Source: Nodosilinea sp. E11 (GTDB lineage: Bacteria > Cyanobacteriota > Cyanobacteriia > Phormidesmidales > Phormidesmidaceae). From it: a DNA stretch of 64,000 bases. A program made the translations under genes and the position numbers. The stretch's first letter is position 1, and every line of letters starts with the position of its first letter. The stretch is taken from the NCBI RefSeq assembly GCF_032813545.1, contig NZ_CP136520.1:5202001-5266000 (forward strand). The letters are read 5' to 3'. The notes under the pieces are model-generated. The model was given only the letters and a program-made list of their open reading frames with translations, searched no databases and was not told the DNA's origin. Below, in pieces: positions 1 through 64,000 of the stretch.

Positions 1-462
1 CCCCACAAGCGCCGGTTTCGCCAAAACAAAGCCAAATACATTGAAGCCGCTGAGCAGTTGTTAGCCACGGTGGGGCTGAGCAACTTTCATCACCATTACC
101 CCTGGCAACTGTCTGGCGGTATGCGGCAGCGGGCCTCCCTGTGCCGAGCCCTGATTCACCAGCCCGAAATTTTGCTGCTCGACGAACCCTTTGCCGCCCT
201 CGACGCCTTCACCCGCGAAGAAATGTGGGGGCTGACCCAAAACCTCTGGCAGCAGACCGGCTGCACCGCCCTGCTGGTCACCCACGACCTGCGCGAGGCT
301 CTATTTCTCTCCGATACGATCTACGTGCTTGGCCCCCGCCCCAGCACCCTGGTCTACGAGCTTTCGGTCAACCTGCCCCGGCCCCGCACCCTCGATATGT
401 GCTTTACCGACGAGTTTCACCAGATGTACACCGAGCTGCGCCGCCACATTCAGCGAAGCTAG
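1..462 (+). CDS. ABC transporter ATP-binding protein, SsuB/ThiZ-like (5' end missing)
   Basis: The frame is open from base 1, so the N-terminal half with Walker A lies outside the window. The visible 153 residues hold the ABC signature LSGGMRQR, Walker B ILLLDEP and the switch histidine in LLVTHD, in correct order. The layout and the C-terminal sequence fit ATPases of nitrate/sulfonate/thiamine-precursor importers, which energise substrate uptake at the inner membrane. The stop lies 2 bp from the stop of the convergent permease gene at 465-1226. A binding-protein gene follows at 1438, so all three parts of one importer are probably here, though on alternating strands. The substrate cannot be read from the sequence. 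Confidence 0.93.
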   Translation, partial: PHKRRFRQNKAKYIEAAEQLLATVGLSNFHHHYPWQLSGGMRQRASLCRALIHQPEILLLDEPFAALDAFTREEMWGLTQNLWQQTGCTALLVTHDLREALFLSDTIYVLGPRPSTLVYELSVNLPRPRTLDMCFTDEFHQMYTELRRHIQRS

Positions 463-464
463 GG

Positions 465-1226
465 CTACCGCGCCCAGTGAATGGTGCGCTGCTCGATCAG
501 AGCAAAACAGCCGTAGAGCAAAATGCCCATGGCCGCCAGCGCCAAAATGGCCAAAAATGCTAGGGGCACGTTAAAGCTAGAACTAGCGGTGACGATCACG
601 TAGCCAATGCCTCGGTTTGAGGCCACCGTTTCTGAAATTACGGAGCCAATAAAGGCCTGGGAAATCGCCACCTTGAGCGAGGCAAACAGGTAGGGCAGCG
701 AGTGAGGAAACCCCACCTTTTGAAACACCTCCCAGGGCGATGCCCCCAGCGATCGCAGCACGTCCTGCATTTCGGGTTCAACCGTGGCCAGCCCCGCCGC
801 CACATTGACCACAATTGGAAAAAACGCCAGGGTGAAGGCGGTAATAATTGCCGGCATGGCCCCAATGCCAAACCAGATCGCCAGCAGCGGTACCAGCGCC
901 ACCTTAGGAATGGTGTTAAACCCCACCAGCAGTGGATACAACACAATGTAGGCCAGGCGAGAATAGCCAATTAAAAATCCTAAAAATACGCCTAGTACCA
1001 GCCCCATCAAAAACCCAATCAGGGTTGTGTTGAGGGTATGCAAACCGTTGCGCCATACGGTAGTGCCGTAGGCTTGGGCGGCTAACCAAATATCGCTAGG
1101 GGCCGGCAAAATAAACGTGGGCACCTCTAGCACCCGCGTGACGCCCTCCCAAATAATCAGCAGTAGCACCAAGGCCACCGAGGGCAAAAGGTAAGCCGCT
1201 AATTTTGTTTTAAGGAATTTGTTCAA
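465..1226 (-). CDS. ABC transporter permease, SsuC/ThiX-like
   Basis: This 253-residue integral membrane protein has about six hydrophobic segments, a normal length for the BPD_transp_1 family. The cytoplasmic EAA loop that docks on the ATPase is visible around residues 150-180 (EPEMQDVLRSLGASPWEVF). It would form the channel of the importer whose ATPase ends at 462 and whose binding lipoprotein starts at 1438. It is transcribed divergently from the binding protein across a 211-bp gap and converges on the ATPase. This is odd, because such genes normally share one operon. Sulfonate, nitrate or pyrimidine/thiamine precursor are all possible substrates. Confidence 0.92.
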   Translation of the reverse strand: MNKFLKTKLAAYLLPSVALVLLLIIWEGVTRVLEVPTFILPAPSDIWLAAQAYGTTVWRNGLHTLNTTLIGFLMGLVLGVFLGFLIGYSRLAYIVLYPLLVGFNTIPKVALVPLLAIWFGIGAMPAIITAFTLAFFPIVVNVAAGLATVEPEMQDVLRSLGASPWEVFQKVGFPHSLPYLFASLKVAISQAFIGSVISETVASNRGIGYVIVTASSSFNVPLAFLAILALAAMGILLYGCFALIEQRTIHWAR

Positions 1227-1437
1227 GGCTTTTACCGTATTGCTTTACGGGGGGTAACGACTGACGACGGCAGACCCAGCCCAACCCCGACCAGCCCAAC
1301 GCTCCGGCTAGGACAATGGCAGGCAAGACGAAAATCAATCGATCAGGTAGTGCAGACTACCATCTTGTCTGGGTACAGACACTATATGTAGAACACGATT
1401 TAGATTTGGTTAAATTGGTCACGGAGTGTTCCGAATT

Positions 1438-2529
1438 ATGATGCCGATTCGTTCCATCGCCGGTTCTTTACTGTTGGCCGCCACCCTGGGTTTAGTGGCC
1501 TGCGGTGGCGCTAACGACGTAGCCACCCCTGAACCTACCACCGCCGGAGAAACCGCTGCTGCCCCCGATGCCGCCGAGCTGACTCCGGTAAAATTTACCC
1601 TGTCCTGGCTGTTTCAGGCGGTTGATGCCCCGTTGGCCATTGCTCTAGAAAATGGCTATTTTGCTGAAGCAGGGCTAGATGTTAGCTTTGAACGCGGCTT
1701 TGGCTCGGCTGACTCAATCACTAAAATTGCTGCCGGGCAGTACGACATCGGCGAAGGCGACATGTACTCCATGATCGAGTTCAACGAGCAAAACCCCAAC
1801 GATCAGCTCGTTGCAGTCGCGATCAAATTTAATCGATCGCCCTTTGCGATCGTCACCAAAGCCGACTCTGAGTTTGACACCCCCGCCGACCTAGCTGGGG
1901 CTAACCTGGCTGCCCCAGCTGGCGACGGCCCCCGCCGACTGTGGCCCGTACTAGCCCAAGAGGTGGGAGCCGACCCCGACAGCGTCGAGTGGACCAACGT
2001 AGAACCCCAGCTCAGGGAAAGTCTGCTGGCCCAGGGCAATGCCGACGGCATTTCTTGTTTTTCGATCTCTTGCCTACCGGTGCTGCACCAAAAGCTGGGC
2101 CTGCCCCCCGAAGATCTCAATGTGTTTTACTACAACGACTACGGGCTAGATCTGTATGGCAACGCCCTGATTGTGCGCCGAGACTTTTTAGAGGCTAACC
2201 CTGAGGTGGTGCAGGGCTTTGTGACGGCTTACCTTCGAGGGCTAAAAGAAGCTCTGGCCGACCCCGAGGCCGCGCTAGCGTTGGTGACTGAAGTGGCCGA
2301 CGATGAGCTATTTGATGTAGCCATTGAGTCAGAGCGCATCAACATTGCCCTCGATCGCCTCTACACCAGCCCTGAAGTTGACACCATGGGCATTGGCGGC
2401 GTAGACCCGGTGCGCCTGGCCGCTACGATTGACCAGGTAGTAGAAGGGTTTGGCCTCAGTAGCACCCCCGATGTCAGCGATGTGTTTGACGATCGGGCCC
2501 TGCCCCCCCAAGACGAGCGCATGCTTTAG
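1438..2529 (+). CDS. ABC transporter substrate-binding lipoprotein, NMT1/THI5-like
   Basis: A signal peptide ends in a lipobox (LVAC, Cys about residue 22), so the protein is predicted to be membrane-anchored in the periplasm. The mature part starts with the family pattern of SsuA/ThiY proteins (FTLSWLFQAVDAPLAIALENG, then YFAEAGLDV). Length is 363 residues. An in-frame GTG exists at 1426, but GGAG at 1423-1426 fits as ribosome binding site for the ATG at 1438. Two cysteines near residues 207 and 212 (CFSISC) sit in a region where THI5-type proteins carry cysteines; I cannot judge their meaning. It is likely the binding protein for the flanking ATPase and permease. Confidence 0.9.
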   Translation: MMPIRSIAGSLLLAATLGLVACGGANDVATPEPTTAGETAAAPDAAELTPVKFTLSWLFQAVDAPLAIALENGYFAEAGLDVSFERGFGSADSITKIAAGQYDIGEGDMYSMIEFNEQNPNDQLVAVAIKFNRSPFAIVTKADSEFDTPADLAGANLAAPAGDGPRRLWPVLAQEVGADPDSVEWTNVEPQLRESLLAQGNADGISCFSISCLPVLHQKLGLPPEDLNVFYYNDYGLDLYGNALIVRRDFLEANPEVVQGFVTAYLRGLKEALADPEAALALVTEVADDELFDVAIESERINIALDRLYTSPEVDTMGIGGVDPVRLAATIDQVVEGFGLSSTPDVSDVFDDRALPPQDERML

Positions 2530-2606
2530 CGCCACGCTAACACAGGGCCATGATCGCCTGGGTAGGTTGGCGGTCGCCAGAGCCAGCCTACCCATCACCC
2601 TTCGGT

Positions 2607-3068
2607 CTAACCCTGTATGACAACTTCTGAAGGGTTGTACAGAATATCGACGCGATCGCCGTAGGCCAGCTCAGCAATGGGCGTTGCAATAATTTCGATG
2701 ACCGATGGATCTTGAAAGTGCCGTTCTTTGGTTTCTGGATGGGGAAAATAGATCAAGCCATCAAATTTTTTGGCTTGAAACAAAATCTGGCATCGAGAGA
2801 ACGAAAAATCTTCCGGGGGATGTTGATCAGTCCATTCGACCGAGCGAAACGTAAATTCGGGCTGGAGCAGCTGAAAGGTTTTGGGGCGAATGGAGACATT
2901 CAAAGTGCCCTGAAAATAGCCCGTTAGGTCTAGACCCAACGCTTTAAAGTAAGGCAGCTGCATCTCAATGGTACCGCGCTGGTAGGGGCTATTTAAGGCA
3001 GTCCCAGAAGCTACCCGATGCCCACGTTCTACAATGCCGCTAACGCGTTGCCAATCGGTCTTGCTCAT
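2607..3068 (-). CDS. Hypothetical protein with a GTLNV motif
   Basis: This is a 153-residue soluble protein without signal peptide or membrane segment. A central stretch runs GTIEMQLPYFKALGLDL and then GTLNVSIRP. The latter resembles the GTLNV turn of the CTP-dependent riboflavin kinase barrel (DUF120), but the match is short and no catalytic set can be assigned. It stands alone between the importer and a small membrane protein. I do not recognise a function. Confidence 0.7.
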   Translation of the reverse strand: MSKTDWQRVSGIVERGHRVASGTALNSPYQRGTIEMQLPYFKALGLDLTGYFQGTLNVSIRPKTFQLLQPEFTFRSVEWTDQHPPEDFSFSRCQILFQAKKFDGLIYFPHPETKERHFQDPSVIEIIATPIAELAYGDRVDILYNPSEVVIQG

Positions 3069-3224
3069 TTAAACAGTTTCCAAATACATCACCCGTGTGA
3101 CTCTATGGGAATGGCTACAGCGGCAGGGTGAACTCAGCGTAGCTAAGGTGGCGTAGGCTTTAATGCTTGCGGCTATATCTAGGCATACTACCGTGAAGCT
3201 GATCGACCGATTTAAGCCTGAGGG

Positions 3225-3644
3225 CTAAAGAATGGAGAGCTCTAGGCCTGTCAAGGTGAGCAAGATGCTAGCGATCGCAAAGAGCTTAGGTGGCCGAGCT
3301 GGCGTGTTAGAGCTAACTATGTGCATGGCGTAGAGTGCCCCCGCCGAAACCATTAGATTGCTCAAGGGAATGGCCCACACCGCCCAAACTTCACCAGCCC
3401 TAAATGGGATCAATAATAAGACCAGGTTCAAAAATGCTACCGCGATTAGCCCACCGCCAGTGGCACGCATTAGCACCAAAATCAGCACTTGCACTGCGCT
3501 AGATACGGCATCCCATTCTTTGCCTAGAGCAATGGCATGGTAGGGCATAAAGCGTTTTCGGCTTAAATAGACTAAACCGAAGGCCCCGCCAATCAGGACA
3601 CCCACCAGATGACAGGCAAAGGCAATGGTCATAGATATAGACAT
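3225..3644 (-). CDS. Small integral membrane protein of unknown function
   Basis: The 139-residue protein has four predicted membrane segments (about residues 5-27, 45-65, 68-100 and 118-137). A basic loop follows the first (SRKRFMP). No family motif is recognised. Codon use and G+C are like neighbours. It is monocistronic, with about 155 bp separating it from the gene downstream on the same strand. Confidence 0.65.
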   Translation of the reverse strand: MSISMTIAFACHLVGVLIGGAFGLVYLSRKRFMPYHAIALGKEWDAVSSAVQVLILVLMRATGGGLIAVAFLNLVLLLIPFRAGEVWAVWAIPLSNLMVSAGALYAMHIVSSNTPARPPKLFAIASILLTLTGLELSIL

Positions 3645-4023
3645 TTTACATGTCTCTTTCTGCGCAAATTATGGAGCTGCCAGGCCAGTATATAGCAATT
3701 CCGTGACTCCGTTGGAGTTGCCTTGCCAATGCCATGGCAGAACTACGTTGATTGAGCGATACCTACCTACTCGTCAGTATCTCTCTCAGATGAGGGGCTG
3801 ATTTGGAACGGGTTTCTGCCTTACGGGCGAAGGAGAACGCGGGTTACTCCTCCTAGGCTATGACTACGCTAAAAACCGTGGCGTTTGGATTAGCTCAAGA
3901 TCGCTACAGGTTCGCTGTAGGAAGGTCATGCTATTGGCAGCAGTCTATTTGGTGACCTAGCGCGATCTAGATCCAGCGTTATCTAGCGCATAGTCTCAAT
4001 TTTTGAAATTTGTGAGTAGGATT
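3645..4023. other. Intergenic region without a recognisable gene
   Basis: About 380 bp lie between a minus-strand and a plus-strand gene and must hold both promoters. I see no RNA gene, strong hairpin or repeat here. Confidence 0.5.
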
Positions 4024-4503
4024 ATGTTTATACTTTCCCGTTTTCGCCTTTGGTTGATTAATGGTTATCGTCAGTTTACTAACGTTTTAACCGGATCAAT
4101 CTTTAACTTCAATATTAGAGAGTCTGACCAGTTTATCCCTCGCCTTGCTACTCAGACCGTCACTGTGGGTTTGCTAGCGGTAGCGCTGTGGGTAACCTCG
4201 GTTGGTGCCTACAGTCAGCCAGCCCAAGCGGGTGACAACCTTGATGCTAGACCCTACGAAGCTGAGGCTGTGCGCCAGTCTCGCAACCCTGTTAGCCGTG
4301 ACAATGGGGCTAGCCAAGTGGCTCCTAGTGGGCTTTCTGAAGCCCCCGAAGACCAGGCCAAGAGCGTGCTAGAAAACGTAAAAGATGCGGTGCAAGACAT
4401 CATACCTGGTATGTCTGGAGATGAGGGCGTAGGCCAAAATGCCAATAATCCCAATACTCCCGTCCCTAGCCCTTCAAACAGCACTCCTTTCAGCCGTCGC
4501 TAA
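4024..4503 (+). CDS. Hypothetical exported or membrane-anchored protein, low complexity C-terminus
   Basis: The frame extends up to a TTG at 4003, but the ATG at 4024, preceded by GAGTAGG, is the more likely start (159 residues). A basic N-terminus is followed by one hydrophobic segment (VGLLAVALWVTSVGAYS) and an AQA-like cleavage site, so it is probably exported with an unusually long N-region. The rest is Pro/Asn/Ser-rich with one amphipathic helix (SVLENVKDAVQDIIPGM). A strong terminator follows at 4570. Function unknown. Confidence 0.6.
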   Translation: MFILSRFRLWLINGYRQFTNVLTGSIFNFNIRESDQFIPRLATQTVTVGLLAVALWVTSVGAYSQPAQAGDNLDARPYEAEAVRQSRNPVSRDNGASQVAPSGLSEAPEDQAKSVLENVKDAVQDIIPGMSGDEGVGQNANNPNTPVPSPSNSTPFSRR

Positions 4504-4569
4504 TGGACAAGGGCCATGGGGCGGTAAATCGGTAGTTCCGGTTAGACGACCAACCTATTGCTTGCTGAA

Positions 4570-4611
4570 GCGGCGCTATCTACCGATCCGGTGGAAGCGC
4601 CGCATTTTTTT
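4570..4611 (+). terminator. Rho-independent terminator
   Basis: The arms GCGGCGCT (4570-4577) and AGCGCCGC (4596-4603) are perfect complements and are followed by A and seven T residues. It ends the transcript of the gene at 4024-4503. Confidence 0.9.
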
Positions 4612-5025
4612 GCTTGTCTAAAATTCGCCTGGGTATAGGCTTCATGATATCGGCTGTGGCTATAGCTCGTTGGGTTCCTAGAAAAATAGTTTAGGTTATA
4701 GATAAACCAAAAGGTCGGTTATTCCCGTGAAATGGAAATGCCAGGCTTTACCATCTATTCTTATGAAGAATTTGGCCTAAGTGGGTCTAAAGACGGAGAT
4801 TGTTTTTAGCTGGCAATCGCCATAAAGGTACAGGGCATAGTTGGCGATTAAACTTACGATGATGGCGTGTTGGATAATTAATGTTTTCGCACCTACCATT
4901 TTTCGCTTTGATTCACATTTCCAATCATTTATGTCCTAGGCTAAGCGGGCAACACCACAGATAATAGTTTTTGAGTTGGCGTTAGAACCGATTAGCTTCA
5001 CCTTAATTAAGAGGAAGAGGCCTTT
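4612..5025. promoter_or_regulatory. Upstream region of the glycosyltransferase gene
   Basis: These 414 bp are richer in A+T than the surroundings and contain no ORF of note. They presumably carry the promoter of the gene at 5026. I cannot single out promoter elements with confidence. Confidence 0.4.
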
Positions 5026-6138
5026 ATGCGAATTGCACAAGTTACACCCCTATGGGAACAAGTTCCCCCGCTGGCCTATGGCGGTACGGAATTAGTCGTG
5101 AGTTTACTGACTGAGGAATTGGTGCAGCGAGGGCACCAAGTCACGCTATTTGCGTCGGGAGATTCGCAAACTTTGGCCCAGCTAGACCCTGGTTGCGATC
5201 GCGCTCTGCGTAAGCTAGGGATACCGCTTGGGGACTATGGGCCCTACCAGCAGCGGCAGCTAAGCAAAGTCTTGGGTCGGGCTGAGGAATTTGACATTAT
5301 TCACTCCCATATGGACGTCGCTGCCTGGCCCTCGACCCAGGCCAATTGGCCGCCGGTTGTGCATACCCTCCATGGGCCATTTACTGCCGACTGTGAGAAA
5401 GCCTTGAGCCAGTACCGGCAACAAAATCTAATCAGTGTGTCAAAGTCTCAGCAGCGCGCTGATCTAGAACTCAACTATGTGGCGACGGTCTACAACGCGA
5501 TCGCCATTGACGAATTTGAATTTTATCCCCAGCCCCAAGACCCTCCCTACTTAGCCTTTTTGGGGCGGATGTCGTCAGAAAAAGGGCCGCACCTGGCGAT
5601 CGAAATTGCTAAACGCAGCGGCTGGCCGCTGAAAATGGCTGGCAAAGTCGATGCTGAAGATCAAGCCTTTTTTGACAGCCAAGTTGCTCCGCACATCGAC
5701 GGGCAGCAAATTGAATTTTTAGGGGAAGTCAGCCAGGCTGAGAAGAAAACCCTCATCGGCCAGGCCACGGCTACGCTGTTTCCGATTACCTGGCCCGAAC
5801 CGTTTGGCCTGGTGATGACCGAGTCGATGGTGAGCGGTACTCCGGTAGTGGCGATGGCCATTGGCTCCGCCCCTGAGGTTGTGGCCGATGGCAAGACTGG
5901 GTTTCTTTGCCAAAGCGTTGACGATTGCATTGAGGCCGTGGCGCAAATTCATCGCCTCAGCCGCCAGGCTTGCCGCGACCATGTGGCGCTTAACTTTAGC
6001 GTGGCAAAGATGGTTGACGGTTATGAGGCGGTCTACCGCCAGTTGCTGCGCGATCGCACCAAACCCAGCTTTGGCCCCCAACGTCGCGTTGTCGATCTGC
6101 GCCCAGCCCGCCCAACGTTGGCCCGCATCGATGCCTAG
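5026..6138 (+). CDS. Glycosyltransferase family 4 protein
   Basis: The 370-residue protein has the GT-B layout. The N-terminus carries YGGTELVVSLLTEELVQRGH, a GT4 acceptor-side motif. The donor domain opens at LAFLGRMSSEKGPHLAIEIA, and the EX7E motif is seen in EPFGLVMTE followed by GTPVVA and GSAPEVV. GT4 enzymes are retaining transferases that use nucleotide sugars. The start ATG has GAGGAAGAGG upstream. The gene at 6357 encodes a glycogen-debranching-type hydrolase, and this order suggests the two act on the same glucan or glucoside. The actual sugar and acceptor are not evident. Confidence 0.93.
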   Translation: MRIAQVTPLWEQVPPLAYGGTELVVSLLTEELVQRGHQVTLFASGDSQTLAQLDPGCDRALRKLGIPLGDYGPYQQRQLSKVLGRAEEFDIIHSHMDVAAWPSTQANWPPVVHTLHGPFTADCEKALSQYRQQNLISVSKSQQRADLELNYVATVYNAIAIDEFEFYPQPQDPPYLAFLGRMSSEKGPHLAIEIAKRSGWPLKMAGKVDAEDQAFFDSQVAPHIDGQQIEFLGEVSQAEKKTLIGQATATLFPITWPEPFGLVMTESMVSGTPVVAMAIGSAPEVVADGKTGFLCQSVDDCIEAVAQIHRLSRQACRDHVALNFSVAKMVDGYEAVYRQLLRDRTKPSFGPQRRVVDLRPARPTLARIDA

Positions 6139-6356
6139 GGTGGTCTGATCTAACGAAACAACGGCTTGTCCTCGGCAGCGGGGGCAACCCGTTGGCCTAA
6201 TCCTGGGAGGTTTAGAGGTTCCCTATTGTAACTCTCCTTAAATCCTTATAAAGAAACGCTGGCAACGCTTGACGCTCAATGGCTCGACCCCGCTACTGAA
6301 ACTAGGGGCCTTTGCCGAGCGCAGTCACCAGCCATAGTTGTGGAGCATCATTACCA

Positions 6357-8684
6357 ATGACTGAATCGTCTAAGTCCAATGTGAGTGATCTGGAGTTTGA
6401 CCCAGCCGAGTCTCCCCTCAACCTGGTCGAACTCGATGGTCGCACCTTTGCCCCGGCTCAGCAGGTACCGATTCCCGAGTGGCCCTGCACAACTATTCCG
6501 CGGCAGCAGCCTACCCTGACCCTCAAGGACAACGACCTATTCTTAATCACCGACACCCTGGGCAATATCTCTGGCTGTGACGATGATCAGGTGCTGTCAA
6601 GTCTGGGACTGTTTTGTCGAGATTCTCGATTTCTCAGTCGGCTAGAACTCCAGATTGAGGGGCAGCCACCCATTTTGCTCAGCAGCACGTCCCAGCGGGG
6701 GTTTGCTCTGTCGGCCCTCTGCGCCAACCCTTACGTTGAGGGTGCCGACGGGCGGCGCGAAATTCGGGCTGAAACCATTGGCATCCAGCGCGATCTGGTG
6801 TTGCAAGGGGGGCTGTTTGAAGAACTGGCCCTGACCAACTACAGCACCGAACCGGTGGAATTTGAGCTGAGTTTGAGCTTTGACGCCGATTTTGCCGATT
6901 TGTTTGAGATTCGGGGGCGCGTGCGGCAGCAAACCGGCACGCTGCTGCGCTCTGTTCAGGTGTCAGCAGAAACCGCTGAACCGTTGGTGGCTTCTGCTGG
7001 TAGCCTCGTGGCTGGCGAGCGGGGCGAACTCACCCTGGCCTACCAGGGGGTCGACCAGCTGTTAATGGAGTCGAGAATTCAGTTTTACCAACGGCCACCC
7101 GACCGGTTTAAGGGCTATACGGCAATCTGGCGGGTGGCGCTACAGCCCCATGCCACCGAGGTGTTGGGCTATCGCCTCCAGCCTTTTTTAGACGGGCATC
7201 CCACATCGTCGGTGGGCCTGCCGGCGACGCTGAGCCAGGCGCTGGCGGCAGAAACCATGGAAGAGCAGCTCTGGCGCGAGGATGTGACCTGCATTCGCAC
7301 CGATAACCGTGCCCTCAACCAGATCATTGAGCGGGCTGAGCAAGACATTTACCTGCTGGGGCAAACCTTCGGCGACGGCAGAATACTCTCGGCGGGGGTA
7401 CCGTGGTTTGCCACGCTGTTTGGTCGCGACTCGATTATCGCCGCCATGCAAACTCTAATGTTTAACCCCGCCCTGGCCCGTCAAACCCTGGCGGTGCTGG
7501 CCGAATACCAGGGTCAAAAGCAGGATGACTGGCGCGAAGAGGAGCCGGGCAAAATTTTGCATGAGCTGCGGTTTGGCGAGATGTCGCGCAGTGGCGAGGT
7601 GCCCCACACCCCCTACTACGGCACGGTAGATGCTACTCCCCTATGGCTGATGCTCTACGCCGACTACTACGCTTGGAAGGGCGATCGCGCTCTGCTGGAG
7701 GAACTCTGGCCCAACGCCCTAGCCGCCATGGACTGGATTGATCGCAGCAGCGAAGCCACTGGCTATGTGACCTACTACTGCAAGTCGTCGGGGGGGCTAG
7801 GCAACCAGGGCTGGAAAGACTCGGGCGACTGCATGGTAGATGCGGCGGGCAAACTGGCGGAGGGGCCGATCGCCCTTTCGGAGGTGCAGGGTTACGTCTA
7901 CGCCGCCAAGGTGCGGCTGGCCTCCTTAGCCGAGTTGATGCAGCGGCCCGATCTGCGCGATCGCTGGCAGGCAGAGGCCCAGGATCTCAAAGCTCGCTTT
8001 GAGCGCGACTTTTGGTTGCCCGACCAGGGCTATGTGGCCCTCGCCCTCGATGGCCAAGGCAAGCCGGTCGACAGCATTACCTCTAACCCAGGCCACTGTC
8101 TAGGGCTGGGCATTCTCTCGCCCGACAAGGCCCGCAGCGTGGCCGAGCGGTTGCAGGCTCCCGATATGTTTAGCGGCTGGGGCATTCGCACCCTGAGCAG
8201 CAGTTCGCCTGCCTACAACCCCATGGGCTACCACGTGGGCTCGGTGTGGCCCCACGACAACGGCATGATCGCCGCCGGTCTGCGGTCGCTGGGGCACATA
8301 GATCAGGCCCTCGAAATTGCCCAGGGCATTTTTGACATGACCACTGTGCAACCCTACCAGTGCCCGCCGGAGCTATTCTGCGGCTTTGAGCGCACTCCCA
8401 CCAACCGACCGGTGCGTTACCCGGTGGCTTGTTCGCCCCAGGCCTGGGCTACGGGCACAGTGTTTCAGCTGCTGCAAATTATGGTCAACCTGGTACCCGA
8501 CGTGGCCAACAACCGCCTGTATATTTTGCAGCCCACCCTGCCCCCCTCGGTCAGCTATATGTCGGTCAACAACTTTAAGGTGGGGCAAACCCTATTAGAC
8601 CTTGAGTTTGAGCGCTCCCTCGAAGCCACCGCCTGCCGGGTAGTGCGCAAGCGGGGCAACCTTCGGGTGGTAATTGAGGTGTAA
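6357..8684 (+). CDS. Amylo-alpha-1,6-glucosidase / glycogen debranching family glycosidase
   Basis: The 775-residue protein has an N-terminal beta domain of the GDE_N_bis type (about residues 45-250) and a C-terminal (alpha/alpha)6 catalytic domain. The latter shows FATLFGRDSI and LGNQGWKDSGD, which carry acidic residues conserved in the family, and VGSVWPHDNGMIA. Family members trim alpha-linked glucose branches, though many bacterial homologues act on other glucosides. The frame reaches a TTG at 6312; ATG 6357, with TGGAGC upstream, is preferred. It is 218 bp downstream of the GT4 gene and probably co-transcribed. Its TAA stop abuts a dispersed repeat at 8684. Confidence 0.9.
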   Translation: MTESSKSNVSDLEFDPAESPLNLVELDGRTFAPAQQVPIPEWPCTTIPRQQPTLTLKDNDLFLITDTLGNISGCDDDQVLSSLGLFCRDSRFLSRLELQIEGQPPILLSSTSQRGFALSALCANPYVEGADGRREIRAETIGIQRDLVLQGGLFEELALTNYSTEPVEFELSLSFDADFADLFEIRGRVRQQTGTLLRSVQVSAETAEPLVASAGSLVAGERGELTLAYQGVDQLLMESRIQFYQRPPDRFKGYTAIWRVALQPHATEVLGYRLQPFLDGHPTSSVGLPATLSQALAAETMEEQLWREDVTCIRTDNRALNQIIERAEQDIYLLGQTFGDGRILSAGVPWFATLFGRDSIIAAMQTLMFNPALARQTLAVLAEYQGQKQDDWREEEPGKILHELRFGEMSRSGEVPHTPYYGTVDATPLWLMLYADYYAWKGDRALLEELWPNALAAMDWIDRSSEATGYVTYYCKSSGGLGNQGWKDSGDCMVDAAGKLAEGPIALSEVQGYVYAAKVRLASLAELMQRPDLRDRWQAEAQDLKARFERDFWLPDQGYVALALDGQGKPVDSITSNPGHCLGLGILSPDKARSVAERLQAPDMFSGWGIRTLSSSSPAYNPMGYHVGSVWPHDNGMIAAGLRSLGHIDQALEIAQGIFDMTTVQPYQCPPELFCGFERTPTNRPVRYPVACSPQAWATGTVFQLLQIMVNLVPDVANNRLYILQPTLPPSVSYMSVNNFKVGQTLLDLEFERSLEATACRVVRKRGNLRVVIEV

Positions 8685-8752
8685 TACCAAAGCCGACTGA
8701 CAAAACCCCGATTTCCAGAAGGCCAAATCGTAGGGGCGCATAGCATGCGCCC
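8684..8752 (+). repeat. Dispersed palindromic repeat, copy 1
   Basis: The element runs ATACCAAA...GACAAAACCCCGATTT...AGGCCAAA...GTAGGGGCGCATAGC and ends in ATGCGCCC. Its core GGGCGCAT-AGC-ATGCGCCC is an inverted repeat. Related copies lie at 41169-41219 and 42970-43055 on the other strand, with core-only relatives at 19869 and 55297. Its first base is the last base of the preceding gene's stop codon. Confidence 0.8.
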
Positions 8753-9108
8753 TGCTTAACTCTAGCGGGTGCAGCATCGCTTGTAGAAGGGCTGGAGCAA
8801 TGCTAGGGCAGCGATCGCGGCTGCCAATGGAAGTCCTTAAGCCCTGATCGATTCTGGTACCGGTAACGGCGCGAAGGACGGTGCAAAGATCAAATACCTG
8901 TCTGAGTAAAGACGACAGAGTGGACCCTAGAGTTGTATTCCTATAGGGAATGGAGCCAGGGCTGATCTGGATTTCAGCGCCAAGTTTTAGCCGCTGAGCG
9001 GCTGCTAAACTCGGTTCATACCGCAAGTCTCGGCTTGCAGTGGACAATCGGTGGTTAGCTCCCATAGGACCGCCACAGTATCAGGGCACGGTGAGGCCGT
9101 AGATCGGT
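8685..9108. other. Intergenic region with the palindromic repeat, otherwise empty
   Basis: Apart from the repeat at 8684-8752 I see no gene here. An antisense frame crossing it covers the repeat and the end of the glycosidase gene and looks non-coding. Confidence 0.5.
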
Positions 9109-9885
9109 TTGAGAGAACAATCCTTCGAGTTTTATAATGCGGCTCTGTTTGCCGTCATTCTGGCCCGCTATTTTGTGGTGGCGGGGGCGGTCTACTGGTT
9201 CTTTTATTCATCCTTTAGCCCAAAACTAATCAACCAACGGCTGCGGCATCGGTCTCCCTCCTGGCCGATGATTCGTCACGATATTAAGCTGTCTGTGCTG
9301 TCGGCGGCGGTGTTTGCCGTAGCGGCGGCGTTTGTGCTTTCGGTTTACCACCAAGGGGTAACTCGCCTCTACACCGACCCCCACACCTACGGGCTGTGGT
9401 ACCTAGGGGCAAGCTATGGAGCGGTGCTGATTTTACAAGACGCCTACTTTTACTTCACCCATCGGTTGTTTCATCATCCCCGGCTGTTTCGCTGGCTACA
9501 CCAGGGCCACCACCGATCGCGCTACCCCACCCCCTGGACCTCCTTCGCCTTTGACCCCCTAGAAGCTGTTGTTCAGGCCCTATTTTTGGTTGGGCTGGTG
9601 TTTGTGCTGCCGCTGCACTTCATCACCATGATTGCGGTGCTGACCACGATGACCGTGTGGGCGGTTTTAAACCACCTCGGACCCGATCGCCTACCGGCCC
9701 TGTTTCCCCACCACTGGCTTGGGCAGTGGGTGATTGGCCCGGCCCACCATTCCATTCACCACCTCAAGTACACGGTCCATTACGGCCTCTATTTCACCTT
9801 TTGGGATCGGCTGGTTGGCACCCAAGATGTCAGCTATCGGCAGGTTTTGAGCGGTGCTGGGCCAGAAACAAGCGAGGTCGATTAG
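9109..9885 (+). CDS. Sterol desaturase / fatty acid hydroxylase family protein
   Basis: The 258-residue membrane protein has the histidine clusters that bind the di-iron centre: HRLFHH near residue 122, HQGHHR near 135 and HHSIHH near 217. Hydrophobic segments lie around residues 10-35, 60-85, 95-115 and 160-195. The family (PF04116) hydroxylates or desaturates lipids and carotenoids using O2; the substrate here is unknown. A stop lies directly upstream in frame, so the TTG at 9109 is the first possible start, without a clear ribosome binding site. The gene overlaps the convergent DUF2254 gene by 4 bp. Confidence 0.9.
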   Translation: MREQSFEFYNAALFAVILARYFVVAGAVYWFFYSSFSPKLINQRLRHRSPSWPMIRHDIKLSVLSAAVFAVAAAFVLSVYHQGVTRLYTDPHTYGLWYLGASYGAVLILQDAYFYFTHRLFHHPRLFRWLHQGHHRSRYPTPWTSFAFDPLEAVVQALFLVGLVFVLPLHFITMIAVLTTMTVWAVLNHLGPDRLPALFPHHWLGQWVIGPAHHSIHHLKYTVHYGLYFTFWDRLVGTQDVSYRQVLSGAGPETSEVD

Positions 9886-11261
9886 GGTGAGCTGACCGCC
9901 AGACCCGGTTTAGGGTTGAGTTTGGCTTCAACCGGCTCGATCGCCGCCATAGTCGCCACGTATTGAGTTTGAATATCCTGTCGGTCTAGGGGTTCGTAGA
10001 TGGCCTCCTGGCTGCCCCGTTCAATCATCTGGGCGTGACGACGCAGAGCGGCCCGGTCGGCCTCTTGCTGAGTGAAGGGGGCAATCACCGCGATCGCCTC
10101 TAGCAATCGGAGGGTAACCGCCACGCTCGATCGCCCGTTTTGCCGAATCTGGTTGAAGGCCGCATCGGTGATATCGCCAAAGGCGATGGGAGGCGTCAAC
10201 ACTCGCAGCTGATTTTGCTCATCGTACCGGTAGGGCCATGGCATCTGCTGCTGGGCCAGTTGGGCTAGAGTAGCGCTGAGCTGATCGATACAGCGGATGG
10301 CTGTAAACGGGTCGTTGATGCCGGGTGACAGTGCCCGTACGGCAATTTCGACCAGCTGAGTAATCGAAAACTCTAACTCTTGCTGATTGGTGCGCTTAGA
10401 GCCAATCACCAAGGTTTGATCGATCTGGGCTTCTAGGCTCGAATCTATTGATTCAGCAGGCAAAATTCGCATGAGGTCGCAGCCCTGCACCACAAACCGC
10501 CCCGGCTGTTGCCGCACCTGAATGATCAGATCGTGCTCGGTGGCGATCGCCATCAGCTGGTGTTCATCGATGACTTGAATGTAGCCGCTGGTCTTGGCCT
10601 TGACCCGGTGCGCCGAGTGCTCAAAGTCGGCCAACCGCTCAACGACAGCAGTGGCGGGGGTTAGGTCGGGTTGCCCCTGGCCGAAGGGGGTAGGAAACAG
10701 CCGGTCTATAGCTTCTTCTAGATCGTGGCCCACGGCGGTAATGATGTGGTCGACCTGAATGGATGAGGCCGCGTGGTGCAGAAAATAGATCAAGACGCCA
10801 ATACTGGCGATCGCTAGCCCCAGCGCACAGGTCACCGCTACGTGGGGCACAAACTCGCGCCCCTCAACTTCGTTGACCGTGCGCAGCACCATCAGGCTAT
10901 AGACAAAGGTTGAAATGAAGGTGCCCAACACCACCTGGTTGCCGGTGTCTTGCATAAAGTTTCGCAGCAGGCGGGGGCCAAACTGAGATGACGCTAGCTG
11001 AAGCGCCACAATGGTGATCGAAAAAGCCGTGGTGGCCACACTCACCATGGAACCGGCGATCGCCGATAGCACCGCCCGCGACCCGCTCGGCCCGAGCGCA
11101 TAGGCCCAGCTCACATGGTTGATGGCGTCAGCCTCTAGCCGGTGGTCAATGCCAATGGTAAAAAACGACAGTGCGATCGACAGCCCCACCATCAGCGTGG
11201 GCACAAACCAAAAGCTTGAACGTAACGAATCCCATAGTTTGTCTAACTGGGCGTATTTCAT
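9882..11261 (-). CDS. DUF2254 family membrane protein
   Basis: The 459-residue protein has four N-terminal membrane segments (about 15-37, 60-90, 107-127 and 138-162), with FSITIVALQLASSQFGPRLL in the second/third region characteristic of DUF2254. A large soluble C-terminal part follows, including LSPGINDPFTA. The function of the family is unknown; channel-like roles have been guessed. It converges with the hydroxylase gene with a 4-bp overlap. Confidence 0.88.
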   Translation of the reverse strand: MKYAQLDKLWDSLRSSFWFVPTLMVGLSIALSFFTIGIDHRLEADAINHVSWAYALGPSGSRAVLSAIAGSMVSVATTAFSITIVALQLASSQFGPRLLRNFMQDTGNQVVLGTFISTFVYSLMVLRTVNEVEGREFVPHVAVTCALGLAIASIGVLIYFLHHAASSIQVDHIITAVGHDLEEAIDRLFPTPFGQGQPDLTPATAVVERLADFEHSAHRVKAKTSGYIQVIDEHQLMAIATEHDLIIQVRQQPGRFVVQGCDLMRILPAESIDSSLEAQIDQTLVIGSKRTNQQELEFSITQLVEIAVRALSPGINDPFTAIRCIDQLSATLAQLAQQQMPWPYRYDEQNQLRVLTPPIAFGDITDAAFNQIRQNGRSSVAVTLRLLEAIAVIAPFTQQEADRAALRRHAQMIERGSQEAIYEPLDRQDIQTQYVATMAAIEPVEAKLNPKPGLAVSSP

Positions 11262-11621
11262 CGGCGGAATTTAGATGGAATCTATCCTTAGAAAGACTCG
11301 AGCCAGAACTTCATAGTCTATTCTGACCTACAAGCAACGAAGCTGCTATTTATCGGTATTTTTAGAAAATTTAGGCTTTATTTGGATGCGATCGTAATTT
11401 TTTAAAGAATTAAATAAGCAGATGACTCTAAACAAATTGACTCAAGCCGATATCCAAGGGCTTGTTACTAGTAGATTTGTCCGGCATTTGGCTGTCTAAG
11501 GCTCACTCTAGCCTCCTGAATGAGAGATGGACTGATTTCATGATGTATTTATTCCAGTTAAATCTGCCAGATCAACCGCATTTTTGCGGTCTATAGTTTT
11601 GAACTCATAGCCTTTAACCCC
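11262..11621. other. AT-rich intergenic region
   Basis: The 360 bp between divergently transcribed genes are AT-rich and presumably hold both promoters. No RNA gene or repeat is evident. Confidence 0.45.
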
Positions 11622-11900
11622 ATGGCCTACATTCTATCTTTGCTAGCAACTGAGTCACCGACAAAGTCGACACCGCCTTTGCTCTGCTACCACATTAATG
11701 ATACTTGTACTACTCAAATTGTTCGCGTCATGCGGGCATCAGTGTGCCATTTTGAGCGTATTATCTTCGCCGGAGAACGCATTTTATTTGAAGCATTTCC
11801 AGATTCTTATCTAGAAATCTCGTCATCTCTGCTCGGCGAAACTCTAACCAGCCAAATCGCCTGCCGACTACTGCAAGTCAGTGAGTGGGCTGAGGCCTAA
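11622..11900 (+). CDS. DUF1830 domain-containing protein
   Basis: The 92-residue protein matches the cyanobacterial DUF1830 pattern: CYHINDT, a QIVR-type strand, then FERIIFAGERILFEAF and LEIS. The family is small, soluble and of unknown function, found nearly only in cyanobacteria. It lies 69 bp upstream of the transglutaminase-like gene on the same strand and could be co-transcribed. Confidence 0.85.
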   Translation: MAYILSLLATESPTKSTPPLLCYHINDTCTTQIVRVMRASVCHFERIIFAGERILFEAFPDSYLEISSSLLGETLTSQIACRLLQVSEWAEA

Positions 11901-11969
11901 GGATTATAGGATTTCTCCTATCCCATGTAGTATGAGGCTCTACGATACTTGTGCTTACAGAGAGGGCGT

Positions 11970-12755
11970 ATGCGGTTAGATGCAGGGTGCCAACTTGTGT
12001 TTGAGACGACGGAGCCTTCGCCTCTGATCCTGATGTTAATGCCGCGCACCGGGGCCGCGCAGCAGGTGATGCAGGCCGAGTTTCAGGTGCAGCCCGATAG
12101 TCCAGTCGTGGAGTACATCGATAGCTACGGTAACCTGTGCCAGCGATTGGTGGCCCCATCCGGGCAGCTGCGGTTAAGCGCGACGGCCATTGTTGATGTG
12201 CCTGATGGCATTGACGTGCAGCCCGGTGCCGAGTTTGTGCCGGTGCAAGACCTGCCCGATTACGCGCTTCAGTTTTTGTTGCCCAGTCGCTATTGCCAAT
12301 CTGACTTGCTCGGCGATCTGGCCACCGAAATTGTTGGAGATCTGGAGTCGGCCTACGACCAAGTTGAGGCCATTCGCCACTGGATTCACACCCATATCGA
12401 ATACCGCTACGACACTAGCAATGCCTCTACCTCGGCCCTCGAAACCGAAAAAAACCGGGTGGGGGTCTGCCGCGACTTTGTGCATTTAGGCCTTGCTCTA
12501 TGCCGCAGTTTGACCATTCCAGCACGCATGGTGGTGGGCTATCTCTACCAGCTCGACCCGATGGATCTGCATGCCTGGTTTGAAGCCTATGTGGGCGATC
12601 GCTGGTATACCTTTGACGCGACTCAGCCCACCCCCCGGGGCAATCGAATTGCGATCGCCTACGGGCGAGATGCCGCCGATGTTGCGTTAGCGACTCAGTT
12701 TGGTCCGCTAAATTTGACCGAAATGAAGGTGTGGGTAAACGCCGCGACCTTGTAG
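11970..12755 (+). CDS. Transglutaminase-like cysteine peptidase family protein
   Basis: An N-terminal beta domain (residues 1-120) precedes a transglutaminase-like core with the complete triad: Cys in RVGVCRDFVHL, His in LHAWFEAY and Asp in TFDATQ. Bacterial relatives (PF01841) are mostly peptidases or amidases. No signal peptide is present, so it is cytoplasmic. An upstream TTG at 11949 is in frame, but ATG 11970 follows AGAGAGGG and is preferred (261 residues). The natural substrate cannot be inferred. Confidence 0.9.
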   Translation: MRLDAGCQLVFETTEPSPLILMLMPRTGAAQQVMQAEFQVQPDSPVVEYIDSYGNLCQRLVAPSGQLRLSATAIVDVPDGIDVQPGAEFVPVQDLPDYALQFLLPSRYCQSDLLGDLATEIVGDLESAYDQVEAIRHWIHTHIEYRYDTSNASTSALETEKNRVGVCRDFVHLGLALCRSLTIPARMVVGYLYQLDPMDLHAWFEAYVGDRWYTFDATQPTPRGNRIAIAYGRDAADVALATQFGPLNLTEMKVWVNAATL

Positions 12756-13177
12756 TTGTCTTGCAATCCGCTCAAAGCTGGACAAGATCGACTAGAATGG
12801 GGCTTATACCAGCGACGACGCTACCCGTTGCGAGGCAGCCTGTGCGGATGCCATACGTTTTTAACCCCTTTCTTGACCTGGTTTTCTAACCTCTGGCGTT
12901 GTGCTGCTCAGCAGGGCAGCGAATTTATAATCGTGCAGCTTAGGTAATTTTCTGAGCCGTTTTTTCTAGGTGGTAGGCATGACTCACCCTACAGCCGCTG
13001 GCATTGCAAGCTCAAATTTGAGATTTGCTTTCCCAACCCTTTCTTGATCGTGCAGAATTCTGTAGAGCGGCTGGAGATGGCCTCGTTTGTAAGCCGCCAG
13101 CTCCAATTATGCTATGCCCGGAGAAGCTAGCCAAGCCCCCAGGCCTGAAACCGCTGTGTTTTTAGTAGGTGAAAATC
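12756..13177. other. Intergenic region, nothing recognised
   Basis: About 420 bp without a credible gene. A 63-codon frame starting right at 12756 has a composition unlike a protein and no ribosome binding site. Confidence 0.45.
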
Positions 13178-13285
13178 ATGGGCAAAGAGAGAAAAAGCAA
13201 CAAAGAAACCAAAAAACCCAAGTCAGACTCTAGCGATGGCAAGAAGAAAAAAAAAGATCCTAAGCGGTATGACAGCACACCCTAA
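13178..13285 (+). CDS. Small lysine-rich protein (35 aa)
   Basis: An ATG preceded by TAGGTG opens a 35-codon frame starting MGKERKSNKETKKPKS, with a poly-lysine tract and ending KRYDSTP. Small basic proteins beginning GKERKSNKE-KK are found in many bacteria and are usually left unannotated. Nucleic-acid binding is plausible from the charge but not shown. The start of the frame matches that family, which is why I call it a real gene. Confidence 0.65.
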   Translation: MGKERKSNKETKKPKSDSSDGKKKKKDPKRYDSTP

Positions 13286-14075
13286 TTTTTAGTCATAACT
13301 TCGCGATCGTAACGCCGACACCACTGCCGTTTCTAGGGGCGTTAGCATCCACAGGTTAGCCTCATTCTTCACCAAGATGGCTTAACTCAGTGCTGCTGCG
13401 GGGTGTAGCTTGCGATCGCAGTGAGCCTGCTAGGCCAGTGAGTTACGCGATCGCAACCCACCCCTCATTCAGGCGTCTCACCCATCATTAGCACCGTATT
13501 TAACGCCCTGCCAAATCTCAGGCGCTCTCAGCGTGAGATTTGGCAGGGCGCTATTTTTCTTTTATCCATTATTTTAGGTGCGTCAGCCATCTCTACCTTT
13601 CGGTAGTTGAGAACAGCTAGAGTGCTCCTTACTCTGCTGAGGTATACATCACCTAATAAATGAAGGTTTAGATGCTATGAGCAGCAAATTCTCAGGATCA
13701 ACTAAATTTAAATAGTCAAATTATCCAGCGCTACAAAGCATGGCTAGAAGTATTTACAAAGTGCTAGTCAATGCATAGATTGATTGCCCGAAAGCCGGCT
13801 TAAAAGTTGGCCCTATGCACCCTTACTACCCAGCTTTAGGGCAAGTTTTAGACAAAATTTAGCAGGCCGAGTTAGTGCATCAGTCTCTGGTGCGGCTCAT
13901 TGAGAAGTATCAGTTTAGCCTAATCAGCCCGGGCACGGTCCTTTTTAGGAATAGTGCAATGGCTTAACGCGGTGTCCCGGTGTTTGGCTAGCCAACGTTT
14001 TTAAACTTCATTTTGAGACGCGATCGCAGTTCGCAAGTCAGTTTGCCCCCAAAGCAGTCAACCCCAAAGGATATG
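13286..14075. other. Long intergenic region with a large hairpin and possible decayed coding sequence
   Basis: The 790 bp contain the hairpin at 13504-13550, two HIP1-bearing inverted segments near 13410-13460 and a weak relative of the palindromic repeat near 13335. Around 13862-13966 one frame reads like a protein fragment (VHQSLVRLIEKYQFSLISPG) but lacks a start and is preceded by a stop. It may be a gene remnant. Confidence 0.4.
13504..13561 (+). terminator. Long perfect hairpin, terminator-like
   Basis: The 17-bp arms CGCCCTGCCAAATCTCA (13504-13520) and TGAGATTTGGCAGGGCG (13534-13550) are perfect complements around a 13-nt loop, followed by CTATTTTTCTTTT. It could end a transcript from the small gene at 13178 or a separate small RNA. 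Confidence 0.75.
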
Positions 14076-15656
14076 ATGAAGGCGCTATTGCTATACCCCC
14101 TGTTTCCCCAGTCTTTCTGGTCCTACGATCGCTTTATGGAGCTGGCTGGGCTAAAGTCCACCATTCCGCCCTTGGGCATTATCACCGTTGCAGCCCTGTT
14201 GCCTGCCGACTGGGAGATTCGCTTTTACGATCGCAACGTCAAGCCTGAAACCGATGCTGACTGGGACTGGTGCGACCTGGTGATTCTCTCGGCCATGCTG
14301 GTGCAAAAGCCCGACTTTCAGGCCCTGATTCGCAAAGCAGTCAGCCTGGGCAAGCGCGTGGCCGTCGGTGGCCCCTACCCCACCTCCGTACCTGAAGCGG
14401 CTTTAGAGGCAGGGGCGGAGTTTTTGGTTTTGGATGAAGGCGAAATGACGGTGCCTCAGTTTTTAGAGGCGCTAGACCGGGGCGATACCAAGGGGGTGTT
14501 TCGCTCCTTAGAAAAGCCTGATGTCACCCACAGCCCCGTGCCACGGTTTGATCTCCTCCAGCGCGATGCCTACTTGATGATGGCCATGCAGTTTTCGCGG
14601 GGCTGCCCGTTTAACTGCGAGTTTTGCGACATTATTTCGCTCTACGGTCGCAAGCCCCGCACCAAGGAGCCCGAGCAGGCCCTAGGCGAGCTGCAAACCC
14701 TCTACGACCTGGGCTGGCGTGGCTCGCTCTTCATTGTCGATGACAACTTCATTGGCAACCAGCGCAACGTCAAGCGCTTTTTGCGCGAGCTGATCCCCTG
14801 GATGCAGGCCCACCAGTACCCCTTTACCTTCATTACTGAGGCTTCGGTCAACCTGGCCGAAGACGATGAACTGTTGCAGCTGATGAAGGAGGCCGGGTTC
14901 TACGCCGTCTTTTTGGGCATTGAAACCCCAGACCAGGACAGTTTGCAGGTGACTCGCAAGGTCCAAAATACCCGTAACCCCCTAGTAGAGGCCTGCCGCA
15001 AAATCAACGAGGCGGGCATGCTGATCTATGCCGGGTTTATTCTTGGCTTTGATGGGGAGCGGGCCGGAGCGGGCGATCGCATTCAAGCCTTTGTCGAGCA
15101 AACCAGCATTCCTCAGCCCATGTTGGGGCTGCTGCAAGCCCTGCCCAACACTGCCCTATGGGAGCGACTCAAGCGAGAGGAGCGCCTGCTCGCAGGCGAT
15201 AGCCTACCGGCCGGCGATCAAAATACCCTGATGAACTTTATTCCCACCCGCCCGGTTTCGGAATTGGCCAAAGACTACGTGGAGGGGTTTTGGCAACTCT
15301 ACGATCCCCAGGCCTACCTCAGTCGCTGCCTGCGGCAGTGCCTCAGCATTAGCCCGGCCAACCGCCGCCAGCAAACGATGCAGTTTCCCCTCAACAAGGG
15401 GCTACGGCTGTTTGCCCAGCTCGTTTGGCACCAGGGCATTCGTCGGGCCGAGCTGCGGCGTCAATTTTGGCAACAGCTGTGGACGATCTGGCGCACTAAG
15501 CCGCAGATGCTCAACATGTATCTAGGGCTATGCGCCGCCGGAGAGCATTTTTGGGAGTACCGCGCCTTAGCCCGCGAGCGCATCAGTGAGCAACTGGGCT
15601 ATGACCCCATGGAACCGGCAGCAGCGCCGGTGCTTGAACCCGCGCTGACCCGGTAG
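14076..15656 (+). CDS. B12-binding domain radical SAM protein
   Basis: The start is taken at the second of two adjacent ATGs because AAAGG lies 5 nt before it; a TTG at 14013 only extends the frame. The N-terminus has a cobalamin-binding-like Rossmann region (residues 1-150; PPLGIITVAALLP, VAVGGPYPT). The radical SAM cluster motif CPFNCEFC follows at about residues 177-184. A C-terminal DUF4070-type region ends the 526-residue protein. The overall arrangement resembles class B radical SAM methylases such as HpnP, which methylates hopanoids, but many paralogues exist and the substrate is not assignable. Confidence 0.9.
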   Translation: MKALLLYPLFPQSFWSYDRFMELAGLKSTIPPLGIITVAALLPADWEIRFYDRNVKPETDADWDWCDLVILSAMLVQKPDFQALIRKAVSLGKRVAVGGPYPTSVPEAALEAGAEFLVLDEGEMTVPQFLEALDRGDTKGVFRSLEKPDVTHSPVPRFDLLQRDAYLMMAMQFSRGCPFNCEFCDIISLYGRKPRTKEPEQALGELQTLYDLGWRGSLFIVDDNFIGNQRNVKRFLRELIPWMQAHQYPFTFITEASVNLAEDDELLQLMKEAGFYAVFLGIETPDQDSLQVTRKVQNTRNPLVEACRKINEAGMLIYAGFILGFDGERAGAGDRIQAFVEQTSIPQPMLGLLQALPNTALWERLKREERLLAGDSLPAGDQNTLMNFIPTRPVSELAKDYVEGFWQLYDPQAYLSRCLRQCLSISPANRRQQTMQFPLNKGLRLFAQLVWHQGIRRAELRRQFWQQLWTIWRTKPQMLNMYLGLCAAGEHFWEYRALARERISEQLGYDPMEPAAAPVLEPALTR

Positions 15657-15702
15657 CTGGGGTATGGCCGAAACCGTATCTAGCTCAGTGTAGAGTTTTG
15701 GC

Positions 15703-15730
15703 TAGCTGGCGATCGCGCGATCGCCAGCTA
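15703..15730. repeat. Perfect 28-bp palindrome made of two abutting HIP1 octamers
   Basis: TAGCTGGCGATCGC is followed at once by its exact reverse complement, placing two GCGATCGC sites back to back. It lies between two convergent genes and could form a bidirectional hairpin, though without a T tract. Confidence 0.85.
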
Positions 15731-15779
15731 ATGACTGGATACAACCATAAGGTTGCCCTCAACCGCCAACTTAAAACTG

Positions 15780-16586
15780 CTAGGCCAACACCTTGGCAGG
15801 CGATAGCGTCAGCACATCAACGCCGTCTTTGGTGACTGCAACCGTGTGCTCAAACTGGGCCGAGAGGGAGCGATCGACGGTGATCGCCGTCCAGCCATCG
15901 ACCAAAATTTCGGCCTCGTAGCTGCCAACGTTGATCATCGGCTCAATGGTAAACACCATGCCGGGGCGCAGCTTTTTGCCTTTGCCCTTTTCGCCATAGT
16001 GGGGAATTTGCGGCGCAGCGTGGAAAATGCGATGGACGCCGTGGCCCACAAAGTCGCGCACCACCGAGAACCCTTCGCCCTCAGCATATTCTTGAATGGC
16101 TGCACCGATATCGCCCACCCGCGCACCGGGCTTAACGGCGCGAATGCCGCGCCACATGGCTTCTTCGGTGACTTCGACTAGGCGACGAGTGGCGGGGGCG
16201 ACATCGCCTACCAAAAAGGTGCGGCTGGTATCGCCGTGGTAGCCATTGAGAATGGGAGTGACATCGATGTTGACAATGTCGCCATCGCGCAGCACGTCTT
16301 CACCGTTGGGGATGCCGTGGCAGATGACCTCGTTAATGCTGGTGCAGATCGAGCGGGGGAAGGGCATCACAGTACCGGCATAGCCCAGGGGAGCGCTCTT
16401 AGCACCGCGTTCTTGGGTCCAGGCTTCGGCCAGGTCGTTGAGCTTTTGGGTGGTAACCCCAGGCTTGACGAAGGGGGTGAGATAGTCGAGCAGCTGAGCG
16501 GCAAGCTGGCAGGCTTTGCGCATAGTCTCTAGCTCGCGGCTAGACAGCAGGGTGATGACTTCAGAGGGTTGCTTTTGTTCTTCCAC
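15780..16586 (-). CDS. map: Type I methionine aminopeptidase
   Basis: This cytosolic metalloenzyme removes the initiator methionine from new proteins. The 268-residue sequence shows the family signature and the five metal ligands: two Asp in NIDVTPILNGYHGDTSRTF, His in FVGHGVHRIFH, Glu in FTIEPM and Glu in AQFEHTVAV. The start codon is GTG. It lacks the N-terminal SH3-binding zinc finger of longer MetAPs. It stands alone between convergent and same-strand neighbours. Confidence 0.97.
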   Translation of the reverse strand: MEEQKQPSEVITLLSSRELETMRKACQLAAQLLDYLTPFVKPGVTTQKLNDLAEAWTQERGAKSAPLGYAGTVMPFPRSICTSINEVICHGIPNGEDVLRDGDIVNIDVTPILNGYHGDTSRTFLVGDVAPATRRLVEVTEEAMWRGIRAVKPGARVGDIGAAIQEYAEGEGFSVVRDFVGHGVHRIFHAAPQIPHYGEKGKGKKLRPGMVFTIEPMINVGSYEAEILVDGWTAITVDRSLSAQFEHTVAVTKDGVDVLTLSPAKVLA

Positions 16587-16825
16587 GGTGTGCCTGGGTC
16601 TGAGTTACGGGGCGGATGCGACAGGCCGCCTGGTTTTAGGGTGCACAGTTGCGGGAAGTTTGAAACGCCAGAGGCTAAGAATCGTCAGCTGTTCCCGAAA
16701 TGCGCGGCCAAAATGCCAGCCTGAAAATGTTAATCCTTAGTATAGCGCTCTGGGGATGGGGGTTAAGGTTTCAGGTTCTAGGTTTGACGTAGACCGTATA
16801 TCTGAGACACAACGCCGCCCTTCCA

Positions 16826-17953
16826 TTAATCGCCCCAGAGGCGTCGGCGGGCGGGGCCTTGCAGGCGATCGTGGGTGTCGCGCAGCAGAGCAGGGATGTC
16901 TAGCTGTTCGGGGCAGCGGGGTAGGCAGTCGCCGCAGTCGGTGCAGTGGCTGGCTTTGCGACCGGGAAACCAGTGGCCCGCGTTCTCAAACATGCGGTAG
17001 CGGTAGGTGCCAAAGGGTTGCATGTCGTAGGCCACGGCGAGATTTCTCAGCCGCAGCACCTCGGGAATGTGGATGGCTTCGGGGCAGGGCAGGCAAGCGT
17101 AGCACTGGGCGCAGCGGTCAGCGCCTAGAACCTTGGTTTCGTGGGCTGAGAGCCGTTCGAGGGTGGTGAGTTCTTCGGGGGCAAGAGGCTGGGTGCGATC
17201 GCCCAAGGTTTCCAGCGGCGCGAGTTCTGCTGGGGTAGCGGGGCCGGTGCTGAGGGTGGTGACGCGTGGGTCAGACAGCAGCCAGCGGTAGGTGAGTTCT
17301 AAGGGGCTAAAGGGGGCGCAGAGTTCTTTAAGCTGGGTGGGCGGGCTATAGAGCATCCCCCCCTTATCGCCGGGGGAAATGATGAAAATGCCCATGTCTC
17401 GATCGGTAGCGAGGTCGAGCAGGGGGGCATGGCGCTGAAAAAAGTAGTAGTAGTGCAGGTTGACAAAATCAAACTGGTCGGTGGCGATCGCCCCCTCGAT
17501 CACCTCTCGGCTACCGTGGCTCGAAAACCCCACGTGGCCAATTTTTCCCTCGGACTGAAACCGCCGCACCGCCGCCATACAGCCCTGGGGATCGCTGACT
17601 AGGGCCAACTGCTCCGGGGTATTTATCCCGTGGATGGCGAGGCAGGGGATGCAATCGAGGCCCAGCCGCTCTAGGGAGTCTGCTAAGCGCTGGGCCATGG
17701 TAGCGGCATCGGGCTGGGGCGTAATTTTGGTGGTGATCACCAGGTTGGGGGGCCGGTCAGCAGTCTGGAGAAAGTCTCCCAGCCAGCGCTCACTGCTGCC
17801 GTAGCCCTGGGCGGTTTCGATATGGTTGATGCCGAGGGCCAGCCCGGCTCTAAGGGTGTCAAAAAACACCGACTTTGAGGCCAGGGCGCGCATAGTGCCG
17901 AGGGATAGCACCGAGAGATTGAGATTTGTGCGGCCAAAGCGGCGGTATTGCAT
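16826..17953 (-). CDS. Aldo/keto reductase with C-terminal 4Fe-4S domain
   Basis: Residues 1-260 form an AKR TIM barrel (YRRFGRTNLNLSVLSLGT; GINHIETAQGYGSSE with the catalytic-type Tyr region; VGFSSHG). The tail carries two cysteine clusters (CAQCYACLPCP and CTDCGDCLPRCPEQLDIP), a ferredoxin-like module that can hold 4Fe-4S clusters. Such fusions are common in cyanobacteria and anaerobes; the electron partner and substrate are unknown. Length is 375 residues. Confidence 0.93.
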   Translation of the reverse strand: MQYRRFGRTNLNLSVLSLGTMRALASKSVFFDTLRAGLALGINHIETAQGYGSSERWLGDFLQTADRPPNLVITTKITPQPDAATMAQRLADSLERLGLDCIPCLAIHGINTPEQLALVSDPQGCMAAVRRFQSEGKIGHVGFSSHGSREVIEGAIATDQFDFVNLHYYYFFQRHAPLLDLATDRDMGIFIISPGDKGGMLYSPPTQLKELCAPFSPLELTYRWLLSDPRVTTLSTGPATPAELAPLETLGDRTQPLAPEELTTLERLSAHETKVLGADRCAQCYACLPCPEAIHIPEVLRLRNLAVAYDMQPFGTYRYRMFENAGHWFPGRKASHCTDCGDCLPRCPEQLDIPALLRDTHDRLQGPARRRLWGD

Positions 17954-18011
17954 GGCAAAAGCAAGGCAAGAGAGTTGGATGATCGCCTCGCTGAGGAAAT
18001 GATCGAGGAGG

Positions 18012-18050
18012 ATCCCCCCTGCCCCCCTTATGAAGGGGGGCAGGGGGGAT
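18012..18050. repeat. Perfect 18-bp-arm hairpin repeat (ATCCCCCC family)
   Basis: ATCCCCCCTGCCCCCCTT (18012-18029) and its exact complement (18033-18050) are separated by ATG. A related element bounded by GATCCCCC/GGGGGATC lies inside the gene at 20556-20634. Here it is intergenic, between two minus-strand genes. Confidence 0.88.
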
Positions 18051-18089
18051 TGGTTACAGCAAAGGTGTGGAGGAGAGCCGTTTTGTCAG

Positions 18090-18614
18090 TTAGGAGTCAG
18101 AACTCTCGAAGGTGTCGTTGCTGGTAGACGACTGGCCCCGCTGGGTGAAGTCGGAGGGGTTGATGTTGGCCAAAAACGCCTGAAAGGCTTCTTTTTCGGC
18201 TTCGTCGGCGTCGCGGTCTACGGGGATAGAGGCTTCGGCGACGACTTCTTCCATTACCCAGATGGGGGCATCGAGACGCAGGGCGATCGCGATCGCATCG
18301 CTGGGACGAGCATCGAGCTCACGGCGCAGTTCACCCCGGCTGAGGGTCAGCAGGGCGTAGTAGGTGCTGTCTTGCAGCGAGTGAATCAGCACGCGCTCTA
18401 GGGTCATATCCCACTCGTCGAGCAGGTTGACAAACAGATCGTGGGTGAGGGGGCGGGGCGCGGGCTGGTTCTCAAGCACCGCAATAATCGACTTGGCTTG
18501 GTCAGGCCCGATGTAGATCGGCAGTTGGCGACGATCGGTAGTGTCTCGCAGCAAAATTACTGGAGTTCGCGACATCGCATCGAGGGCAATCCCGGCGACT
18601 CTCATTTCAATCAT
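18090..18614 (-). CDS. Bifunctional nuclease family protein (DUF151)
   Basis: The 174-residue protein starts with MIEMRVAGIALDAMSRTPVI and contains LPIYIGPDQAKSI and ELDARPSDAIAIALR, the conserved strands of the DUF151 fold. Plant and archaeal members have been reported to have nuclease activity; the role in cyanobacteria is undetermined. The acidic C-terminal tail (about residues 135-174) is not part of the domain. It is separated from the neighbouring genes and likely monocistronic. Confidence 0.92.
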   Translation of the reverse strand: MIEMRVAGIALDAMSRTPVILLRDTTDRRQLPIYIGPDQAKSIIAVLENQPAPRPLTHDLFVNLLDEWDMTLERVLIHSLQDSTYYALLTLSRGELRRELDARPSDAIAIALRLDAPIWVMEEVVAEASIPVDRDADEAEKEAFQAFLANINPSDFTQRGQSSTSNDTFESSDS

Positions 18615-18913
18615 TGGTTTGGCCTCTTGAATCCATTGATTGGTGTGCTCTAGCGGTTTTCGTCGGCCTGGAAGCTATACACCACCAGTGTAGCGGTCTG
18701 CTCCCATACCGGGCGATTCATAGATGAGGCGAGGGCAAACCGAAAAAATCTCAAGGATCGTGAGCCGAATCTGCCTGCCAGGTCTCCCTAAGCTTATCTA
18801 TGGACGACTTGAATGCGGGATACTCTAAAAGAAAAAATTATTGCTTTAAGTATGCCCCGTTCGCGCCCTCGGTGGGCCGCAGGTTCTCTGAGATTTTCCT
18901 TAAGGTTACGGCC

Positions 18914-19576
18914 ATGTTTACCGGACTGATTCAAACGGTGGGCACCCTGTTTCACAAGGGCGACACCCAGGTATATATCCGCTGGGACTCGGGGCCACGT
19001 CCCCCCGCCCTCACCGATGTCGAATTGGGGGACAGCATTGCCGTAGACGGCATTTGTCTGACGGTAGAAACCATTCTGCCCGATGGCTTTGTGGCGGCGG
19101 TGTCGCCCGAAACCCTCGATCGCACCAGTCTGGGCCAACTCACCGACGGCAGCCCAGTCAACCTGGAGTCATCCTTGCGGGTGGGCAGCAAAATCGGCGG
19201 CCACTTTGTCACCGGCCATATTGACGGGCAGGGCCACCTAGAGGCGGCGACTGAAGCCGACAACGCCTGGAAACTGAGCTTTACCGTGGGCGATAGCCGG
19301 GTGGCCCGCTACATCGTGCCCAAGGGCAGCATTGCGGTGAATGGCATCAGCCTGACGGTGGCCGACTGTAGCCCCAGCGGCCACTGGTTTGCGGTGGCGG
19401 TAATCCCCGTCACCTATGGCGAAACTACGCTGCGGCACCTGCGCCCCGGCCAGGCGGTAAACCTGGAGGGCGATGTGCTGGGCAAATACGTGGAGAAGTT
19501 TATGGGCGGCAAAGAAAACGCCCCGACGGGCGATGGGCTCTCCTTAGACTTTCTGTCAGAACATGGCTACGGCTAA
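18914..19576 (+). CDS. ribE: Riboflavin synthase, alpha subunit
   Basis: The enzyme converts two molecules of dimethyl-ribityllumazine into riboflavin and the pyrimidinedione. The 220-residue protein begins with the invariant MFTGLIQ and shows the two repeated barrels: VDGICLTV in the first, FVTGHIDGQG in the linker strand and VNGISLTV in the second. The frame continues upstream to 18800, but TTAAGG before the ATG at 18914 and family alignment fix the start. It overlaps the convergent glycosyltransferase gene by 4 bp. No FMN riboswitch is visible upstream. Confidence 0.97.
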   Translation: MFTGLIQTVGTLFHKGDTQVYIRWDSGPRPPALTDVELGDSIAVDGICLTVETILPDGFVAAVSPETLDRTSLGQLTDGSPVNLESSLRVGSKIGGHFVTGHIDGQGHLEAATEADNAWKLSFTVGDSRVARYIVPKGSIAVNGISLTVADCSPSGHWFAVAVIPVTYGETTLRHLRPGQAVNLEGDVLGKYVEKFMGGKENAPTGDGLSLDFLSEHGYG

Positions 19577-21036
19577 ATCCACCCCGGTAGTAGCCAGCGG
19601 CGTTGGAGGGCGTCGACCGGTAGGGGCAGGCCCAAATAGAGCGGTAGCCAAAACCAGAAACTCAGGGCGATCGCACCCAGCAGCAGCAGGGCCAGAGTGC
19701 GATCGCGCCGGTTTTCTAACCACTGGGCCATCAGCCAGGCCAGCCCTAAAGTGCCAAAGGTGCCCAGACCCATAGCGTGGTAGAAAAATGTGCAGCGGCT
19801 GACCAGCGCCCAGGGCAGCCAGTTGGCCAGGTAGTTGAGCAAAATAAACGGCACCACGGCACGGGTGGCTAGGGGCGCAGCAGGCTGTGCCCCTACGGAA
19901 ACCTGGCGGCCCAACCAGCCCAAGGCCATGACCAAAATCGCGGCAGTGGAAAGCCACCACAGCACCGGGTTGCCCATAGCGTGAATGGTCGTGGCTACAG
20001 CCTCGGCCCCCTGACCCGATCGCTCAAAAAAGTAGGCCACCGGGCGCACCATCAGCGGCCAGCTGTGCCACGGCGAACAGTAGGTATGGCTGCCATTCGC
20101 CCCAATCGATTGATGGGTCGACCAGAGCCGTTGGTGAACTGTCACCAACGCTTCATTCGTCAGGGCCAGATGGGGTAGCCACAGCAGCAGGTAGGTGAGC
20201 AGGGGAAGCATGCCCAGGTATACGAGGCGATCGCGCCAGGCGGGGTGGGTGGTTTTAGGTGTGATCGAACCTGGATTGCGGTTGAAACCGATTTCCCACA
20301 GCAGCAGCCCCAGCCAGAGGCCGGCCCAGTTCCACTTGACGTTGACGGCGGCCCCCAGGGCGATGCCCGCCAGACAGCGCCAGCGAACCGGGTGCTGAGA
20401 CTGCCTGGCCCGCAGCCAGGCCCACTGGCCCAGTAGGCCCAAGGCCAGCCCGTAGATGTTGATCAGCGCCAGGCGCGACTCCACCAGGGTCAGCCCTTCC
20501 ATGGCCATGAGCAGACCCGCCAGCAGGGCGAACCGGTACTGGCGCAGCGTGAGCAGATCCCCCCTGCCCCCTTTCAAAAGGGGGGTAATGAGTTGTTTCA
20601 AAGTCCCCCTTTTTAAGGGGGATTTAGGGGGATCTTCTTCTGTGAGCGGGAACCGATCACCCTGATCGCCCTTGCTGACAGTCCCCAACTCCCAGGCGAT
20701 CGCCGCCAGCAAAACGGGGATCGTCGCCCCCACCAGAGCGTTAAGCCAGCGGAACGCCAGAGGGCTGACTAGAGTGCCGTTGACTTCAAGGCTGGGCCAG
20801 CCCAGCCAGAGGGCGGGCCACTGACCCAGCCATAGTCCCAAGGCAATGAAGTACTTCCCCAGGGGCGGGTGGGCGTCGAAGCTGGGGGTGCCCTGGAGAT
20901 AATCGAGGGCGAAGGGGACGTAGTAGACCTCGTCAAACACCAGCGACTCAATTTGCCCCAGGCCAGTCAGGCGCAGGGCCAAGTCCAGCGCCGCGATCGC
21001 CAGCGCACTCCACCAGATTCTGCGGTTCATGCTCAA
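19573..21036 (-). CDS. Dolichyl-phosphate-mannose-protein mannosyltransferase family (PMT) glycosyltransferase with in-frame repeats
   Basis: The 487-residue protein has about ten membrane segments and the GT39 hallmarks: Asp35-Glu36 in FDEVYY on the first outer loop and HPPLGK near residue 56. Such enzymes move a sugar from a lipid carrier to protein acceptors on the outer face. Residues about 134-161 (DPPKSPLKRGTL, LKGGRGDLL) are encoded by an inserted DNA repeat, and residues about 380-389 by a second palindromic repeat. Neither breaks the frame; both fall in probable loops. It overlaps ribE by 4 bp. Confidence 0.88.
   Translation of the reverse strand: MSMNRRIWWSALAIAALDLALRLTGLGQIESLVFDEVYYVPFALDYLQGTPSFDAHPPLGKYFIALGLWLGQWPALWLGWPSLEVNGTLVSPLAFRWLNALVGATIPVLLAAIAWELGTVSKGDQGDRFPLTEEDPPKSPLKRGTLKQLITPLLKGGRGDLLTLRQYRFALLAGLLMAMEGLTLVESRLALINIYGLALGLLGQWAWLRARQSQHPVRWRCLAGIALGAAVNVKWNWAGLWLGLLLWEIGFNRNPGSITPKTTHPAWRDRLVYLGMLPLLTYLLLWLPHLALTNEALVTVHQRLWSTHQSIGANGSHTYCSPWHSWPLMVRPVAYFFERSGQGAEAVATTIHAMGNPVLWWLSTAAILVMALGWLGRQVSVGAQPAAPLATRAVVPFILLNYLANWLPWALVSRCTFFYHAMGLGTFGTLGLAWLMAQWLENRRDRTLALLLLGAIALSFWFWLPLYLGLPLPVDALQRRWLLPGWI
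19869..19896. repeat. Palindromic GTAGGGGC...GCCCCTA repeat inside a coding region
   Basis: The reverse complement reads GTAGGGGCACAGCC and then TGCTGCGCCCCTAG, an imperfect palindrome related to the core at 42981-43008. It is read in frame as part of the PMT gene (VGAQPAAPLATR). Confidence 0.6.
20556..20634. repeat. 79-bp repeat bounded by GATCCCCC/GGGGGATC, inserted in frame
   Basis: The element has terminal inverted repeats and internal hairpin arms (CCCCCTTTTT/AAGGGGG). It belongs to the same family as the intergenic hairpin at 18012-18050. It contributes about 26 codons to the PMT gene without a stop. Confidence 0.85.
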
Positions 21037-21040
21037 CTCG

Positions 21041-21703
21041 CTACTGGCCTTGGGCGGCCATGCGCTGTTTCATGCGATCGCGAAATGCCGCCAGATCCCT
21101 CGCTGTCGGTTGCGTTGTCTGCCAGGCGGGGCGATCCATCAGGCGTTCTGTCCAGGTTTGCAGGGTGGGGTAGCTATCCACGGGGAGACCCAGCGACTCA
21201 AACCAGGGGGCAAAGGTACCCGCCACAATATCGGCCAGAGTGAGCTGGTCGCCGCAGAAAAAGGACTGGTCGCCGAGTTTGTCGGCGTAGAACTTGAGCA
21301 CGACCTCGGCCTTTTGCTTGGCCTGCTCTAGTACATCGTCTGGGTCTTGGCCAAAGCCCATCATCTGCTTGACCAGCGGGTTGATGGCGGGCACCAGCTC
21401 ATTCACCGTCACCATTTCGACCATGCGCATGGTGGCGATGCCCTCGGGCGTGGTAGCCAGCAGGGAGGGGGTGGGGTGCTTGGCCTCTAGATAATCCAAA
21501 ATGGCGAAGGATTCAATTACCGATAGGCCATCATCGACCAGCACCGGAATGTGGTGAAAGGGGTTGAGGCTCAAGAATTCGGGCTGAAACTGGTCACCGC
21601 CCAAGCCCATCACCACGGCTTCAAAGGGCAAATTCTTCTCTAGCAACGCCACCCAGACCCGACGAGAGTTAATCGATAGCGGGGTATGGTAAAAAGTCAG
21701 CAT
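21041..21703 (-). CDS. Glutathione S-transferase family protein
   Basis: The 220-residue protein has an N-terminal thioredoxin-like domain (MLTFYHTPLSINSRRVWVAL, HIPVLVDDGLSVIESFAI with the cis-Pro and the Glu-Ser glutathione-binding pair). A helical C-terminal domain has LTLADIVAG. Serine at residue 10 or 12 is the likely glutathione-activating residue. GSTs conjugate glutathione to electrophiles or reduce peroxides. It starts 67 bp... upstream of nothing else on its strand except the PMT gene, whose start lies 4 bp beyond its stop, so the two are probably co-transcribed. Confidence 0.92.
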   Translation of the reverse strand: MLTFYHTPLSINSRRVWVALLEKNLPFEAVVMGLGGDQFQPEFLSLNPFHHIPVLVDDGLSVIESFAILDYLEAKHPTPSLLATTPEGIATMRMVEMVTVNELVPAINPLVKQMMGFGQDPDDVLEQAKQKAEVVLKFYADKLGDQSFFCGDQLTLADIVAGTFAPWFESLGLPVDSYPTLQTWTERLMDRPAWQTTQPTARDLAAFRDRMKQRMAAQGQ

Positions 21704-21788
21704 CGTTCATCCTTGGCTTACGATTTCAACATTCTGTGATCTAGCATTTCACAGCAGGTACGCCACTTCCCCCCCAAATGTTGCCGCC

Positions 21789-22844
21789 ATGAGTTACGTT
21801 CGCCCCAATATTGCCGCCATGGCTGGCTATGTGCCTGGAGAACAGCCCCGCCCCGGTTCAGGCATTCTCAAGCTCAACTCCAACGAAAACCCCTATCCGC
21901 CGTCGCCCCAGGTGATTGAGGCACTGCGGCAGGTCGAGCCTGAGCTGCTCAGACGCTACCCCGACCCCTTTGCCCGGCAGTTTTGCCAGGCGATCGCCGA
22001 GGTGCTAGACGTACCCGCAGACTGGATTATTGTGGGCAACGGCAGCGACGATCTGCTGAATCTTTTGGTGCGCGCCTGTGCCGATGATGTGGCCCGGTCA
22101 ATTGTGTACCCGACCCCGACCTACGTGCTCTACCGCACCCTGGCGGCGGTGCAACCAGCCACTGTGGTGGAGGTGCCTTACCCTGACGATTTCCAGTTTC
22201 CCCTTAAGGAACTGGTGGCTGCCCAGGGAGCGATTACGGTCATTGCTTCGCCCAATAGCCCCTCGGGGCATGGGGTGGCGCTGGCTGACCTACGAGCATT
22301 AGCCCAGCAAGCCTCAGGCCTGGTGGTGGTAGATGAAGCCTACGTTGATTTTGCCGAGGGCTCGGCGCTCTCGCTGGTGCAGGAGTTTGACAATGCGATG
22401 GTGCTGCGGACCCTGTCTAAGGGCTATGGGCTGGCGGGGCTGCGGCTGGGGTTTGGCATTGCCAATCCGGCTTTGCTAGCGGATCTGTTTAAGGTGAAAG
22501 ACAGCTATAACGTGGATGCCCTGGCGATCGCCCTCGGAACCGCAGCCATCCGCGATCAGGCCTACAAAAATGCCTGTGTAAGCCAGATCAAAGCCTCGCG
22601 GGCAACGTTGACCCAGTCGCTGCGGCAGCTGGGCTTTAAGGTGCTAGAGTCTCACGGCAATTTTGTCTTGGCCACACCGCCCCAGGGCAATGCGGAGCAG
22701 CTATATCTGGCCCTAAAAAAGCAGGGCATTTTGGTGCGCTACTTCAAACAGCCTCGGCTAGACGACAAGCTGCGAATTTCGGTGGGCACGGAGGAGCAAA
22801 ACCACGCGCTGATCGCCGCCCTAACTCATTTAAAAAACTGCTAG
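21789..22844 (+). CDS. hisC: Histidinol-phosphate aminotransferase
   Basis: This PLP enzyme of fold type I carries out the transamination step of histidine synthesis. The 351-residue protein shows LNSNENPYPPSP at the N-terminus, VGNGSDDLLNLLVRA, VVDEAYVDFAEG with the PLP-contacting Asp and Tyr, and the Schiff-base lysine in RTLSKGYGLAGLR. The C-terminal GILVRYF and LRISVGT motifs match HisC. It is divergent from the GST gene. Some cyanobacteria have two paralogues, one of which may serve other amino acids. Confidence 0.95.
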   Translation: MSYVRPNIAAMAGYVPGEQPRPGSGILKLNSNENPYPPSPQVIEALRQVEPELLRRYPDPFARQFCQAIAEVLDVPADWIIVGNGSDDLLNLLVRACADDVARSIVYPTPTYVLYRTLAAVQPATVVEVPYPDDFQFPLKELVAAQGAITVIASPNSPSGHGVALADLRALAQQASGLVVVDEAYVDFAEGSALSLVQEFDNAMVLRTLSKGYGLAGLRLGFGIANPALLADLFKVKDSYNVDALAIALGTAAIRDQAYKNACVSQIKASRATLTQSLRQLGFKVLESHGNFVLATPPQGNAEQLYLALKKQGILVRYFKQPRLDDKLRISVGTEEQNHALIAALTHLKNC

Positions 22845-22856
22845 AACTGGCCCACA

Positions 22857-24920
22857 CTACAGTTCACAAATCTCTGCACGAGAGAAAAACTCCCCACCCA
22901 CCCCAAACCAATGCCCCCCCAATAACCAGATAAACTCTCCTGCGGGAGAAAAAGAAGGGTTGGCTTGGAGGTCAAATCTGCTCAGCCACTTGCCATCTTT
23001 GCGCCAGCCGACGCGTTCGCAAAACTTATGCCAAATTTCATCACCAGAGTCTTTGCCATCCAGCTGGGCACCGCACTCCACATAAATTTTCTTTTGTACA
23101 CTAAAGCCAAATTTACCCTGGCTATATTTCACCCACAACCCGTCAATTGTGCGTAAATCTGTGCAGGGAAAGTTCAGCAATTCTTCGCTGGTGAACCAAT
23201 CACCCGATTTTTTGCCCACGGCGCAAATCATCACCTCATAGGTTTCTTTGTCAGCGTCGCGCCAATTGCCGGCTTTCAGCAGGGCGCGCAGGCGAGTGTA
23301 GTCAATCCCCTTTTCTGAATTCAGGTCATCTCGGTCTGACGTTTCTGAAGTTAATAGAGCGTTTTGAACCGTAGAGGTATCGGATGACTGATGGGAATCG
23401 GTTATCTGATCACCGGGGCCAAAAAGATTGACATACTTCAACGCGTTGGTAGCATAGTCAACATATTCTGGGTCAGAGGTAAGACTCAGCACTGCTTTGT
23501 AGGACTGACGAGCCAGATCGTACTGTTGCAAACCATAGCAATAGATATGACCTCGTAGTAATAAAACACTAGGATCCTCAGGATATCGTTCGGCTAAATG
23601 ATCAATAACAGCAGCGGCATCCTTATAGTTACCCTGCACATAGTTTCTCTCTGCTTGCTGATAATCTCGGGAGTAATCGTAATCAGCGTGCTGGAAAAAC
23701 TGGAAGTTATTGACCTGGGGCTGGTCGCTAGGATGTTCGGGTTGTTTTTGCTGATTTACAGCGGCATATAATCTTTGACGTTCGACTTCGGCCTGTTCTT
23801 CTTGTTGGCGTCGAGCTTCTGCCTGGCGTTCTACTGCGACATATCCTTCTAAATCATAGCCATTCAAGGCCGCCCGCTCAATTGTGGCTACATCCTCTGG
23901 TTTGAGTCGTAGGTGTTCTCGATAGTCTCTCAGGTCGTTGATTAGGGGCTGATTTAAGGGTGCCCCCTCTTCTAAGCACTGGCGTAGAGTCTCCTGATAC
24001 TCTTGCTGCTTAAACTGATATTCCCGATGGGGCTTCAGCACCTCAGCTTCGATCTCCTCTGCCTCCGCCTCCGCAACTCCTAGTTCAGCACGAAGCGCCA
24101 CTAGTAGCCGCTTGGCCGGGATTGTAAACTCCGCTGTGGTAGCTCGGCGTTCAGCCTCTTTGCGATATTTCAGCTTGGGGTCATCCTGGGGCGACCGCGC
24201 TACCCGAATCCGAAAGCCCTCATCCTTGAGGGTAATTAGGGTTGGACTCATGGTCGGGGAGGTTTCCTTCACCTTGCGCCCGGCATAGCGGTGCAGTTCA
24301 TCAATGGTGATCACCCCATCGCCATCTTCATCTGCTGCACCTGTGGCAATGCCTTCCACCAGGTAGCGGGTGTAGATGGATAGATCCGCGCCCTTTTCTT
24401 CAAAGGAATAATCCACAGCGCTGGTGGAAGTCAGCACTACCCGCCCCTCGGCTCCCAATTGTTCTTTCAAAGGAATTCCGCCACTATCCCGCGCCACCAA
24501 CTCGCCGAAGGCTCCGCCAAAGCAGCAGTCGAGGATCAGCACCTGGTATTTGGCTTTGCAGGCTCGAATCCGGTCGTGGATGAACCGGGCAGAAGTGGCA
24601 GTAGACGTGAGTAGGCGATCTCGGTGCTTTTTAGTATTAGCAGCAGCAAAGTATAAATCCCGACGATCGTCCTTGACTCCGTGCCCCGAAAAGAACAGCA
24701 GCACCAAATCCTCTGGGTGCCGATCCTGAAACCACAGCTCAATGGCCTCTGCCATCTCTGGTTGTGTGGGATTAATCAGGGGTTTTGCTTCGTCAAAGCC
24801 GCCCATTTGGGGGTTCAGCAACACCTCCCGCAGTGCTGCCACATCTTTAGAGGCGGCGGGTAGCGGTTGTAGCCCGTCCCCATAGGTATCAACGCCGATT
24901 AAAAGTGCATACTTTCCCAT
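22857..24920 (-). CDS. Caspase-family protease fused to EF-hand loop, TPR and GUN4 domains
   Basis: The 687-residue protein begins with a C14 caspase domain (about 1-240). It has the catalytic His in LLFFSGHGV (His80) and Cys in LILDCCFGG (Cys133). Inside that domain sits a perfect 12-residue EF-hand loop (197-208, DEDGDGVITIDE), pointing to calcium control. A charged coiled-coil region (about 250-395) and TPR-like helices (about 415-500) follow. The last 150 residues are a GUN4 domain (LRALLKAGNWRDADKET, FPCTDLRTIDGLWVKYS, GKFGFSVQK). GUN4 binds porphyrins and aids Mg-chelatase, so the fusion may sense tetrapyrroles. It lies 18 bp downstream of the small gene at 24939. Confidence 0.93.
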   Translation of the reverse strand: MGKYALLIGVDTYGDGLQPLPAASKDVAALREVLLNPQMGGFDEAKPLINPTQPEMAEAIELWFQDRHPEDLVLLFFSGHGVKDDRRDLYFAAANTKKHRDRLLTSTATSARFIHDRIRACKAKYQVLILDCCFGGAFGELVARDSGGIPLKEQLGAEGRVVLTSTSAVDYSFEEKGADLSIYTRYLVEGIATGAADEDGDGVITIDELHRYAGRKVKETSPTMSPTLITLKDEGFRIRVARSPQDDPKLKYRKEAERRATTAEFTIPAKRLLVALRAELGVAEAEAEEIEAEVLKPHREYQFKQQEYQETLRQCLEEGAPLNQPLINDLRDYREHLRLKPEDVATIERAALNGYDLEGYVAVERQAEARRQQEEQAEVERQRLYAAVNQQKQPEHPSDQPQVNNFQFFQHADYDYSRDYQQAERNYVQGNYKDAAAVIDHLAERYPEDPSVLLLRGHIYCYGLQQYDLARQSYKAVLSLTSDPEYVDYATNALKYVNLFGPGDQITDSHQSSDTSTVQNALLTSETSDRDDLNSEKGIDYTRLRALLKAGNWRDADKETYEVMICAVGKKSGDWFTSEELLNFPCTDLRTIDGLWVKYSQGKFGFSVQKKIYVECGAQLDGKDSGDEIWHKFCERVGWRKDGKWLSRFDLQANPSFSPAGEFIWLLGGHWFGVGGEFFSRAEICEL

Positions 24921-24938
24921 AGGGCTGGATTTAGACTG

Positions 24939-25370
24939 CTATGGCTGGGTTTCAGGCGTAGGCTGCTGTTCCCGTATCTTAACCCGCAAATTTGCCAGTC
25001 GCTCGGTGGCGTCCAGCGCCTGATCCAACTCTTGTTTGTTGCGATACTCAATGGTAGAGATCATGCCGTCCACTTCAAACGACAGGGTCAGGGTTTTGCC
25101 ATAGCGCAGGTTTCCCAAGTAGTCCATCACCTTGCCCATGTTCTCGCGGTTGATCTCAGCGGTCAGCAACCCGATGAAAAACGCCGCCGCCCCAGACTTA
25201 GCCGCCTCTGGGATGTCCTCCTCCCTAGCCAACCGGGCGGATTGCGCCAGATCGCCAGACTCCATTTCATCGGCGATGGTGAGCAAAAAGCTCTCTAGCT
25301 CAGCGCGATCTAGATCTAGACCCGCGTCGCTGAAGTCAATTAAAACAGAACAGGGTTCGGCCATAGTCAT
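24939..25370 (-). CDS. EACC1-like small protein upstream of the caspase gene
   Basis: The 143-residue protein has an N-terminal acidic beta-alpha part, a central Ala/Gly-rich helix (KSGAAAFFIGLLTAEIN) and a C-terminal beta hairpin with helix (TLTLSFEVDG, then ELDQALDATERL). This order resembles the effector-associated constant component EACC1 of caspase-type conflict systems. The similarity is by pattern only. It is the first gene of a two-gene operon with the caspase-GUN4 gene (18-bp spacing). A second ATG two codons in is an alternative start. Confidence 0.75.
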   Translation of the reverse strand: MTMAEPCSVLIDFSDAGLDLDRAELESFLLTIADEMESGDLAQSARLAREEDIPEAAKSGAAAFFIGLLTAEINRENMGKVMDYLGNLRYGKTLTLSFEVDGMISTIEYRNKQELDQALDATERLANLRVKIREQQPTPETQP

Positions 25371-25524
25371 GGATGATCATTCGTTTGACGCTCAGCCCAT
25401 CATAGTTATTCGATCAAAAGAATTCCACGCTGGCAGGTGACTGTGTGCGTAAACTGAGTGGGGTAATCGTATCTAAACGGCTGTCTACCAGCATTTAAGG
25501 TGCATGACGGTGTAGCTTTTTATC

Positions 25525-27207
25525 ATGACTGAGTCAGGGACTGTCTATATTGTGGGGGCTGGGCCGGGGCGGCTCGACTACCTAACCGTGCGGGGGCGCG
25601 ACCTGTTGCAGCGGGCAGAGTGCTTGGTGTACGACGCGTTGGTGGATGAGGGGTTGTTGGAGCTGCTGCGGTCGGAGTGCGATCGCATTGACGTAGGCAA
25701 ACGCGGTGGCCAGCCCAGCACCGCCCAGAGCGAGATCAACCAGCTGCTGGTCAAGCTTTCTCTAGAGGGTCGCTCGGTGGTGCGCCTCAAAAGCGGTGAC
25801 CCGTTTATCTTTGGCCGCACCGCCGCCGAGGTGCAGGCCCTCAACGAAGCAGGCTGCCCAGTGGAAGTGGTGCCCGGCATTTCTTCGGCCCTGGCTGCCC
25901 CCCTGCTAGCGGGCATTCCCCTCACCGACCCGGTGTGGAGCCACGGCTTTGGGGTGGTCACCGCCCACGACCCCGACCGGCTCGACTGGGATACCCTGGC
26001 CCGCCTGCAAACCCTGGTGGTGCTGATGGGCAGCCGCCATTTAGAAGACATTGTGCAGCGCCTGCGCGCCAACGGTTGCCGGGGCGATATGCCCGTGGCG
26101 ATTATTCGCTGGGGGGGGCATGCCCAGCAGCAGGTGTGGGAGGGTACGCTGCTGACCATTTGCCAGGTGACGCGGGGAGAGGCGCTGTCGCCCTGCGTGA
26201 TTGTGTTTGGCGAGGTGGTGCGGCTGCGGCGGTATTTGGGGGGCAAGAACGAAGAACAAAGAGCGAAGAAGGAGAATGTGGGCTTAGATTCGGGGATTCA
26301 AACGGCGAATTTATTGACCACAGATCAGACGGTGCATCGCTTCGCGGATGCACCCTACGCGCCCATCCACCCATCTACCCATCCACCCATCCACCCATCC
26401 ACCCATCCACCCATTCACCCCCTCTCCAACAAGACCATCCTGATCACCCGCGCCACAGAACAATCGAGCGCTTTCGCTGACCTGCTCACGGCCCAGGGGG
26501 CGACGGTGGTAGATTTGCCCGCGCTAGAACTACGTCCGCCGTCGAGCTGGGCGGGGCTGGATGGGGCGATCGCAGCGCTCCCCACCTTCTCCTGGCTGAT
26601 TTTGTCTTCTGCCAATGCCGTGAATTTTTTCTGCGATCGCCTGCTGGAACAGGGGCAAGATCTGCGATCGCTGGCGGGGCTCAAAATTGCTGTCGTGGGT
26701 CGCAAGACGGCGGCGGTGCTGCGCCAGCGGGGGCTGGTGCCCGACTTTGTGCCCCCTGACTTTGTGGCCGATTCTATGGTTGAGCATTTCCCCGAAACTG
26801 TGGCGGGGCAGCGGCTGCTGTTTCCTCGGGTTGAGAGCGGTGGGCGTGAGGTGCTGGTGCAAGAGTTTACCGCCGCCGGGGCTGAGGTGGTAGAGGTGGC
26901 GGCCTACGAGTCGGGCTGCCCAGCTGCGCCTGCGCCGGAGGCCCTGAGGGCGCTAGAACAGCACCAGGTCGATGTGATCACCTTCGCCAGTTCTAAAACC
27001 GTGGTGCATACGGCCCAGTTACTAGAACAGGGGCTTGGCGACGATTGGCGTGAGCGGCTCAAAGGAGTGGCGATCGCCTCTATTGGCCCTAAGACCTCGG
27101 ATAGCTGCCGGGAGATGGTAGGCCGAGTCGACATTGAACCAGCGGAATACACCCTAGATGGGCTAACGGAGGCGATCGCGTCATGGGCCAGCGGATCATT
27201 GGGCTAA
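25525..27207 (+). CDS. CobA-HemD fusion: uroporphyrinogen-III methyltransferase and synthase
   Basis: Residues 1-240 are a SUMT/CobA domain (VYIVGAGPGRLDYLTVRG, VVRLKSGDPFIFGR, VEVVPGISSA), which methylates uroporphyrinogen III at C2 and C7. Residues 304-555 are a HemD domain (ILITRATEQSSAFADLL, RVESGGREVL, FASSKTV), which closes hydroxymethylbilane to uroporphyrinogen III. The linker (241-303) is low complexity and partly encoded by seven 8-bp repeats at 26363-26418. A second CobA gene lies at 57667. The end overlaps coaE by 25 bp, so the two are co-transcribed. Confidence 0.93.
   Translation: MTESGTVYIVGAGPGRLDYLTVRGRDLLQRAECLVYDALVDEGLLELLRSECDRIDVGKRGGQPSTAQSEINQLLVKLSLEGRSVVRLKSGDPFIFGRTAAEVQALNEAGCPVEVVPGISSALAAPLLAGIPLTDPVWSHGFGVVTAHDPDRLDWDTLARLQTLVVLMGSRHLEDIVQRLRANGCRGDMPVAIIRWGGHAQQQVWEGTLLTICQVTRGEALSPCVIVFGEVVRLRRYLGGKNEEQRAKKENVGLDSGIQTANLLTTDQTVHRFADAPYAPIHPSTHPPIHPSTHPPIHPLSNKTILITRATEQSSAFADLLTAQGATVVDLPALELRPPSSWAGLDGAIAALPTFSWLILSSANAVNFFCDRLLEQGQDLRSLAGLKIAVVGRKTAAVLRQRGLVPDFVPPDFVADSMVEHFPETVAGQRLLFPRVESGGREVLVQEFTAAGAEVVEVAAYESGCPAAPAPEALRALEQHQVDVITFASSKTVVHTAQLLEQGLGDDWRERLKGVAIASIGPKTSDSCREMVGRVDIEPAEYTLDGLTEAIASWASGSLG
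26363..26418 (+). repeat. Seven tandem copies of an 8-bp unit inside the cobA-hemD gene
   Basis: CCATCCAC is repeated seven times (variants CCATCTAC in unit 2 and CCATTCAC in unit 7). It encodes HPSTHPPI-type residues in the interdomain linker. As 8 is not a multiple of 3, gain or loss of one unit would shift HemD out of frame. Confidence 0.93.
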
Positions 27208-27776
27208 CGGGGGGGATTGCCACGGGCAAGTCAACCGTGGCGAATTATCTGGCACAGGCGCACCAGATCCCGGTGCTCGATGCCGATATCTATGCCCGCC
27301 AGGCGGTAGAGCCGGGTTCTCCGGCCCTGGCGGCGATCGCGGCCCGCTATGGCAGCGCGATGGTGCAAGGCGACGGCACCCTTGACCGCCAAGAACTGGG
27401 GGAACTTGTCTTTAACCAGCCCGCCGAAAGGCGCTGGCTAGAGCAGCAGATTCACCCCGTGGTGCGCGAGTCTTTTCGGCAGGCTATGGCTGAGCTGGCC
27501 GAGGCGGCGATCGTCGTGCAGGTGATTCCCTTGCTGTTTGAGGCCAACCTGACCGACCAGGTGAGCGAAATTTGGGTGATTACCTGCCCCCTAGAGCACC
27601 AGCGTCAGCGGCTGATGGCGCGCAATGGCCTGAGCCTAGAGCAGGCCAACGCCCGCATTCAGAGCCAGATGCCTCTGGCCGAAAAGGTGCAGCGGGCCGA
27701 CGTGGCGATCGAGAATTCTGCCGATGTTGCTACCCTATTTCGCCAGGTCGATCAGGCGTTGCAGCAGCCCCTCTAG
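27183..27776 (+). CDS. coaE: Dephospho-CoA kinase
   Basis: This P-loop kinase phosphorylates dephospho-CoA in the last step of coenzyme A synthesis. The 197-residue protein has Walker A GGIATGKST, the DADIYAR Asp, LD-containing GDGTLDRQELGELVF, IHPVVR and VIPLLFE, all typical of CoaE. It begins inside the end of the cobA-hemD gene (25-bp overlap) and its 3' end overlaps the convergent methylase-like gene by 42 bp. Confidence 0.96.
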   Translation: MGQRIIGLTGGIATGKSTVANYLAQAHQIPVLDADIYARQAVEPGSPALAAIAARYGSAMVQGDGTLDRQELGELVFNQPAERRWLEQQIHPVVRESFRQAMAELAEAAIVVQVIPLLFEANLTDQVSEIWVITCPLEHQRQRLMARNGLSLEQANARIQSQMPLAEKVQRADVAIENSADVATLFRQVDQALQQPL

Positions 27777-29813
27777 AGCCAGCGAATCTAGAGCACAGTC
27801 GGGTTTGGTGTAGGCGGTGTAGGGGCTGCCCTGGGTTGGCCCCTGGTGGTGAAGCCACAGGGCGCAGAGGGTGGTGCGGGCAGGGGCATCGGGCCACAAC
27901 CCTCGGTGATTGGACAGATCGAGCACGGTGGTCAGATTGGTGTGTCGTTGCAGCCAGTGGCGCAGGGGGGCGCTGTTGGCTTGGGCCCAGAAGGGGTCGA
28001 GCACCACTGCACAGCGACCGCCGGGCCGCAACAACTGAAGGCTGCGCTCAAGCATGAGGCGCGACCAGTAGAGGCGGCTCTGGCTTACCCCCTCCGCCCC
28101 CTGGCTGCTATGAGGGTAAGACTCACAGCGGCGGGCGTACTGACTGAGCCAGGCAAACTGACCCCGATACTCGGCCCAGGCCTGGGCGAGATCGGGGTCG
28201 ATGGTGAGCACCGATTGGCGGTTGTGCAAAAAGGTGGAAGGGGCAACGTTTTTTTGCTCAAACAGGGCGGCGTATTGCTCGACAAACCCGGCCTGGGTCG
28301 CCTCTACCACCCCGCGTGGCAGGTGGCTGAGCACAATATCAAAACCGCCGCGATCGCACAGCAGCTGGTGAAAGTAAAACCCCCAGTGGAAGGGGTGGGC
28401 GGCATCGACATCGGCGGGGCTAAGGGGTCGGGTGGGGCGATCGCCGGTTGGGTCGGGCACTCGCAGGCCGAGCTGCTGGCTACCCTCACTCCACAGCAGG
28501 TGGGTGAGCTTGCTCTGGGCAACGGCATTGAGCTCGTCGAGGCGATCGCGCAAAAAGTCGGCTTGGGCATAGGTGGGCACGCTGCCCACCTCGGCTAGCA
28601 GCTGGGTTTGGCTGCGGTAGTGCTCTAGCCGCACCAGCCGCTCGGCCAGCACCGATTGATAGCTGTCGGCCAGCAACGGCTGAAGCAGATTGCCCTGGAG
28701 CGAGGCCTCTGGCTCGGCGGCTTTGGCCTTAGCGCCCCGCTTGGGCGGCACCTGGTCAAAGCGTTCGTCATCGACCCGTACCAGGCCCACCAGGGCATTG
28801 CCCTGAACCACCGTCAGGGTGAGGTCGGGCAGGGTAGCCAGATCGACCGACCGACTAATGTGCTGCACCCCCGCCAGCCACAGCCACAGCCGAGCTAGCT
28901 CCACCGCCGGGGGCCAGAGGTCAAGGCCGTAGAGGGCATGGGTGGCAAAGTGTTGATAAAGACCCAGCGTAGACCCATTGGGGGCTGGCCTGGCCCAGGC
29001 CGGAATAGGGCTGCTAGCGTCGCGGGTGGCGATCGCCCGCAACCGCAAGGCTAACTCCATCAGCTGATGCAGCGCCGCCACCAAAAAGCGCCCCGATCCA
29101 CAGGCGGGATCGAGCAGGGTGAGTTGCCCCAGCTCGGTTAACAGCGCTCCGGCCTCGGCGGGGGAGAGGGCTTGCAGCAGCCGATCGGTAGACCGAGGAC
29201 GATGCCCCGTGAGCGTCTCGGCCCGGTCGAGCAAGGTGGCGTGGAGGGTGCGATCGCAGAGTGCCTCCAGCAGGGGGGCTGGCGTGGCCACCGCGACCCC
29301 ATCGTGGGCATTGACCATCTGCTCCAGCAGCACCCCCAGGCCCGCATCTAGCCCCCCTGGCGATGCCGCCAGGTCAGCCAGCCAGTTAAGCGCCGGTTCG
29401 AAGGCGGCATCGGGTAACGGCACATGGCCCCAACGCTGGTCTAGGGCCGTGAACCGAAACGGCCCTGTAGGTACAAAGGGCAGCGGCCCAAATCGCTGGT
29501 TTAGCGCCGGAGGGCGCTCTTCGTAGGGCAGGGTAAAGCCTTGCTGACACAGAGGTTGCAGCACCTGGGCAAAAAAACCGTCTAGCTCGCGCTGCTGGCT
29601 TTGACCAAACTGGTTGTGCAGATACCACTCATCGCCTCCCAGGTAGCCCCGCTGTTGTAGCGCTACCACGGCAATCAGACGGGTAAGCAGCACCATCGCA
29701 TAGTGCTGCCGCTGGCCACCGGGCAACGGCTCCAGCGCATCAATCAGCTTTTGCCAGCTCTGGTGCAAGCCTGCCACTAAGGCTGGGGTAGGAGTCTGTG
29801 CCGTCAGGCCCAT
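27735..29813 (-). CDS. Eco57I/Type IIG-like adenine methylase homologue with degenerate catalytic motif
   Basis: The 692-residue protein has the SAM-binding motif LLDPACGSGRFL (residues 233-244) and the typical later LQLLRPGGRCAVVLDPF. The catalytic motif IV, expected as NPPY/W/F after FDIVL, reads SHLPRG at residues 496-501. The residues that position the target adenine are thus missing, and the protein may be a non-catalytic DNA- or SAM-binding relative. No endonuclease, specificity or other restriction gene is adjacent. The 3' end overlaps coaE by 42 bp. A phage-exclusion role by analogy to PglX is possible but unsupported. Confidence 0.85.
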   Translation of the reverse strand: MGLTAQTPTPALVAGLHQSWQKLIDALEPLPGGQRQHYAMVLLTRLIAVVALQQRGYLGGDEWYLHNQFGQSQQRELDGFFAQVLQPLCQQGFTLPYEERPPALNQRFGPLPFVPTGPFRFTALDQRWGHVPLPDAAFEPALNWLADLAASPGGLDAGLGVLLEQMVNAHDGVAVATPAPLLEALCDRTLHATLLDRAETLTGHRPRSTDRLLQALSPAEAGALLTELGQLTLLDPACGSGRFLVAALHQLMELALRLRAIATRDASSPIPAWARPAPNGSTLGLYQHFATHALYGLDLWPPAVELARLWLWLAGVQHISRSVDLATLPDLTLTVVQGNALVGLVRVDDERFDQVPPKRGAKAKAAEPEASLQGNLLQPLLADSYQSVLAERLVRLEHYRSQTQLLAEVGSVPTYAQADFLRDRLDELNAVAQSKLTHLLWSEGSQQLGLRVPDPTGDRPTRPLSPADVDAAHPFHWGFYFHQLLCDRGGFDIVLSHLPRGVVEATQAGFVEQYAALFEQKNVAPSTFLHNRQSVLTIDPDLAQAWAEYRGQFAWLSQYARRCESYPHSSQGAEGVSQSRLYWSRLMLERSLQLLRPGGRCAVVLDPFWAQANSAPLRHWLQRHTNLTTVLDLSNHRGLWPDAPARTTLCALWLHHQGPTQGSPYTAYTKPDCALDSLALEGLLQRLIDLAK

Positions 29814-29818
29814 AGCAC

Positions 29819-30268
29819 CTAGGCCGGGGGTGACTGCTTGGCCGCTGTGGCGTAGTCGCGAAAGCGGTTGAGGTCATCTTGCAGGGTGGCTTCGACTAAG
29901 CGGCCCAGAAACAGCCCATCCATCCATTTGATGACGGCAGGTACCGAATAGGACACAGTGAGCTTAACGGTAGACTGGCCGTCTTTGCCGTAAAAGCGAA
30001 TTGCGCCTCGGTTGGGCAGACCATCGATCGCTTCCCATTGAATAATTTGGTGGGTGACCAGATTGGTGATCTTAGAGCGCCAGGTAAACTCTAGCCCCCG
30101 CGAGGCCAGCTTCCATTCTGAAATTTCAGGGTCAGCGTCAGAAATTTTCACCGAGTCGATCCACTTCATCCAGCGGGGCATTTGCTCCAGGTCAGACCAG
30201 AGATCCCAGGAGGTTTCCACCGGCACATCGACATCGACTAAAACACTGTGATCGAGCCATTCACCCAT
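29819..30268 (-). CDS. SRPBCC (START-like) family protein
   Basis: The 149-residue protein starts SVLVDVDVPVETSWDLWSDLEQMPRWM, the opening of cyclase/dehydrase-like SRPBCC domains, and ends with the long helix lining the hydrophobic pocket (residues 115-140). These proteins bind lipids or other hydrophobic ligands; the ligand is unknown. It lies 5 bp upstream of the methylase-like gene on the same strand, so the two are likely co-transcribed. The start uses ATG at 30268. Confidence 0.88.
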   Translation of the reverse strand: MGEWLDHSVLVDVDVPVETSWDLWSDLEQMPRWMKWIDSVKISDADPEISEWKLASRGLEFTWRSKITNLVTHQIIQWEAIDGLPNRGAIRFYGKDGQSTVKLTVSYSVPAVIKWMDGLFLGRLVEATLQDDLNRFRDYATAAKQSPPA

Positions 30269-30452
30269 ACTTTACCCCTGCCGTTAATAACGCTGTGCCG
30301 ATGGCCAATTCGCAACCCAGACCGCCTCAATTGGGCATAGGTTCAAGCCGCGCCACCGCCCCTATTCAGCACCCACTCTATACTACTTGCATTTCCCAGG
30401 CCACAGATGGCGCGGCCCGAGGCCGAAAAATCCACCCATCCCCGTCACCCGG

Positions 30453-31412
30453 TCACCCCCTCTTCCGCGCCACCAGCGTCCGATGCCGAGGGTCACTCGG
30501 TACTATTACCAGTGACTCAAATCCGGCAGCCTGCAGCGCCGCCTCCAGATCAAAGGTGTAGTAGTCGTCGCTCCAGGGTTCGGTACTTTTCATCAGCGTA
30601 AACAGCACTGGCGGCAGCGCTTGAATCACGGGCGACTGGGGGTTGTTATCGACGATCGCCAGGGCACCGCCGGGCCTTAGCACACGTAGGGCTTCGGCAA
30701 AAATCGCTTGGGTAGCGGCACGGGGTAGTTCGTGGGTGACAAACTGCATGGTCACCACATCAAAGGAGGCATCGGCAAAGCCGGTAGACTCTGCTGCCCC
30801 ATGCACCCACTGGGCGATCTCACCGTTGGGGTCTTGGGCCTGGGCCACGGCCAGCATGTAGGGTGACAGGTCTAGGCCCACGGTGCGCACCGGCTGCTCT
30901 GGATCAGTAGTTTGGGCGTAGTGGCGGTGGACGCTGAGGGTGGAAATGCCCACCGAACAGCCGATATCGAGAATGTCAGTCACCTGGGCGGGGCCGTGCT
31001 GGTCGAGCACCGCCAGAAAGCTCTGTCGTAGGCGGTCTTGGGCGGCCTGCCAGGACATGTCTTCCTGGGGCCAAATGCGCAGGGCCATGGCGTAGGTAGC
31101 GGGGGCCGCCTCAAAGGCGGCCTGCCAACACAAATTGCCCTCGCTGTAGGCGTGAAAAGGCACCTGGTAATAGTCGGGATAGACCACCGCTGGGTTAGTC
31201 AGCGCCTCTAGCCGCTGACGCATCTCGGGCGTATCTAAATCGATGCAGGTCTGCCGCCAGGGAACACCGTTTTTTTCGGCGGTTTTGATCATCACCTGGC
31301 GGGCCTGGCGCTTCATCAGTGCATAGAGGGCCGGGGTTTGAATGGCACGGTTGACGAGTTTGGAGAGCAGATCGTCGCCCGCCCAGTCAGGCTTGAGTTT
31401 GGTCGTGGTCAT
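30453..31412 (-). CDS. SAM-dependent class I methyltransferase
   Basis: The open frame reaches 31529, but ATG 31412 (MTTTKLKPDWAGDDLLSK) is preferred because the upstream part is of non-coding character. The 319-residue protein has motif I VTDILDIGCSVGISTL, the acidic loop end VGLDLSPYML, and ASFDVVTMQFVTHELP with LRVLRPGGALAIVD. About 130 helical residues precede the methyltransferase core, as in many cyanobacterial paralogues. The substrate is unknown. Confidence 0.9.
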   Translation of the reverse strand: MTTTKLKPDWAGDDLLSKLVNRAIQTPALYALMKRQARQVMIKTAEKNGVPWRQTCIDLDTPEMRQRLEALTNPAVVYPDYYQVPFHAYSEGNLCWQAAFEAAPATYAMALRIWPQEDMSWQAAQDRLRQSFLAVLDQHGPAQVTDILDIGCSVGISTLSVHRHYAQTTDPEQPVRTVGLDLSPYMLAVAQAQDPNGEIAQWVHGAAESTGFADASFDVVTMQFVTHELPRAATQAIFAEALRVLRPGGALAIVDNNPQSPVIQALPPVLFTLMKSTEPWSDDYYTFDLEAALQAAGFESLVIVPSDPRHRTLVARKRG

Positions 31413-31500
31413 AGTTGCGGAGGTGCGGTGTCGTTGCCTACTGTAACGGATTGGTGGTGTGCCGTGGTAGAGGCCCGCCCCGCTGCTGCCCCAGGGATGA

Positions 31501-32166
31501 CTACCGTTGCCCCAGGGGCGAGCGATCATAGTGGTGGAGCAAGTCGGCAGGGTGGTCGTAGATGGCGATCGCCCCAGTTAATTCCTCATCGCTGAAGCCG
31601 CCGCAGCGCACCGCGATCACCTCTACTCCGGCTTGGGTGGCGGCTTCGATATCGTAGGGGGTGTCGGCGATCATCACCATGCGATCGGGGGCCATTTGCG
31701 CCTTTTTTACGGCAGCTTCGACAATGTCGGGGGCAGGTTTAGAATTGTCGGCATCGCTGGAGGTAGTAGCTTCGTGCAGCAGATCGTCCACCTCAGCGAT
31801 TTTGAGCATGACCTCTAATTCTTCAGGGCTGGCGGAGGTCGCAATCACGACATGCAGGCCCGCTTCCAGCATTTTCTGCACCAATGCCCGCGCGCCTTTG
31901 GCCGATTTGATCTGATGCACATACTCATTCAGCACCAAGTCTTTGCGATCGCTGGCAATCGTCTTACCGGGTTCTTCTGCCTCACTGAGTTCGGGAATCA
32001 GCTTTGGCATCAGTTGGTCGCCACCCATCCCCATCATCGGTCGCACCTGGTCAAAATCTACCTCATAGCCGTGGTTGGCAAAAGACTCAACCCAGGACTC
32101 GGCGTGGGCATCGTTGCTCAAAACCAGGGTGCCGTCAATGTCTAAAATAATGCCGTCGAGAGCCAT
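31501..32166 (-). CDS. HAD-family phosphatase (beta-phosphoglucomutase/phosphoglycolate phosphatase-like)
   Basis: The frame extends to 32385, but the family start is the ATG at 32166 (MALDGIILDIDGTLV). The 221-residue protein carries all four HAD motifs: nucleophile Asp9 and Asp11 in DIDGT, Ser in VIATSAS, Lys in NSKPAPDI and the acidic pair in MIADTPYDIEAA. A helical cap lies between motifs I and II. HAD subfamily IA members dephosphorylate sugar phosphates or phosphoglycolate; the substrate is open. It is followed downstream by the methyltransferase gene after 88 bp. Confidence 0.92.
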   Translation of the reverse strand: MALDGIILDIDGTLVLSNDAHAESWVESFANHGYEVDFDQVRPMMGMGGDQLMPKLIPELSEAEEPGKTIASDRKDLVLNEYVHQIKSAKGARALVQKMLEAGLHVVIATSASPEELEVMLKIAEVDDLLHEATTSSDADNSKPAPDIVEAAVKKAQMAPDRMVMIADTPYDIEAATQAGVEVIAVRCGGFSDEELTGAIAIYDHPADLLHHYDRSPLGQR

Positions 32167-32290
32167 GATGGTGCCTGCCACGCTGAAGGTCTCCCCATCT
32201 TGGCAGCAACGCTGCAAGTCGGCATCTGCCGATAGGCGCGTGTGCGGTGTCAAGCCCCAGCTTCTTTGGGCTATCTGAGCCTGCAAGCCG

Positions 32291-34039
32291 CTAGCGCAGA
32301 GCCGATTCGAGCTGGTGCTGCTCCCACAAATTGCGGTAGAGGCCAGGCTGCTGCACCAGGTCATCGTGGCGGCCCTGCTGCACAATGCGGCCTTTATCCA
32401 TTACAAAGATGCGATCGGCGGTGGCGGCAGCCGACATTTGGTGGGAGATAAACAGCACGGTTTTTTGCTGGGTGCCCTCCGAGAGGGCATTGAGAATGGC
32501 GGTGGCGGTGCGGTTGTCGACGCTGGAGAGGGCGTCGTCGAGCACGAGAATGGGAGCGTCAATCACCAGGGCGCGGGCCAGGGCGGTGCGCTGCCGCTGC
32601 CCACCCGAGAGGGTAATGCCCCGCTCACCCACAATGGTGTCGTAGTGCTGGGGAAAGTTAGCAATTTCCTCATCCATTTGGGCCTGTTTGGCGGCGTGCT
32701 GCACCTCCATAAACTCCATCGTCGGCTCGCCGTAGCGGATGTTGTTGTTGATGCTGGTGCTGAAGAGAAAGCTGTCTTGGGGCACGTAGGCGATCGCCCG
32801 TCTGAGATCGGCCAGGGGTAGCTCGGTGATGTCGTAGCCATCGAGAAACAGCTGGCCGGGGCCAACATCGAGCAGGCGGGGCAGGGCGTTGGCCAGCGTC
32901 GATTTGCCCGAACCAATCGGGCCGACGATCGCAATCTGTTCGCCCGGCATAATCTTAAAGCTCACCTGATCTAGCGCTGGCACCTTGCTGTCGGGGTAAG
33001 CGTAGTTGAGTTGGCGGGCCTCTAGGTTACCCCTCACCTCCTCCAGCGGCAGAGAAACAGCGGTGGTAGCGGTCTTGACCATGGGTTGGGCATCGAGAAT
33101 TTCTTCGACCCGATTGATGCTCACCTCCCCCCGCTGGTAGGCGGTGATCGTAAAGCCCAGCAGCGCCGTGGGAAACACCAGCCGCTCAACGTAGAGCAGC
33201 AGCGCGACAAAATCGCCCACCGTCAGCAGGCCCTCGGCGATCGCCCCGGCCCCAGCGGCCAAAATCACCAGCAGGCTAATGCTGGCCAACCCCCCCAGCA
33301 GCGGAAACAGCGTGTTGCGGGTGCGGGCCAGGCTGAGGTTGGCCTCGAGCAGATTGGTATTGAGGCGGTTAAAGGCGCGGCGCTCGTTGGCCTCCTGGGC
33401 GTAGATTTTGATCAGCGCAATGCCGCTCATGTCTTCTTGAATCAGGTCGCTGAGGTCAGAAATGCGCTCTTGCACATTGAGCTGCTGGTTGCGCAGCCGG
33501 TGGCTAAAGCTCTGCACCAGTACCAGCATCAGCGGGTAGACAATCAGCGAAATCAGCGTCAGCCGCACATTGATCGAGAGCATGACCGGCACCGTCAGCG
33601 CGTAGGCAAACAGGGTATTGGCCAAGCTGAGAATGGCAAACCCCAGCAGCCGACGAATGTTGTCGACATCGCTGGTGGCGCGGCTGATCAATTCTCCGGC
33701 AGTGTTGCGGCCAAAGTAGGCGGGCTCCATGCGCAGCAGGTGCTGAAAAATGCGCTGCTTGAGGTCAAACTCGACCTGGCGACCTACCCCAAACAGCGTG
33801 ATCCGCGACACCATGCGAATCACCCACATGACTGAGGCCAAGACCAGCACGATCAGCGCGTAGTACATCACCCGGTTGAAGCTAAAGGTGACCTGCAACT
33901 CGTCAATGCCGTTGCGAATCAGCAGCGGTATGCCCACACCGAGCAGGTTGACAATCAAAAGGGCAACAACCCCCAGGGCAACGTTTCGCCGGTGGGGGTT
34001 GAGGTAGGTGCCGAGTTTTTTTAGCTGCGATCGCGCCAT
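32291..34039 (-). CDS. ABC exporter, ATP-binding/permease half-transporter (MsbA/MdlB-like)
   Basis: Six membrane segments in residues 1-320 are joined to a nucleotide-binding domain with Walker A VGPIGSGKST, signature LSGGQRQR, Walker B ILVLDDALSS and a histidine switch in LFISHQ. At 582 residues it is a standard half-size exporter that works as a dimer. Substrate candidates are lipids or drugs. It lies 124 bp upstream of the HAD gene on the same strand. Confidence 0.95.
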   Translation of the reverse strand: MARSQLKKLGTYLNPHRRNVALGVVALLIVNLLGVGIPLLIRNGIDELQVTFSFNRVMYYALIVLVLASVMWVIRMVSRITLFGVGRQVEFDLKQRIFQHLLRMEPAYFGRNTAGELISRATSDVDNIRRLLGFAILSLANTLFAYALTVPVMLSINVRLTLISLIVYPLMLVLVQSFSHRLRNQQLNVQERISDLSDLIQEDMSGIALIKIYAQEANERRAFNRLNTNLLEANLSLARTRNTLFPLLGGLASISLLVILAAGAGAIAEGLLTVGDFVALLLYVERLVFPTALLGFTITAYQRGEVSINRVEEILDAQPMVKTATTAVSLPLEEVRGNLEARQLNYAYPDSKVPALDQVSFKIMPGEQIAIVGPIGSGKSTLANALPRLLDVGPGQLFLDGYDITELPLADLRRAIAYVPQDSFLFSTSINNNIRYGEPTMEFMEVQHAAKQAQMDEEIANFPQHYDTIVGERGITLSGGQRQRTALARALVIDAPILVLDDALSSVDNRTATAILNALSEGTQQKTVLFISHQMSAAATADRIFVMDKGRIVQQGRHDDLVQQPGLYRNLWEQHQLESALR

Positions 34040-34124
34040 AACATTTGTCTTGATTGCCCCCTTATCCTAGACGAATTTGGGGGGCGTACAGGGTGGCCCG
34101 TGGCCCACCCCAACCAGACTAGCG

Positions 34125-35249
34125 CTAGAGCGTTTCAACGACCTGATCCCACTGCATGGTGAAGGGAGGCAGCCAGCCTCGCAGATAGTAATAGATCGAG
34201 CTGAGCAGTTCGCTCCAGTAGCGGCTGGTCAGCACCAGGGCGTTGACGTTAGGCACCAGGTCGGCCAGACGGGCCAGGGTATCGCGGCTTTCGAGGGCCG
34301 GAGTGCTATACAACTCGGTAGGGGCTGCGACCACCTGAATGCCTTCATTTTCAAAGGCTAGGGCAGCGCGGCGCATGGTCAAGGCGGGGGCCATCAGCAC
34401 GACGCGGTTGGCATCGCGGTTGGCTCGGCTGCGGTCAAAGGGGCCGCTACGAGCAGGCGGGGTGTACAGTTGCTGCTCGGTCAAAAAGTTGCGTTGATCT
34501 ACCGTCGTCGCTCGAATATCAGTGCCGGTGGCCTCCACCCGAATGCTTTCGGAGGGCACCCCTCGGCTGACCAACTGCTGGCGAATGGCCTGCCGGAGGG
34601 GTTCTCGCTCTTCGGCTGTGCCAAACCTTGGCCCGGCGGTGACCGTCACGTAGGGCCGCGCCAAACTGATGCGGCTATAGACATTGGCGGCGCTGTTGAG
34701 TCGGGCCACTAGCACCGGGTCGAGGGGGTTATCGGTATCAATGCGGCTGTTGATGGCGTTGGTCAGGCGGTAGGCATCGGCGTTTTCGCCCACCACCACA
34801 ATCGACACCGCTCGATCGACGGGCACTTCGTCAATGGCCGGGCAAATGTCGCTGCACAGACGCCGCTGGCTGAGGTAGGCCAGCTGCACCGCATTCTCAG
34901 ACTGGTTGACTAAGGCCCGCGCCACCAGGGGCATGCTGCTAAAGATCAAAATCAGCAGCGCCACCAGCACCATTCGCCCATTCGCCTTGGGAACGCCGTT
35001 GCCCAGGGCCAGGGCCAGCAGGGTGATCACCCCGCCCAGGGGGGTGAGTGGAAAGGCTAAAAACTGCCAAAATACCCCAATCGTATTGTCTTCAGGGAAT
35101 AAAAACGCGGCAGCAATCAGCGCCAAAATGATGGCCCCGCCAAACCAGGTCAGAAAGACGGCTGGAATAAACTTTCTCAGGATCCACCACAGAAAGTAGC
35201 CAATGCCGAGCCACAGCAACAGACGGGTAAGCAGATTGAGAATATCCAT
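34125..35249 (-). CDS. YdcF/DUF218-family membrane protein
   Basis: The 374-residue protein has four N-terminal membrane segments (about 5-25, 28-50, 63-83, 93-113). A periplasm-facing DUF218-like domain follows, beginning VSIVVVGENADAYRLTNAI, with GVPSESIRVEATGTDIRATT in the middle and NRVVLMAPALTMRRA in the second half. DUF218 proteins (SanA, YdcF, ElyC) are linked to envelope integrity. Function here is not known. It precedes the ABC exporter gene with an 85-bp gap. Confidence 0.8.
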   Translation of the reverse strand: MDILNLLTRLLLWLGIGYFLWWILRKFIPAVFLTWFGGAIILALIAAAFLFPEDNTIGVFWQFLAFPLTPLGGVITLLALALGNGVPKANGRMVLVALLILIFSSMPLVARALVNQSENAVQLAYLSQRRLCSDICPAIDEVPVDRAVSIVVVGENADAYRLTNAINSRIDTDNPLDPVLVARLNSAANVYSRISLARPYVTVTAGPRFGTAEEREPLRQAIRQQLVSRGVPSESIRVEATGTDIRATTVDQRNFLTEQQLYTPPARSGPFDRSRANRDANRVVLMAPALTMRRAALAFENEGIQVVAAPTELYSTPALESRDTLARLADLVPNVNALVLTSRYWSELLSSIYYYLRGWLPPFTMQWDQVVETL

Positions 35250-36179
35250 GGGCAGTCTGCAACGGAAAATGAGGCACTGATGAAATAGACAGGGAGCGCG
35301 GACTCAGCCCCATGGACGTTGCCAATGGGGGCTCCGACCCGACGCCGTAGGAACTCCCTGCAAAGCATACTTCAGTAACGAAAACTCGGTTTAGTTGTCG
35401 GCCCAATTGGCAAAAAAAATCGCTGACCCGAGAGGTCAGCGATCGCATCTAAGACACTAAGCAAGGAAACGCTGTGGCTGTAGCCGCTACTCATGCTGCT
35501 AGGTAGCCCAAGGGGCGATCGCTCCAGCCCCGAGAGGCCCAGAGCTGACAGCAGCCAAAAATCTTGGCAGTTAGCTATGACTCTAGTTATGACTCAAAGC
35601 CTTACAGTCGTTGCGCTTTAGCTGCCAGCAGCCTATCCCAAGCAGACTTGATTTGCAATCAGCCATCAGCTTTTAGTCTATCAGCTTCTGTTCGCATTAA
35701 GAATAGCTTATGAATCACTCGGTTCGGGCCTGGTAGGGTGGCTGAAGCGAGACCTTAGCTCCTGGTAGCGAGGTTGGCTAAACCAGTATATTTAAGCCAA
35801 AGGCTCTAAGCACAAGATATCTCTCCAGAAAACGCTTCAACTCGAAAAAATCAGTTTTTAGCCCAATTCAAGGCCCGTTGATAGGGATAAATCGTGTCTT
35901 TGACTGCTGCTCTTCAGATTTAGTTCATCAGAGCTGCCCACGCTCTCAGCGATCTTATTGACAATACTCATCAACTAGATCAAGACTAATGAGACCGTCA
36001 CCGCTGCCCTGCGGATCGCGAGTCCAATCATCCCCTGCGGGTTATTGGGTGGGTGGACAAATGGGGTGAAGACGAATGGCCTTCACCCGTCCTGCTTGCC
36101 CCTTGCCAAGTGGAGGCGATGCGGAGTTGGCTAGACCCCAGGGGCGGGGGCGCTAATTGATTTTGAGGAGTGTTTCGCG
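35250..36179. other. 930-bp intergenic region with a minus-strand terminator-like hairpin
   Basis: No protein gene is visible. The hairpin at 35412-35443 implies a minus-strand transcript from within this region, either a small RNA or a long leader of the gene at 34125-35249. The right end holds the promoter of the porin gene; GAGGAG at 36165-36170 is its ribosome binding site. Confidence 0.5.
35412..35443 (-). terminator. Intrinsic terminator reading leftward, without an obvious gene in front
   Basis: On the minus strand ATCGCTGACC and GGTCAGCGAT pair perfectly around a 5-nt loop and are followed by eight T residues. It lies about 165 bp before the start of the YdcF-like gene and has no minus-strand gene upstream. 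It could be an attenuator or the end of a small RNA. Confidence 0.8.
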
Positions 36180-37685
36180 ATGAATAGTTTACGGTTAAGC
36201 TGCCAGAGTCTGGTCCCAGCAGTCATTTTTGCAGCACTGTCTACCGCTGGCTCGGCCCTAGCCGCCGAGTCTGGCCCGACCCCCGTTAGCACAACGCCCG
36301 AGGCGGTGCAGCTAGCGCAAATCACCAGTGTGTCGGAGCTAACCGACGTGCTGCCCTCAGATTGGGCTTTTCAGGCGCTACAGAGCCTGGTCGAGAACTA
36401 CGGCTGCATTCAGGGCTACCCCGATCGCACCTTTCGCGGCCAGCGCAGCATGACTCGCTTTGAGTTTGCCGCCGGCCTCAATGCCTGTCTAGATGTCGTC
36501 GCCACCCTGATCGCCCAGTCAGGCCTCAACCCCGAGGATCTAGCTACTATTCGTCGCCTGCAAGACGAGTTTCAGGCTGAGCTAGCCACCCTGCGGGGCC
36601 GCGTCGATGCCCTAGAAGCCGACACCGCCACCCTGCGCGCCCAGCAGTTTTCGACCACAACCAAACTGCGGGGTCAGGCCGATTTTCACCTGGGGGTGCC
36701 CTTTGATCCGTTGGTGATTGTCAACGCGGCCAATGCGCCCGTGGTGCAAGAGACCAGTGCCAGCGTTGCGGCCCGCGCCCGGCTCAACTTTGACACCAGC
36801 TTTACCGGTCGCGATCGCCTGCGGATTCGTCTGCAATCGGGTGACGGTAACGCCCTAGTGCCCTTTGGTGGCCTCGATTCTGCTGGCGGCAGTGGCTATA
36901 ACGTTGCCATCGACGATTTCTACTACCGCTTCCCAGTGGGCAACCGTATCAATCTCACCGTGTCTCCCCGCGGCCTATCGGGTAACGATTGGGTGACCAG
37001 CACCATCGTGCCTTACCACGGATCTGGAGTTGCCGACGCCGCCAAACCTCAGTTCTATAACTCTGGCGGTAGCAGCAGCAACGGCGCTGGGGTAGGAGTC
37101 AACATCAACCTCACCGACAGCCTGGTGTTTGACGCGGGCTACACCGCTGGCAACCCTGGGGCCACCCAGCCCAATGTGGGGGTCTTTGCCGCCGCTAACC
37201 AGAGCTACATCGCTCAGCTCAGCTACCTGGGCCAAGGCTTTCTAAATGCTGGGGTCACCTACCTACACAACGATCGCTCTTCTATCTTTGCCCTCGACAA
37301 CACCGGGGCAGCGGCGGCGGCTGGGGCCACAGATACCTTTGCCGGACTGGTCAACCTCAACTTTGGCCGCTTCTTTGTGGCTGGTCACGGAGCTTACCAA
37401 ACCTTTAACGGCGGTAACGACTTTAGCTGGAGTGCTGGGGCTGGCATCAATGACTTCCTGCGGGAAGGGGCGGAACTGGCTGTTTACGGTACCCAGCTCC
37501 CTCAGCTGGCAGGCCGCAGCGACAACCCGTTCTTGATTGAAGGCTATTACGAAATTCCCTTTAGCCGATACCTGACCATTACCCCAGCGCTTGTCTACGG
37601 CGACGCCAAATACGCCAACACTGGCGGTGCCGTTACCGACAACACCGCCCTCTATGGTTTTGTGCGGGCGACCTTCCGGTTCTAG
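36180..37685 (+). CDS. SLH-domain porin, iron-uptake-porin type (OprB family)
   Basis: A signal peptide ending ALA (about residue 28) leads to an SLH domain (residues about 50-115; LPSDWAFQALQSLVENYGCIQGYPDRTF) that anchors the protein to peptidoglycan. A coiled-coil (about 125-155; LATLRGRVDALEADTATLRAQ) and a 340-residue beta-barrel ending in a terminal aromatic (FVRATFRF) follow. This is the standard cyanobacterial outer-membrane porin; members of this type have been associated with iron passage. The location next to fut genes fits that. A terminator follows at 37721. Confidence 0.95.
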   Translation: MNSLRLSCQSLVPAVIFAALSTAGSALAAESGPTPVSTTPEAVQLAQITSVSELTDVLPSDWAFQALQSLVENYGCIQGYPDRTFRGQRSMTRFEFAAGLNACLDVVATLIAQSGLNPEDLATIRRLQDEFQAELATLRGRVDALEADTATLRAQQFSTTTKLRGQADFHLGVPFDPLVIVNAANAPVVQETSASVAARARLNFDTSFTGRDRLRIRLQSGDGNALVPFGGLDSAGGSGYNVAIDDFYYRFPVGNRINLTVSPRGLSGNDWVTSTIVPYHGSGVADAAKPQFYNSGGSSSNGAGVGVNINLTDSLVFDAGYTAGNPGATQPNVGVFAAANQSYIAQLSYLGQGFLNAGVTYLHNDRSSIFALDNTGAAAAAGATDTFAGLVNLNFGRFFVAGHGAYQTFNGGNDFSWSAGAGINDFLREGAELAVYGTQLPQLAGRSDNPFLIEGYYEIPFSRYLTITPALVYGDAKYANTGGAVTDNTALYGFVRATFRF

Positions 37686-37720
37686 GCGGCCTTAGCCTTT
37701 GGTTTTTTCTCTCCGCGTTT

Positions 37721-37751
37721 AGCCCCACCGTGCCAAGGTGGGGCTTTTTTT
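37721..37751 (+). terminator. Rho-independent terminator of the porin gene
   Basis: AGCCCCACC (37721-37729) and GGTGGGGCT (37737-37745) form a perfect 9-bp stem followed by a run of T residues. It isolates the porin transcript from the Fut permease gene. Confidence 0.93.
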
Positions 37752-37837
37752 GTCGGGCAGAACCGCTCCCCCAGGGGCGGGTTTGGGTGGATGCTGCATT
37801 CTATGTTAAAAGGAATGGGTAGCAATAATTTCTATCT

Positions 37838-39502
37838 ATGAAAGCCTTGGGTATGCCCCGCAAAGCCTTGCTGCCTAGGCTAGATGGCTGGACGGTGGGG
37901 GTGGGGCTGATTGCCCTGGTGATGTTATTGCCAGTGGCAATCATTCTCACGGGGTTATTTACCAACTCTAGCGAAGCCTGGGAGCATTTGGCGGCGACGG
38001 TGCTGCCCGATTATCTGCGCAACTCCCTGGTGCTGATGGTCGGCGTGGGCCTGGGGGTGTTGGGCCTGGGTGTCAGCACCGCCTGGCTGGTGAGCACCTG
38101 CCAATTTTGGGGGCGGCGCTGGTTTGAGTGGCTGCTGCTGCTGCCGTTGGCGGCCCCCACCTACATTCTGGCCTACGTCTACACCGACACCCTGGAGTAC
38201 TTTGGCCCGGTGCAGACGGCGCTACGGGGCCTGTTTGGCTGGCAGCGGGCGACAGACTACTGGTTCCCCAACATTCGCTCGATCGAAGGGGCGATTTTGC
38301 TGTTTAGCCTGACGCTCTATCCCTACGTCTATTTGCTAGCGCGGGTGGCGTTTTTAGAGCAGTCTACCGCCACCCTAGAGGCCAGCCGGTCTTTGGGGCG
38401 GGGGCCGTGGCAAAGTTTTTGGTCGGTGGCGCTGCCTATGGCGCGACCGGCGATCGCCGCTGGCACCGCCCTGGCCCTGATGGAAACCCTGAATGACTTT
38501 GGCACCGTGGCCTACTTCAGCGTGCCGACCTTTACTACAGGCATCTACCGCACCTGGTTTGGCATGGGCGATCGCCCGGCGGCGGTGCAGCTCTCGGCGC
38601 TGCTGCTGCTGTTTATCTTTGCCCTGGTGCTGCTAGAGCAGCAGTCGCGGCGGCGGGCTCGCTACTACCAGGGCATGGGGCGATCGGTGTCGCAGTCGCG
38701 CTACGAATTGGCGGGGCTGCGGGCGGTAGGGGCCTGGGTGGCCTGCTTTGTGCCGGTGCTGCTGGGGCTAATTGTGCCCATCGGGCTGCTGCTGGCCATG
38801 ACCCTGCGCAATGCCGACGCGACCTTGAACCGCAGCTTTTGGGTGCTGAGCCGCAACAGTCTGGTGCTGGCGGTGCTGGCGGCGGTGCTGGCGGTGGTGT
38901 TGTCGTTGGTGATGGCCTACGGTCTGCGGCTGAATCGCACCCCGTTTCTGAAGCTCGCGGTGCAGGGGGCTAACCTGGGCTATGCAGTGCCCGGCGCGGT
39001 GATCGCGGTGGGCACGCTGATACCGCTGGCCGGGTTTGACAATGCGATCGATGCCTGGATGCGGCAGACCTTTGGCGTTTCGACCGGGCTGCTGCTCAGC
39101 GGCACGATTATTGCGCTGCTGTTTGCCTACCTGGTGCGGTTTTTGGCCGTCAGCTTTGGGGCCACCGAGGCGGGGCTGAGCAAAATTAAGCCGTCACTGG
39201 ATGACGCCGCCCGCAGCCTGGGCCAGAGCCCGCGCCAAACACTGATCAAAGTTCACCGCCCGCTGCTGGGCAGCAGTCTGCTCACGGCCACCATGCTGGT
39301 GTTTGTCGATGTGATGAAGGAACTGCCCGCGACGCTGATTATTCGCCCGTTTAATTTCGACACTCTGGCGGTGCGGGTTTACCAGTACGCCGCCGATGAG
39401 CGGCTGATCGAGGCCTCGGCCCCGGCCTTGGCGATCATTCTGGTGGGGCTGCTGCCGGTGCTCTGGCTGAGCAAGCAGATCGCTAACGAGGGTAAAGCTT
39501 AA
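37838..39502 (+). CDS. futB: Ferric iron ABC transporter permease (FutB-like)
   Basis: The 554-residue protein is a fused double permease with about twelve membrane segments and two EAA loops (LEASRSLGRGPWQSFWSVALP near residue 190 and LDDAARSLGQSPRQTL near 455). This is the layout of FbpB/FutB ferric iron permeases. The matching periplasmic binding protein FutA is encoded at 44515-45576 on the other strand; the ATPase FutC is not in the window. The genes between the two look like later insertions. Confidence 0.92.
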   Translation: MKALGMPRKALLPRLDGWTVGVGLIALVMLLPVAIILTGLFTNSSEAWEHLAATVLPDYLRNSLVLMVGVGLGVLGLGVSTAWLVSTCQFWGRRWFEWLLLLPLAAPTYILAYVYTDTLEYFGPVQTALRGLFGWQRATDYWFPNIRSIEGAILLFSLTLYPYVYLLARVAFLEQSTATLEASRSLGRGPWQSFWSVALPMARPAIAAGTALALMETLNDFGTVAYFSVPTFTTGIYRTWFGMGDRPAAVQLSALLLLFIFALVLLEQQSRRRARYYQGMGRSVSQSRYELAGLRAVGAWVACFVPVLLGLIVPIGLLLAMTLRNADATLNRSFWVLSRNSLVLAVLAAVLAVVLSLVMAYGLRLNRTPFLKLAVQGANLGYAVPGAVIAVGTLIPLAGFDNAIDAWMRQTFGVSTGLLLSGTIIALLFAYLVRFLAVSFGATEAGLSKIKPSLDDAARSLGQSPRQTLIKVHRPLLGSSLLTATMLVFVDVMKELPATLIIRPFNFDTLAVRVYQYAADERLIEASAPALAIILVGLLPVLWLSKQIANEGKA

Positions 39503-39559
39503 TCTACAGGCCAGTTCGCTAAGATATTAGACATATCCGTGGATGGAGCCAGGGTAACC

Positions 39560-40171
39560 ATGTCTAGCCTGCTGGTTAAATCCGTTAAAACACCATTACC
39601 AATCAATCTTTCATCACTCCTGGCCATGCCACAGATGAGTGATGATCAGTTTTATGATTTTTGCCAAACGAATCCTGACTTGCGGATTGAGCGGAACGCA
39701 GATGGAGAAATTGTGGTGATGCCGCCAGCCTTTGCTGATACTGGAAACCGCAACGGTAGGGTTTTTGGACAGCTTTATGTCTGGGCAGAAGCCGATGGCA
39801 CTGGGGAAGTCTTTGACTCTAGCTCAGGCTTTACGCTACCGAATGGTGCCATGCGCTCCCCTGATGCCGCCTGGATTTTGTCTGATCGCTGGAACAGGCT
39901 GGAACCTGAGCAGCAGGCATCGTTTGCACCGATCGCGCCCGACTTTGTGATAGAGCTACGGTCGAGTAGTGATACGTTGGCGAGTTTGCAAGACAAACTG
40001 GCTGAATATGTGGCCAATGGGGTGCGGTTGGGGGTGTTAATCGATCGCAAGCATCGTCAAGTTCATCTCTACCGGCCCGAGCAAGCACCCGAGATTTTAG
40101 ATAATCCTGAGGTGGTCAATTGCGAACCTGAAATGCCGGGGTTTGGGCTGAGGATGGCAAAAGTTTGGTAA
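39560..40171 (+). CDS. Uma2 family endonuclease (DUF820)
   Basis: The 203-residue protein has the PD-(D/E)XK core of Uma2 proteins: LRIERNADGEIVVMPP, SPDAAWIL with the first Asp, and APDFVIELRSSSD with the Glu. The usual Lys of E-x-K is replaced by Arg or Ser (ELRS), which is common in this family. Uma2 genes are greatly expanded in cyanobacteria; their role is unsettled. GTG 39539 is an alternative start, but CAGGG before ATG 39560 is better placed. It sits 57 bp after futB. Confidence 0.9.
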   Translation: MSSLLVKSVKTPLPINLSSLLAMPQMSDDQFYDFCQTNPDLRIERNADGEIVVMPPAFADTGNRNGRVFGQLYVWAEADGTGEVFDSSSGFTLPNGAMRSPDAAWILSDRWNRLEPEQQASFAPIAPDFVIELRSSSDTLASLQDKLAEYVANGVRLGVLIDRKHRQVHLYRPEQAPEILDNPEVVNCEPEMPGFGLRMAKVW

Positions 40172-40189
40172 TGGTAAGAGGCTATTTAT

Positions 40190-40288
40190 AAGGAGGTACC
40201 CTCGTACGAGTTCGTGGTGGCTGTCGGTGCGATCGCTGTAGTGCAGGTATTGCTCAAAGCTGACGGTGGTGAGGGCGGCCTGAGTCAT
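40190..40288 (-). pseudogene. N-terminal remnant of a second Uma2 gene
   Basis: The frame begins with ATG and reads MTQAALTTVSFEQYLHYSD, then HHELVRG. That is the standard N-terminus of Uma2 proteins (strand, S/TFEEYL-like helix, YELI/V-G). The similarity stops after about 33 codons and the frame then runs into the antisense of the intact Uma2 gene. The remainder of the gene is missing. Confidence 0.75.
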
Positions 40289-40337
40289 GAGGTCTCTGGG
40301 TGATCTGGCTTGATTCTGCTATCTAGCGAATGGGTGT

Positions 40338-40715
40338 TTAGGCCGCTACGGGTGCTTGAGGAGCTTTGACTAGTTGGCCATACTGTTCGCAGAAAAAACG
40401 AACACATTCAGGGGCCAAATCGATGACGGCTTCATCGTAGGCACCTGTTTCGGGATTGGGCCAAATCAGGGCATAGTCACCTTTGACAAACTGAAAGCGC
40501 TCTTGGTCTCTCAGGGGCAGCAGCGCTTGACCTGGGTTTTCTTCAACTAACAGGAGGTAGAAGTCGAGGTCGTAGATGCTGATGTCCAGGTCTTCCTCAA
40601 ACCAAAGCCTGAGCCAATAACCATTGAGATATTCAGCTTTGAGGAGGCCTCTTTCGTTTGAGTTTTGCCAATAGGCTTCGTCTTTAGCTAACGCTTGCCA
40701 AGCTTCCCATTTCAT
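40338..40715 (-). CDS. DUF2442-like protein
   Basis: The 125-residue protein contains YLNGYWLRLWFEEDLDISIYDL, LPLRDQERFQFVKGDYALIWPN and AYDEAVIDLAPE. This is the pattern of DUF2442 domains (strand with hydrophobic alternation, L-D..F, W.NG-like, DLAPE.L). It lies 6 bp after the DUF4160 gene on the same strand. DUF4160/DUF2442 pairs recur in bacteria and look like small two-component toxin-antitoxin-type modules, but no activity is established. Confidence 0.85.
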   Translation of the reverse strand: MKWEAWQALAKDEAYWQNSNERGLLKAEYLNGYWLRLWFEEDLDISIYDLDFYLLLVEENPGQALLPLRDQERFQFVKGDYALIWPNPETGAYDEAVIDLAPECVRFFCEQYGQLVKAPQAPVAA

Positions 40716-40721
40716 GACGAT

Positions 40722-40994
40722 TTACCCCACAATTTCAACGGGTTGATTATTCATGGCGTTTTGCCACTGCTCTAGCAATGCGGCTTCATGGGCTTCTACC
40801 CAGGCCTCAATCAGTCGCTTTAGTTTCGGTGGTAGCGGCTTGCCTGGAGTCATCCATTGTCGTGTGCTGATTTCAATACGATAGCTCCTGTAATCATTTT
40901 GATACTTAATGTGGACATGGGGAGGAGCGTGATCGTTATAGTTCATTAGGACGACCAGAAGGCCTCGATCGAAGGGATGGGAAACGGGTGGCAT
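40722..40994 (-). CDS. DUF4160 domain-containing protein
   Basis: The 90-residue protein has VLMNYNDHAPPHVHIKY, the hallmark DH.PPH.H motif of DUF4160, then LPPKLKRLIEAWVEAH and a C-terminal helix with LLEQWQNAM. The histidines could bind metal. It is the first gene of the pair with the DUF2442-like gene, 6 bp downstream. Confidence 0.92.
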   Translation of the reverse strand: MPPVSHPFDRGLLVVLMNYNDHAPPHVHIKYQNDYRSYRIEISTRQWMTPGKPLPPKLKRLIEAWVEAHEAALLEQWQNAMNNQPVEIVG

Positions 40995-41665
40995 TGATTT
41001 GGTGGAAGGGTCTGATTCAACAGGTTTAGCTACCCTAAGCCCAAAAGGTGCGAAGCTGGGCCAAAAATCTGAAATGGGTCTGGCATCTCAATTGTTGAGA
41101 CCTGCCATGAAATCATCCGCTCACACCTGCCTTATACCCAATCCTGCTTGGTTACCCCTGGTACCTCTGGGCGCATGCGATGCGCTCCTACAGTTTGGCC
41201 TTTTAGAAATCGGGGTTATGCAAGTATCTTCTTTCCCAGAAACTTCCTAAAAGCGCAAACCTGCGTCCAATGCCTGGGAGGGTTGCCCTCAACCCTTGCA
41301 CCATCACCTGCTGCCCGATTGCCCAAAATCTTCTCAGCGGCGGGCGAGGTTCCCTCGGAAGAAAGACGCAAACCGTCGAGCCAATCAGCTATCTTCAGCA
41401 CACCGGTTTCTACTGGCATCGATAGATCGGTTGGTTTGACCGGCAGATCTATAGAGGATGAAAACTTGCTCAGCTTGTCGTTGGCGATCCCTTACTACCT
41501 TGAATCGGCTTGCCAGACGTAGACAATTCTGACAAAAAAAACTCAAGGATTTTGCTTTCTCTTGAGAGCACATGCCCTGTCTCCCTACGTGAAGATATCT
41601 TCTTTTCCAGATATCTTCTTGCTTTTAACTTGACTTCTTATCGCCGGATATTCTAACCAACAACC
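40995..41665. other. Intergenic region with a repeat copy and hairpins
   Basis: The 670 bp hold one copy of the dispersed palindromic repeat (41169-41219). A short hairpin with an A tract at 41533-41566 reads as a weak minus-strand terminator. GAAGATATC/GATATCTTC inverted repeats lie at 41592-41620, ahead of the YihY gene. No credible gene is present. Confidence 0.5.
41169..41219 (-). repeat. Dispersed palindromic repeat, copy 2
   Basis: On the minus strand it reads AACCCCGATTTCTAAAAGG, CCAAACTGTAGGAGCGC and ATCGCATGCGCCC. It is closely similar to copy 1 at 8703-8752, including spacing between CCCCGATTT, AGGCCAAA and the palindromic core. Confidence 0.8.
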
Positions 41666-42847
41666 ATGAAAGCTTCTTCGATCGTACCGCTGCTGAAAGA
41701 GACCGTTGCCGAGTGGATGGAGGACAAGGTTTCTCGGCTGGCGGCAGCGCTGGCCTATTTCACCATCTTTTCGATCGCGCCGCTGCTGATTATTGCAATT
41801 TCAGTAGCGGCAATCTTTTTTGGCGAAGAGGCGGCTCAGGGGCAAATTGTGGGGCAAATTCAGGGGTTGATGGGCCAGGAGGGAGCCGACGCCATCGAGA
41901 GTATGATCGCCAACGCCAACCAGATGGAAGGCGGGGTGATTGCCAGTATCATCGGCATTGTGATTCTGCTATTTGGGGCCTCGGGGGTGTTTGGGCAACT
42001 GCAAGATGCCCTCAATACCATTTGGGAAGTCGCCCCCAAGCCCGGACAGGGGATCGCTACCTTTCTTCGCTCTAGGTTTTTGTCTTTCGGGATGGTGCTG
42101 GTGATTGCCTTTTTGCTGCTGGTGTCCTTGGTGCTCAGTGCAGTGATCGTTGGCGTCAGCAGCTACATGACGACGGTGATGCCAAGCCTAGGGGTGGTGG
42201 CAGAAGGGATTAACTTTATTGTCTCTTTTGGGGTGATTACGCTGTTGTTTGCCCTGATCTATCGGGTGTTGCCCGATGTCGAGATCGCCTGGGGAGATGT
42301 TTGGATTGGGGCCGCATTTACAGCGTTTCTCTTTACTATTGGGCGCACGCTGATTGGCCTATACCTGGGCAATGCGGCGGTGGGGTCGGCCTACGGTGCT
42401 GCTGGTTCTCTGGTGGTGCTCTTGATTTGGATCTTTTACTCGGCGCAGATTTTGCTGTTTGGGGCAGAGTTTACCCAGGTGTATGCCCGACGCTACGGCT
42501 CCCACATTCGCCCGGCCTCCTTTGCGGTGTCGCTGACTGACGAGGATCGGGTACAGCAGGGAGTGCCCCGGTCTGAGTATGTAGAGGCGATCGCCGATCG
42601 GGAGGGTACTGGCCAGGATGCCCGCCCTCTTGCCCTCGAGGAATCTGAGGCACGGCCCGCAATGGCTACCCCGCAACAACGTGCCCCAGAGCCTGCCTCG
42701 CAGCGGCCATCGCCGCCCCTAGCAATGGTAGTGGTAGGAGCTATGGCCACTATCGTGGAGGCCCTACGCCACCCCAACCGTCGATCGCAGAGTCGTCGCC
42801 CAGAGAACCGGCACCCAGAAGGCCAGCGCCAGAAGGGCCGCCGGTAA
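41666..42847 (+). CDS. YihY/BrkB family inner membrane protein with extended tail
   Basis: Six membrane segments fill residues 1-280, with LAAALAYFTIFSIAPLLII at the start and YGAAGSLVVLLIWIFYSAQILLFGAEF at the end, both diagnostic of the family (PF03631, often misnamed ribonuclease BN). The function is unresolved. The C-terminal 110 residues are Pro/Arg/Gln-rich and basic, beyond the usual family length. Confidence 0.93.
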   Translation: MKASSIVPLLKETVAEWMEDKVSRLAAALAYFTIFSIAPLLIIAISVAAIFFGEEAAQGQIVGQIQGLMGQEGADAIESMIANANQMEGGVIASIIGIVILLFGASGVFGQLQDALNTIWEVAPKPGQGIATFLRSRFLSFGMVLVIAFLLLVSLVLSAVIVGVSSYMTTVMPSLGVVAEGINFIVSFGVITLLFALIYRVLPDVEIAWGDVWIGAAFTAFLFTIGRTLIGLYLGNAAVGSAYGAAGSLVVLLIWIFYSAQILLFGAEFTQVYARRYGSHIRPASFAVSLTDEDRVQQGVPRSEYVEAIADREGTGQDARPLALEESEARPAMATPQQRAPEPASQRPSPPLAMVVVGAMATIVEALRHPNRRSQSRRPENRHPEGQRQKGRR

Positions 42848-42969
42848 TCTTGTTCTATAACGGGGGATGGCAGTATGCCTGATTAGGTCAAGACGGGCCA
42901 GAGGCCCATCCCACAAGAGGGTAGCCCGTTGATCCCTTGAGGATCTCTGATACTGAATCCTGAACGAAT

Positions 42970-43055
42970 ACCCCCGATTTGTAGGGGCGTAGCATGCTAC
43001 GCCCCTACGGGGTCCCTGGATTATGAATCGGGGTTGTCTGACTCGGATTTGGTAT
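42970..43055 (-). repeat. Dispersed palindromic repeat, copy 3, with a perfect 28-bp palindrome
   Basis: The element is bounded by ATACC and GGTAT. On the minus strand it begins ATACCAAATCCGAGTC and AGACAACCCCGATT, matching copy 1. Its core at 42981-43008 (GTAGGGGCGTAGCA and its exact complement) is a perfect palindrome. Confidence 0.85.
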
Positions 43056-43200
43056 GAGACACTCTTGTGGGATAGCCCTTCCGGCGGTCCACTTTGCAGC
43101 GACCGCGAAATCTACCAGGTTCGGCCGCAGTGCTCCGCCCATAGACGAAGGCTTGGGGGGTGGTGAAGCGGCGGGCGACCAGGGGGAGCAATCAGTCACC

Positions 43201-43228
43201 CCTAAGAAATAGTCGATCATTTCTTAGG
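43201..43228 (+). repeat. Left-end hairpin of the IS605-type tnpB element
   Basis: CCTAAGAAAT and ATTTCTTAGG pair perfectly around the 8-nt loop AGTCGATC, 13 bp before the tnpB start codon. Subterminal hairpins of this type mark ends of IS200/IS605 elements. Confidence 0.7.
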
Positions 43229-43241
43229 TTAAAATGACTCT

Positions 43242-44495
43242 ATGCTGAATATGACGTGGGAATTCAAGCTAGAGCCAACTGCCGAGCAGGTTTCAGGGAT
43301 TGAGGACATCCTAGATGTGTGTCGCAATGTCTGGAACTTTGCGCTGCGGGAACGTAAAGACTGGCTGGATTCTCGCAAGTCTCCGGTAAATGCATGTTCG
43401 ATTCGGCAGGAGTTTATTCTGCCAGTCGATGCACCATTTCCTAACTATGCTCGTCAGTGCAAGTCGCTGACGGCAGCGAAAGCGGCATTCCCCCGGCTCA
43501 AGACTGTCAACGCCCAGGTCCTCCAGCAGGTCATTAGAAAGCTGGAAGCCTCCTGGGAGTCGTGGCGGTTGAAGCGGTCGGGGTTCCCTCGGTTCAAAAA
43601 GCCAAACCGGATGCGGTCTTTTTCTTTCCCTCAGATGCTCAAGCACTGCATCACACCAGCGGGGATTAAGCTGCCTCAACTAGGGTTGGTGAAGGTGCGC
43701 TGGTCGCGGGAGATCCCGGACCGCTTCGAGGTGAAACAGGCCCGGATCGTCCGCAAGGCATCGGGCTATTTCGTCATGCTTAGCCTCCAGGCTGATGTTG
43801 CTATTCCCGCCACGATGCCCCATGGACATCCGGTGGGGATTGATGTTGGACTGGAATACTTTCTCTCAACGTCTGATGGAGAGCAGGTCAAGCGACCTCG
43901 CTTTTTCAATGAACTGCACCGCAAGCTGAAATTGCTGCAACGCAGGTTAAAGAGGAAGCAGAAGGGGTCAGCTCACTGGCTGAAGCTCCAGAAGAGGATT
44001 GGGAGAGTCCATCAACGCATTGCCGACACGCGCAAAGACTGGCATTTTAAGCTGGCTTATCACCTCTGTGACGAGGCAGGGATGGTGTTTGTCGAAGATC
44101 TCGACTTCCGCATCATGGCCAAAGGGATGCTGGGTAAGCACATGCTAGACGCTGGGCTGGGTCAATTTACGAACCAAGTCCTGCCCTGGGTGTGCGTTAA
44201 GCGCGATGTGTTTTACGGCAAGGTTGAGGCACGGGGCACTAGCCAAGAGTGTCCTGATTGCAGGGCAGAGGTACGCAAAGACCTCTCAACCCGGATTCAT
44301 CACTGCCACAACTGCGGGTCAATTAAGCCCCGTGATGTGGCAGCGGCTCAAGTTATTTCTGCCCGTGGGCAACGGGTGGTCGAAATTGCCTGTGGAGTCG
44401 AGGCGGCGGGGGCTGAGGTCACTCAGTCTAGCTGGCTGGCTGTGAAGCAGGAAATCTTTGGGGCGACTCAAGGAATCACCACCCATATCGCCTAG
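43242..44495 (+). CDS. tnpB: TnpB, RNA-guided nuclease of an IS200/IS605-family element
   Basis: The 417-residue protein is full length. The RuvC residues are present: Asp201 in GIDVGLEYF, Glu285 in MVFVEDLDF and Asp365 in KPRDVAAAQ. The zinc finger has Cys337, Cys340, Cys355 and Cys358. TnpB is an RNA-guided DNA nuclease; its guide (omega RNA) normally overlaps the 3' end of the gene. No tnpA is nearby, so the element cannot move alone. Hairpins lie at both ends (43201-43228 and 44477-44508). It sits tail to tail with futA, 19 bp apart. Confidence 0.95.
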   Translation: MLNMTWEFKLEPTAEQVSGIEDILDVCRNVWNFALRERKDWLDSRKSPVNACSIRQEFILPVDAPFPNYARQCKSLTAAKAAFPRLKTVNAQVLQQVIRKLEASWESWRLKRSGFPRFKKPNRMRSFSFPQMLKHCITPAGIKLPQLGLVKVRWSREIPDRFEVKQARIVRKASGYFVMLSLQADVAIPATMPHGHPVGIDVGLEYFLSTSDGEQVKRPRFFNELHRKLKLLQRRLKRKQKGSAHWLKLQKRIGRVHQRIADTRKDWHFKLAYHLCDEAGMVFVEDLDFRIMAKGMLGKHMLDAGLGQFTNQVLPWVCVKRDVFYGKVEARGTSQECPDCRAEVRKDLSTRIHHCHNCGSIKPRDVAAAQVISARGQRVVEIACGVEAAGAEVTQSSWLAVKQEIFGATQGITTHIA

Positions 44496-44508
44496 CGATT
44501 GGGTGGTG
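44477..44508 (+). ncRNA. Right-end hairpin; probable 3' end of the TnpB guide (omega) RNA
   Basis: CACCACCCA, ATCGC, loop CTA, GCGAT and TGGGTGGTG fold into a 14-bp stem with one bulge. It contains the tnpB stop codon. In this family the right-end hairpin is part of the omega RNA scaffold and the guide follows it, which here would be the bases from about 44515 onward, inside futA. This is inference from family knowledge. Confidence 0.55.
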
Positions 44509-44514
44509 AGGATG

Positions 44515-45576
44515 TCAATTCCAGCCAGCGCGATCGGTGATGCGCAGGGCCTCGGGGTTGTTGCGGCCAAACACAGAGGCATTGAGGGTATCAGCTTTAA
44601 ACTCGCCAAAGCCTGCTACCACAGAGTCGATCGCCACGCCTTCTACGACCGGGTACTCGTTGTTGCTCTCGGCAAAGATGCGCTGGGCCTCGGGGCTAGA
44701 CAGATACTCCAAGAACCGCACAGCAGCGGCGGCGTTAGGGGCTGTTTTGAGCACCCCGGCCCCGCTGATATTGACGTGGGTACCGCGATCGTCCTGGTTA
44801 GGGAAAAACACCCCAATGGCTTCAGCAACGGCCTGATCTTCGGCTTTGTCAGACTTGATCAGGCGGGCCAGGTAGTAGGTATTGGAGATGGCAACATCGC
44901 CCAGCCCGGCAGCAACGGCTTTGATCTGGTCGGTGTCGCCCCCCTGGGGGTCGCGGGCAAAGTTGGCTACCAGGCCCCGAGCCCAGGCCTCGGTGTCGGC
45001 CTCGCCGTGGGCAGCAATCATGGAACCCACCAGCGACTGACTGTAGATGTTGGTGGAACTGCGGGTCAAAATGCGCCCACGCCATTTGGGGTCTACCAGG
45101 TCTTCGTAGGTGGAGAGGTCGGCGGGGTCAACGGTGGCCTTGTTGTACATCAGCACCCGCGCCCGCTGGGTGAGGCCAAACCACAGCCCGTCGGGATGGC
45201 GCAGATTTTCGGGGATAGCGGCGCTCAGCACTGCCGAAGAAACCGGTTGGAAGAGATCTTCCTGTTCTGCCCGCCAGAGGCGACCGGCATCGACGGTCAT
45301 CAGCAGGTCGGCGGGGCTGTTTTGCCCTTCACTCTTGATCCGCTCGATGAGCTGGTCGGCCTCGGCCTCAACTACATTGACCCGAATGCCCGTAGCGGCA
45401 CGAAAGCCTTCGTACAGCTGGTCGTCGGTGTCGTAGTGGCGCGACGAGTACAGGTTGACGACTGACCGTCGGCCAAAGCCAAACTGAGCGTTGGCGGGGC
45501 GCTGGCGAAGAGAGCCCAGGGCCACGGCGGTGGCGGCGGCACCCGCCCCTAAAAATGCGCGTCGTTTCAATGTCAT
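44515..45576 (-). CDS. futA: Ferric iron ABC transporter substrate-binding protein (FutA-like)
   Basis: The 353-residue protein has a twin-arginine-type signal (LKRRAFLGAG, cleavage after ANA) and the FutA pattern VNLYSSRHYDTDDQLYEGF, DLLMTVDAGRLWRAE and AISNTYYLARL, with the tyrosines that bind ferric iron. It would deliver iron to the permease at 37838, with the porin at 36180 as outer-membrane route. Its 3' end is abutted by the tnpB element, so its native terminator may be lost. The C-terminus (DRAGWN) matches the natural family end. Confidence 0.94.
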   Translation of the reverse strand: MTLKRRAFLGAGAAATAVALGSLRQRPANAQFGFGRRSVVNLYSSRHYDTDDQLYEGFRAATGIRVNVVEAEADQLIERIKSEGQNSPADLLMTVDAGRLWRAEQEDLFQPVSSAVLSAAIPENLRHPDGLWFGLTQRARVLMYNKATVDPADLSTYEDLVDPKWRGRILTRSSTNIYSQSLVGSMIAAHGEADTEAWARGLVANFARDPQGGDTDQIKAVAAGLGDVAISNTYYLARLIKSDKAEDQAVAEAIGVFFPNQDDRGTHVNISGAGVLKTAPNAAAAVRFLEYLSSPEAQRIFAESNNEYPVVEGVAIDSVVAGFGEFKADTLNASVFGRNNPEALRITDRAGWN

Positions 45577-45860
45577 CGGGTGTTACCTCAAAAGTTTTAA
45601 GCCCGCTGGGCAAGGCCAGGGCTAAATGAAATCAGATTGTATTCTACCCCCTTATTGACATTTTCTCTTGATAAAGATGCCACTGGCTTTGATCATGGGG
45701 CCAGGGGGGCTAGGGAGGCGTTTCAACTTTCTAACACACACCTAGCCGAAAAGGACTCTAGGGAATGGGCTTGAGCCTATGGGGCATTGGCTTTAGAATG
45801 GGGGCAAAGAGTAATCAGTCCTGTTAGGGCCTGAGCTACCGCGATCGCAACTTTTCGACA

Positions 45861-46613
45861 ATGACTCCTAGATTAGCCCCCTCACCTTTTCCCTTTCGCC
45901 GTCTACTGTTGCCCCGGCGAAAATCGGCGCGATCCTGGCTTGGGCTGCTGTGCGTTGCGGCCTCGCTAGGAGTTCACGGGGTGCTGCTGGCCCTGGTCAT
46001 GCCTGGCCAAGAGTCAGCCCCTCAGCCCCCAGCGCCCCCGGCTGAGACTTTGCCGCCGCCCAACGATGTAGCGGTAACGGTGCTGCCGAGATCAGAGGCG
46101 GTGGCCCCGCCGTCCGAGGCTCCGCCTGCGCCCGCTGTTGCCCCACCGGCACCTACTGCCCCGGTGGCACCTACCGCCGCTGCGCCTGCGGCCGTGGCCC
46201 CACCTGAAGCTGTGGTTCCGCCCGAGACCCCCGCTGCCCTTGCCCCTGCCGTCGCACCTCCCCCGGCAACGCTAGAGCCCGAACCCCCGGCCCCCTTCGC
46301 CGACTTTCCCCACCTGGCTGGAGCCCAGGCCACCTGCCCAGGGTTGGCCACCTGCTGGCGTAGCCCGGTGAGCAGCAGCTGGCGCACCGCCGCTGGCGAC
46401 CTGCAAGATCGCCTAGAGGCCCAGGGCTACCGACTCAGCAATGTCACTGGTGAAGTGTTAGCGATTGACTCGGGGGTAAGGGTCTACGCCGTCAGCAAGG
46501 CGGGCGAACCCGACTATTTTTTGAACCTGGTTTCGGTAAGTGATGGGGTGCTCTACACCATGACCCCTGAACCGATGACGACAGAGCAGGTGTTAGCGTT
46601 GCAGCGATCGTGA
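45861..46613 (+). CDS. TonB-like proline-rich envelope protein
   Basis: The 250-residue protein has a basic N-terminus, one membrane anchor (LGLLCVAASLGVHGVLLALVM) and a long Pro/Ala-rich stretch (about residues 50-145) that could span the periplasm. A small C-terminal domain (FPHLAGAQATCPGLATCWRS, YRLSNVTGEVLAIDSGVRVYAV) follows. The first two parts look like TonB; the C-terminal domain is not the canonical TonB fold and matches a cyanobacterial variant I recall only loosely. It might energise outer-membrane transport, in keeping with the iron locus beside it. Confidence 0.75.
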   Translation: MTPRLAPSPFPFRRLLLPRRKSARSWLGLLCVAASLGVHGVLLALVMPGQESAPQPPAPPAETLPPPNDVAVTVLPRSEAVAPPSEAPPAPAVAPPAPTAPVAPTAAAPAAVAPPEAVVPPETPAALAPAVAPPPATLEPEPPAPFADFPHLAGAQATCPGLATCWRSPVSSSWRTAAGDLQDRLEAQGYRLSNVTGEVLAIDSGVRVYAVSKAGEPDYFLNLVSVSDGVLYTMTPEPMTTEQVLALQRS

Positions 46614-46703
46614 TGGCGATCGCCGCTCCAGGCCCCAAGGCGATCGCTCTCGATTCTGAGATATAGCCATGATCACCTGGGTTAGGACATCTAGAAGCCC
46701 GAC

Positions 46704-46727
46704 GAACGTTTGAACGTTCAAACGTTC
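46704..46727. promoter_or_regulatory. Perfect 24-bp palindrome, operator candidate
   Basis: GAACGTTTGAAC is followed at once by its exact reverse complement. It lies about 100 bp before the dacB start codon, in the only intergenic gap between two plus-strand genes, where an operator would be expected. No T tract follows, so it is unlikely to be a terminator. Confidence 0.6.
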
Positions 46728-46828
46728 TTAAAGGAGATGTCTTAATCAGGCTGGCCACAGTCATAACTGGTGTATCGTGGTCGGTGAAACTGTGGCCTAG
46801 GGGCCTGGTTCCGTTGATGCGATGAGGA

Positions 46829-48184
46829 ATGGCTGTGCACCCTGCTATGTTGTCTTGGCTGGCAATGCCCCTCGGTGTGCTTTCGGTACTGTTGGGCGTG
46901 AGAGACCCCCTGCCCCTGCATGTGTCTGGGCTAAACCCCGCTGCCCTACAGGTGCAGTGGCAGTCGCCGTGGATAGAGGGGTTGGCCCGCGACCCGGTGG
47001 TCGATGCGATCGTGGCTCAGTACGTAGAAGGGCTGCGGCGGCAGGGGTGGTCGGTGCCCGACCAGGGTATTTGGATTCAGGTGGGGCAGCGCGTGATTAC
47101 TCAGCACCAGGGCGATGTGCTGATGCCCGCCGCCTCGTTGACGAAGCTGGCGACGACGCTAGCGGCTCTAGAGACCTGGCCCCTTGACCACCGTTTTGAA
47201 ACCCTGGTGGGCCTAAATGGCACCGTAGAAAATGGCGTGCTCAACGGCGATCTGGTGATTCAGGGCGGCGGTGACCCGCTGTTTGTCTGGGAGGAGGGCA
47301 TTGTGCTGGCCAACCGTCTGCAAACCCTGGGCATTCAACGGGTGACGGGGGATGTGTTGGTGACAGGCCCGTTCACCATGAATTTTGAGGAAGATCTCAA
47401 CGGTTCGCTCAGGGCGCTCAAGCAGGTGATGTCGGCTAGCACCTGGACCTGGCAAACGCGCCAGGCCTACGGCACCCTGCCCCCTGGCACGGCTCAACCG
47501 GCTCTTCAAATTGATGGTGGTGCCCGGTGGGTACCGCCCGCCGACCTCAACAATGTAGCGGTGAATTGGGTGGTGCGGCACCAGTCGCTACCGCTGGTGG
47601 CTATTCTCAAGGCAATGAATATCTACAGCAACAATGTGATGTCGGAGCTGGTGGCCGACCTGGCGGGCGGGCCGGGGCAGGTGATGACTAAGGCCACTGC
47701 CGCCGCCGATCTGCCCGCTGGCGAAATTAGTTTGGCCAATGGGTCGGGCCTGGGCACCAATAACCAGATGTCGGCGCGGGTAGCGGTGGCCCTGACCGTA
47801 GCCATACAGAATCAACTCAACGCCCAGGGCTACTCGATCGCCGATGTGCTGCCGGTGGCAGGAGAAGACACGGGCACCTTAATCGATCGTCGCATTCCGG
47901 CGACAGCGGCCGTCAAAACGGGCACCCTAGCCGAGGTCAGCGCCCTGGCGGGGATGGTGCCCACTGCCGAGCGGGGGCCGGTGTGGTTTGCCATTATTAA
48001 TAAGGGCTGGGCTCTTCCCGATCTGCGGGTGCAGCAAGACCAGCTGTTGCAGGCGATTCAGGCCCACTGGGGAATCGCCGATGCGCCCCCCGAGATGCGC
48101 ACTAAGGTCCGTATGCAGACCGGGCCGTTTCGCTACGGCGACCCTAGCCGCAATCAGGTGACCCGAGAGGTGGCGTCGGAGTAG
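46829..48184 (+). CDS. dacB: D-alanyl-D-alanine carboxypeptidase, S13/PBP4 family
   Basis: The enzyme trims or cleaves peptidoglycan stem peptides in the periplasm. The 451-residue protein has the serine motif ASLTK (Ser103, Lys106), SNN in NIYSNNVMSEL and KTG in AVKTGTL, in that order. The N-terminal hydrophobic stretch (about residues 7-24) acts as signal or anchor. The canonical domain II insertion between SxxK and SxN is present but short. The stop lies within the 3' end of the convergent LpxB-related gene (31-bp overlap). Confidence 0.92.
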   Translation: MAVHPAMLSWLAMPLGVLSVLLGVRDPLPLHVSGLNPAALQVQWQSPWIEGLARDPVVDAIVAQYVEGLRRQGWSVPDQGIWIQVGQRVITQHQGDVLMPAASLTKLATTLAALETWPLDHRFETLVGLNGTVENGVLNGDLVIQGGGDPLFVWEEGIVLANRLQTLGIQRVTGDVLVTGPFTMNFEEDLNGSLRALKQVMSASTWTWQTRQAYGTLPPGTAQPALQIDGGARWVPPADLNNVAVNWVVRHQSLPLVAILKAMNIYSNNVMSELVADLAGGPGQVMTKATAAADLPAGEISLANGSGLGTNNQMSARVAVALTVAIQNQLNAQGYSIADVLPVAGEDTGTLIDRRIPATAAVKTGTLAEVSALAGMVPTAERGPVWFAIINKGWALPDLRVQQDQLLQAIQAHWGIADAPPEMRTKVRMQTGPFRYGDPSRNQVTREVASE

Positions 48185-49431
48185 GGCGGCTGGGCATAGT
48201 GCTGGTGGAGTACTGTGGCGATCGCACGGGCTGCTCCCGGCTGACCCATGCGGCGGCGACCATTCTCGACAATGCGCTGGAGCCGGGGGCCATCGGCCAA
48301 ACAGGTTTGCAGGGCCGCCCCGGCCTCGTGGGGCTGGCTGAGCAATATCACTGACGGGCCGAGCAACCGCGACTGGGCTTCGGCAAAGGCGTCGGTAAAC
48401 TGGGGCCCAGGGCCAGGGAAGGTGACGACGGGCTTGCCCAAGCCCACCGCCTGTTCGGTGGCGGTACCAGCGGTGGCCAGGGCGGCATCGGCCAGGTGCA
48501 GGCATTCGGCAAAGGCATTGGTGGTGAGCACCAGCACGCCGCTGTTGCCCTGACTCCCCTGGCGCTGAAAGGTTGGAAGCTCACCCACTACAGGCTGCCA
48601 GCCCGCATCGAGCAAGCCATCTTTAAAGGCCGCCAGGTTGAGGGAGGGAGACAGAGCAGCCAGCAAGCGAATTTGCCGATTGCCAAAGGTCTCCATCACC
48701 GAGGCGATCGCACCGATCATCCGCTGCCAGTTGTCAAAGGCCTCGGGGGCGCGGGAGCCGGGTAGCAGCGCCAGGGTGAGCACCGCCGGGGCCGGGGCAA
48801 AGGTCGCAGTGAGCCGAGCCAGCTTGTCGGCGCGGGTTTCCAAATCATCCATCATCGGGTTGCCGGGGTAGAGGGCGGGCACCCCTTTCCTTTGCAAAAA
48901 ATCGGTGGTGAGCTGGTCGCGGGCAAAGACTCCTTGGCAGCGGGGGTGGGCCATCAACCACCGCTCCCAGGGCACGTAGACCGAGCCCGACCAGCCCTCC
49001 AGCGGGGGGCGACCGGGCAGGCGCTGGGTTTCATCGCGCAGGTAATACTCTGATTTGGCCGTGCCGATAAAGCTGTACTCAGCCCCACTTTGCCAGGCGA
49101 TCGCCAGGGGCACAATGTCGCCCACCGCCAAAATTTTGCCGCCGCTTTTGGCCCACTGGCGGGCGGTTTTGAGCTGGGCTAGGGTGAGCCCCACCAACCC
49201 CCCCCGAACATCGCGCCACAGCTGGTCGCGATCCATATAGATAAAGCCGCCGGAGGGCATAGCCTGGGTCGGGCCATGGATGGCAATGCCCGCCTTCTCG
49301 TAGGCCCTGCCTTCGCCCACAATGGGTAGGGCGGCGAGACTGGGCGCACCGGGCAACTGACGCAGTTGTTTCAAAATGCGAACCGCAATGCCGTCTTCGC
49401 CATGGCCATTGCTGATGCAGAGTAGCTTCAT
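48154..49431 (-). CDS. Lipid-A-disaccharide synthase-related protein
   Basis: The 425-residue protein has an LpxB-like GT-B layout: LCISNGHGEDGIAVRIL at the N-terminus, ILAVGDIVPLAIAW, ALYPGNPMMDDL, LLPGSRAPEAF and TAGTATEQAVGLGKPVV with FPGPGPQF. The SNGHGEDG variant defines the cyanobacterial related family, distinct from true LpxB. A glycosyltransferase function is likely; acceptor and donor are unknown. It overlaps dacB convergently by 31 bp and follows the rhodopsin gene after 66 bp on the same strand. Confidence 0.9.
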   Translation of the reverse strand: MKLLCISNGHGEDGIAVRILKQLRQLPGAPSLAALPIVGEGRAYEKAGIAIHGPTQAMPSGGFIYMDRDQLWRDVRGGLVGLTLAQLKTARQWAKSGGKILAVGDIVPLAIAWQSGAEYSFIGTAKSEYYLRDETQRLPGRPPLEGWSGSVYVPWERWLMAHPRCQGVFARDQLTTDFLQRKGVPALYPGNPMMDDLETRADKLARLTATFAPAPAVLTLALLPGSRAPEAFDNWQRMIGAIASVMETFGNRQIRLLAALSPSLNLAAFKDGLLDAGWQPVVGELPTFQRQGSQGNSGVLVLTTNAFAECLHLADAALATAGTATEQAVGLGKPVVTFPGPGPQFTDAFAEAQSRLLGPSVILLSQPHEAGAALQTCLADGPRLQRIVENGRRRMGQPGAARAIATVLHQHYAQPPYSDATSRVT

Positions 49432-49497
49432 CGGGGGGAACTCAAGACCATTCCCAACCCTAGCAGAAATAGCCCCTTCCAGTTAAAGGGCAGACGG

Positions 49498-50289
49498 TCA
49501 CTGATTCACCGGCCCGCGCCGATATTTTTTAAACCGCTGGCCCCGGCCTAAGCGCTTTAGCAGATCGCCCACAACGCGATCGCCGCCGGTTTGTCGATAG
49601 GCAGAAGACTCATCTTTAAGATTACGCAACCCGTGAAGATCGAAAAAGCTAAAGCCCACCTTAGAGAAAAACGGCAGCACACAAAACAGCAGTGTGTCCA
49701 TGTCTTGATTAATTAATCCCAGCCCTGAAGGACCAATAATCCAAACAACAGGATAGCCAATCCATAGCACCGTAAAGTAGGTTAAAAGGCTGTCATAAAA
49801 ATTCGATAACTCTGGCCCCTGTTCACGGGTTTTGGCCCGCATTGGTCCCCAAATGCCCCACATTACCACCAAGAAAGCGCCAACCCCGCAGAAATACCAA
49901 AGGTAGCGAATTTCTGGTGTCGTAGACAGATCGGCAACTAACCCGGTGACCACGACTACCACCTGAGTCCCCATCAATGAGCCAATCATCACCCAGTCTT
50001 TGGCCATGCGGTGCATCGCGGTTAGACCCAGGGCGAGCAGCAGTAACGGCGTGGTGACGACCCAGTCGATATAGCGGGCGTAGTGGGCCAACTGCCCCGC
50101 AATTTCTAACTTGCCCTGGTCAACGGCCATCGCCATATAGGCTAGACCCGACCAAATGGGGATAAAGGTCGCGATCGCATATTCATAGCGCGGCACCCCC
50201 TGGGGGTTGCGACTTAATATCAAAAAATAACTGGCCCCAGCGATCATGCCGACTACATAAATCCAGTGAAGTAGAACTTGAAAGGTCAT
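49498..50289 (-). CDS. Sensory rhodopsin of the Anabaena sensory rhodopsin (ASR) type
   Basis: The 263-residue seven-helix protein keeps ASR numbering throughout. Counter-ion Asp75 and Thr79 are in RYIDWVVTTP, the retinal-binding lysine is Lys210 in PFFSKVGFSF, and proline sits at 206 (bacteriorhodopsin Asp212 position). Asp217 is in FDLHGLRNL, with Glu36 and the tail RQTGGDR also shared. Position 86 (proton donor Asp96 in pumps) is Ala instead of the Ser of ASR, so a pump role is unlikely. ASR signals through a soluble transducer; no such gene is adjacent. TAAAGGA precedes the ATG. Confidence 0.95.
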   Translation of the reverse strand: MTFQVLLHWIYVVGMIAGASYFLILSRNPQGVPRYEYAIATFIPIWSGLAYMAMAVDQGKLEIAGQLAHYARYIDWVVTTPLLLLALGLTAMHRMAKDWVMIGSLMGTQVVVVVTGLVADLSTTPEIRYLWYFCGVGAFLVVMWGIWGPMRAKTREQGPELSNFYDSLLTYFTVLWIGYPVVWIIGPSGLGLINQDMDTLLFCVLPFFSKVGFSFFDLHGLRNLKDESSAYRQTGGDRVVGDLLKRLGRGQRFKKYRRGPVNQ

Positions 50290-50615
50290 AATTAGTCCTT
50301 TAGGGGCTTATGTTTTTAAGAAAAACTGTTTAAATCAAAATTTTTAATACAAAGCGCTGCTTAGCTTAATCACGTATGTTTATGAGCACAGCATCTAGCA
50401 AATTAAAAAATACGTGACCCCCCTAGGGGTAGAGATAGAGATGGGGCGAACCCGTGGTTGAGTGAACCAGCCGGTGCCCACCCCTACCGGAAACCCGATT
50501 AACCCACCCCTGCCCCTCCCAGGAGGGGATGCCGAAGCCCGAAACCCGATTAACCCACCCCTGCCCCTCCCAGGAGGGGATGCCGAAACCTGAAACCTGA
50601 AACTCGGGTTACCTG
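50290..50615. other. Gap between the RND gene and the rhodopsin gene with a tandem repeat
   Basis: The part next to the rhodopsin (50290-50440) is AT-rich and should contain its promoter. The part next to the RND stop holds the duplicated 47-bp hairpin units. A palindrome CCCCTAGGGG lies near 50421. Confidence 0.55.
50490..50587. repeat. Direct duplication of a 47-bp hairpin unit
   Basis: Two identical 47-bp copies (50490-50536 and 50541-50587) are spaced by 4 bp. Each starts GAAACCCGATTAACCC and contains the inverted repeat CCCCTCC-CA-GGAGGGG. They lie just downstream of the RND gene stop and may end its transcript. Confidence 0.9.
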
Positions 50616-53600
50616 CTAAATCGGCAGAGCTGACTTTGCCGAGGCCACGATTCTAGGGCGGCGGTAGCTCATCAGCCGATAGGCCGAGGGAATGTAGTAG
50701 AGGGCCAGCAGCGTTGCGCCGCCGAGGCCGCCTGCGATCGCGATCGCCAGCGGTGGCCAAAAGCCAGTGGGGTCGAGCATTAGCGGCACAAAGCCAATAA
50801 TGGTCGTCACCGTGGTGGCAATCACATGGCGGGTGGCGTGAAACACCACATCTTCTACCGCTTGGGGGTGACCCAGCTTGGCCTCGGGGTGTTCCCGTAG
50901 CGCCGCCAGCACCACAATCGAGTCGTTGATCGCCAGACCAATCAGCCCCAGGGTGCCAAGAATGGCGGTGAAGCCAAAGATTGAACCAAACAGCTTGAGC
51001 GCCAGGGCGGCGAGGCCCACCGCCAGCACCGCCACCGACCCAATCAGCGCCGCCAGCCCAAAGGAGTTAAACGACAGCACCAGGGTCGCGGTCATCAAAA
51101 TGCCCAACACACCCACGGTGGAGAGCAAATTTCCTACCGCCGTTCCCCTGGCGTCGGCCTCGCCGCCGTACTCAATCCGGTAACCGGGGGGCAACTCAAA
51201 GCCCTGTTCATCTAGCCGAGCCTGAAAAGCGGCCAGCACCGTGCTGGGCAGCGCTCCGGCGGTGATGAAAGCCTGCACTGTATTGATCCGCTGGCCATTG
51301 CGGCGGCTGATGCTGGCGGTGTCGGGCACCAACGCTAGAGCGGCGATCGCATCGAGCGGCATCTGTCCCTGGGCGGTGACCATATCGAGGGCGGCGATCG
51401 CCCCCAGATCGCCCTGCTGTGCTCCCGGCACTCGCACCCGCACCGGAATGTCGCGGCTGCCGTCTAGCACTGAGCCGCCAGTTCTCCCATCGAGAGCGGC
51501 ATTCAGCTGGCTGGCGATCGCCTGGTTGTCGAGCCCCAGACGGCGGGCCTGGGCTTCATCCACCGTGAGGGCCAGCTTGGGCAAAGCCTCCGTTAGGGTG
51601 GCGCGGGTGTGCACCACGTCGGTAACTTGGGCCAGCTCAGCGCGCAGGCGATCGCCCAGGTCTCGTAGCCCCACCAAATCTGCGCCGTAGACCCGCAGCT
51701 CAATCGGCGCGTCGAAGGGTGGCCCCTGCTCTAGCTGCTTCACCAGCACCTGGGCCTGGGGAAAGGCGGCATCTAGCTCCCCTTGCAGTGCCTGGATCGT
51801 TTCTCTCAAGTGATCGGTGCTCGCCAGTTGCACAATGCCCTGGGCGTAGTTCTGGGCATTGCGGCGGTTGTCGAGCACGTTGTAGAAAAAGGGTGGCGCG
51901 CTGCGGCCCATAAACCAGTGGATATCCTCAACGTCGGGATGCTGAAGCGCCAGTTCTCTCGCCTGGCGAATCTGAGTCTGGGTAGCAGCAAGGGACGTCT
52001 GAGTGGGCAACTCAAACTCAATTTGAAACTGGTTGCGGTTGGTCGGCGGAAAGAATTGCTGGGGCAGGGTGGCAAACACCGCAAAGCCCATCACTGGCAG
52101 CATGAGCGATAGGCCAACCCCTAACCAGGGCCGCCGAAACGCTGTCCCTAGTGTCCACCGATAGCCATTGGCCAGGGCGTCGTTGGCAAAGCCGGAGTGC
52201 CACCAGCCCCAGCGCAAGGGCAGCGGGTTCCACTGGTGCAGCCGCCCTACCAGCGACACAATCACCGTCAGCGACAGGGCCAGCGAACTCAGCAGCGCCA
52301 AAATTACCGTCAGGCCAATGGTGCCGATAAACTCGCCCACGCCCCCTGGCGACAGGGCAATGGGAATAAAGGCCAGCACTGTCGTTAGGGTCGAAGCCAG
52401 CAGCGGCACCAGCAAATGGCGCACGGTCTCGGCCACCGCCTCGCCCGGCAAAATACCCTGGCGCAGCCGCCCCTGCACCTCGTCTACCACAATGATGGCG
52501 TTGTCGATCAGCAGCCCCAGGGCGATAATCACCCCCGTCACCGACATTTGGTGCAGCGGTATCCCCAGCACCTTCATGGTGCCAAACACCATCAGTGTCG
52601 TGAGCGGCAGGGCCAGCCCTACCAGCAGGGCCGACTTCCAGCCCAAAATTAGCAGCGAGACGCCAATCACCAGCAGCGAACCCAAAATTAGGTTGCTCAC
52701 CACCCCATTCAGCCGCTGCTGCACATACTGGCTCTGGTCGAGCACGATTTGCAGATCCAGCCCTGCCGGCAGCTCGGCGCGAAAAGCATCCAGCACTGTC
52801 TTCGCCTGCACGGCCCACTGGTCAACCCGCTGAGCCGACTCGACTTTGGCCGAGAGGGCGATCGCTCCATGCCCATTCACCAGGGCCAGATCGCTGGGCG
52901 GGTCTTGTACCGCTTTGGTAACGGTGGCGATGTCTCCCAGTCGCGCCACCTGGCCTTCGCCCCCCGCTGCGATTGGGATAGCGCGAATCTGCTCTAGGGT
53001 GCTGAGGCTGCTGTTCACCTCCAGCAGAAATTCCGTACTGTCGCTGCGAAACTGCCCCGCCGCCACCTTGGCATCGCTGGCGGCAATTTGCTGGGAGAGG
53101 GCCGCCGCTGACAGCCCCAGCCGCGACAGTTCCGTCATCGCTATATCTACCCGAATTTCTTCGTCGGGTTCGCCAAAGATCTCCACTGTCTCGGTGCCGG
53201 GAATCGCCCGCAGGCGATCTTCCAGCACCGCCGCCATCCGCCCCAAAATCGCGTAGTTGGGTGCGTCGTCCCGCGTCCAGGTGAGGCCCACGATCAGGGC
53301 GCTAGCCTTAGTCGAGCTGTCGGCGTACTCGGGCACCGTGGCCTCGGCGGGTAGCTCTGGCACCGCGTCATCTACCTTGCTGCGCACCTTGGCCCACACC
53401 GAGTCTACCTCGGCGATCGTGTCTTTGAGCTCGATGGTGATCACCGAAATGCCACTGCCCGAGGTCGATCGCAGCGACTCAATTTCCTCTAGCTCAAACA
53501 GCTGATCCTCGATCTTCTCCGTCACCAGGGTCTCGACCCGCTCCGGTGTTGCCCCCGGTAAGAATGTGGTGACACGGGCAAACCGCTGCACAATCTCCGG

Positions 53601-53702
53601 GTCTTCGAGGCGTGGCAGGGTGATAAACGCCGACAGCCCCCAGACGACGATCAGCACCAGAGTGAGCAAGAGAAGCTGGCGGTTGCGGTAGAAGAGGTTC
53701 AT
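50616..53702 (-). CDS. RND-family efflux transporter permease
   Basis: The 1028-residue protein has the duplicated AcrB layout: a first membrane helix, a large periplasmic loop, six helices, then a second half with the same order. Conserved parts are TLPRLEDPEI, RVETLVTEKIEDQL, ALGLLIDNAIIVVDEV (membrane Asp of the proton relay) and LIGLAINDSIVVLAAL. It works as a trimer with the adaptor encoded at 55323. The muramidase gene 53754-55166 lies between them; RND start and muramidase stop are 51 bp apart. Confidence 0.95.
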   Translation of the reverse strand: MNLFYRNRQLLLLTLVLIVVWGLSAFITLPRLEDPEIVQRFARVTTFLPGATPERVETLVTEKIEDQLFELEEIESLRSTSGSGISVITIELKDTIAEVDSVWAKVRSKVDDAVPELPAEATVPEYADSSTKASALIVGLTWTRDDAPNYAILGRMAAVLEDRLRAIPGTETVEIFGEPDEEIRVDIAMTELSRLGLSAAALSQQIAASDAKVAAGQFRSDSTEFLLEVNSSLSTLEQIRAIPIAAGGEGQVARLGDIATVTKAVQDPPSDLALVNGHGAIALSAKVESAQRVDQWAVQAKTVLDAFRAELPAGLDLQIVLDQSQYVQQRLNGVVSNLILGSLLVIGVSLLILGWKSALLVGLALPLTTLMVFGTMKVLGIPLHQMSVTGVIIALGLLIDNAIIVVDEVQGRLRQGILPGEAVAETVRHLLVPLLASTLTTVLAFIPIALSPGGVGEFIGTIGLTVILALLSSLALSLTVIVSLVGRLHQWNPLPLRWGWWHSGFANDALANGYRWTLGTAFRRPWLGVGLSLMLPVMGFAVFATLPQQFFPPTNRNQFQIEFELPTQTSLAATQTQIRQARELALQHPDVEDIHWFMGRSAPPFFYNVLDNRRNAQNYAQGIVQLASTDHLRETIQALQGELDAAFPQAQVLVKQLEQGPPFDAPIELRVYGADLVGLRDLGDRLRAELAQVTDVVHTRATLTEALPKLALTVDEAQARRLGLDNQAIASQLNAALDGRTGGSVLDGSRDIPVRVRVPGAQQGDLGAIAALDMVTAQGQMPLDAIAALALVPDTASISRRNGQRINTVQAFITAGALPSTVLAAFQARLDEQGFELPPGYRIEYGGEADARGTAVGNLLSTVGVLGILMTATLVLSFNSFGLAALIGSVAVLAVGLAALALKLFGSIFGFTAILGTLGLIGLAINDSIVVLAALREHPEAKLGHPQAVEDVVFHATRHVIATTVTTIIGFVPLMLDPTGFWPPLAIAIAGGLGGATLLALYYIPSAYRLMSYRRPRIVASAKSALPI

Positions 53703-53753
53703 GGGAGAGGAGGGGGGTGGATGGGTGGGGGGTGGATTGAGGCTGGAATGGCT

Positions 53754-55166
53754 TCAGACCCCCAGGGCACGGCGGGTTTGACTGCCGACAATGCCATCGA
53801 CGGTTAACCTTCGGTTGGTCTGAAACTGACGCACGGCGCGATCGGTATCGGGGCCAAACACGCCGTCGGGGATCAGCGGAAACCCGGCGCGGGCCAGGGC
53901 CTGCTGCACGAGCCGCACATCGTCGCCTCGGGTGAAGGGGGTGGCGAGGCGCAGTACGCGAATGTGGGTCGGGGTGCTGGGGGCCGGTGGCATGGGGGCC
54001 GGTGGTGTAGGGGCCGGTGGTGTGGGAGCCGGTGGCGGGGTAGAGGGCTGATTTTGCAGTCTGGCCCAGGTCTGCGGCCCCACAATGCCGTCGGCGATCA
54101 GGCCTCGGTTGGTCTGAAACTGGCGCACGGCGCGATCGGTGGCGGGGCCAAAAATGCCGTCGGCGGTGACGGCAATGCCCGCCCTCGTCAACCCTTGCTG
54201 AACGGTCCGCACGTCTTCGCCGGTCGTAAAGGGGTTGGTGAGGCGCAGCAGCCGATTGGGCGGCGGGGTTGGTGGAGTGGGTGGGGTAGGTGGGGTGGGC
54301 TGCCGCTGGAGCAAGGCCCAAGTTTGGGGGCCAACAATGCCATCGGCGACCAGATTCTGCGATCGCTGAAATTGCTCTACGGCCTGTCGGGTGTCGGGGC
54401 CAAACAGGCCGTCAGCGGTGATCGTAGCTCCCCAGCGCCGCAGCGCCTCTTGCACCTGTTGCACATCTTCGCCGCTAGTGAGGGGGTTGGTGAGGGCCAG
54501 CAACCGCGAACCTGGAGCCGGTGGCGCTGCACTCCCCCCCCCGCCTGAGCCGCCGCCCGAGCCGCCGGTTGAGCTACCGACCGTGGGGCGATTGGCCAGG
54601 TAGGTCTGGGCCTCACGGCTGAGTCTAGAGCCGGGTACGGGGGTGCGCCCGCCCGCCAGGTAGCGCTGGCCCGCTGTGCTCAGAGCTACCCCTGGGGTGC
54701 CCGCCAGAAACACATTGGCCTCCGAGAGACGGCGGCGCAGTAACCCCTCTTCCACATTGGTGCCGGGGTTGCGGTAAAGAATCAGTGCTGCCTCAATGTT
54801 GTTCCACTCCTGGTTGCGCAGCACCCGCGAGATGGTCTCAAAGCCGCTGGCCCCGTAGAACCGCGCCCCCAGGTTGTAGGCAAAGCTGAGAATCGCCCCC
54901 TGCTGGTTTTCGTTCAGGGTGTTCCAGCCGGGGATGTTGCGCTGGGGCGGTAGGTAGGAGTTGGCGGCCTGGGCCAGCAGCAGGTCGTCGGCCTCTTGGC
55001 GGGTGATGCGATCGCCCAGCTTAAAGGGCTGACCATTTTTATCGCGGGTTGACCCCCAGCCAATGGTAATGGGCAAATTCCCGGTCTTGGGATCTGGGTA
55101 GGCTTGCAGGCTCAAGCCCTCAAAGGTTTTGATCAGGTCGAGACCTGGTGTGGGCACCCCGGCCAT
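53754..55166 (-). CDS. Phage-type muramidase (GH24) with three peptidoglycan-binding domains
   Basis: The frame extends to 55286, but GGAAA before ATG 55166 gives the better start (470 residues). Residues 1-150 resemble T4-type lysozyme: Glu16 in LIKTFEG, Asp25 in AYPDPKTG, Thr34 in ITIGWG. Three PG_binding_1 repeats follow (each with G.FG..T..AV..FQ and IVG.QT), joined by Gly/Ser- and Pro/Thr-rich linkers. No signal peptide is seen, so export would need another route or lysis. It lies inside the RND operon, an unusual place for a cell-wall hydrolase. Confidence 0.9.
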   Translation of the reverse strand: MAGVPTPGLDLIKTFEGLSLQAYPDPKTGNLPITIGWGSTRDKNGQPFKLGDRITRQEADDLLLAQAANSYLPPQRNIPGWNTLNENQQGAILSFAYNLGARFYGASGFETISRVLRNQEWNNIEAALILYRNPGTNVEEGLLRRRLSEANVFLAGTPGVALSTAGQRYLAGGRTPVPGSRLSREAQTYLANRPTVGSSTGGSGGGSGGGGSAAPPAPGSRLLALTNPLTSGEDVQQVQEALRRWGATITADGLFGPDTRQAVEQFQRSQNLVADGIVGPQTWALLQRQPTPPTPPTPPTPPPNRLLRLTNPFTTGEDVRTVQQGLTRAGIAVTADGIFGPATDRAVRQFQTNRGLIADGIVGPQTWARLQNQPSTPPPAPTPPAPTPPAPMPPAPSTPTHIRVLRLATPFTRGDDVRLVQQALARAGFPLIPDGVFGPDTDRAVRQFQTNRRLTVDGIVGSQTRRALGV

Positions 55167-55296
55167 AGTGATTTCCTCGCTGAATAAGTCGTCAGAACTT
55201 AACGCAAGTGTATCGACTCTGGCCGTGGCCGCAATTCTGGTCGCAGCTCTGGCGGTGACAAATACTGGCATGGGGATAGGGGGCATGGCGGGAATA

Positions 55297-55326
55297 GTGT
55301 GAAAGCGCAGGCGCTTGCGCCCCTAC
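55297..55326 (-). repeat. Core-only relative of the GTAGGGGCGCA palindrome
   Basis: On the minus strand CTGTAGGGGCGCAAGC is followed by GCCTGCGC, related to the core of the repeats at 8684 and 42970. The TAG within it is the stop codon of the adaptor gene. Confidence 0.55.
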
Positions 55327-56690
55327 AGGGAAACATTGACAGCCTGGCCAGGCACGACTCGGTGGGTACCACTGCTAATGACGCGATCGCCCGTTTCTAC
55401 TAGCCCCTGCACCAGCACCCGCTCCCCTTCGGTGTGCAGCAGTTCCACCGGCTGGCGGGCCACGGTGTAGGTGGCGGCACTCTCTTCACCCCGCGCCACA
55501 TACACCGACCACAGCCCCTGCTCCCCCTGCACCAGGGCGGTGGAGGGCAGCCAGAATCCGGCGGTGGGCTGGGTGTCTGTGAGCACGAGCCGAGCGGTTT
55601 GGCCTAGGGTGAGATCGGCGGCGGTGTCTAGCGTTAGCACGGCGGTGACGGTGCGGCTGGTGGTCTCTAGCTCGGGCAGCAGGGCGGTGACGGTGGCAGA
55701 AAATCGGCGGCTACCCATTTCAACGGTTTGAGTGCTGCCGAGGGGCAGGCGATCGGCGACTTCTGCGGGTAGGCCGATGCGGGCTTCGGTCGCGCCGCCT
55801 TCGGTGAGTTGCAGCACGGGCTGGCCACCGCTGACTACCATGCCTTCATCGACCGGGCGATCGCTAATTCGCCCCCCAAAGGGAGCCGTGATCACAGCCT
55901 TGGACAGATCCACATCCACCGCTTGAATGGCCGCCTCTAGCTGACTAACGCGAGCTACCTGGGCGGCGATCTGCTCGGGGCGAGTACCGGCTAGCAGTTC
56001 GTCTAGCTCGCTCTGGGCCTGGGCTAGACGGTTGGTGAGTGCCCCGGTGCCAAAGGTCTGCTGGTCGAGTTCTTCACGGGAAATTGCGCCGCGCTGGTAG
56101 AGGTCGGCTCGGCGATCGCGCTGGGCGGTTGAGAGGGCCAGCTGCTGCTCCAGATCGCCGACCGCTGCTTGGGCAGCGGCAATCGACTGCTGGCGCGGGC
56201 CATTCTGCAACTCGCTCAGGGTGGCGACGGCCTGGTCACGCTGAGCCACTAGCTGCTGGCGCTGGGTGGCTAAACTGCGGGTGTCGAGACGCGCCAGGGG
56301 CTGCCCGGCCTCGACGCGATCGCCCGCTTTGACCAACACTGCCACCACCGTGCCGCCCTGCTCAAACCCCAGAGCACTGCTGCGCTGGGCGACAATCTCA
56401 CCCGTGTACTGGCGTTCGACGGTGTAAGACTCTACCGGGGTCAGCGCTACCACTTCCACCGGAAGTAGCGCAGCAGCGGGAGCGGGGGCGGCGGGCTGAG
56501 TGACCTGGCGCATGCCCACGACCACCGCTAGCGGCAGAGTGGCCAGGGGTACCAGCCACCAGCGACGCAGCCGCAGTCGCCAACGTCGGGGCTTTTTGAG
56601 GTTGCCAACCGACTTGATCTCGGGTTTGGCGGGCAGCGTTTTGGTCGGCAGAGAATCGATAGCAGCGGGAGAAGCGGGAGCGTCGGTCAT
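55323..56690 (-). CDS. RND efflux periplasmic adaptor subunit (HlyD/MFP family)
   Basis: The 455-residue protein has one N-terminal membrane helix (about 42-60), a lipoyl-like half (GTVVAVLVKAGDRVEAGQPLARLDT), a long helical hairpin (about 125-215), the second lipoyl half (VITAPFGGRISDRPVDEGM) and barrel and membrane-proximal domains. It couples the inner-membrane pump to an outer-membrane channel. It is the first gene of the operon adaptor-muramidase-pump and is divergent from padR. Confidence 0.94.
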   Translation of the reverse strand: MTDAPASPAAIDSLPTKTLPAKPEIKSVGNLKKPRRWRLRLRRWWLVPLATLPLAVVVGMRQVTQPAAPAPAAALLPVEVVALTPVESYTVERQYTGEIVAQRSSALGFEQGGTVVAVLVKAGDRVEAGQPLARLDTRSLATQRQQLVAQRDQAVATLSELQNGPRQQSIAAAQAAVGDLEQQLALSTAQRDRRADLYQRGAISREELDQQTFGTGALTNRLAQAQSELDELLAGTRPEQIAAQVARVSQLEAAIQAVDVDLSKAVITAPFGGRISDRPVDEGMVVSGGQPVLQLTEGGATEARIGLPAEVADRLPLGSTQTVEMGSRRFSATVTALLPELETTSRTVTAVLTLDTAADLTLGQTARLVLTDTQPTAGFWLPSTALVQGEQGLWSVYVARGEESAATYTVARQPVELLHTEGERVLVQGLVETGDRVISSGTHRVVPGQAVNVSL

Positions 56691-56876
56691 GACGGCACCA
56701 TATAGATAGAACGTGACTTGAGTGCAGTGAGTACACCGCCGAGGCGGCTTGGGCAGAATGCCCCATCTAAAATCGGTTGAATAAAAGTTTTACGCTTGGG
56801 CCACAGGGCACTATGTACAACTAGTCTGTATTCAATAAGTAGATATTCAATTTGTTGTGTACCATGCCCAAAGACT

Positions 56877-56896
56877 ATACTCAAATAGTTGAGTAT
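56877..56896. promoter_or_regulatory. PadR-type operator
   Basis: ATACTCAA-ATAG-TTGAGTAT is a perfect inverted repeat and matches the TACT-N10-AGTA form known for a PadR subfamily. It lies about 190 bp before both divergent start codons, so the regulator probably controls the efflux operon and itself. Confidence 0.75.
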
Positions 56897-57003
56897 GTCA
56901 ACAGCGCTCCCTCAAGCGACCTAATTGCGCGACTCATAGCCCTCAAAGCCTGAGTTAGAACAGCCCCAAAATCCTAGGATTCAAGGGCTATGGGCATGTT
57001 TTC

Positions 57004-57048
57004 CACCCTTCACCCTTCACCCTTCACCCTTCACTCTTCACCCTTCAC
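57004..57048 (+). repeat. Heptanucleotide tandem repeat (CACCCTT)n
   Basis: Six and a half copies of CACCCTT (unit 5 reads CACTCTT) lie 19 bp before the padR start codon. Short heptamer repeats are typical of filamentous cyanobacteria. They occupy the place of a ribosome binding site. Confidence 0.93.
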
Positions 57049-57066
57049 TTCTCGCTCTTTTGCTAT

Positions 57067-57606
57067 ATGGCCCTGTCCCACACGATTTTGGCGGTCTTGT
57101 CTCATCAGCCCTACAGCGGCTACGACATCAGCAAGCGTTTTGAAGAGAGCGTTAGCTGCTACTGGCAAGCTAGCCAGCAGCAGATCTACCGCGAGCTGAG
57201 CAAAATGGAGCACCAGGGCTGGGTGACCTACGAGACTGTGCCCCAGGCGGGCAAGCCCGACAAAAAGATTTACAGCATCACCGAGGCGGGTAAGGGCGAA
57301 CTCGTCCGCTGGTACAGTGCCCCCACCGAACCCACCCCCATCCGCGAAGATCTGCTGGTTAAGGTGCTGGCCGCCCCCTTTGTATCTGATGGGCTGCTGG
57401 TGCAAGAACTCCACCGTCGCCGCCAGCTGCACAGCGAAAAGTGGGCCAATTACCAGGCCAAGGCCGAGCTCTACGGCGCGATCGCAGATCCACCCAAAAT
57501 GGAGCAGTTTCGCTACCTCACCCTGCGCCGAGGTCTGCGCTACGAACAAGACTGGATCGACTGGATCGACGAAGTGTTGGATTTTTTAAAGCAGGCCAAG
57601 GCTTAG
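57067..57606 (+). CDS. PadR family transcriptional regulator
   Basis: The 179-residue protein starts LSHTILAVLSHQPYSGYDISKRF, the PadR winged helix, continues with QQIYRELSKMEHQGWV and IYSITEAGKGEL (the wing), and ends in the Vir_act_alpha_C dimerisation helices. PadR proteins usually repress a divergent or adjacent efflux gene. Here the divergent RND operon and the operator at 56877 fit this exactly. The start has no clear Shine-Dalgarno sequence; heptamer repeats precede it. Confidence 0.95.
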   Translation: MALSHTILAVLSHQPYSGYDISKRFEESVSCYWQASQQQIYRELSKMEHQGWVTYETVPQAGKPDKKIYSITEAGKGELVRWYSAPTEPTPIREDLLVKVLAAPFVSDGLLVQELHRRRQLHSEKWANYQAKAELYGAIADPPKMEQFRYLTLRRGLRYEQDWIDWIDEVLDFLKQAKA

Positions 57607-57666
57607 CTCGACTTCATGCCTGGGAGCCTAAGCAGGACAGAGGTAACCGTCCTTTATCCCCGGTTC

Positions 57667-58485
57667 TTAGGGCCAAATCGTGCCCGTGGGACGGCAGTGG
57701 CTAAACACCTCGTGCCAACTCACCACCTGGCCAATCACCGCGATCGCAGGGGCCTCAAACCCTGTCTCGGCCACCTGGACCACAATGGTCGCCAGGGTGC
57801 CGATCAGCGTTTCTTGCTGAGGGTAGGTGCCCCAGCGAATTAGCGCCACCGGGGTTTCGGGGCTGAGCTCGGCGGCCAGCAGTTCGGCAGTAATCGTGCC
57901 CAGGTTGTGAATGCCCATGTAGACCACAATGGTTTCAGACCCCTGGGCCAAGGCCCGCCAGTTGACCCTGGGGCGATACTTGCCTGCGGCCTCGTGGCCC
58001 GTCACAAAGGTTACCGAAGAACTCTGACTCCGGTGGGTAACCGGAATGCCTGCGTAGGCTGGCACCGCCACCCCAGCGGTAATCCCCGGCACCACTTCCA
58101 CTTCAATGCCAGCCGCCACTAGGGCTGCCATTTCTTCGCCGCCGCGCCCAAATACAAAGGGGTCGCCCCCCTTCAGGCGCACCACCACAGCATGCTCTTG
58201 GGCTTGGTCAATAATCAGATGGTTGATTTCATCTTGGCCGAGGGAGTGACGACCCCGCCGCTTGCCCGCATCAAGCACCACTGCCTGGGGGTTGACCATC
58301 GCCAAAATTGGGGCGCTGACCAAAGCATCGTGAATCACCACATCGGCACATTCTAGTAACCCCTTACCCCGCAGCGTAAACAACCCTGGGTCACCAGGGC
58401 CTGCGCCTACTAAATAGACTTTGCCGTAGGAGTAGCCCTCTGCGGGCCTAGAATCTGCCGACACCATAAGCGCTGTTAAACTCAA
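57667..58485 (-). CDS. cobA: Uroporphyrinogen-III C-methyltransferase
   Basis: The SAM-dependent enzyme makes precorrin-2 for siroheme (and cobalamin). The 272-residue protein has YLVGAGPGDPGLFTLRG, the SUMT signature VVRLKGGDPFVFGRGGEE and VVPGITAGVAVPAYAGIPVTHR. It lies 107 bp downstream of sirB on the same strand, which points to siroheme. A second CobA domain is present in the fusion at 25525. Confidence 0.96.
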   Translation of the reverse strand: MSLTALMVSADSRPAEGYSYGKVYLVGAGPGDPGLFTLRGKGLLECADVVIHDALVSAPILAMVNPQAVVLDAGKRRGRHSLGQDEINHLIIDQAQEHAVVVRLKGGDPFVFGRGGEEMAALVAAGIEVEVVPGITAGVAVPAYAGIPVTHRSQSSSVTFVTGHEAAGKYRPRVNWRALAQGSETIVVYMGIHNLGTITAELLAAELSPETPVALIRWGTYPQQETLIGTLATIVVQVAETGFEAPAIAVIGQVVSWHEVFSHCRPTGTIWP

Positions 58486-58592
58486 ATTCTAAAAACATCA
58501 TTAAGGCAGCCACAAAAACTACCATGCTTTAGCCTACCTGTCGCCGGTTGCTATAGGAGGACTGGAGCGACCGACTTTCTACCTGGCGCTTC

Positions 58593-59615
58593 TTAAGACA
58601 CCAGCGACGAAGGATGAGAGGACGGATAAACAGCATGCCGAAAGGCCACTCGCTGCATGGGAACCAGTGCCTGCTGCGCCTTAGGCGGCACCTGATCTAG
58701 GGCTAGATCCACCACCAATCGGGCTAGGTCGAGGGATGGCCCTAGGGGCGGTAGCAGGTGAAAGCCCATGGGGGGAAAGCGTTCGGCTAGCTCTTCAGTG
58801 AGGTGGGTAATGGCATCGGTCGTGCTACCGGCGAACAAAAAGTAGGGCAAAATGGCCACCCGCTGCACCCCACTCTGCATCTGCTGGATGACTTGAGCTT
58901 CTAGACTGGGGGCCACGGCCCAAAAGGCGGCAGTTCCACCTAGGGCTTGGGCTAGGCTACAAATCGAGTCGTTGCCCCCAGGCCGACGGCTGCCGTGGGC
59001 CAGCAAAATCAGCATTTCGGTGGTGGTCGTGCGCAGCTTGTGGTGCAACAGCCCTGGCATGCCAGGGTGGCTGCCCAGGTGGGCACATACTTCTAGGGCG
59101 AAATCGGGTAATGCCTGCTGTGCCCGTTCAACCTCAGCGGGAATGTCCTCCATCACGTGGACTCCAGCCAGCAAAAACAGCGGCACTAACCGCACCCGCT
59201 GGGCTCCGGCGGCGTGAGCACGACGGCTAAAGGTGATGATCTGCTGGTGTAGGGGCAGAGCCTCAGCTTCTAGGCAAGCCGTGCCCACCAGGGGACCGCT
59301 GACGGTTTCGGGCTGCGACACTCGGTTGCGAAAAATACCGGCTTCTGTAAAGGTCAACCCACTGGCGGCAGGGCGCAGCCCGTCGGAGGCGGTAGCTCGA
59401 CGCAGGGAGGCTCCCACTCCAGCGGATCGCCGCTTGGTTTCAAGGCGGAAATCAGGGCGATCGCTAGGATGAGTACATCCGCCCCAGAGACCGGCTTCAG
59501 GCGATCGCACAAACTGAGCTAAACGCTCCATGCCCTGGCCAGGCCTGGGGTCACGGCTGCCGTGAGAGACTAACAAATAAGCTGTCGATGCAGATGCAGA
59601 CACAGGCAGACCCAA
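58593..59615 (-). CDS. Sirohydrochlorin chelatase (CbiX/SirB-like, duplicated), with inserted repeat-like segment
   Basis: Two CbiX half-domains are fused: LLVSHGSRDPRP (His18) and MLILLAHGSRRPGG, each giving a histidine of the metal site. The enzyme inserts iron into sirohydrochlorin to make siroheme. Residues about 38-107 (LETKRRSAGVGASLRRATAS, RPAASGLTFTEAGIF) are foreign to the fold; they interrupt the first half between QFVR and PLVGTACLEAEALPLHQQI. The insert keeps the frame and resembles low-complexity repeats translated in cyanobacterial genes. The gene precedes cobA, forming a siroheme operon. Confidence 0.88.
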   Translation of the reverse strand: MGLPVSASASTAYLLVSHGSRDPRPGQGMERLAQFVRSPEAGLWGGCTHPSDRPDFRLETKRRSAGVGASLRRATASDGLRPAASGLTFTEAGIFRNRVSQPETVSGPLVGTACLEAEALPLHQQIITFSRRAHAAGAQRVRLVPLFLLAGVHVMEDIPAEVERAQQALPDFALEVCAHLGSHPGMPGLLHHKLRTTTTEMLILLAHGSRRPGGNDSICSLAQALGGTAAFWAVAPSLEAQVIQQMQSGVQRVAILPYFLFAGSTTDAITHLTEELAERFPPMGFHLLPPLGPSLDLARLVVDLALDQVPPKAQQALVPMQRVAFRHAVYPSSHPSSLVS

Positions 59616-59912
59616 GATTTATCAGCAGAATTGGACAATGGTAACTGGTACAGGTCTCAACACCCGAGTACGCTGCGGCAACGTGCGACGTTAATGGCGT
59701 CATAGTTGCAACTCAACGTCTGCGGCTTTTAGAACGGCTGCTAAGTTACTCATTATAAAGATCTTAACTAAGTCGTCTGGTATCGAATCCATCAAAAGAA
59801 GGGCAAGTTGGCCGTGGCTTGACTGAAGATCGCGATCGCCCCAGGGCTGAGCACAAGCGCCTCACGGGTAGCCTATGTGCGGCGGCCCTGTGGTAGAATA
59901 GCTTCTGGTTTT

Positions 59913-59983
59913 GCGGGTGTAGTTTAGTGGTAAAACCTTAGCCTTCCAAGCTAATGATGGGGGTTCGATTCCCCCCACCCGCT
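59913..59983 (+). tRNA. tRNA-Gly (anticodon UCC)
   Basis: The 71-nt gene folds as a cloverleaf: acceptor GCGGGTG/CACCCGC, anticodon stem TTAGC/GCTAA with loop CTTCCAA, and T arm GGGGG-TTCGATT-CCCCC. The CCA end is not encoded. It reads GGA/GGG glycine codons. Confidence 0.97.
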
Positions 59984-60050
59984 TAAAGTGTCATGACCGG
60001 GCGGAATAGGCCGCACTAGAGATACCCGAATACTGGATCGTCGCTCTGCG

Positions 60051-60075
60051 GGCGGCCTAGGAACCCTAGGCCGCC
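60051..60075. repeat. Perfect 11-bp-arm hairpin after the tRNA gene
   Basis: GGCGGCCTAGG (60051-60061) and CCTAGGCCGCC (60065-60075) pair around AAC. It may end tRNA transcription or mark the boundary to the STAS-like/PIN cassette. No T tract follows. Confidence 0.7.
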
Positions 60076-60227
60076 GAAAAGCCAGTGCTGAGCCTTAGCT
60101 ATTGGGACAATCGAATGGATATACTAACTTCACCGGAACACTGGTAGACCTGGCTTTCGATGTGATGAGTCCTACTACTGTCTAGCGTCCGAAACCTCTG
60201 ACCCTGGTTTTAGCGGGAGCAGCACCC

Positions 60228-60581
60228 ATGATCCTCAACATTCATGACATTACAGGCGAGTACGCCATTTCCGCCGACCACGGGCAGCAGGTTTACGACC
60301 ACATCCACCGCGACCTGCTCGACGGGCGTTCTATAGAGCTCAACTTCGCTGAGGTCAAGGTGTTCGCATCAGCCTTCTTCAACTTTGCGATCGGGCAGTT
60401 GCTTAAAGACATCTCCACCGATGACCTTAACCAACTGCTGAAGATCAGCAACCTCAACTCCAGCGGAACCTCCATCCTCCATCACATCATCACCAGCGCC
60501 AGGCGATACTATTCTGACAGTCAGTACCAAGCAGCAGCCGATGCCGTGATGGAAGAGTACGCCGACAGCTTTGATGCATGA
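60228..60581 (+). CDS. STAS-like domain protein (DUF4325)
   Basis: The 117-residue protein fits the DUF4325 pattern: an N-terminal strand, RSIELNFAEVKVFASAFFNFAIGQLL as the core strand and helix, and LLKISNLNSSGTSILHHII. STAS-like proteins are regulatory or scaffold modules found in conflict and signalling operons. GGGAG lies about 10 bp before the ATG. Its stop overlaps the start of the PIN gene in ATGA, so the two are translationally coupled and probably form one complex. Confidence 0.85.
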   Translation: MILNIHDITGEYAISADHGQQVYDHIHRDLLDGRSIELNFAEVKVFASAFFNFAIGQLLKDISTDDLNQLLKISNLNSSGTSILHHIITSARRYYSDSQYQAAADAVMEEYADSFDA

Positions 60582-61225
60582 CTATCAATCTCACCATCTG
60601 TGCCGACGTTGTCGATATTCAAAATGACACCCCCAGGCCTAGCGACGTTCTTCTCGTCGACACCAACGTCTGGCTCTGGCAGACCTATGGCCTTCCCCCT
60701 GAGCCAGACCGTAATAGAGCTAGGCGAGACGAGCAAAAACTCAGAGTCTATACCCGGTATCTCAACGCCGCCCTTGTCTGTGGGGTGCGGCTCAAATACT
60801 GTGGCCTGATTTTGGCTGAAATCGCCCACATTATTGAAAGATCGGAATTTGAGATTTTTAAGCGCAGCAACAAAATCGAAGCCTTAAAGCCAAAGGAATA
60901 CCGCCATAACTACCCCCATGTACATGCTCTAGTCGCCGGCATTGTTTGGAATGCCTGGAACCAAATCACCATGCTCGCTTCCTCCGCAGACCTCACCATT
61001 GACGAAAAGCTGGCCAACACCGTCGCCGATCATTTCCAGGAGATAGCCTTGGATGGTTATGACCTGTTTTTCCTCCAAGCCATCCGCAACACAGGCGTAA
61101 AACCCGTCCAAGTTCTCACCGATGACATGGATTATGCCTCTGTCCCCGGCATTCAACTGTTTACTAGCAATAGGTTAGTCATTAAACAAGCCAGAGACCA
61201 AGGCCGGCTACTGTCTTCGCGATAG
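60578..61225 (+). CDS. PIN-domain-like ribonuclease, partner of the STAS-like protein
   Basis: The 215-residue protein shows the PIN acidic set: Asp in VLLVDTNVWLW, Glu in LILAEIAHIIE, Asp in LDGYDLFFLQAI and Asp pair in VLTDDMDYASVPGI. These would bind the metal for RNA cleavage. It is longer than VapC toxins (about 130 residues), with an insert around residues 40-130. It is coupled to the STAS-like gene by a 4-bp overlap rather than to a DNA-binding antitoxin. Target and role are unknown. Confidence 0.87.
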   Translation: MTINLTICADVVDIQNDTPRPSDVLLVDTNVWLWQTYGLPPEPDRNRARRDEQKLRVYTRYLNAALVCGVRLKYCGLILAEIAHIIERSEFEIFKRSNKIEALKPKEYRHNYPHVHALVAGIVWNAWNQITMLASSADLTIDEKLANTVADHFQEIALDGYDLFFLQAIRNTGVKPVQVLTDDMDYASVPGIQLFTSNRLVIKQARDQGRLLSSR

Positions 61226-61670
61226 TCCAGGCGATACGGTTGTTGTATGGGTATGGTTTAATGCGATCGCCGAATTTGGCCAGCTTTTCGTTAACCAAAG
61301 TGATCGCATAAGGGCAATAGGCCCATGCCCCACTGCTAGGAGGGGCATGGGCCGCTAATGGCAAAGATCGCCGCCACTGTTGTGTCTGCTGTAAAACTCG
61401 GCAGTTTCAATTCTGGAAACAGCGGCGGCCAACGACTCGGCACTCAGCACACTAGATATTAGCTGCCAGCGTCAGGAATTATCTCTGCTGTCGGTGAAGT
61501 AGCGTAATAGCCGTATTTCCTGTCGTTTCAGGGCGATCGCCCCTGGGGCTGGTCTTTGACCACTGCCTCAGGCCAGGAAAGACAGGCTAACCCCTTATCC
61601 TCAGGTTTGGCAGGGTTGCTCGGATCCGATGACAGCACACCCCGCCCAAGCCTTTTTTGCCCCCACTACG
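61226..61670. other. Intergenic region with a 12-bp-arm hairpin
   Basis: GGCCCATGCCCC (61320-61331) and GGGGCATGGGCC (61342-61353) form a perfect hairpin around a 10-nt loop, about 95 bp after the PIN gene. The rest, up to the lipoprotein gene, shows nothing recognisable. Confidence 0.6.
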
Positions 61671-62318
61671 ATGAAACTTTTCCCACAACTCCCGGCTGTG
61701 GCCGGTATGGTTCTGTTTTGTATGGTGTTGCCCGCCTGCACTGGGGCACCGCCGCCGTCTCCGATCGCTGAATCGCCCGCTGTGGTCAATGCCGCGACCA
61801 CTGACTGGGCCGATCTGCTGGGGCCAACCTCGGCCCCCGAAAACTGGCAGGTAGAACCCTGCGACAATCCGGTGCTGCTCTGTGTCACTGCCAACGGCGA
61901 AATTCTCGGCACCGTCGAACGCTTTAGCCATCCCTTCAGCGAGGAGAGTTGGCCTGGGGCAGTGCCCACTACCCCAGTGGCCCAGCGGCAGTTTCTCGAG
62001 ATCTGGGTGGCCGATCACTATGCGGCCATAAAAAGCGATCGCGCCGGGGCCGACCCCAACCTCCAGTTCTCGGCAGTGCCCCCCGCCCCCGCCAGGGTCG
62101 GCCGTTTGCCGGGCCTGCGCTACGGCTACACCATCACCCACCCCAACGGCGCTGTGTTCGATCGCACCGTGGGCTATGTAGCTACCGATGGCGAGCAGAT
62201 TTACGTTTTTGTCACGGGCGTCATCGGCGGCGACCCCAGTGGATCGTTTGGGAACGAAGCTGATTTAGCTGCCTTTGAACCTCACCTGGCCACCCTCATT
62301 GCAGGACTGCAACTATGA
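61671..62318 (+). CDS. Putative lipoprotein of unknown function
   Basis: The ATG at 61671 opens a clear signal peptide (MKLFPQLPAVAGMVLFCMVL) with lipobox LPAC; an ATG at 61629 only adds a non-signal extension. The mature 190 residues contain no domain I recognise. The stop overlaps the ATG of the GUN4-WD40 gene (ATGA), so the two proteins are translationally coupled. Both are exported, which suggests a shared envelope role. Confidence 0.8.
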   Translation: MKLFPQLPAVAGMVLFCMVLPACTGAPPPSPIAESPAVVNAATTDWADLLGPTSAPENWQVEPCDNPVLLCVTANGEILGTVERFSHPFSEESWPGAVPTTPVAQRQFLEIWVADHYAAIKSDRAGADPNLQFSAVPPAPARVGRLPGLRYGYTITHPNGAVFDRTVGYVATDGEQIYVFVTGVIGGDPSGSFGNEADLAAFEPHLATLIAGLQL

Positions 62319-64000
62319 AGATTTTAAAGTTTCGCGCCATCAGCCTGGGCTTAGCATTAGTTGCGGCTCTGGCCCATCCTCTCGGCGTAACCGTCGCCCA
62401 GGCCCAGGTACCCACGCCTACGGTGCAGCAGGCCCAGGCTGTGGATATGAGTGCGCTGCGATCGCACCTCGCGGCCCAAGACTGGCAGGCTGCCGATGCT
62501 GAAACCCGCCGTCTGCTCGACCCGTGGCTTCATCCCGGTGGCAATATTTTGGGGCCTGGCCTAGTGACCAATGTTCCCCCCGAGGTGCTGAAAACCCTCG
62601 ATCAGCTCTGGGTTGAGGCTAGCGGCGGGCGGTTTGGCTTTAGCGTGCAGCAGCGCATCTGGGCTGAGGTGAGTGCGCAGCACCCCAACGATTCCTCATT
62701 GGCGGCTAAGGCTTTTGGCGATCGCGTTGGCTGGACGCGCCCCCCCGGTCGAGAAGATCCCACCTTCATCGCTGGGGACTGGCTGACCGAGATGGAACTC
62801 AACTCCTCCCTCAATGCCCCAGTGGGCCACCTGCCCTGGGCCGGGGTGAGCTGGGCGCAAATTTCTCGCCTTTTCCAGGTGGAGAGCTGCGGCAGCTGCA
62901 CCATCGATGCCATGTACGTGCAGGGGGCGCGGTTCAACCAATACATACCCATCCTCTACAGCTGGGTCGAGACGGCGCTGGCGCTGACGGTGCCCGATGT
63001 GGGCTCTTGGCAGCGGCCCCAGCTGGCCCGCACCATCGATCTCAAGTCTCTCTACCCCGAGGCCCAATGCCCGATCACTCCGGTGTCTTCGGCCATTAGC
63101 CCGAATGGGGCGGTGGTGGCGATCGGCAGTCACAGCTACGCGCCGGGCTGCCCCTCCCGAGGGGAAAGCACCCTGGCCCTGTGGAATGCCCAGCGGGGTA
63201 ACCGCATCATTACCCTGCACCGGGGGCCAGCGCTGGCGGCCTCGGCCCAGGGCAACCCACCCCAAGAGCCCGTCGGCCAGGGCGATCGCATCGTGGGAGA
63301 TGTGGCCAATGCGATCGCCTTTACCCCCGACAGCCAGTTGGTAGCGGCAGGGATGTCCTACGGGGTGGTGCGGCTGTGGTCGGCCACTACCGGCGAGCCT
63401 GTGCGAACCTTCGAGGGGCATCGGTATGCCGTGCGGGCGATCGCTCTCAGCCCCACGGGCCAAACCCTGGCCAGCGCCAGCGCCGACCACACGGTTAAAC
63501 TCTGGGACTTGCAAACCGGGCGGCTCTTGCAGACTATCTCCATCCCCGCCGCCAGCGGCATCGTTCACACCCTGCGCTTTAGCCCCAACGGGCAGCGCCT
63601 GGCCACCGCTACCGACCAAAATACTCTCCAGCTGTGGGAGGTGCCCAGCGGTCGGTTAATCCGCACCCTGGTAGATCGCGCCGGAAACGGGATTGCGCCC
63701 CTGCCCCTGGCCTTTAGCCCCGACGGCACCACCCTGGCCACGGGCGATGCCGACAACAGCCTCAAGTTTTGGAGCGCCGCCACCGGAGCCCGCCAGCTCA
63801 CCCTGACGGTGCATGAACCCCTGCGCCACCTGGCCTACAGCCCCAACGGGGAGCGGCTGGCCACCAGCGATGGCACCACCGCCCGTCTGTGGAACCTAGC
63901 CACCCGCGAGACGGTGCATTTTATTCCCCTCAACCAGACGGCAGGGCACCACATTCAGCCCACCAACTTGGGCCAGGTCGCCTTTAGCGCCGATGGCCAG
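62315..64000 (+). CDS. Exported GUN4 domain-WD40 repeat protein (3' end beyond the window)
   Basis: A signal peptide (LGLALVAALAHPLGVTVAQA) is followed by a GUN4 domain (about residues 46-200; LRSHLAAQDWQAADAETRRLL, LKTLDQLWVEAS, GRFGFSVQQRIW). From about residue 245 on there are at least six WD40 blades (for example FSPNGQRLATATDQNTLQLW, LSPTGQTLASASADHTVKLW). The frame is open to the last base, giving 562 residues so far. GUN4 normally works in the cytoplasm on porphyrins, so an exported copy is unexpected. WD40 propellers serve as interaction platforms. The gene is coupled to the lipoprotein gene by ATGA. Confidence 0.9.
   Translation, partial: MKILKFRAISLGLALVAALAHPLGVTVAQAQVPTPTVQQAQAVDMSALRSHLAAQDWQAADAETRRLLDPWLHPGGNILGPGLVTNVPPEVLKTLDQLWVEASGGRFGFSVQQRIWAEVSAQHPNDSSLAAKAFGDRVGWTRPPGREDPTFIAGDWLTEMELNSSLNAPVGHLPWAGVSWAQISRLFQVESCGSCTIDAMYVQGARFNQYIPILYSWVETALALTVPDVGSWQRPQLARTIDLKSLYPEAQCPITPVSSAISPNGAVVAIGSHSYAPGCPSRGESTLALWNAQRGNRIITLHRGPALAASAQGNPPQEPVGQGDRIVGDVANAIAFTPDSQLVAAGMSYGVVRLWSATTGEPVRTFEGHRYAVRAIALSPTGQTLASASADHTVKLWDLQTGRLLQTISIPAASGIVHTLRFSPNGQRLATATDQNTLQLWEVPSGRLIRTLVDRAGNGIAPLPLAFSPDGTTLATGDADNSLKFWSAATGARQLTLTVHEPLRHLAYSPNGERLATSDGTTARLWNLATRETVHFIPLNQTAGHHIQPTNLGQVAFSADGQ

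Follow-up and report, generated by a model that had tools for sequence, protein, structure and literature searches.

An orphan xenorhodopsin of the cyanobacterial ASR branch in a Nodosilinea genome that lacks the transducer ASRT

We analyzed a rhodopsin gene of Nodosilinea sp. E11 and its surroundings in the window, by which we mean the whole stretch of 64,000 nucleotides under study. An open reading frame of 263 amino acids with an ATG start occupies positions 49498–50289 on the minus strand. The rhodopsin gene shares its strand with both flanking genes, one for a lipid-A-disaccharide synthase-related protein 66 bp downstream and one for an RND efflux permease 326 bp upstream. The first-pass annotation had described these flanks as an LpxB-related protein and an RND pump with no adjacent transducer, and no transducer gene was found near the locus. 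The features are as follows, with ASR standing for Anabaena sensory rhodopsin.

48154..49431, minus strand: lipid-A-disaccharide synthase-related protein (TIGR03492), downstream neighbour, from a profile match
49498..50289, minus strand: ASR-type (xenorhodopsin clade) rhodopsin gene, 263 aa, from PF01036, the ASR alignment and dN/dS
49501..49611, minus strand: long basic cytoplasmic C-tail, residues 227–263, with a QT-x-GDR stretch in common with ASR
49639..49641, minus strand: Asp217 codon, cytoplasmic carboxylate, from alignment (PMC5118547)
49660..49662, minus strand: Lys210 codon, retinal attachment site, from alignment to ASR
49963..49965, minus strand: Gln109 codon (Gln in ASR; Asp in BcXeR and PoXeR), from alignment
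50032..50034, minus strand: Ala86 codon GCC (Ser86 in ASR, Asp96 in bacteriorhodopsin), from sequence and alignment
50065..50067, minus strand: Asp75 codon, Schiff-base counterion position, from alignment to ASR
50290..50615, no strand: upstream intergenic region, its gene-proximal 130 bp AT-rich (31% GC), from base composition
50616..53702, minus strand: RND efflux permease, upstream neighbour, from a profile match

A scan of the region upstream of the rhodopsin gene for a sigma-70-type promoter gave no match, and neither did an Rfam scan of the locus. Between the RND and rhodopsin genes, at 50505–50580, CACCCCTGCCCCTCCCAGGAGGGGA occurs as two perfect copies 51 bp apart, with no further copies elsewhere in the window. 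Positions 43242–44495 hold a TnpB-type IS605 OrfB gene (417 aa, with a Cas12f1-like TNB domain), and on the opposite strand nearby is a gene for an extracellular solute-binding protein.

Among the xenorhodopsins, the encoded protein falls in the cyanobacterial ASR branch, of which it is an ordinary member. It matched the Bac_rhodopsin profile PF01036 (E = 2.8e-63), and its best match among solved structures was ASR itself (alr3165, PDB 1xio; E = 2.5e-115), the next structures after the ASR entries being the xenorhodopsin 7zmy/7zng. Identity to ASR is 67% over the aligned length, and residues 1–224, which span Lys210 and Asp217, align without a gap. In ASR numbering the key residues are E36, R72, D75, T79, A86, T90, Q109, W176, D198, P206, K210, S214, and D217; all of these except residue 86 are shared with ASR, from which the window protein differs in having Ala86 rather than Ser86 and Leu89 rather than Trp89. 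The first-pass identification of an ASR-type rhodopsin is thus confirmed, together with its gapless alignment through Lys210 and Asp217 and its D-T-A at positions 75/79/86 in place of the D-T-S of ASR.

Class assignment follows from these residues. The PF01036 match and the retinal-binding Lys210 of helix G are those of a microbial (type 1) rhodopsin. Pro206 replaces the helix G Asp212 of bacteriorhodopsin, the substitution by which Ugalde et al. 2011 defined the xenorhodopsin/ASR class (PMC3198991), and Ala86 leaves no carboxylic proton donor at the position of bacteriorhodopsin Asp96, as in that class. Gln109 and the long basic C-tail are traits of the cyanobacterial ASR branch; the tail, which ASR also has, carries a net charge of +7 over its last 39 residues, with eight Lys or Arg among the last 20, and 51 of 62 relatives have tails of at least 26 residues, all net positive. 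Assignment to the cyanorhodopsins or halorhodopsins was rejected on the basis of Pro206, Ala86, and the tree: the outward-pumping cyanorhodopsins carry an acidic residue as donor where bacteriorhodopsin has Asp96 (Glu85 in N2098R), together with Asp200 on helix G (PMC7541481), and at these places the window protein has Ala86 and Pro206.

Phylogeny, proposed as a check at first pass, gave the same placement. On the maximum-likelihood tree the window protein groups with its nearest relatives, G343 and G196 (support 100/100), inside the cyanobacterial set that contains ASR, and this whole branch stands apart from BcXeR, the xenorhodopsin of Bacillus coahuilensis (PDB 7zmy). The nearest named relative is G343, the metagenome assembly Leptolyngbya sp. 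DLM2.Bin27, with 82% identity over the whole protein; plasmid records held no close relative. Low dN/dS values, 0.12 against G343 and 0.08 against G196 (the latter with synonymous distance near saturation), indicate that the gene is maintained under purifying selection. The C-tail changes faster (0.19 and 0.37, respectively) than the membrane part (0.11 and 0.06). In some other genomes the ASR-type rhodopsin genes contain an in-frame stop (L053/L104 in G334, L150 in G509, and L154 in G547), and these copies are apparently decaying or mis-sequenced.

The rhodopsin gene has a GC content of 0.516 and a GC3 of 0.587, compared to a GC3 of 0.72–0.76 in neighbouring genes, and the genus holds three separate rhodopsin lineages on the tree. 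The low GC3 and the three lineages fit horizontal transfer within cyanobacteria, which has been reported for this clade (PMC11528372), and the GC3 contrast suggests that the donor was a less GC-rich cyanobacterium. Flanking genes differ again in G343 and G196. We rejected the LpxB-related (TIGR03492) and RND genes as rhodopsin partners because neither adjoins any other rhodopsin of the clade.

The assembly of the host genome (6.1 Mb in 7 contigs, 100% complete) allowed whole-genome searches for a second rhodopsin and for ASRT. The window gene is the sole rhodopsin of its genome, and the ASRT profile PF07100 had no match anywhere in it. Because nine other members of the genus did yield ASRT in the identical search, the negative result does not stem from a weak search. 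With no other rhodopsin and no ASRT, adjacent or elsewhere, the genome does not encode the two-protein ASR–ASRT system, and the window rhodopsin is a true orphan. This upholds the orphan claim of the first-pass annotation, which had proposed a genome-wide ASRT search as its check. Of the two explanations offered there, a transducer encoded elsewhere is not supported by the same search, and a partner that differs or is not needed stands. Two RPE65-type carotenoid cleavage oxygenases are encoded in the genome, making it probable that the host cell can synthesize retinal. With a complete genome that holds one ASR-type rhodopsin but lacks ASRT, the strain offers a clean natural case: whatever response to light the rhodopsin mediates there cannot depend on ASRT.

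Surveys of other genomes place this arrangement among the usual ones. Across a class-wide sample of 390 genomes, ASR-type rhodopsins (counted at about 48% identity or more) occurred in 40, ASRT in 17, and both in 8, and in none of the 390 were the two genes neighbours. Family f32, which we infer from genome size and content to be Nostocaceae-like, had rhodopsins in 22 and ASRT in 25 of its 218 genomes; the two genes were adjacent in four (G459, G558, G562, and G465) and 10–12 kb apart in two more. This positive control establishes that our method can detect the operon. Adjacent pairs were found in f32 only, where they account for 4 of the 22 genomes with the rhodopsin; two further families that we searched, both small, had none. 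The four side-by-side pairs are L118/L164, L127/L177, L128/L178, and L136/L181, the last being the G465 pair, in which only the C-terminal part of the rhodopsin copy is readable. The rhodopsins of these operons belong to the same clade as the window protein and have Thr or Ala at position 86 where it is covered, but the ASRT gene directly follows the rhodopsin there, whereas the window has none.

Rhodopsin and ASRT co-occurred above chance (Fisher's exact test, P = 7.5e-5 in the class sample and 0.006 in f32), but the test ignores relatedness, and we therefore claim neither dependence nor independence from it. Earlier work found no ASRT in the other xenorhodopsin genomes then known (Ugalde et al. 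2011; PMC3198991) and saw the ASR–ASRT linkage in Nostoc alone (De Souza et al. 2009; PMC2739507), a picture that the four additional operons widen slightly. The missing transducer, which had been singled out at first pass as a distinguishing trait, is not one: lack of an adjacent ASRT is the rule and has been reported as such since 2011 (PMC3198991). The ASR–ASRT operon is a minority arrangement, which corrects an assumption drawn from a single model protein. Signalling by ASR-type rhodopsins where ASRT is missing is a matter that extends beyond this window.

The same holds for Ala86, the other trait that had been singled out. Of 64 cyanobacterial ASR-type proteins, pooled from two samples, 39 had Ala at residue 86, 23 had Ser, and 2 had Thr, and a maximum-likelihood tree of 44 proteins requires seven or more changes there. 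Even paralogues within one genome differ at this position (Ser in G118, Ala in G118b). D75, P206, and K210 were invariant wherever covered among these proteins, D75 in all 64. The rhodopsins in operon with ASRT carry Ala86 (G558 and G562) or Thr86 (G459), so residue 86 is uninformative about the presence of the transducer; the inward pump BcXeR likewise has Ala86, which is thus compatible with pumping. Ala86 carries no special meaning, since Ser, Ala, and Thr all leave the protein without a cytoplasmic proton donor. We rejected it as a functional marker given the repeated changes on the tree, the ASRT-linked Ala86 rhodopsins, and the fact that Ala is the commonest residue. Ser86, correspondingly, is no signature of the sensory type, another assumption taken over from the one model protein. 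Both Ala86 and the missing transducer are typical of the family.

In other ASR-type loci we found a recurrent neighbour of a different kind. It is a small protein without a Pfam or NCBIfam match, here called c3: of the 36 ASR-type loci whose genomes encode it, 17 lie no more than 10 kb from it, where random placement would give 0.19. By the same 10-kb limit, c3 was near none of 13 loci of other rhodopsin types (about 31–38% identity to the query) in genomes that encode c3. The typical order is c3, then an RppA-like response regulator, then a kinase closest to RppB, as at L076:7362-9860. The regulator of G358 scored 254 bits against the NCBIfam RppA cut-off of 250, and the kinase beside c3 is most like RppB with a score under the RppB cut-off. 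The linkage state changed about six times on the tree. Draft contigs may hide linkage and related genomes are not independent, and we treat the association as a lead for these reasons. In one subclade with short tails, the c3 cluster further includes a P-type cation ATPase and a YflT-like stress protein, and the end of the c3 gene lies 26–74 bp from the convergent rhodopsin gene; the ATPase also adjoins the rhodopsin in three f32 genomes.

The clade of the window protein (its own genome, G343, and G196) shows no c3 linkage. The Nodosilinea genome does have a gene for a c3 homologue with 33% identity, arranged divergently with one for an RppA-like regulator and located 4.5 Mb from the rhodopsin, at G000:C7:737545-738881 (L108:7537-8882). 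This regulator scored 245.6 bits, just under the cut-off of 250, and no RppB-like kinase lies beside the pair. A broad proposal would be that cyanobacterial ASR-type rhodopsins in general work not with ASRT but with an RppA/RppB-like system and a membrane-anchored c3, linked to cation transport, in which case the window rhodopsin would use its unlinked c3 and RppA-like pair. We regard this generalization as speculative and unlikely, but a system that recurs beside related rhodopsins gives a testable alternative partner.

Two characterized inward proton pumps of the same clade bear on whether the window protein senses or transports. PoXeR of Parvularcula oceani has the equivalents of E36 and D217 and no known transducer, but differs in its DTL motif, in D108 at the Gln109 position, and in lacking the long Arg-rich tail (PMC5118547). 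BcXeR shares Ala86, Asp75, Asp217, and Pro206 with the window protein but is far more distant than ASR (209 bits versus 387); it has Ser79, Asp109, and Glu198, and its chain stops soon past the GLR motif. PoXeR numbering converts to that of ASR by adding one (E35/E36, D74/D75, D216/D217), which places D108 at ASR position 109. PoXeR needs D108 for full inward pumping, and its mutation lowers pumping (PMC5118547). An acidic residue at position 109, a trait derived from these mutants and from BcXeR rather than an accepted formal criterion, is absent from the window protein, which like ASR and 64 of 65 relatives has Gln; BcXeR has Asp. Gln109 and the long basic tail make the sequence look more like that of a photochromic sensor than that of an inward proton pump, although their correlation with function comes from two or three proteins with measured activity and is not proof. 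Among the close relatives of the window protein, function has been measured in ASR only, whose sensory role was inferred rather than established in vivo (PMC3198991).

We propose, with moderate confidence, that this ordinary ASR-branch rhodopsin signals photochromically without net pumping, its output passing through its tail or an unlinked partner rather than ASRT. Retinal, bound at Lys210 and probably made by the host's own carotenoid oxygenases, would alternate between its all-trans and 13-cis forms in response to light. The signal could then be relayed by protons moving on the cytoplasmic face (E36/D217) and by an altered state of the basic C-tail. Output could not run through ASRT, as the genome has none, which leaves the tail itself or an unlinked partner; the gene neighbourhoods of relatives make an RppA-like two-component regulator the best candidate for such a partner, a link that comes from other subclades than the window's. 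A more specific version would have the basic tail act directly on DNA, as was reportedly proposed for ASR in Anabaena by Irieda and colleagues in 2012. The tail is present, carries net positive charge, and keeps the QT-x-GDR stretch, and the lack of ASRT would suit such a route. Yet the tail sequence is loosely conserved, tails are short throughout one subclade, lipids or proteins could equally be ligands of a basic tail, and bringing a membrane-bound protein to promoters is mechanistically demanding, so that we find direct action on DNA distinctly unlikely.

Alternatively, the protein could pump protons inward under light, as PoXeR, BcXeR, and NsXeR do, with the cytoplasmic-side D217 taking up the Schiff-base proton and no transducer needed. 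The sequence allows pumping, since D217 is common to the true inward pumps; clade membership and E36 agree, BcXeR with Ser79 and Ala86 makes Ala86 compatible, and the gene stands alone with no conserved partner. However, no ion transport is shown by wild-type ASR, the nearest protein to have been studied (PMC5118547), position 109 is not acidic as it is in PoXeR and BcXeR, and the long basic tail is missing in PoXeR; we consider a pump unlikely. That the gene was recently acquired or is decaying, with no present role in the strain, would accord with its deviating GC and GC3, with flanks that even the nearest relatives do not share, and with the interrupted copies in some relatives. An intact frame, the dN/dS of 0.08–0.12, the retention of all functional residues, and orthologues in the nearest relatives of the same genus make this very improbable. 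Photochromic signalling independent of ASRT is the reading we favour.

Two genomes stood out among the relatives with respect to transport. G152 (L090) encodes the sole relative with Asp109; its protein has a short tail and forms the first branch after BcXeR, and it is a possible pump-like cyanobacterial member. A D217E substitution converts ASR into an inward proton transporter (PMC5118547), and G265 encodes two near-identical ASR-type rhodopsins (L050 and L084) with Glu217, the natural counterpart of that mutant. By this analogy, the two would be good candidates for ASR-branch rhodopsins that naturally transport inward.
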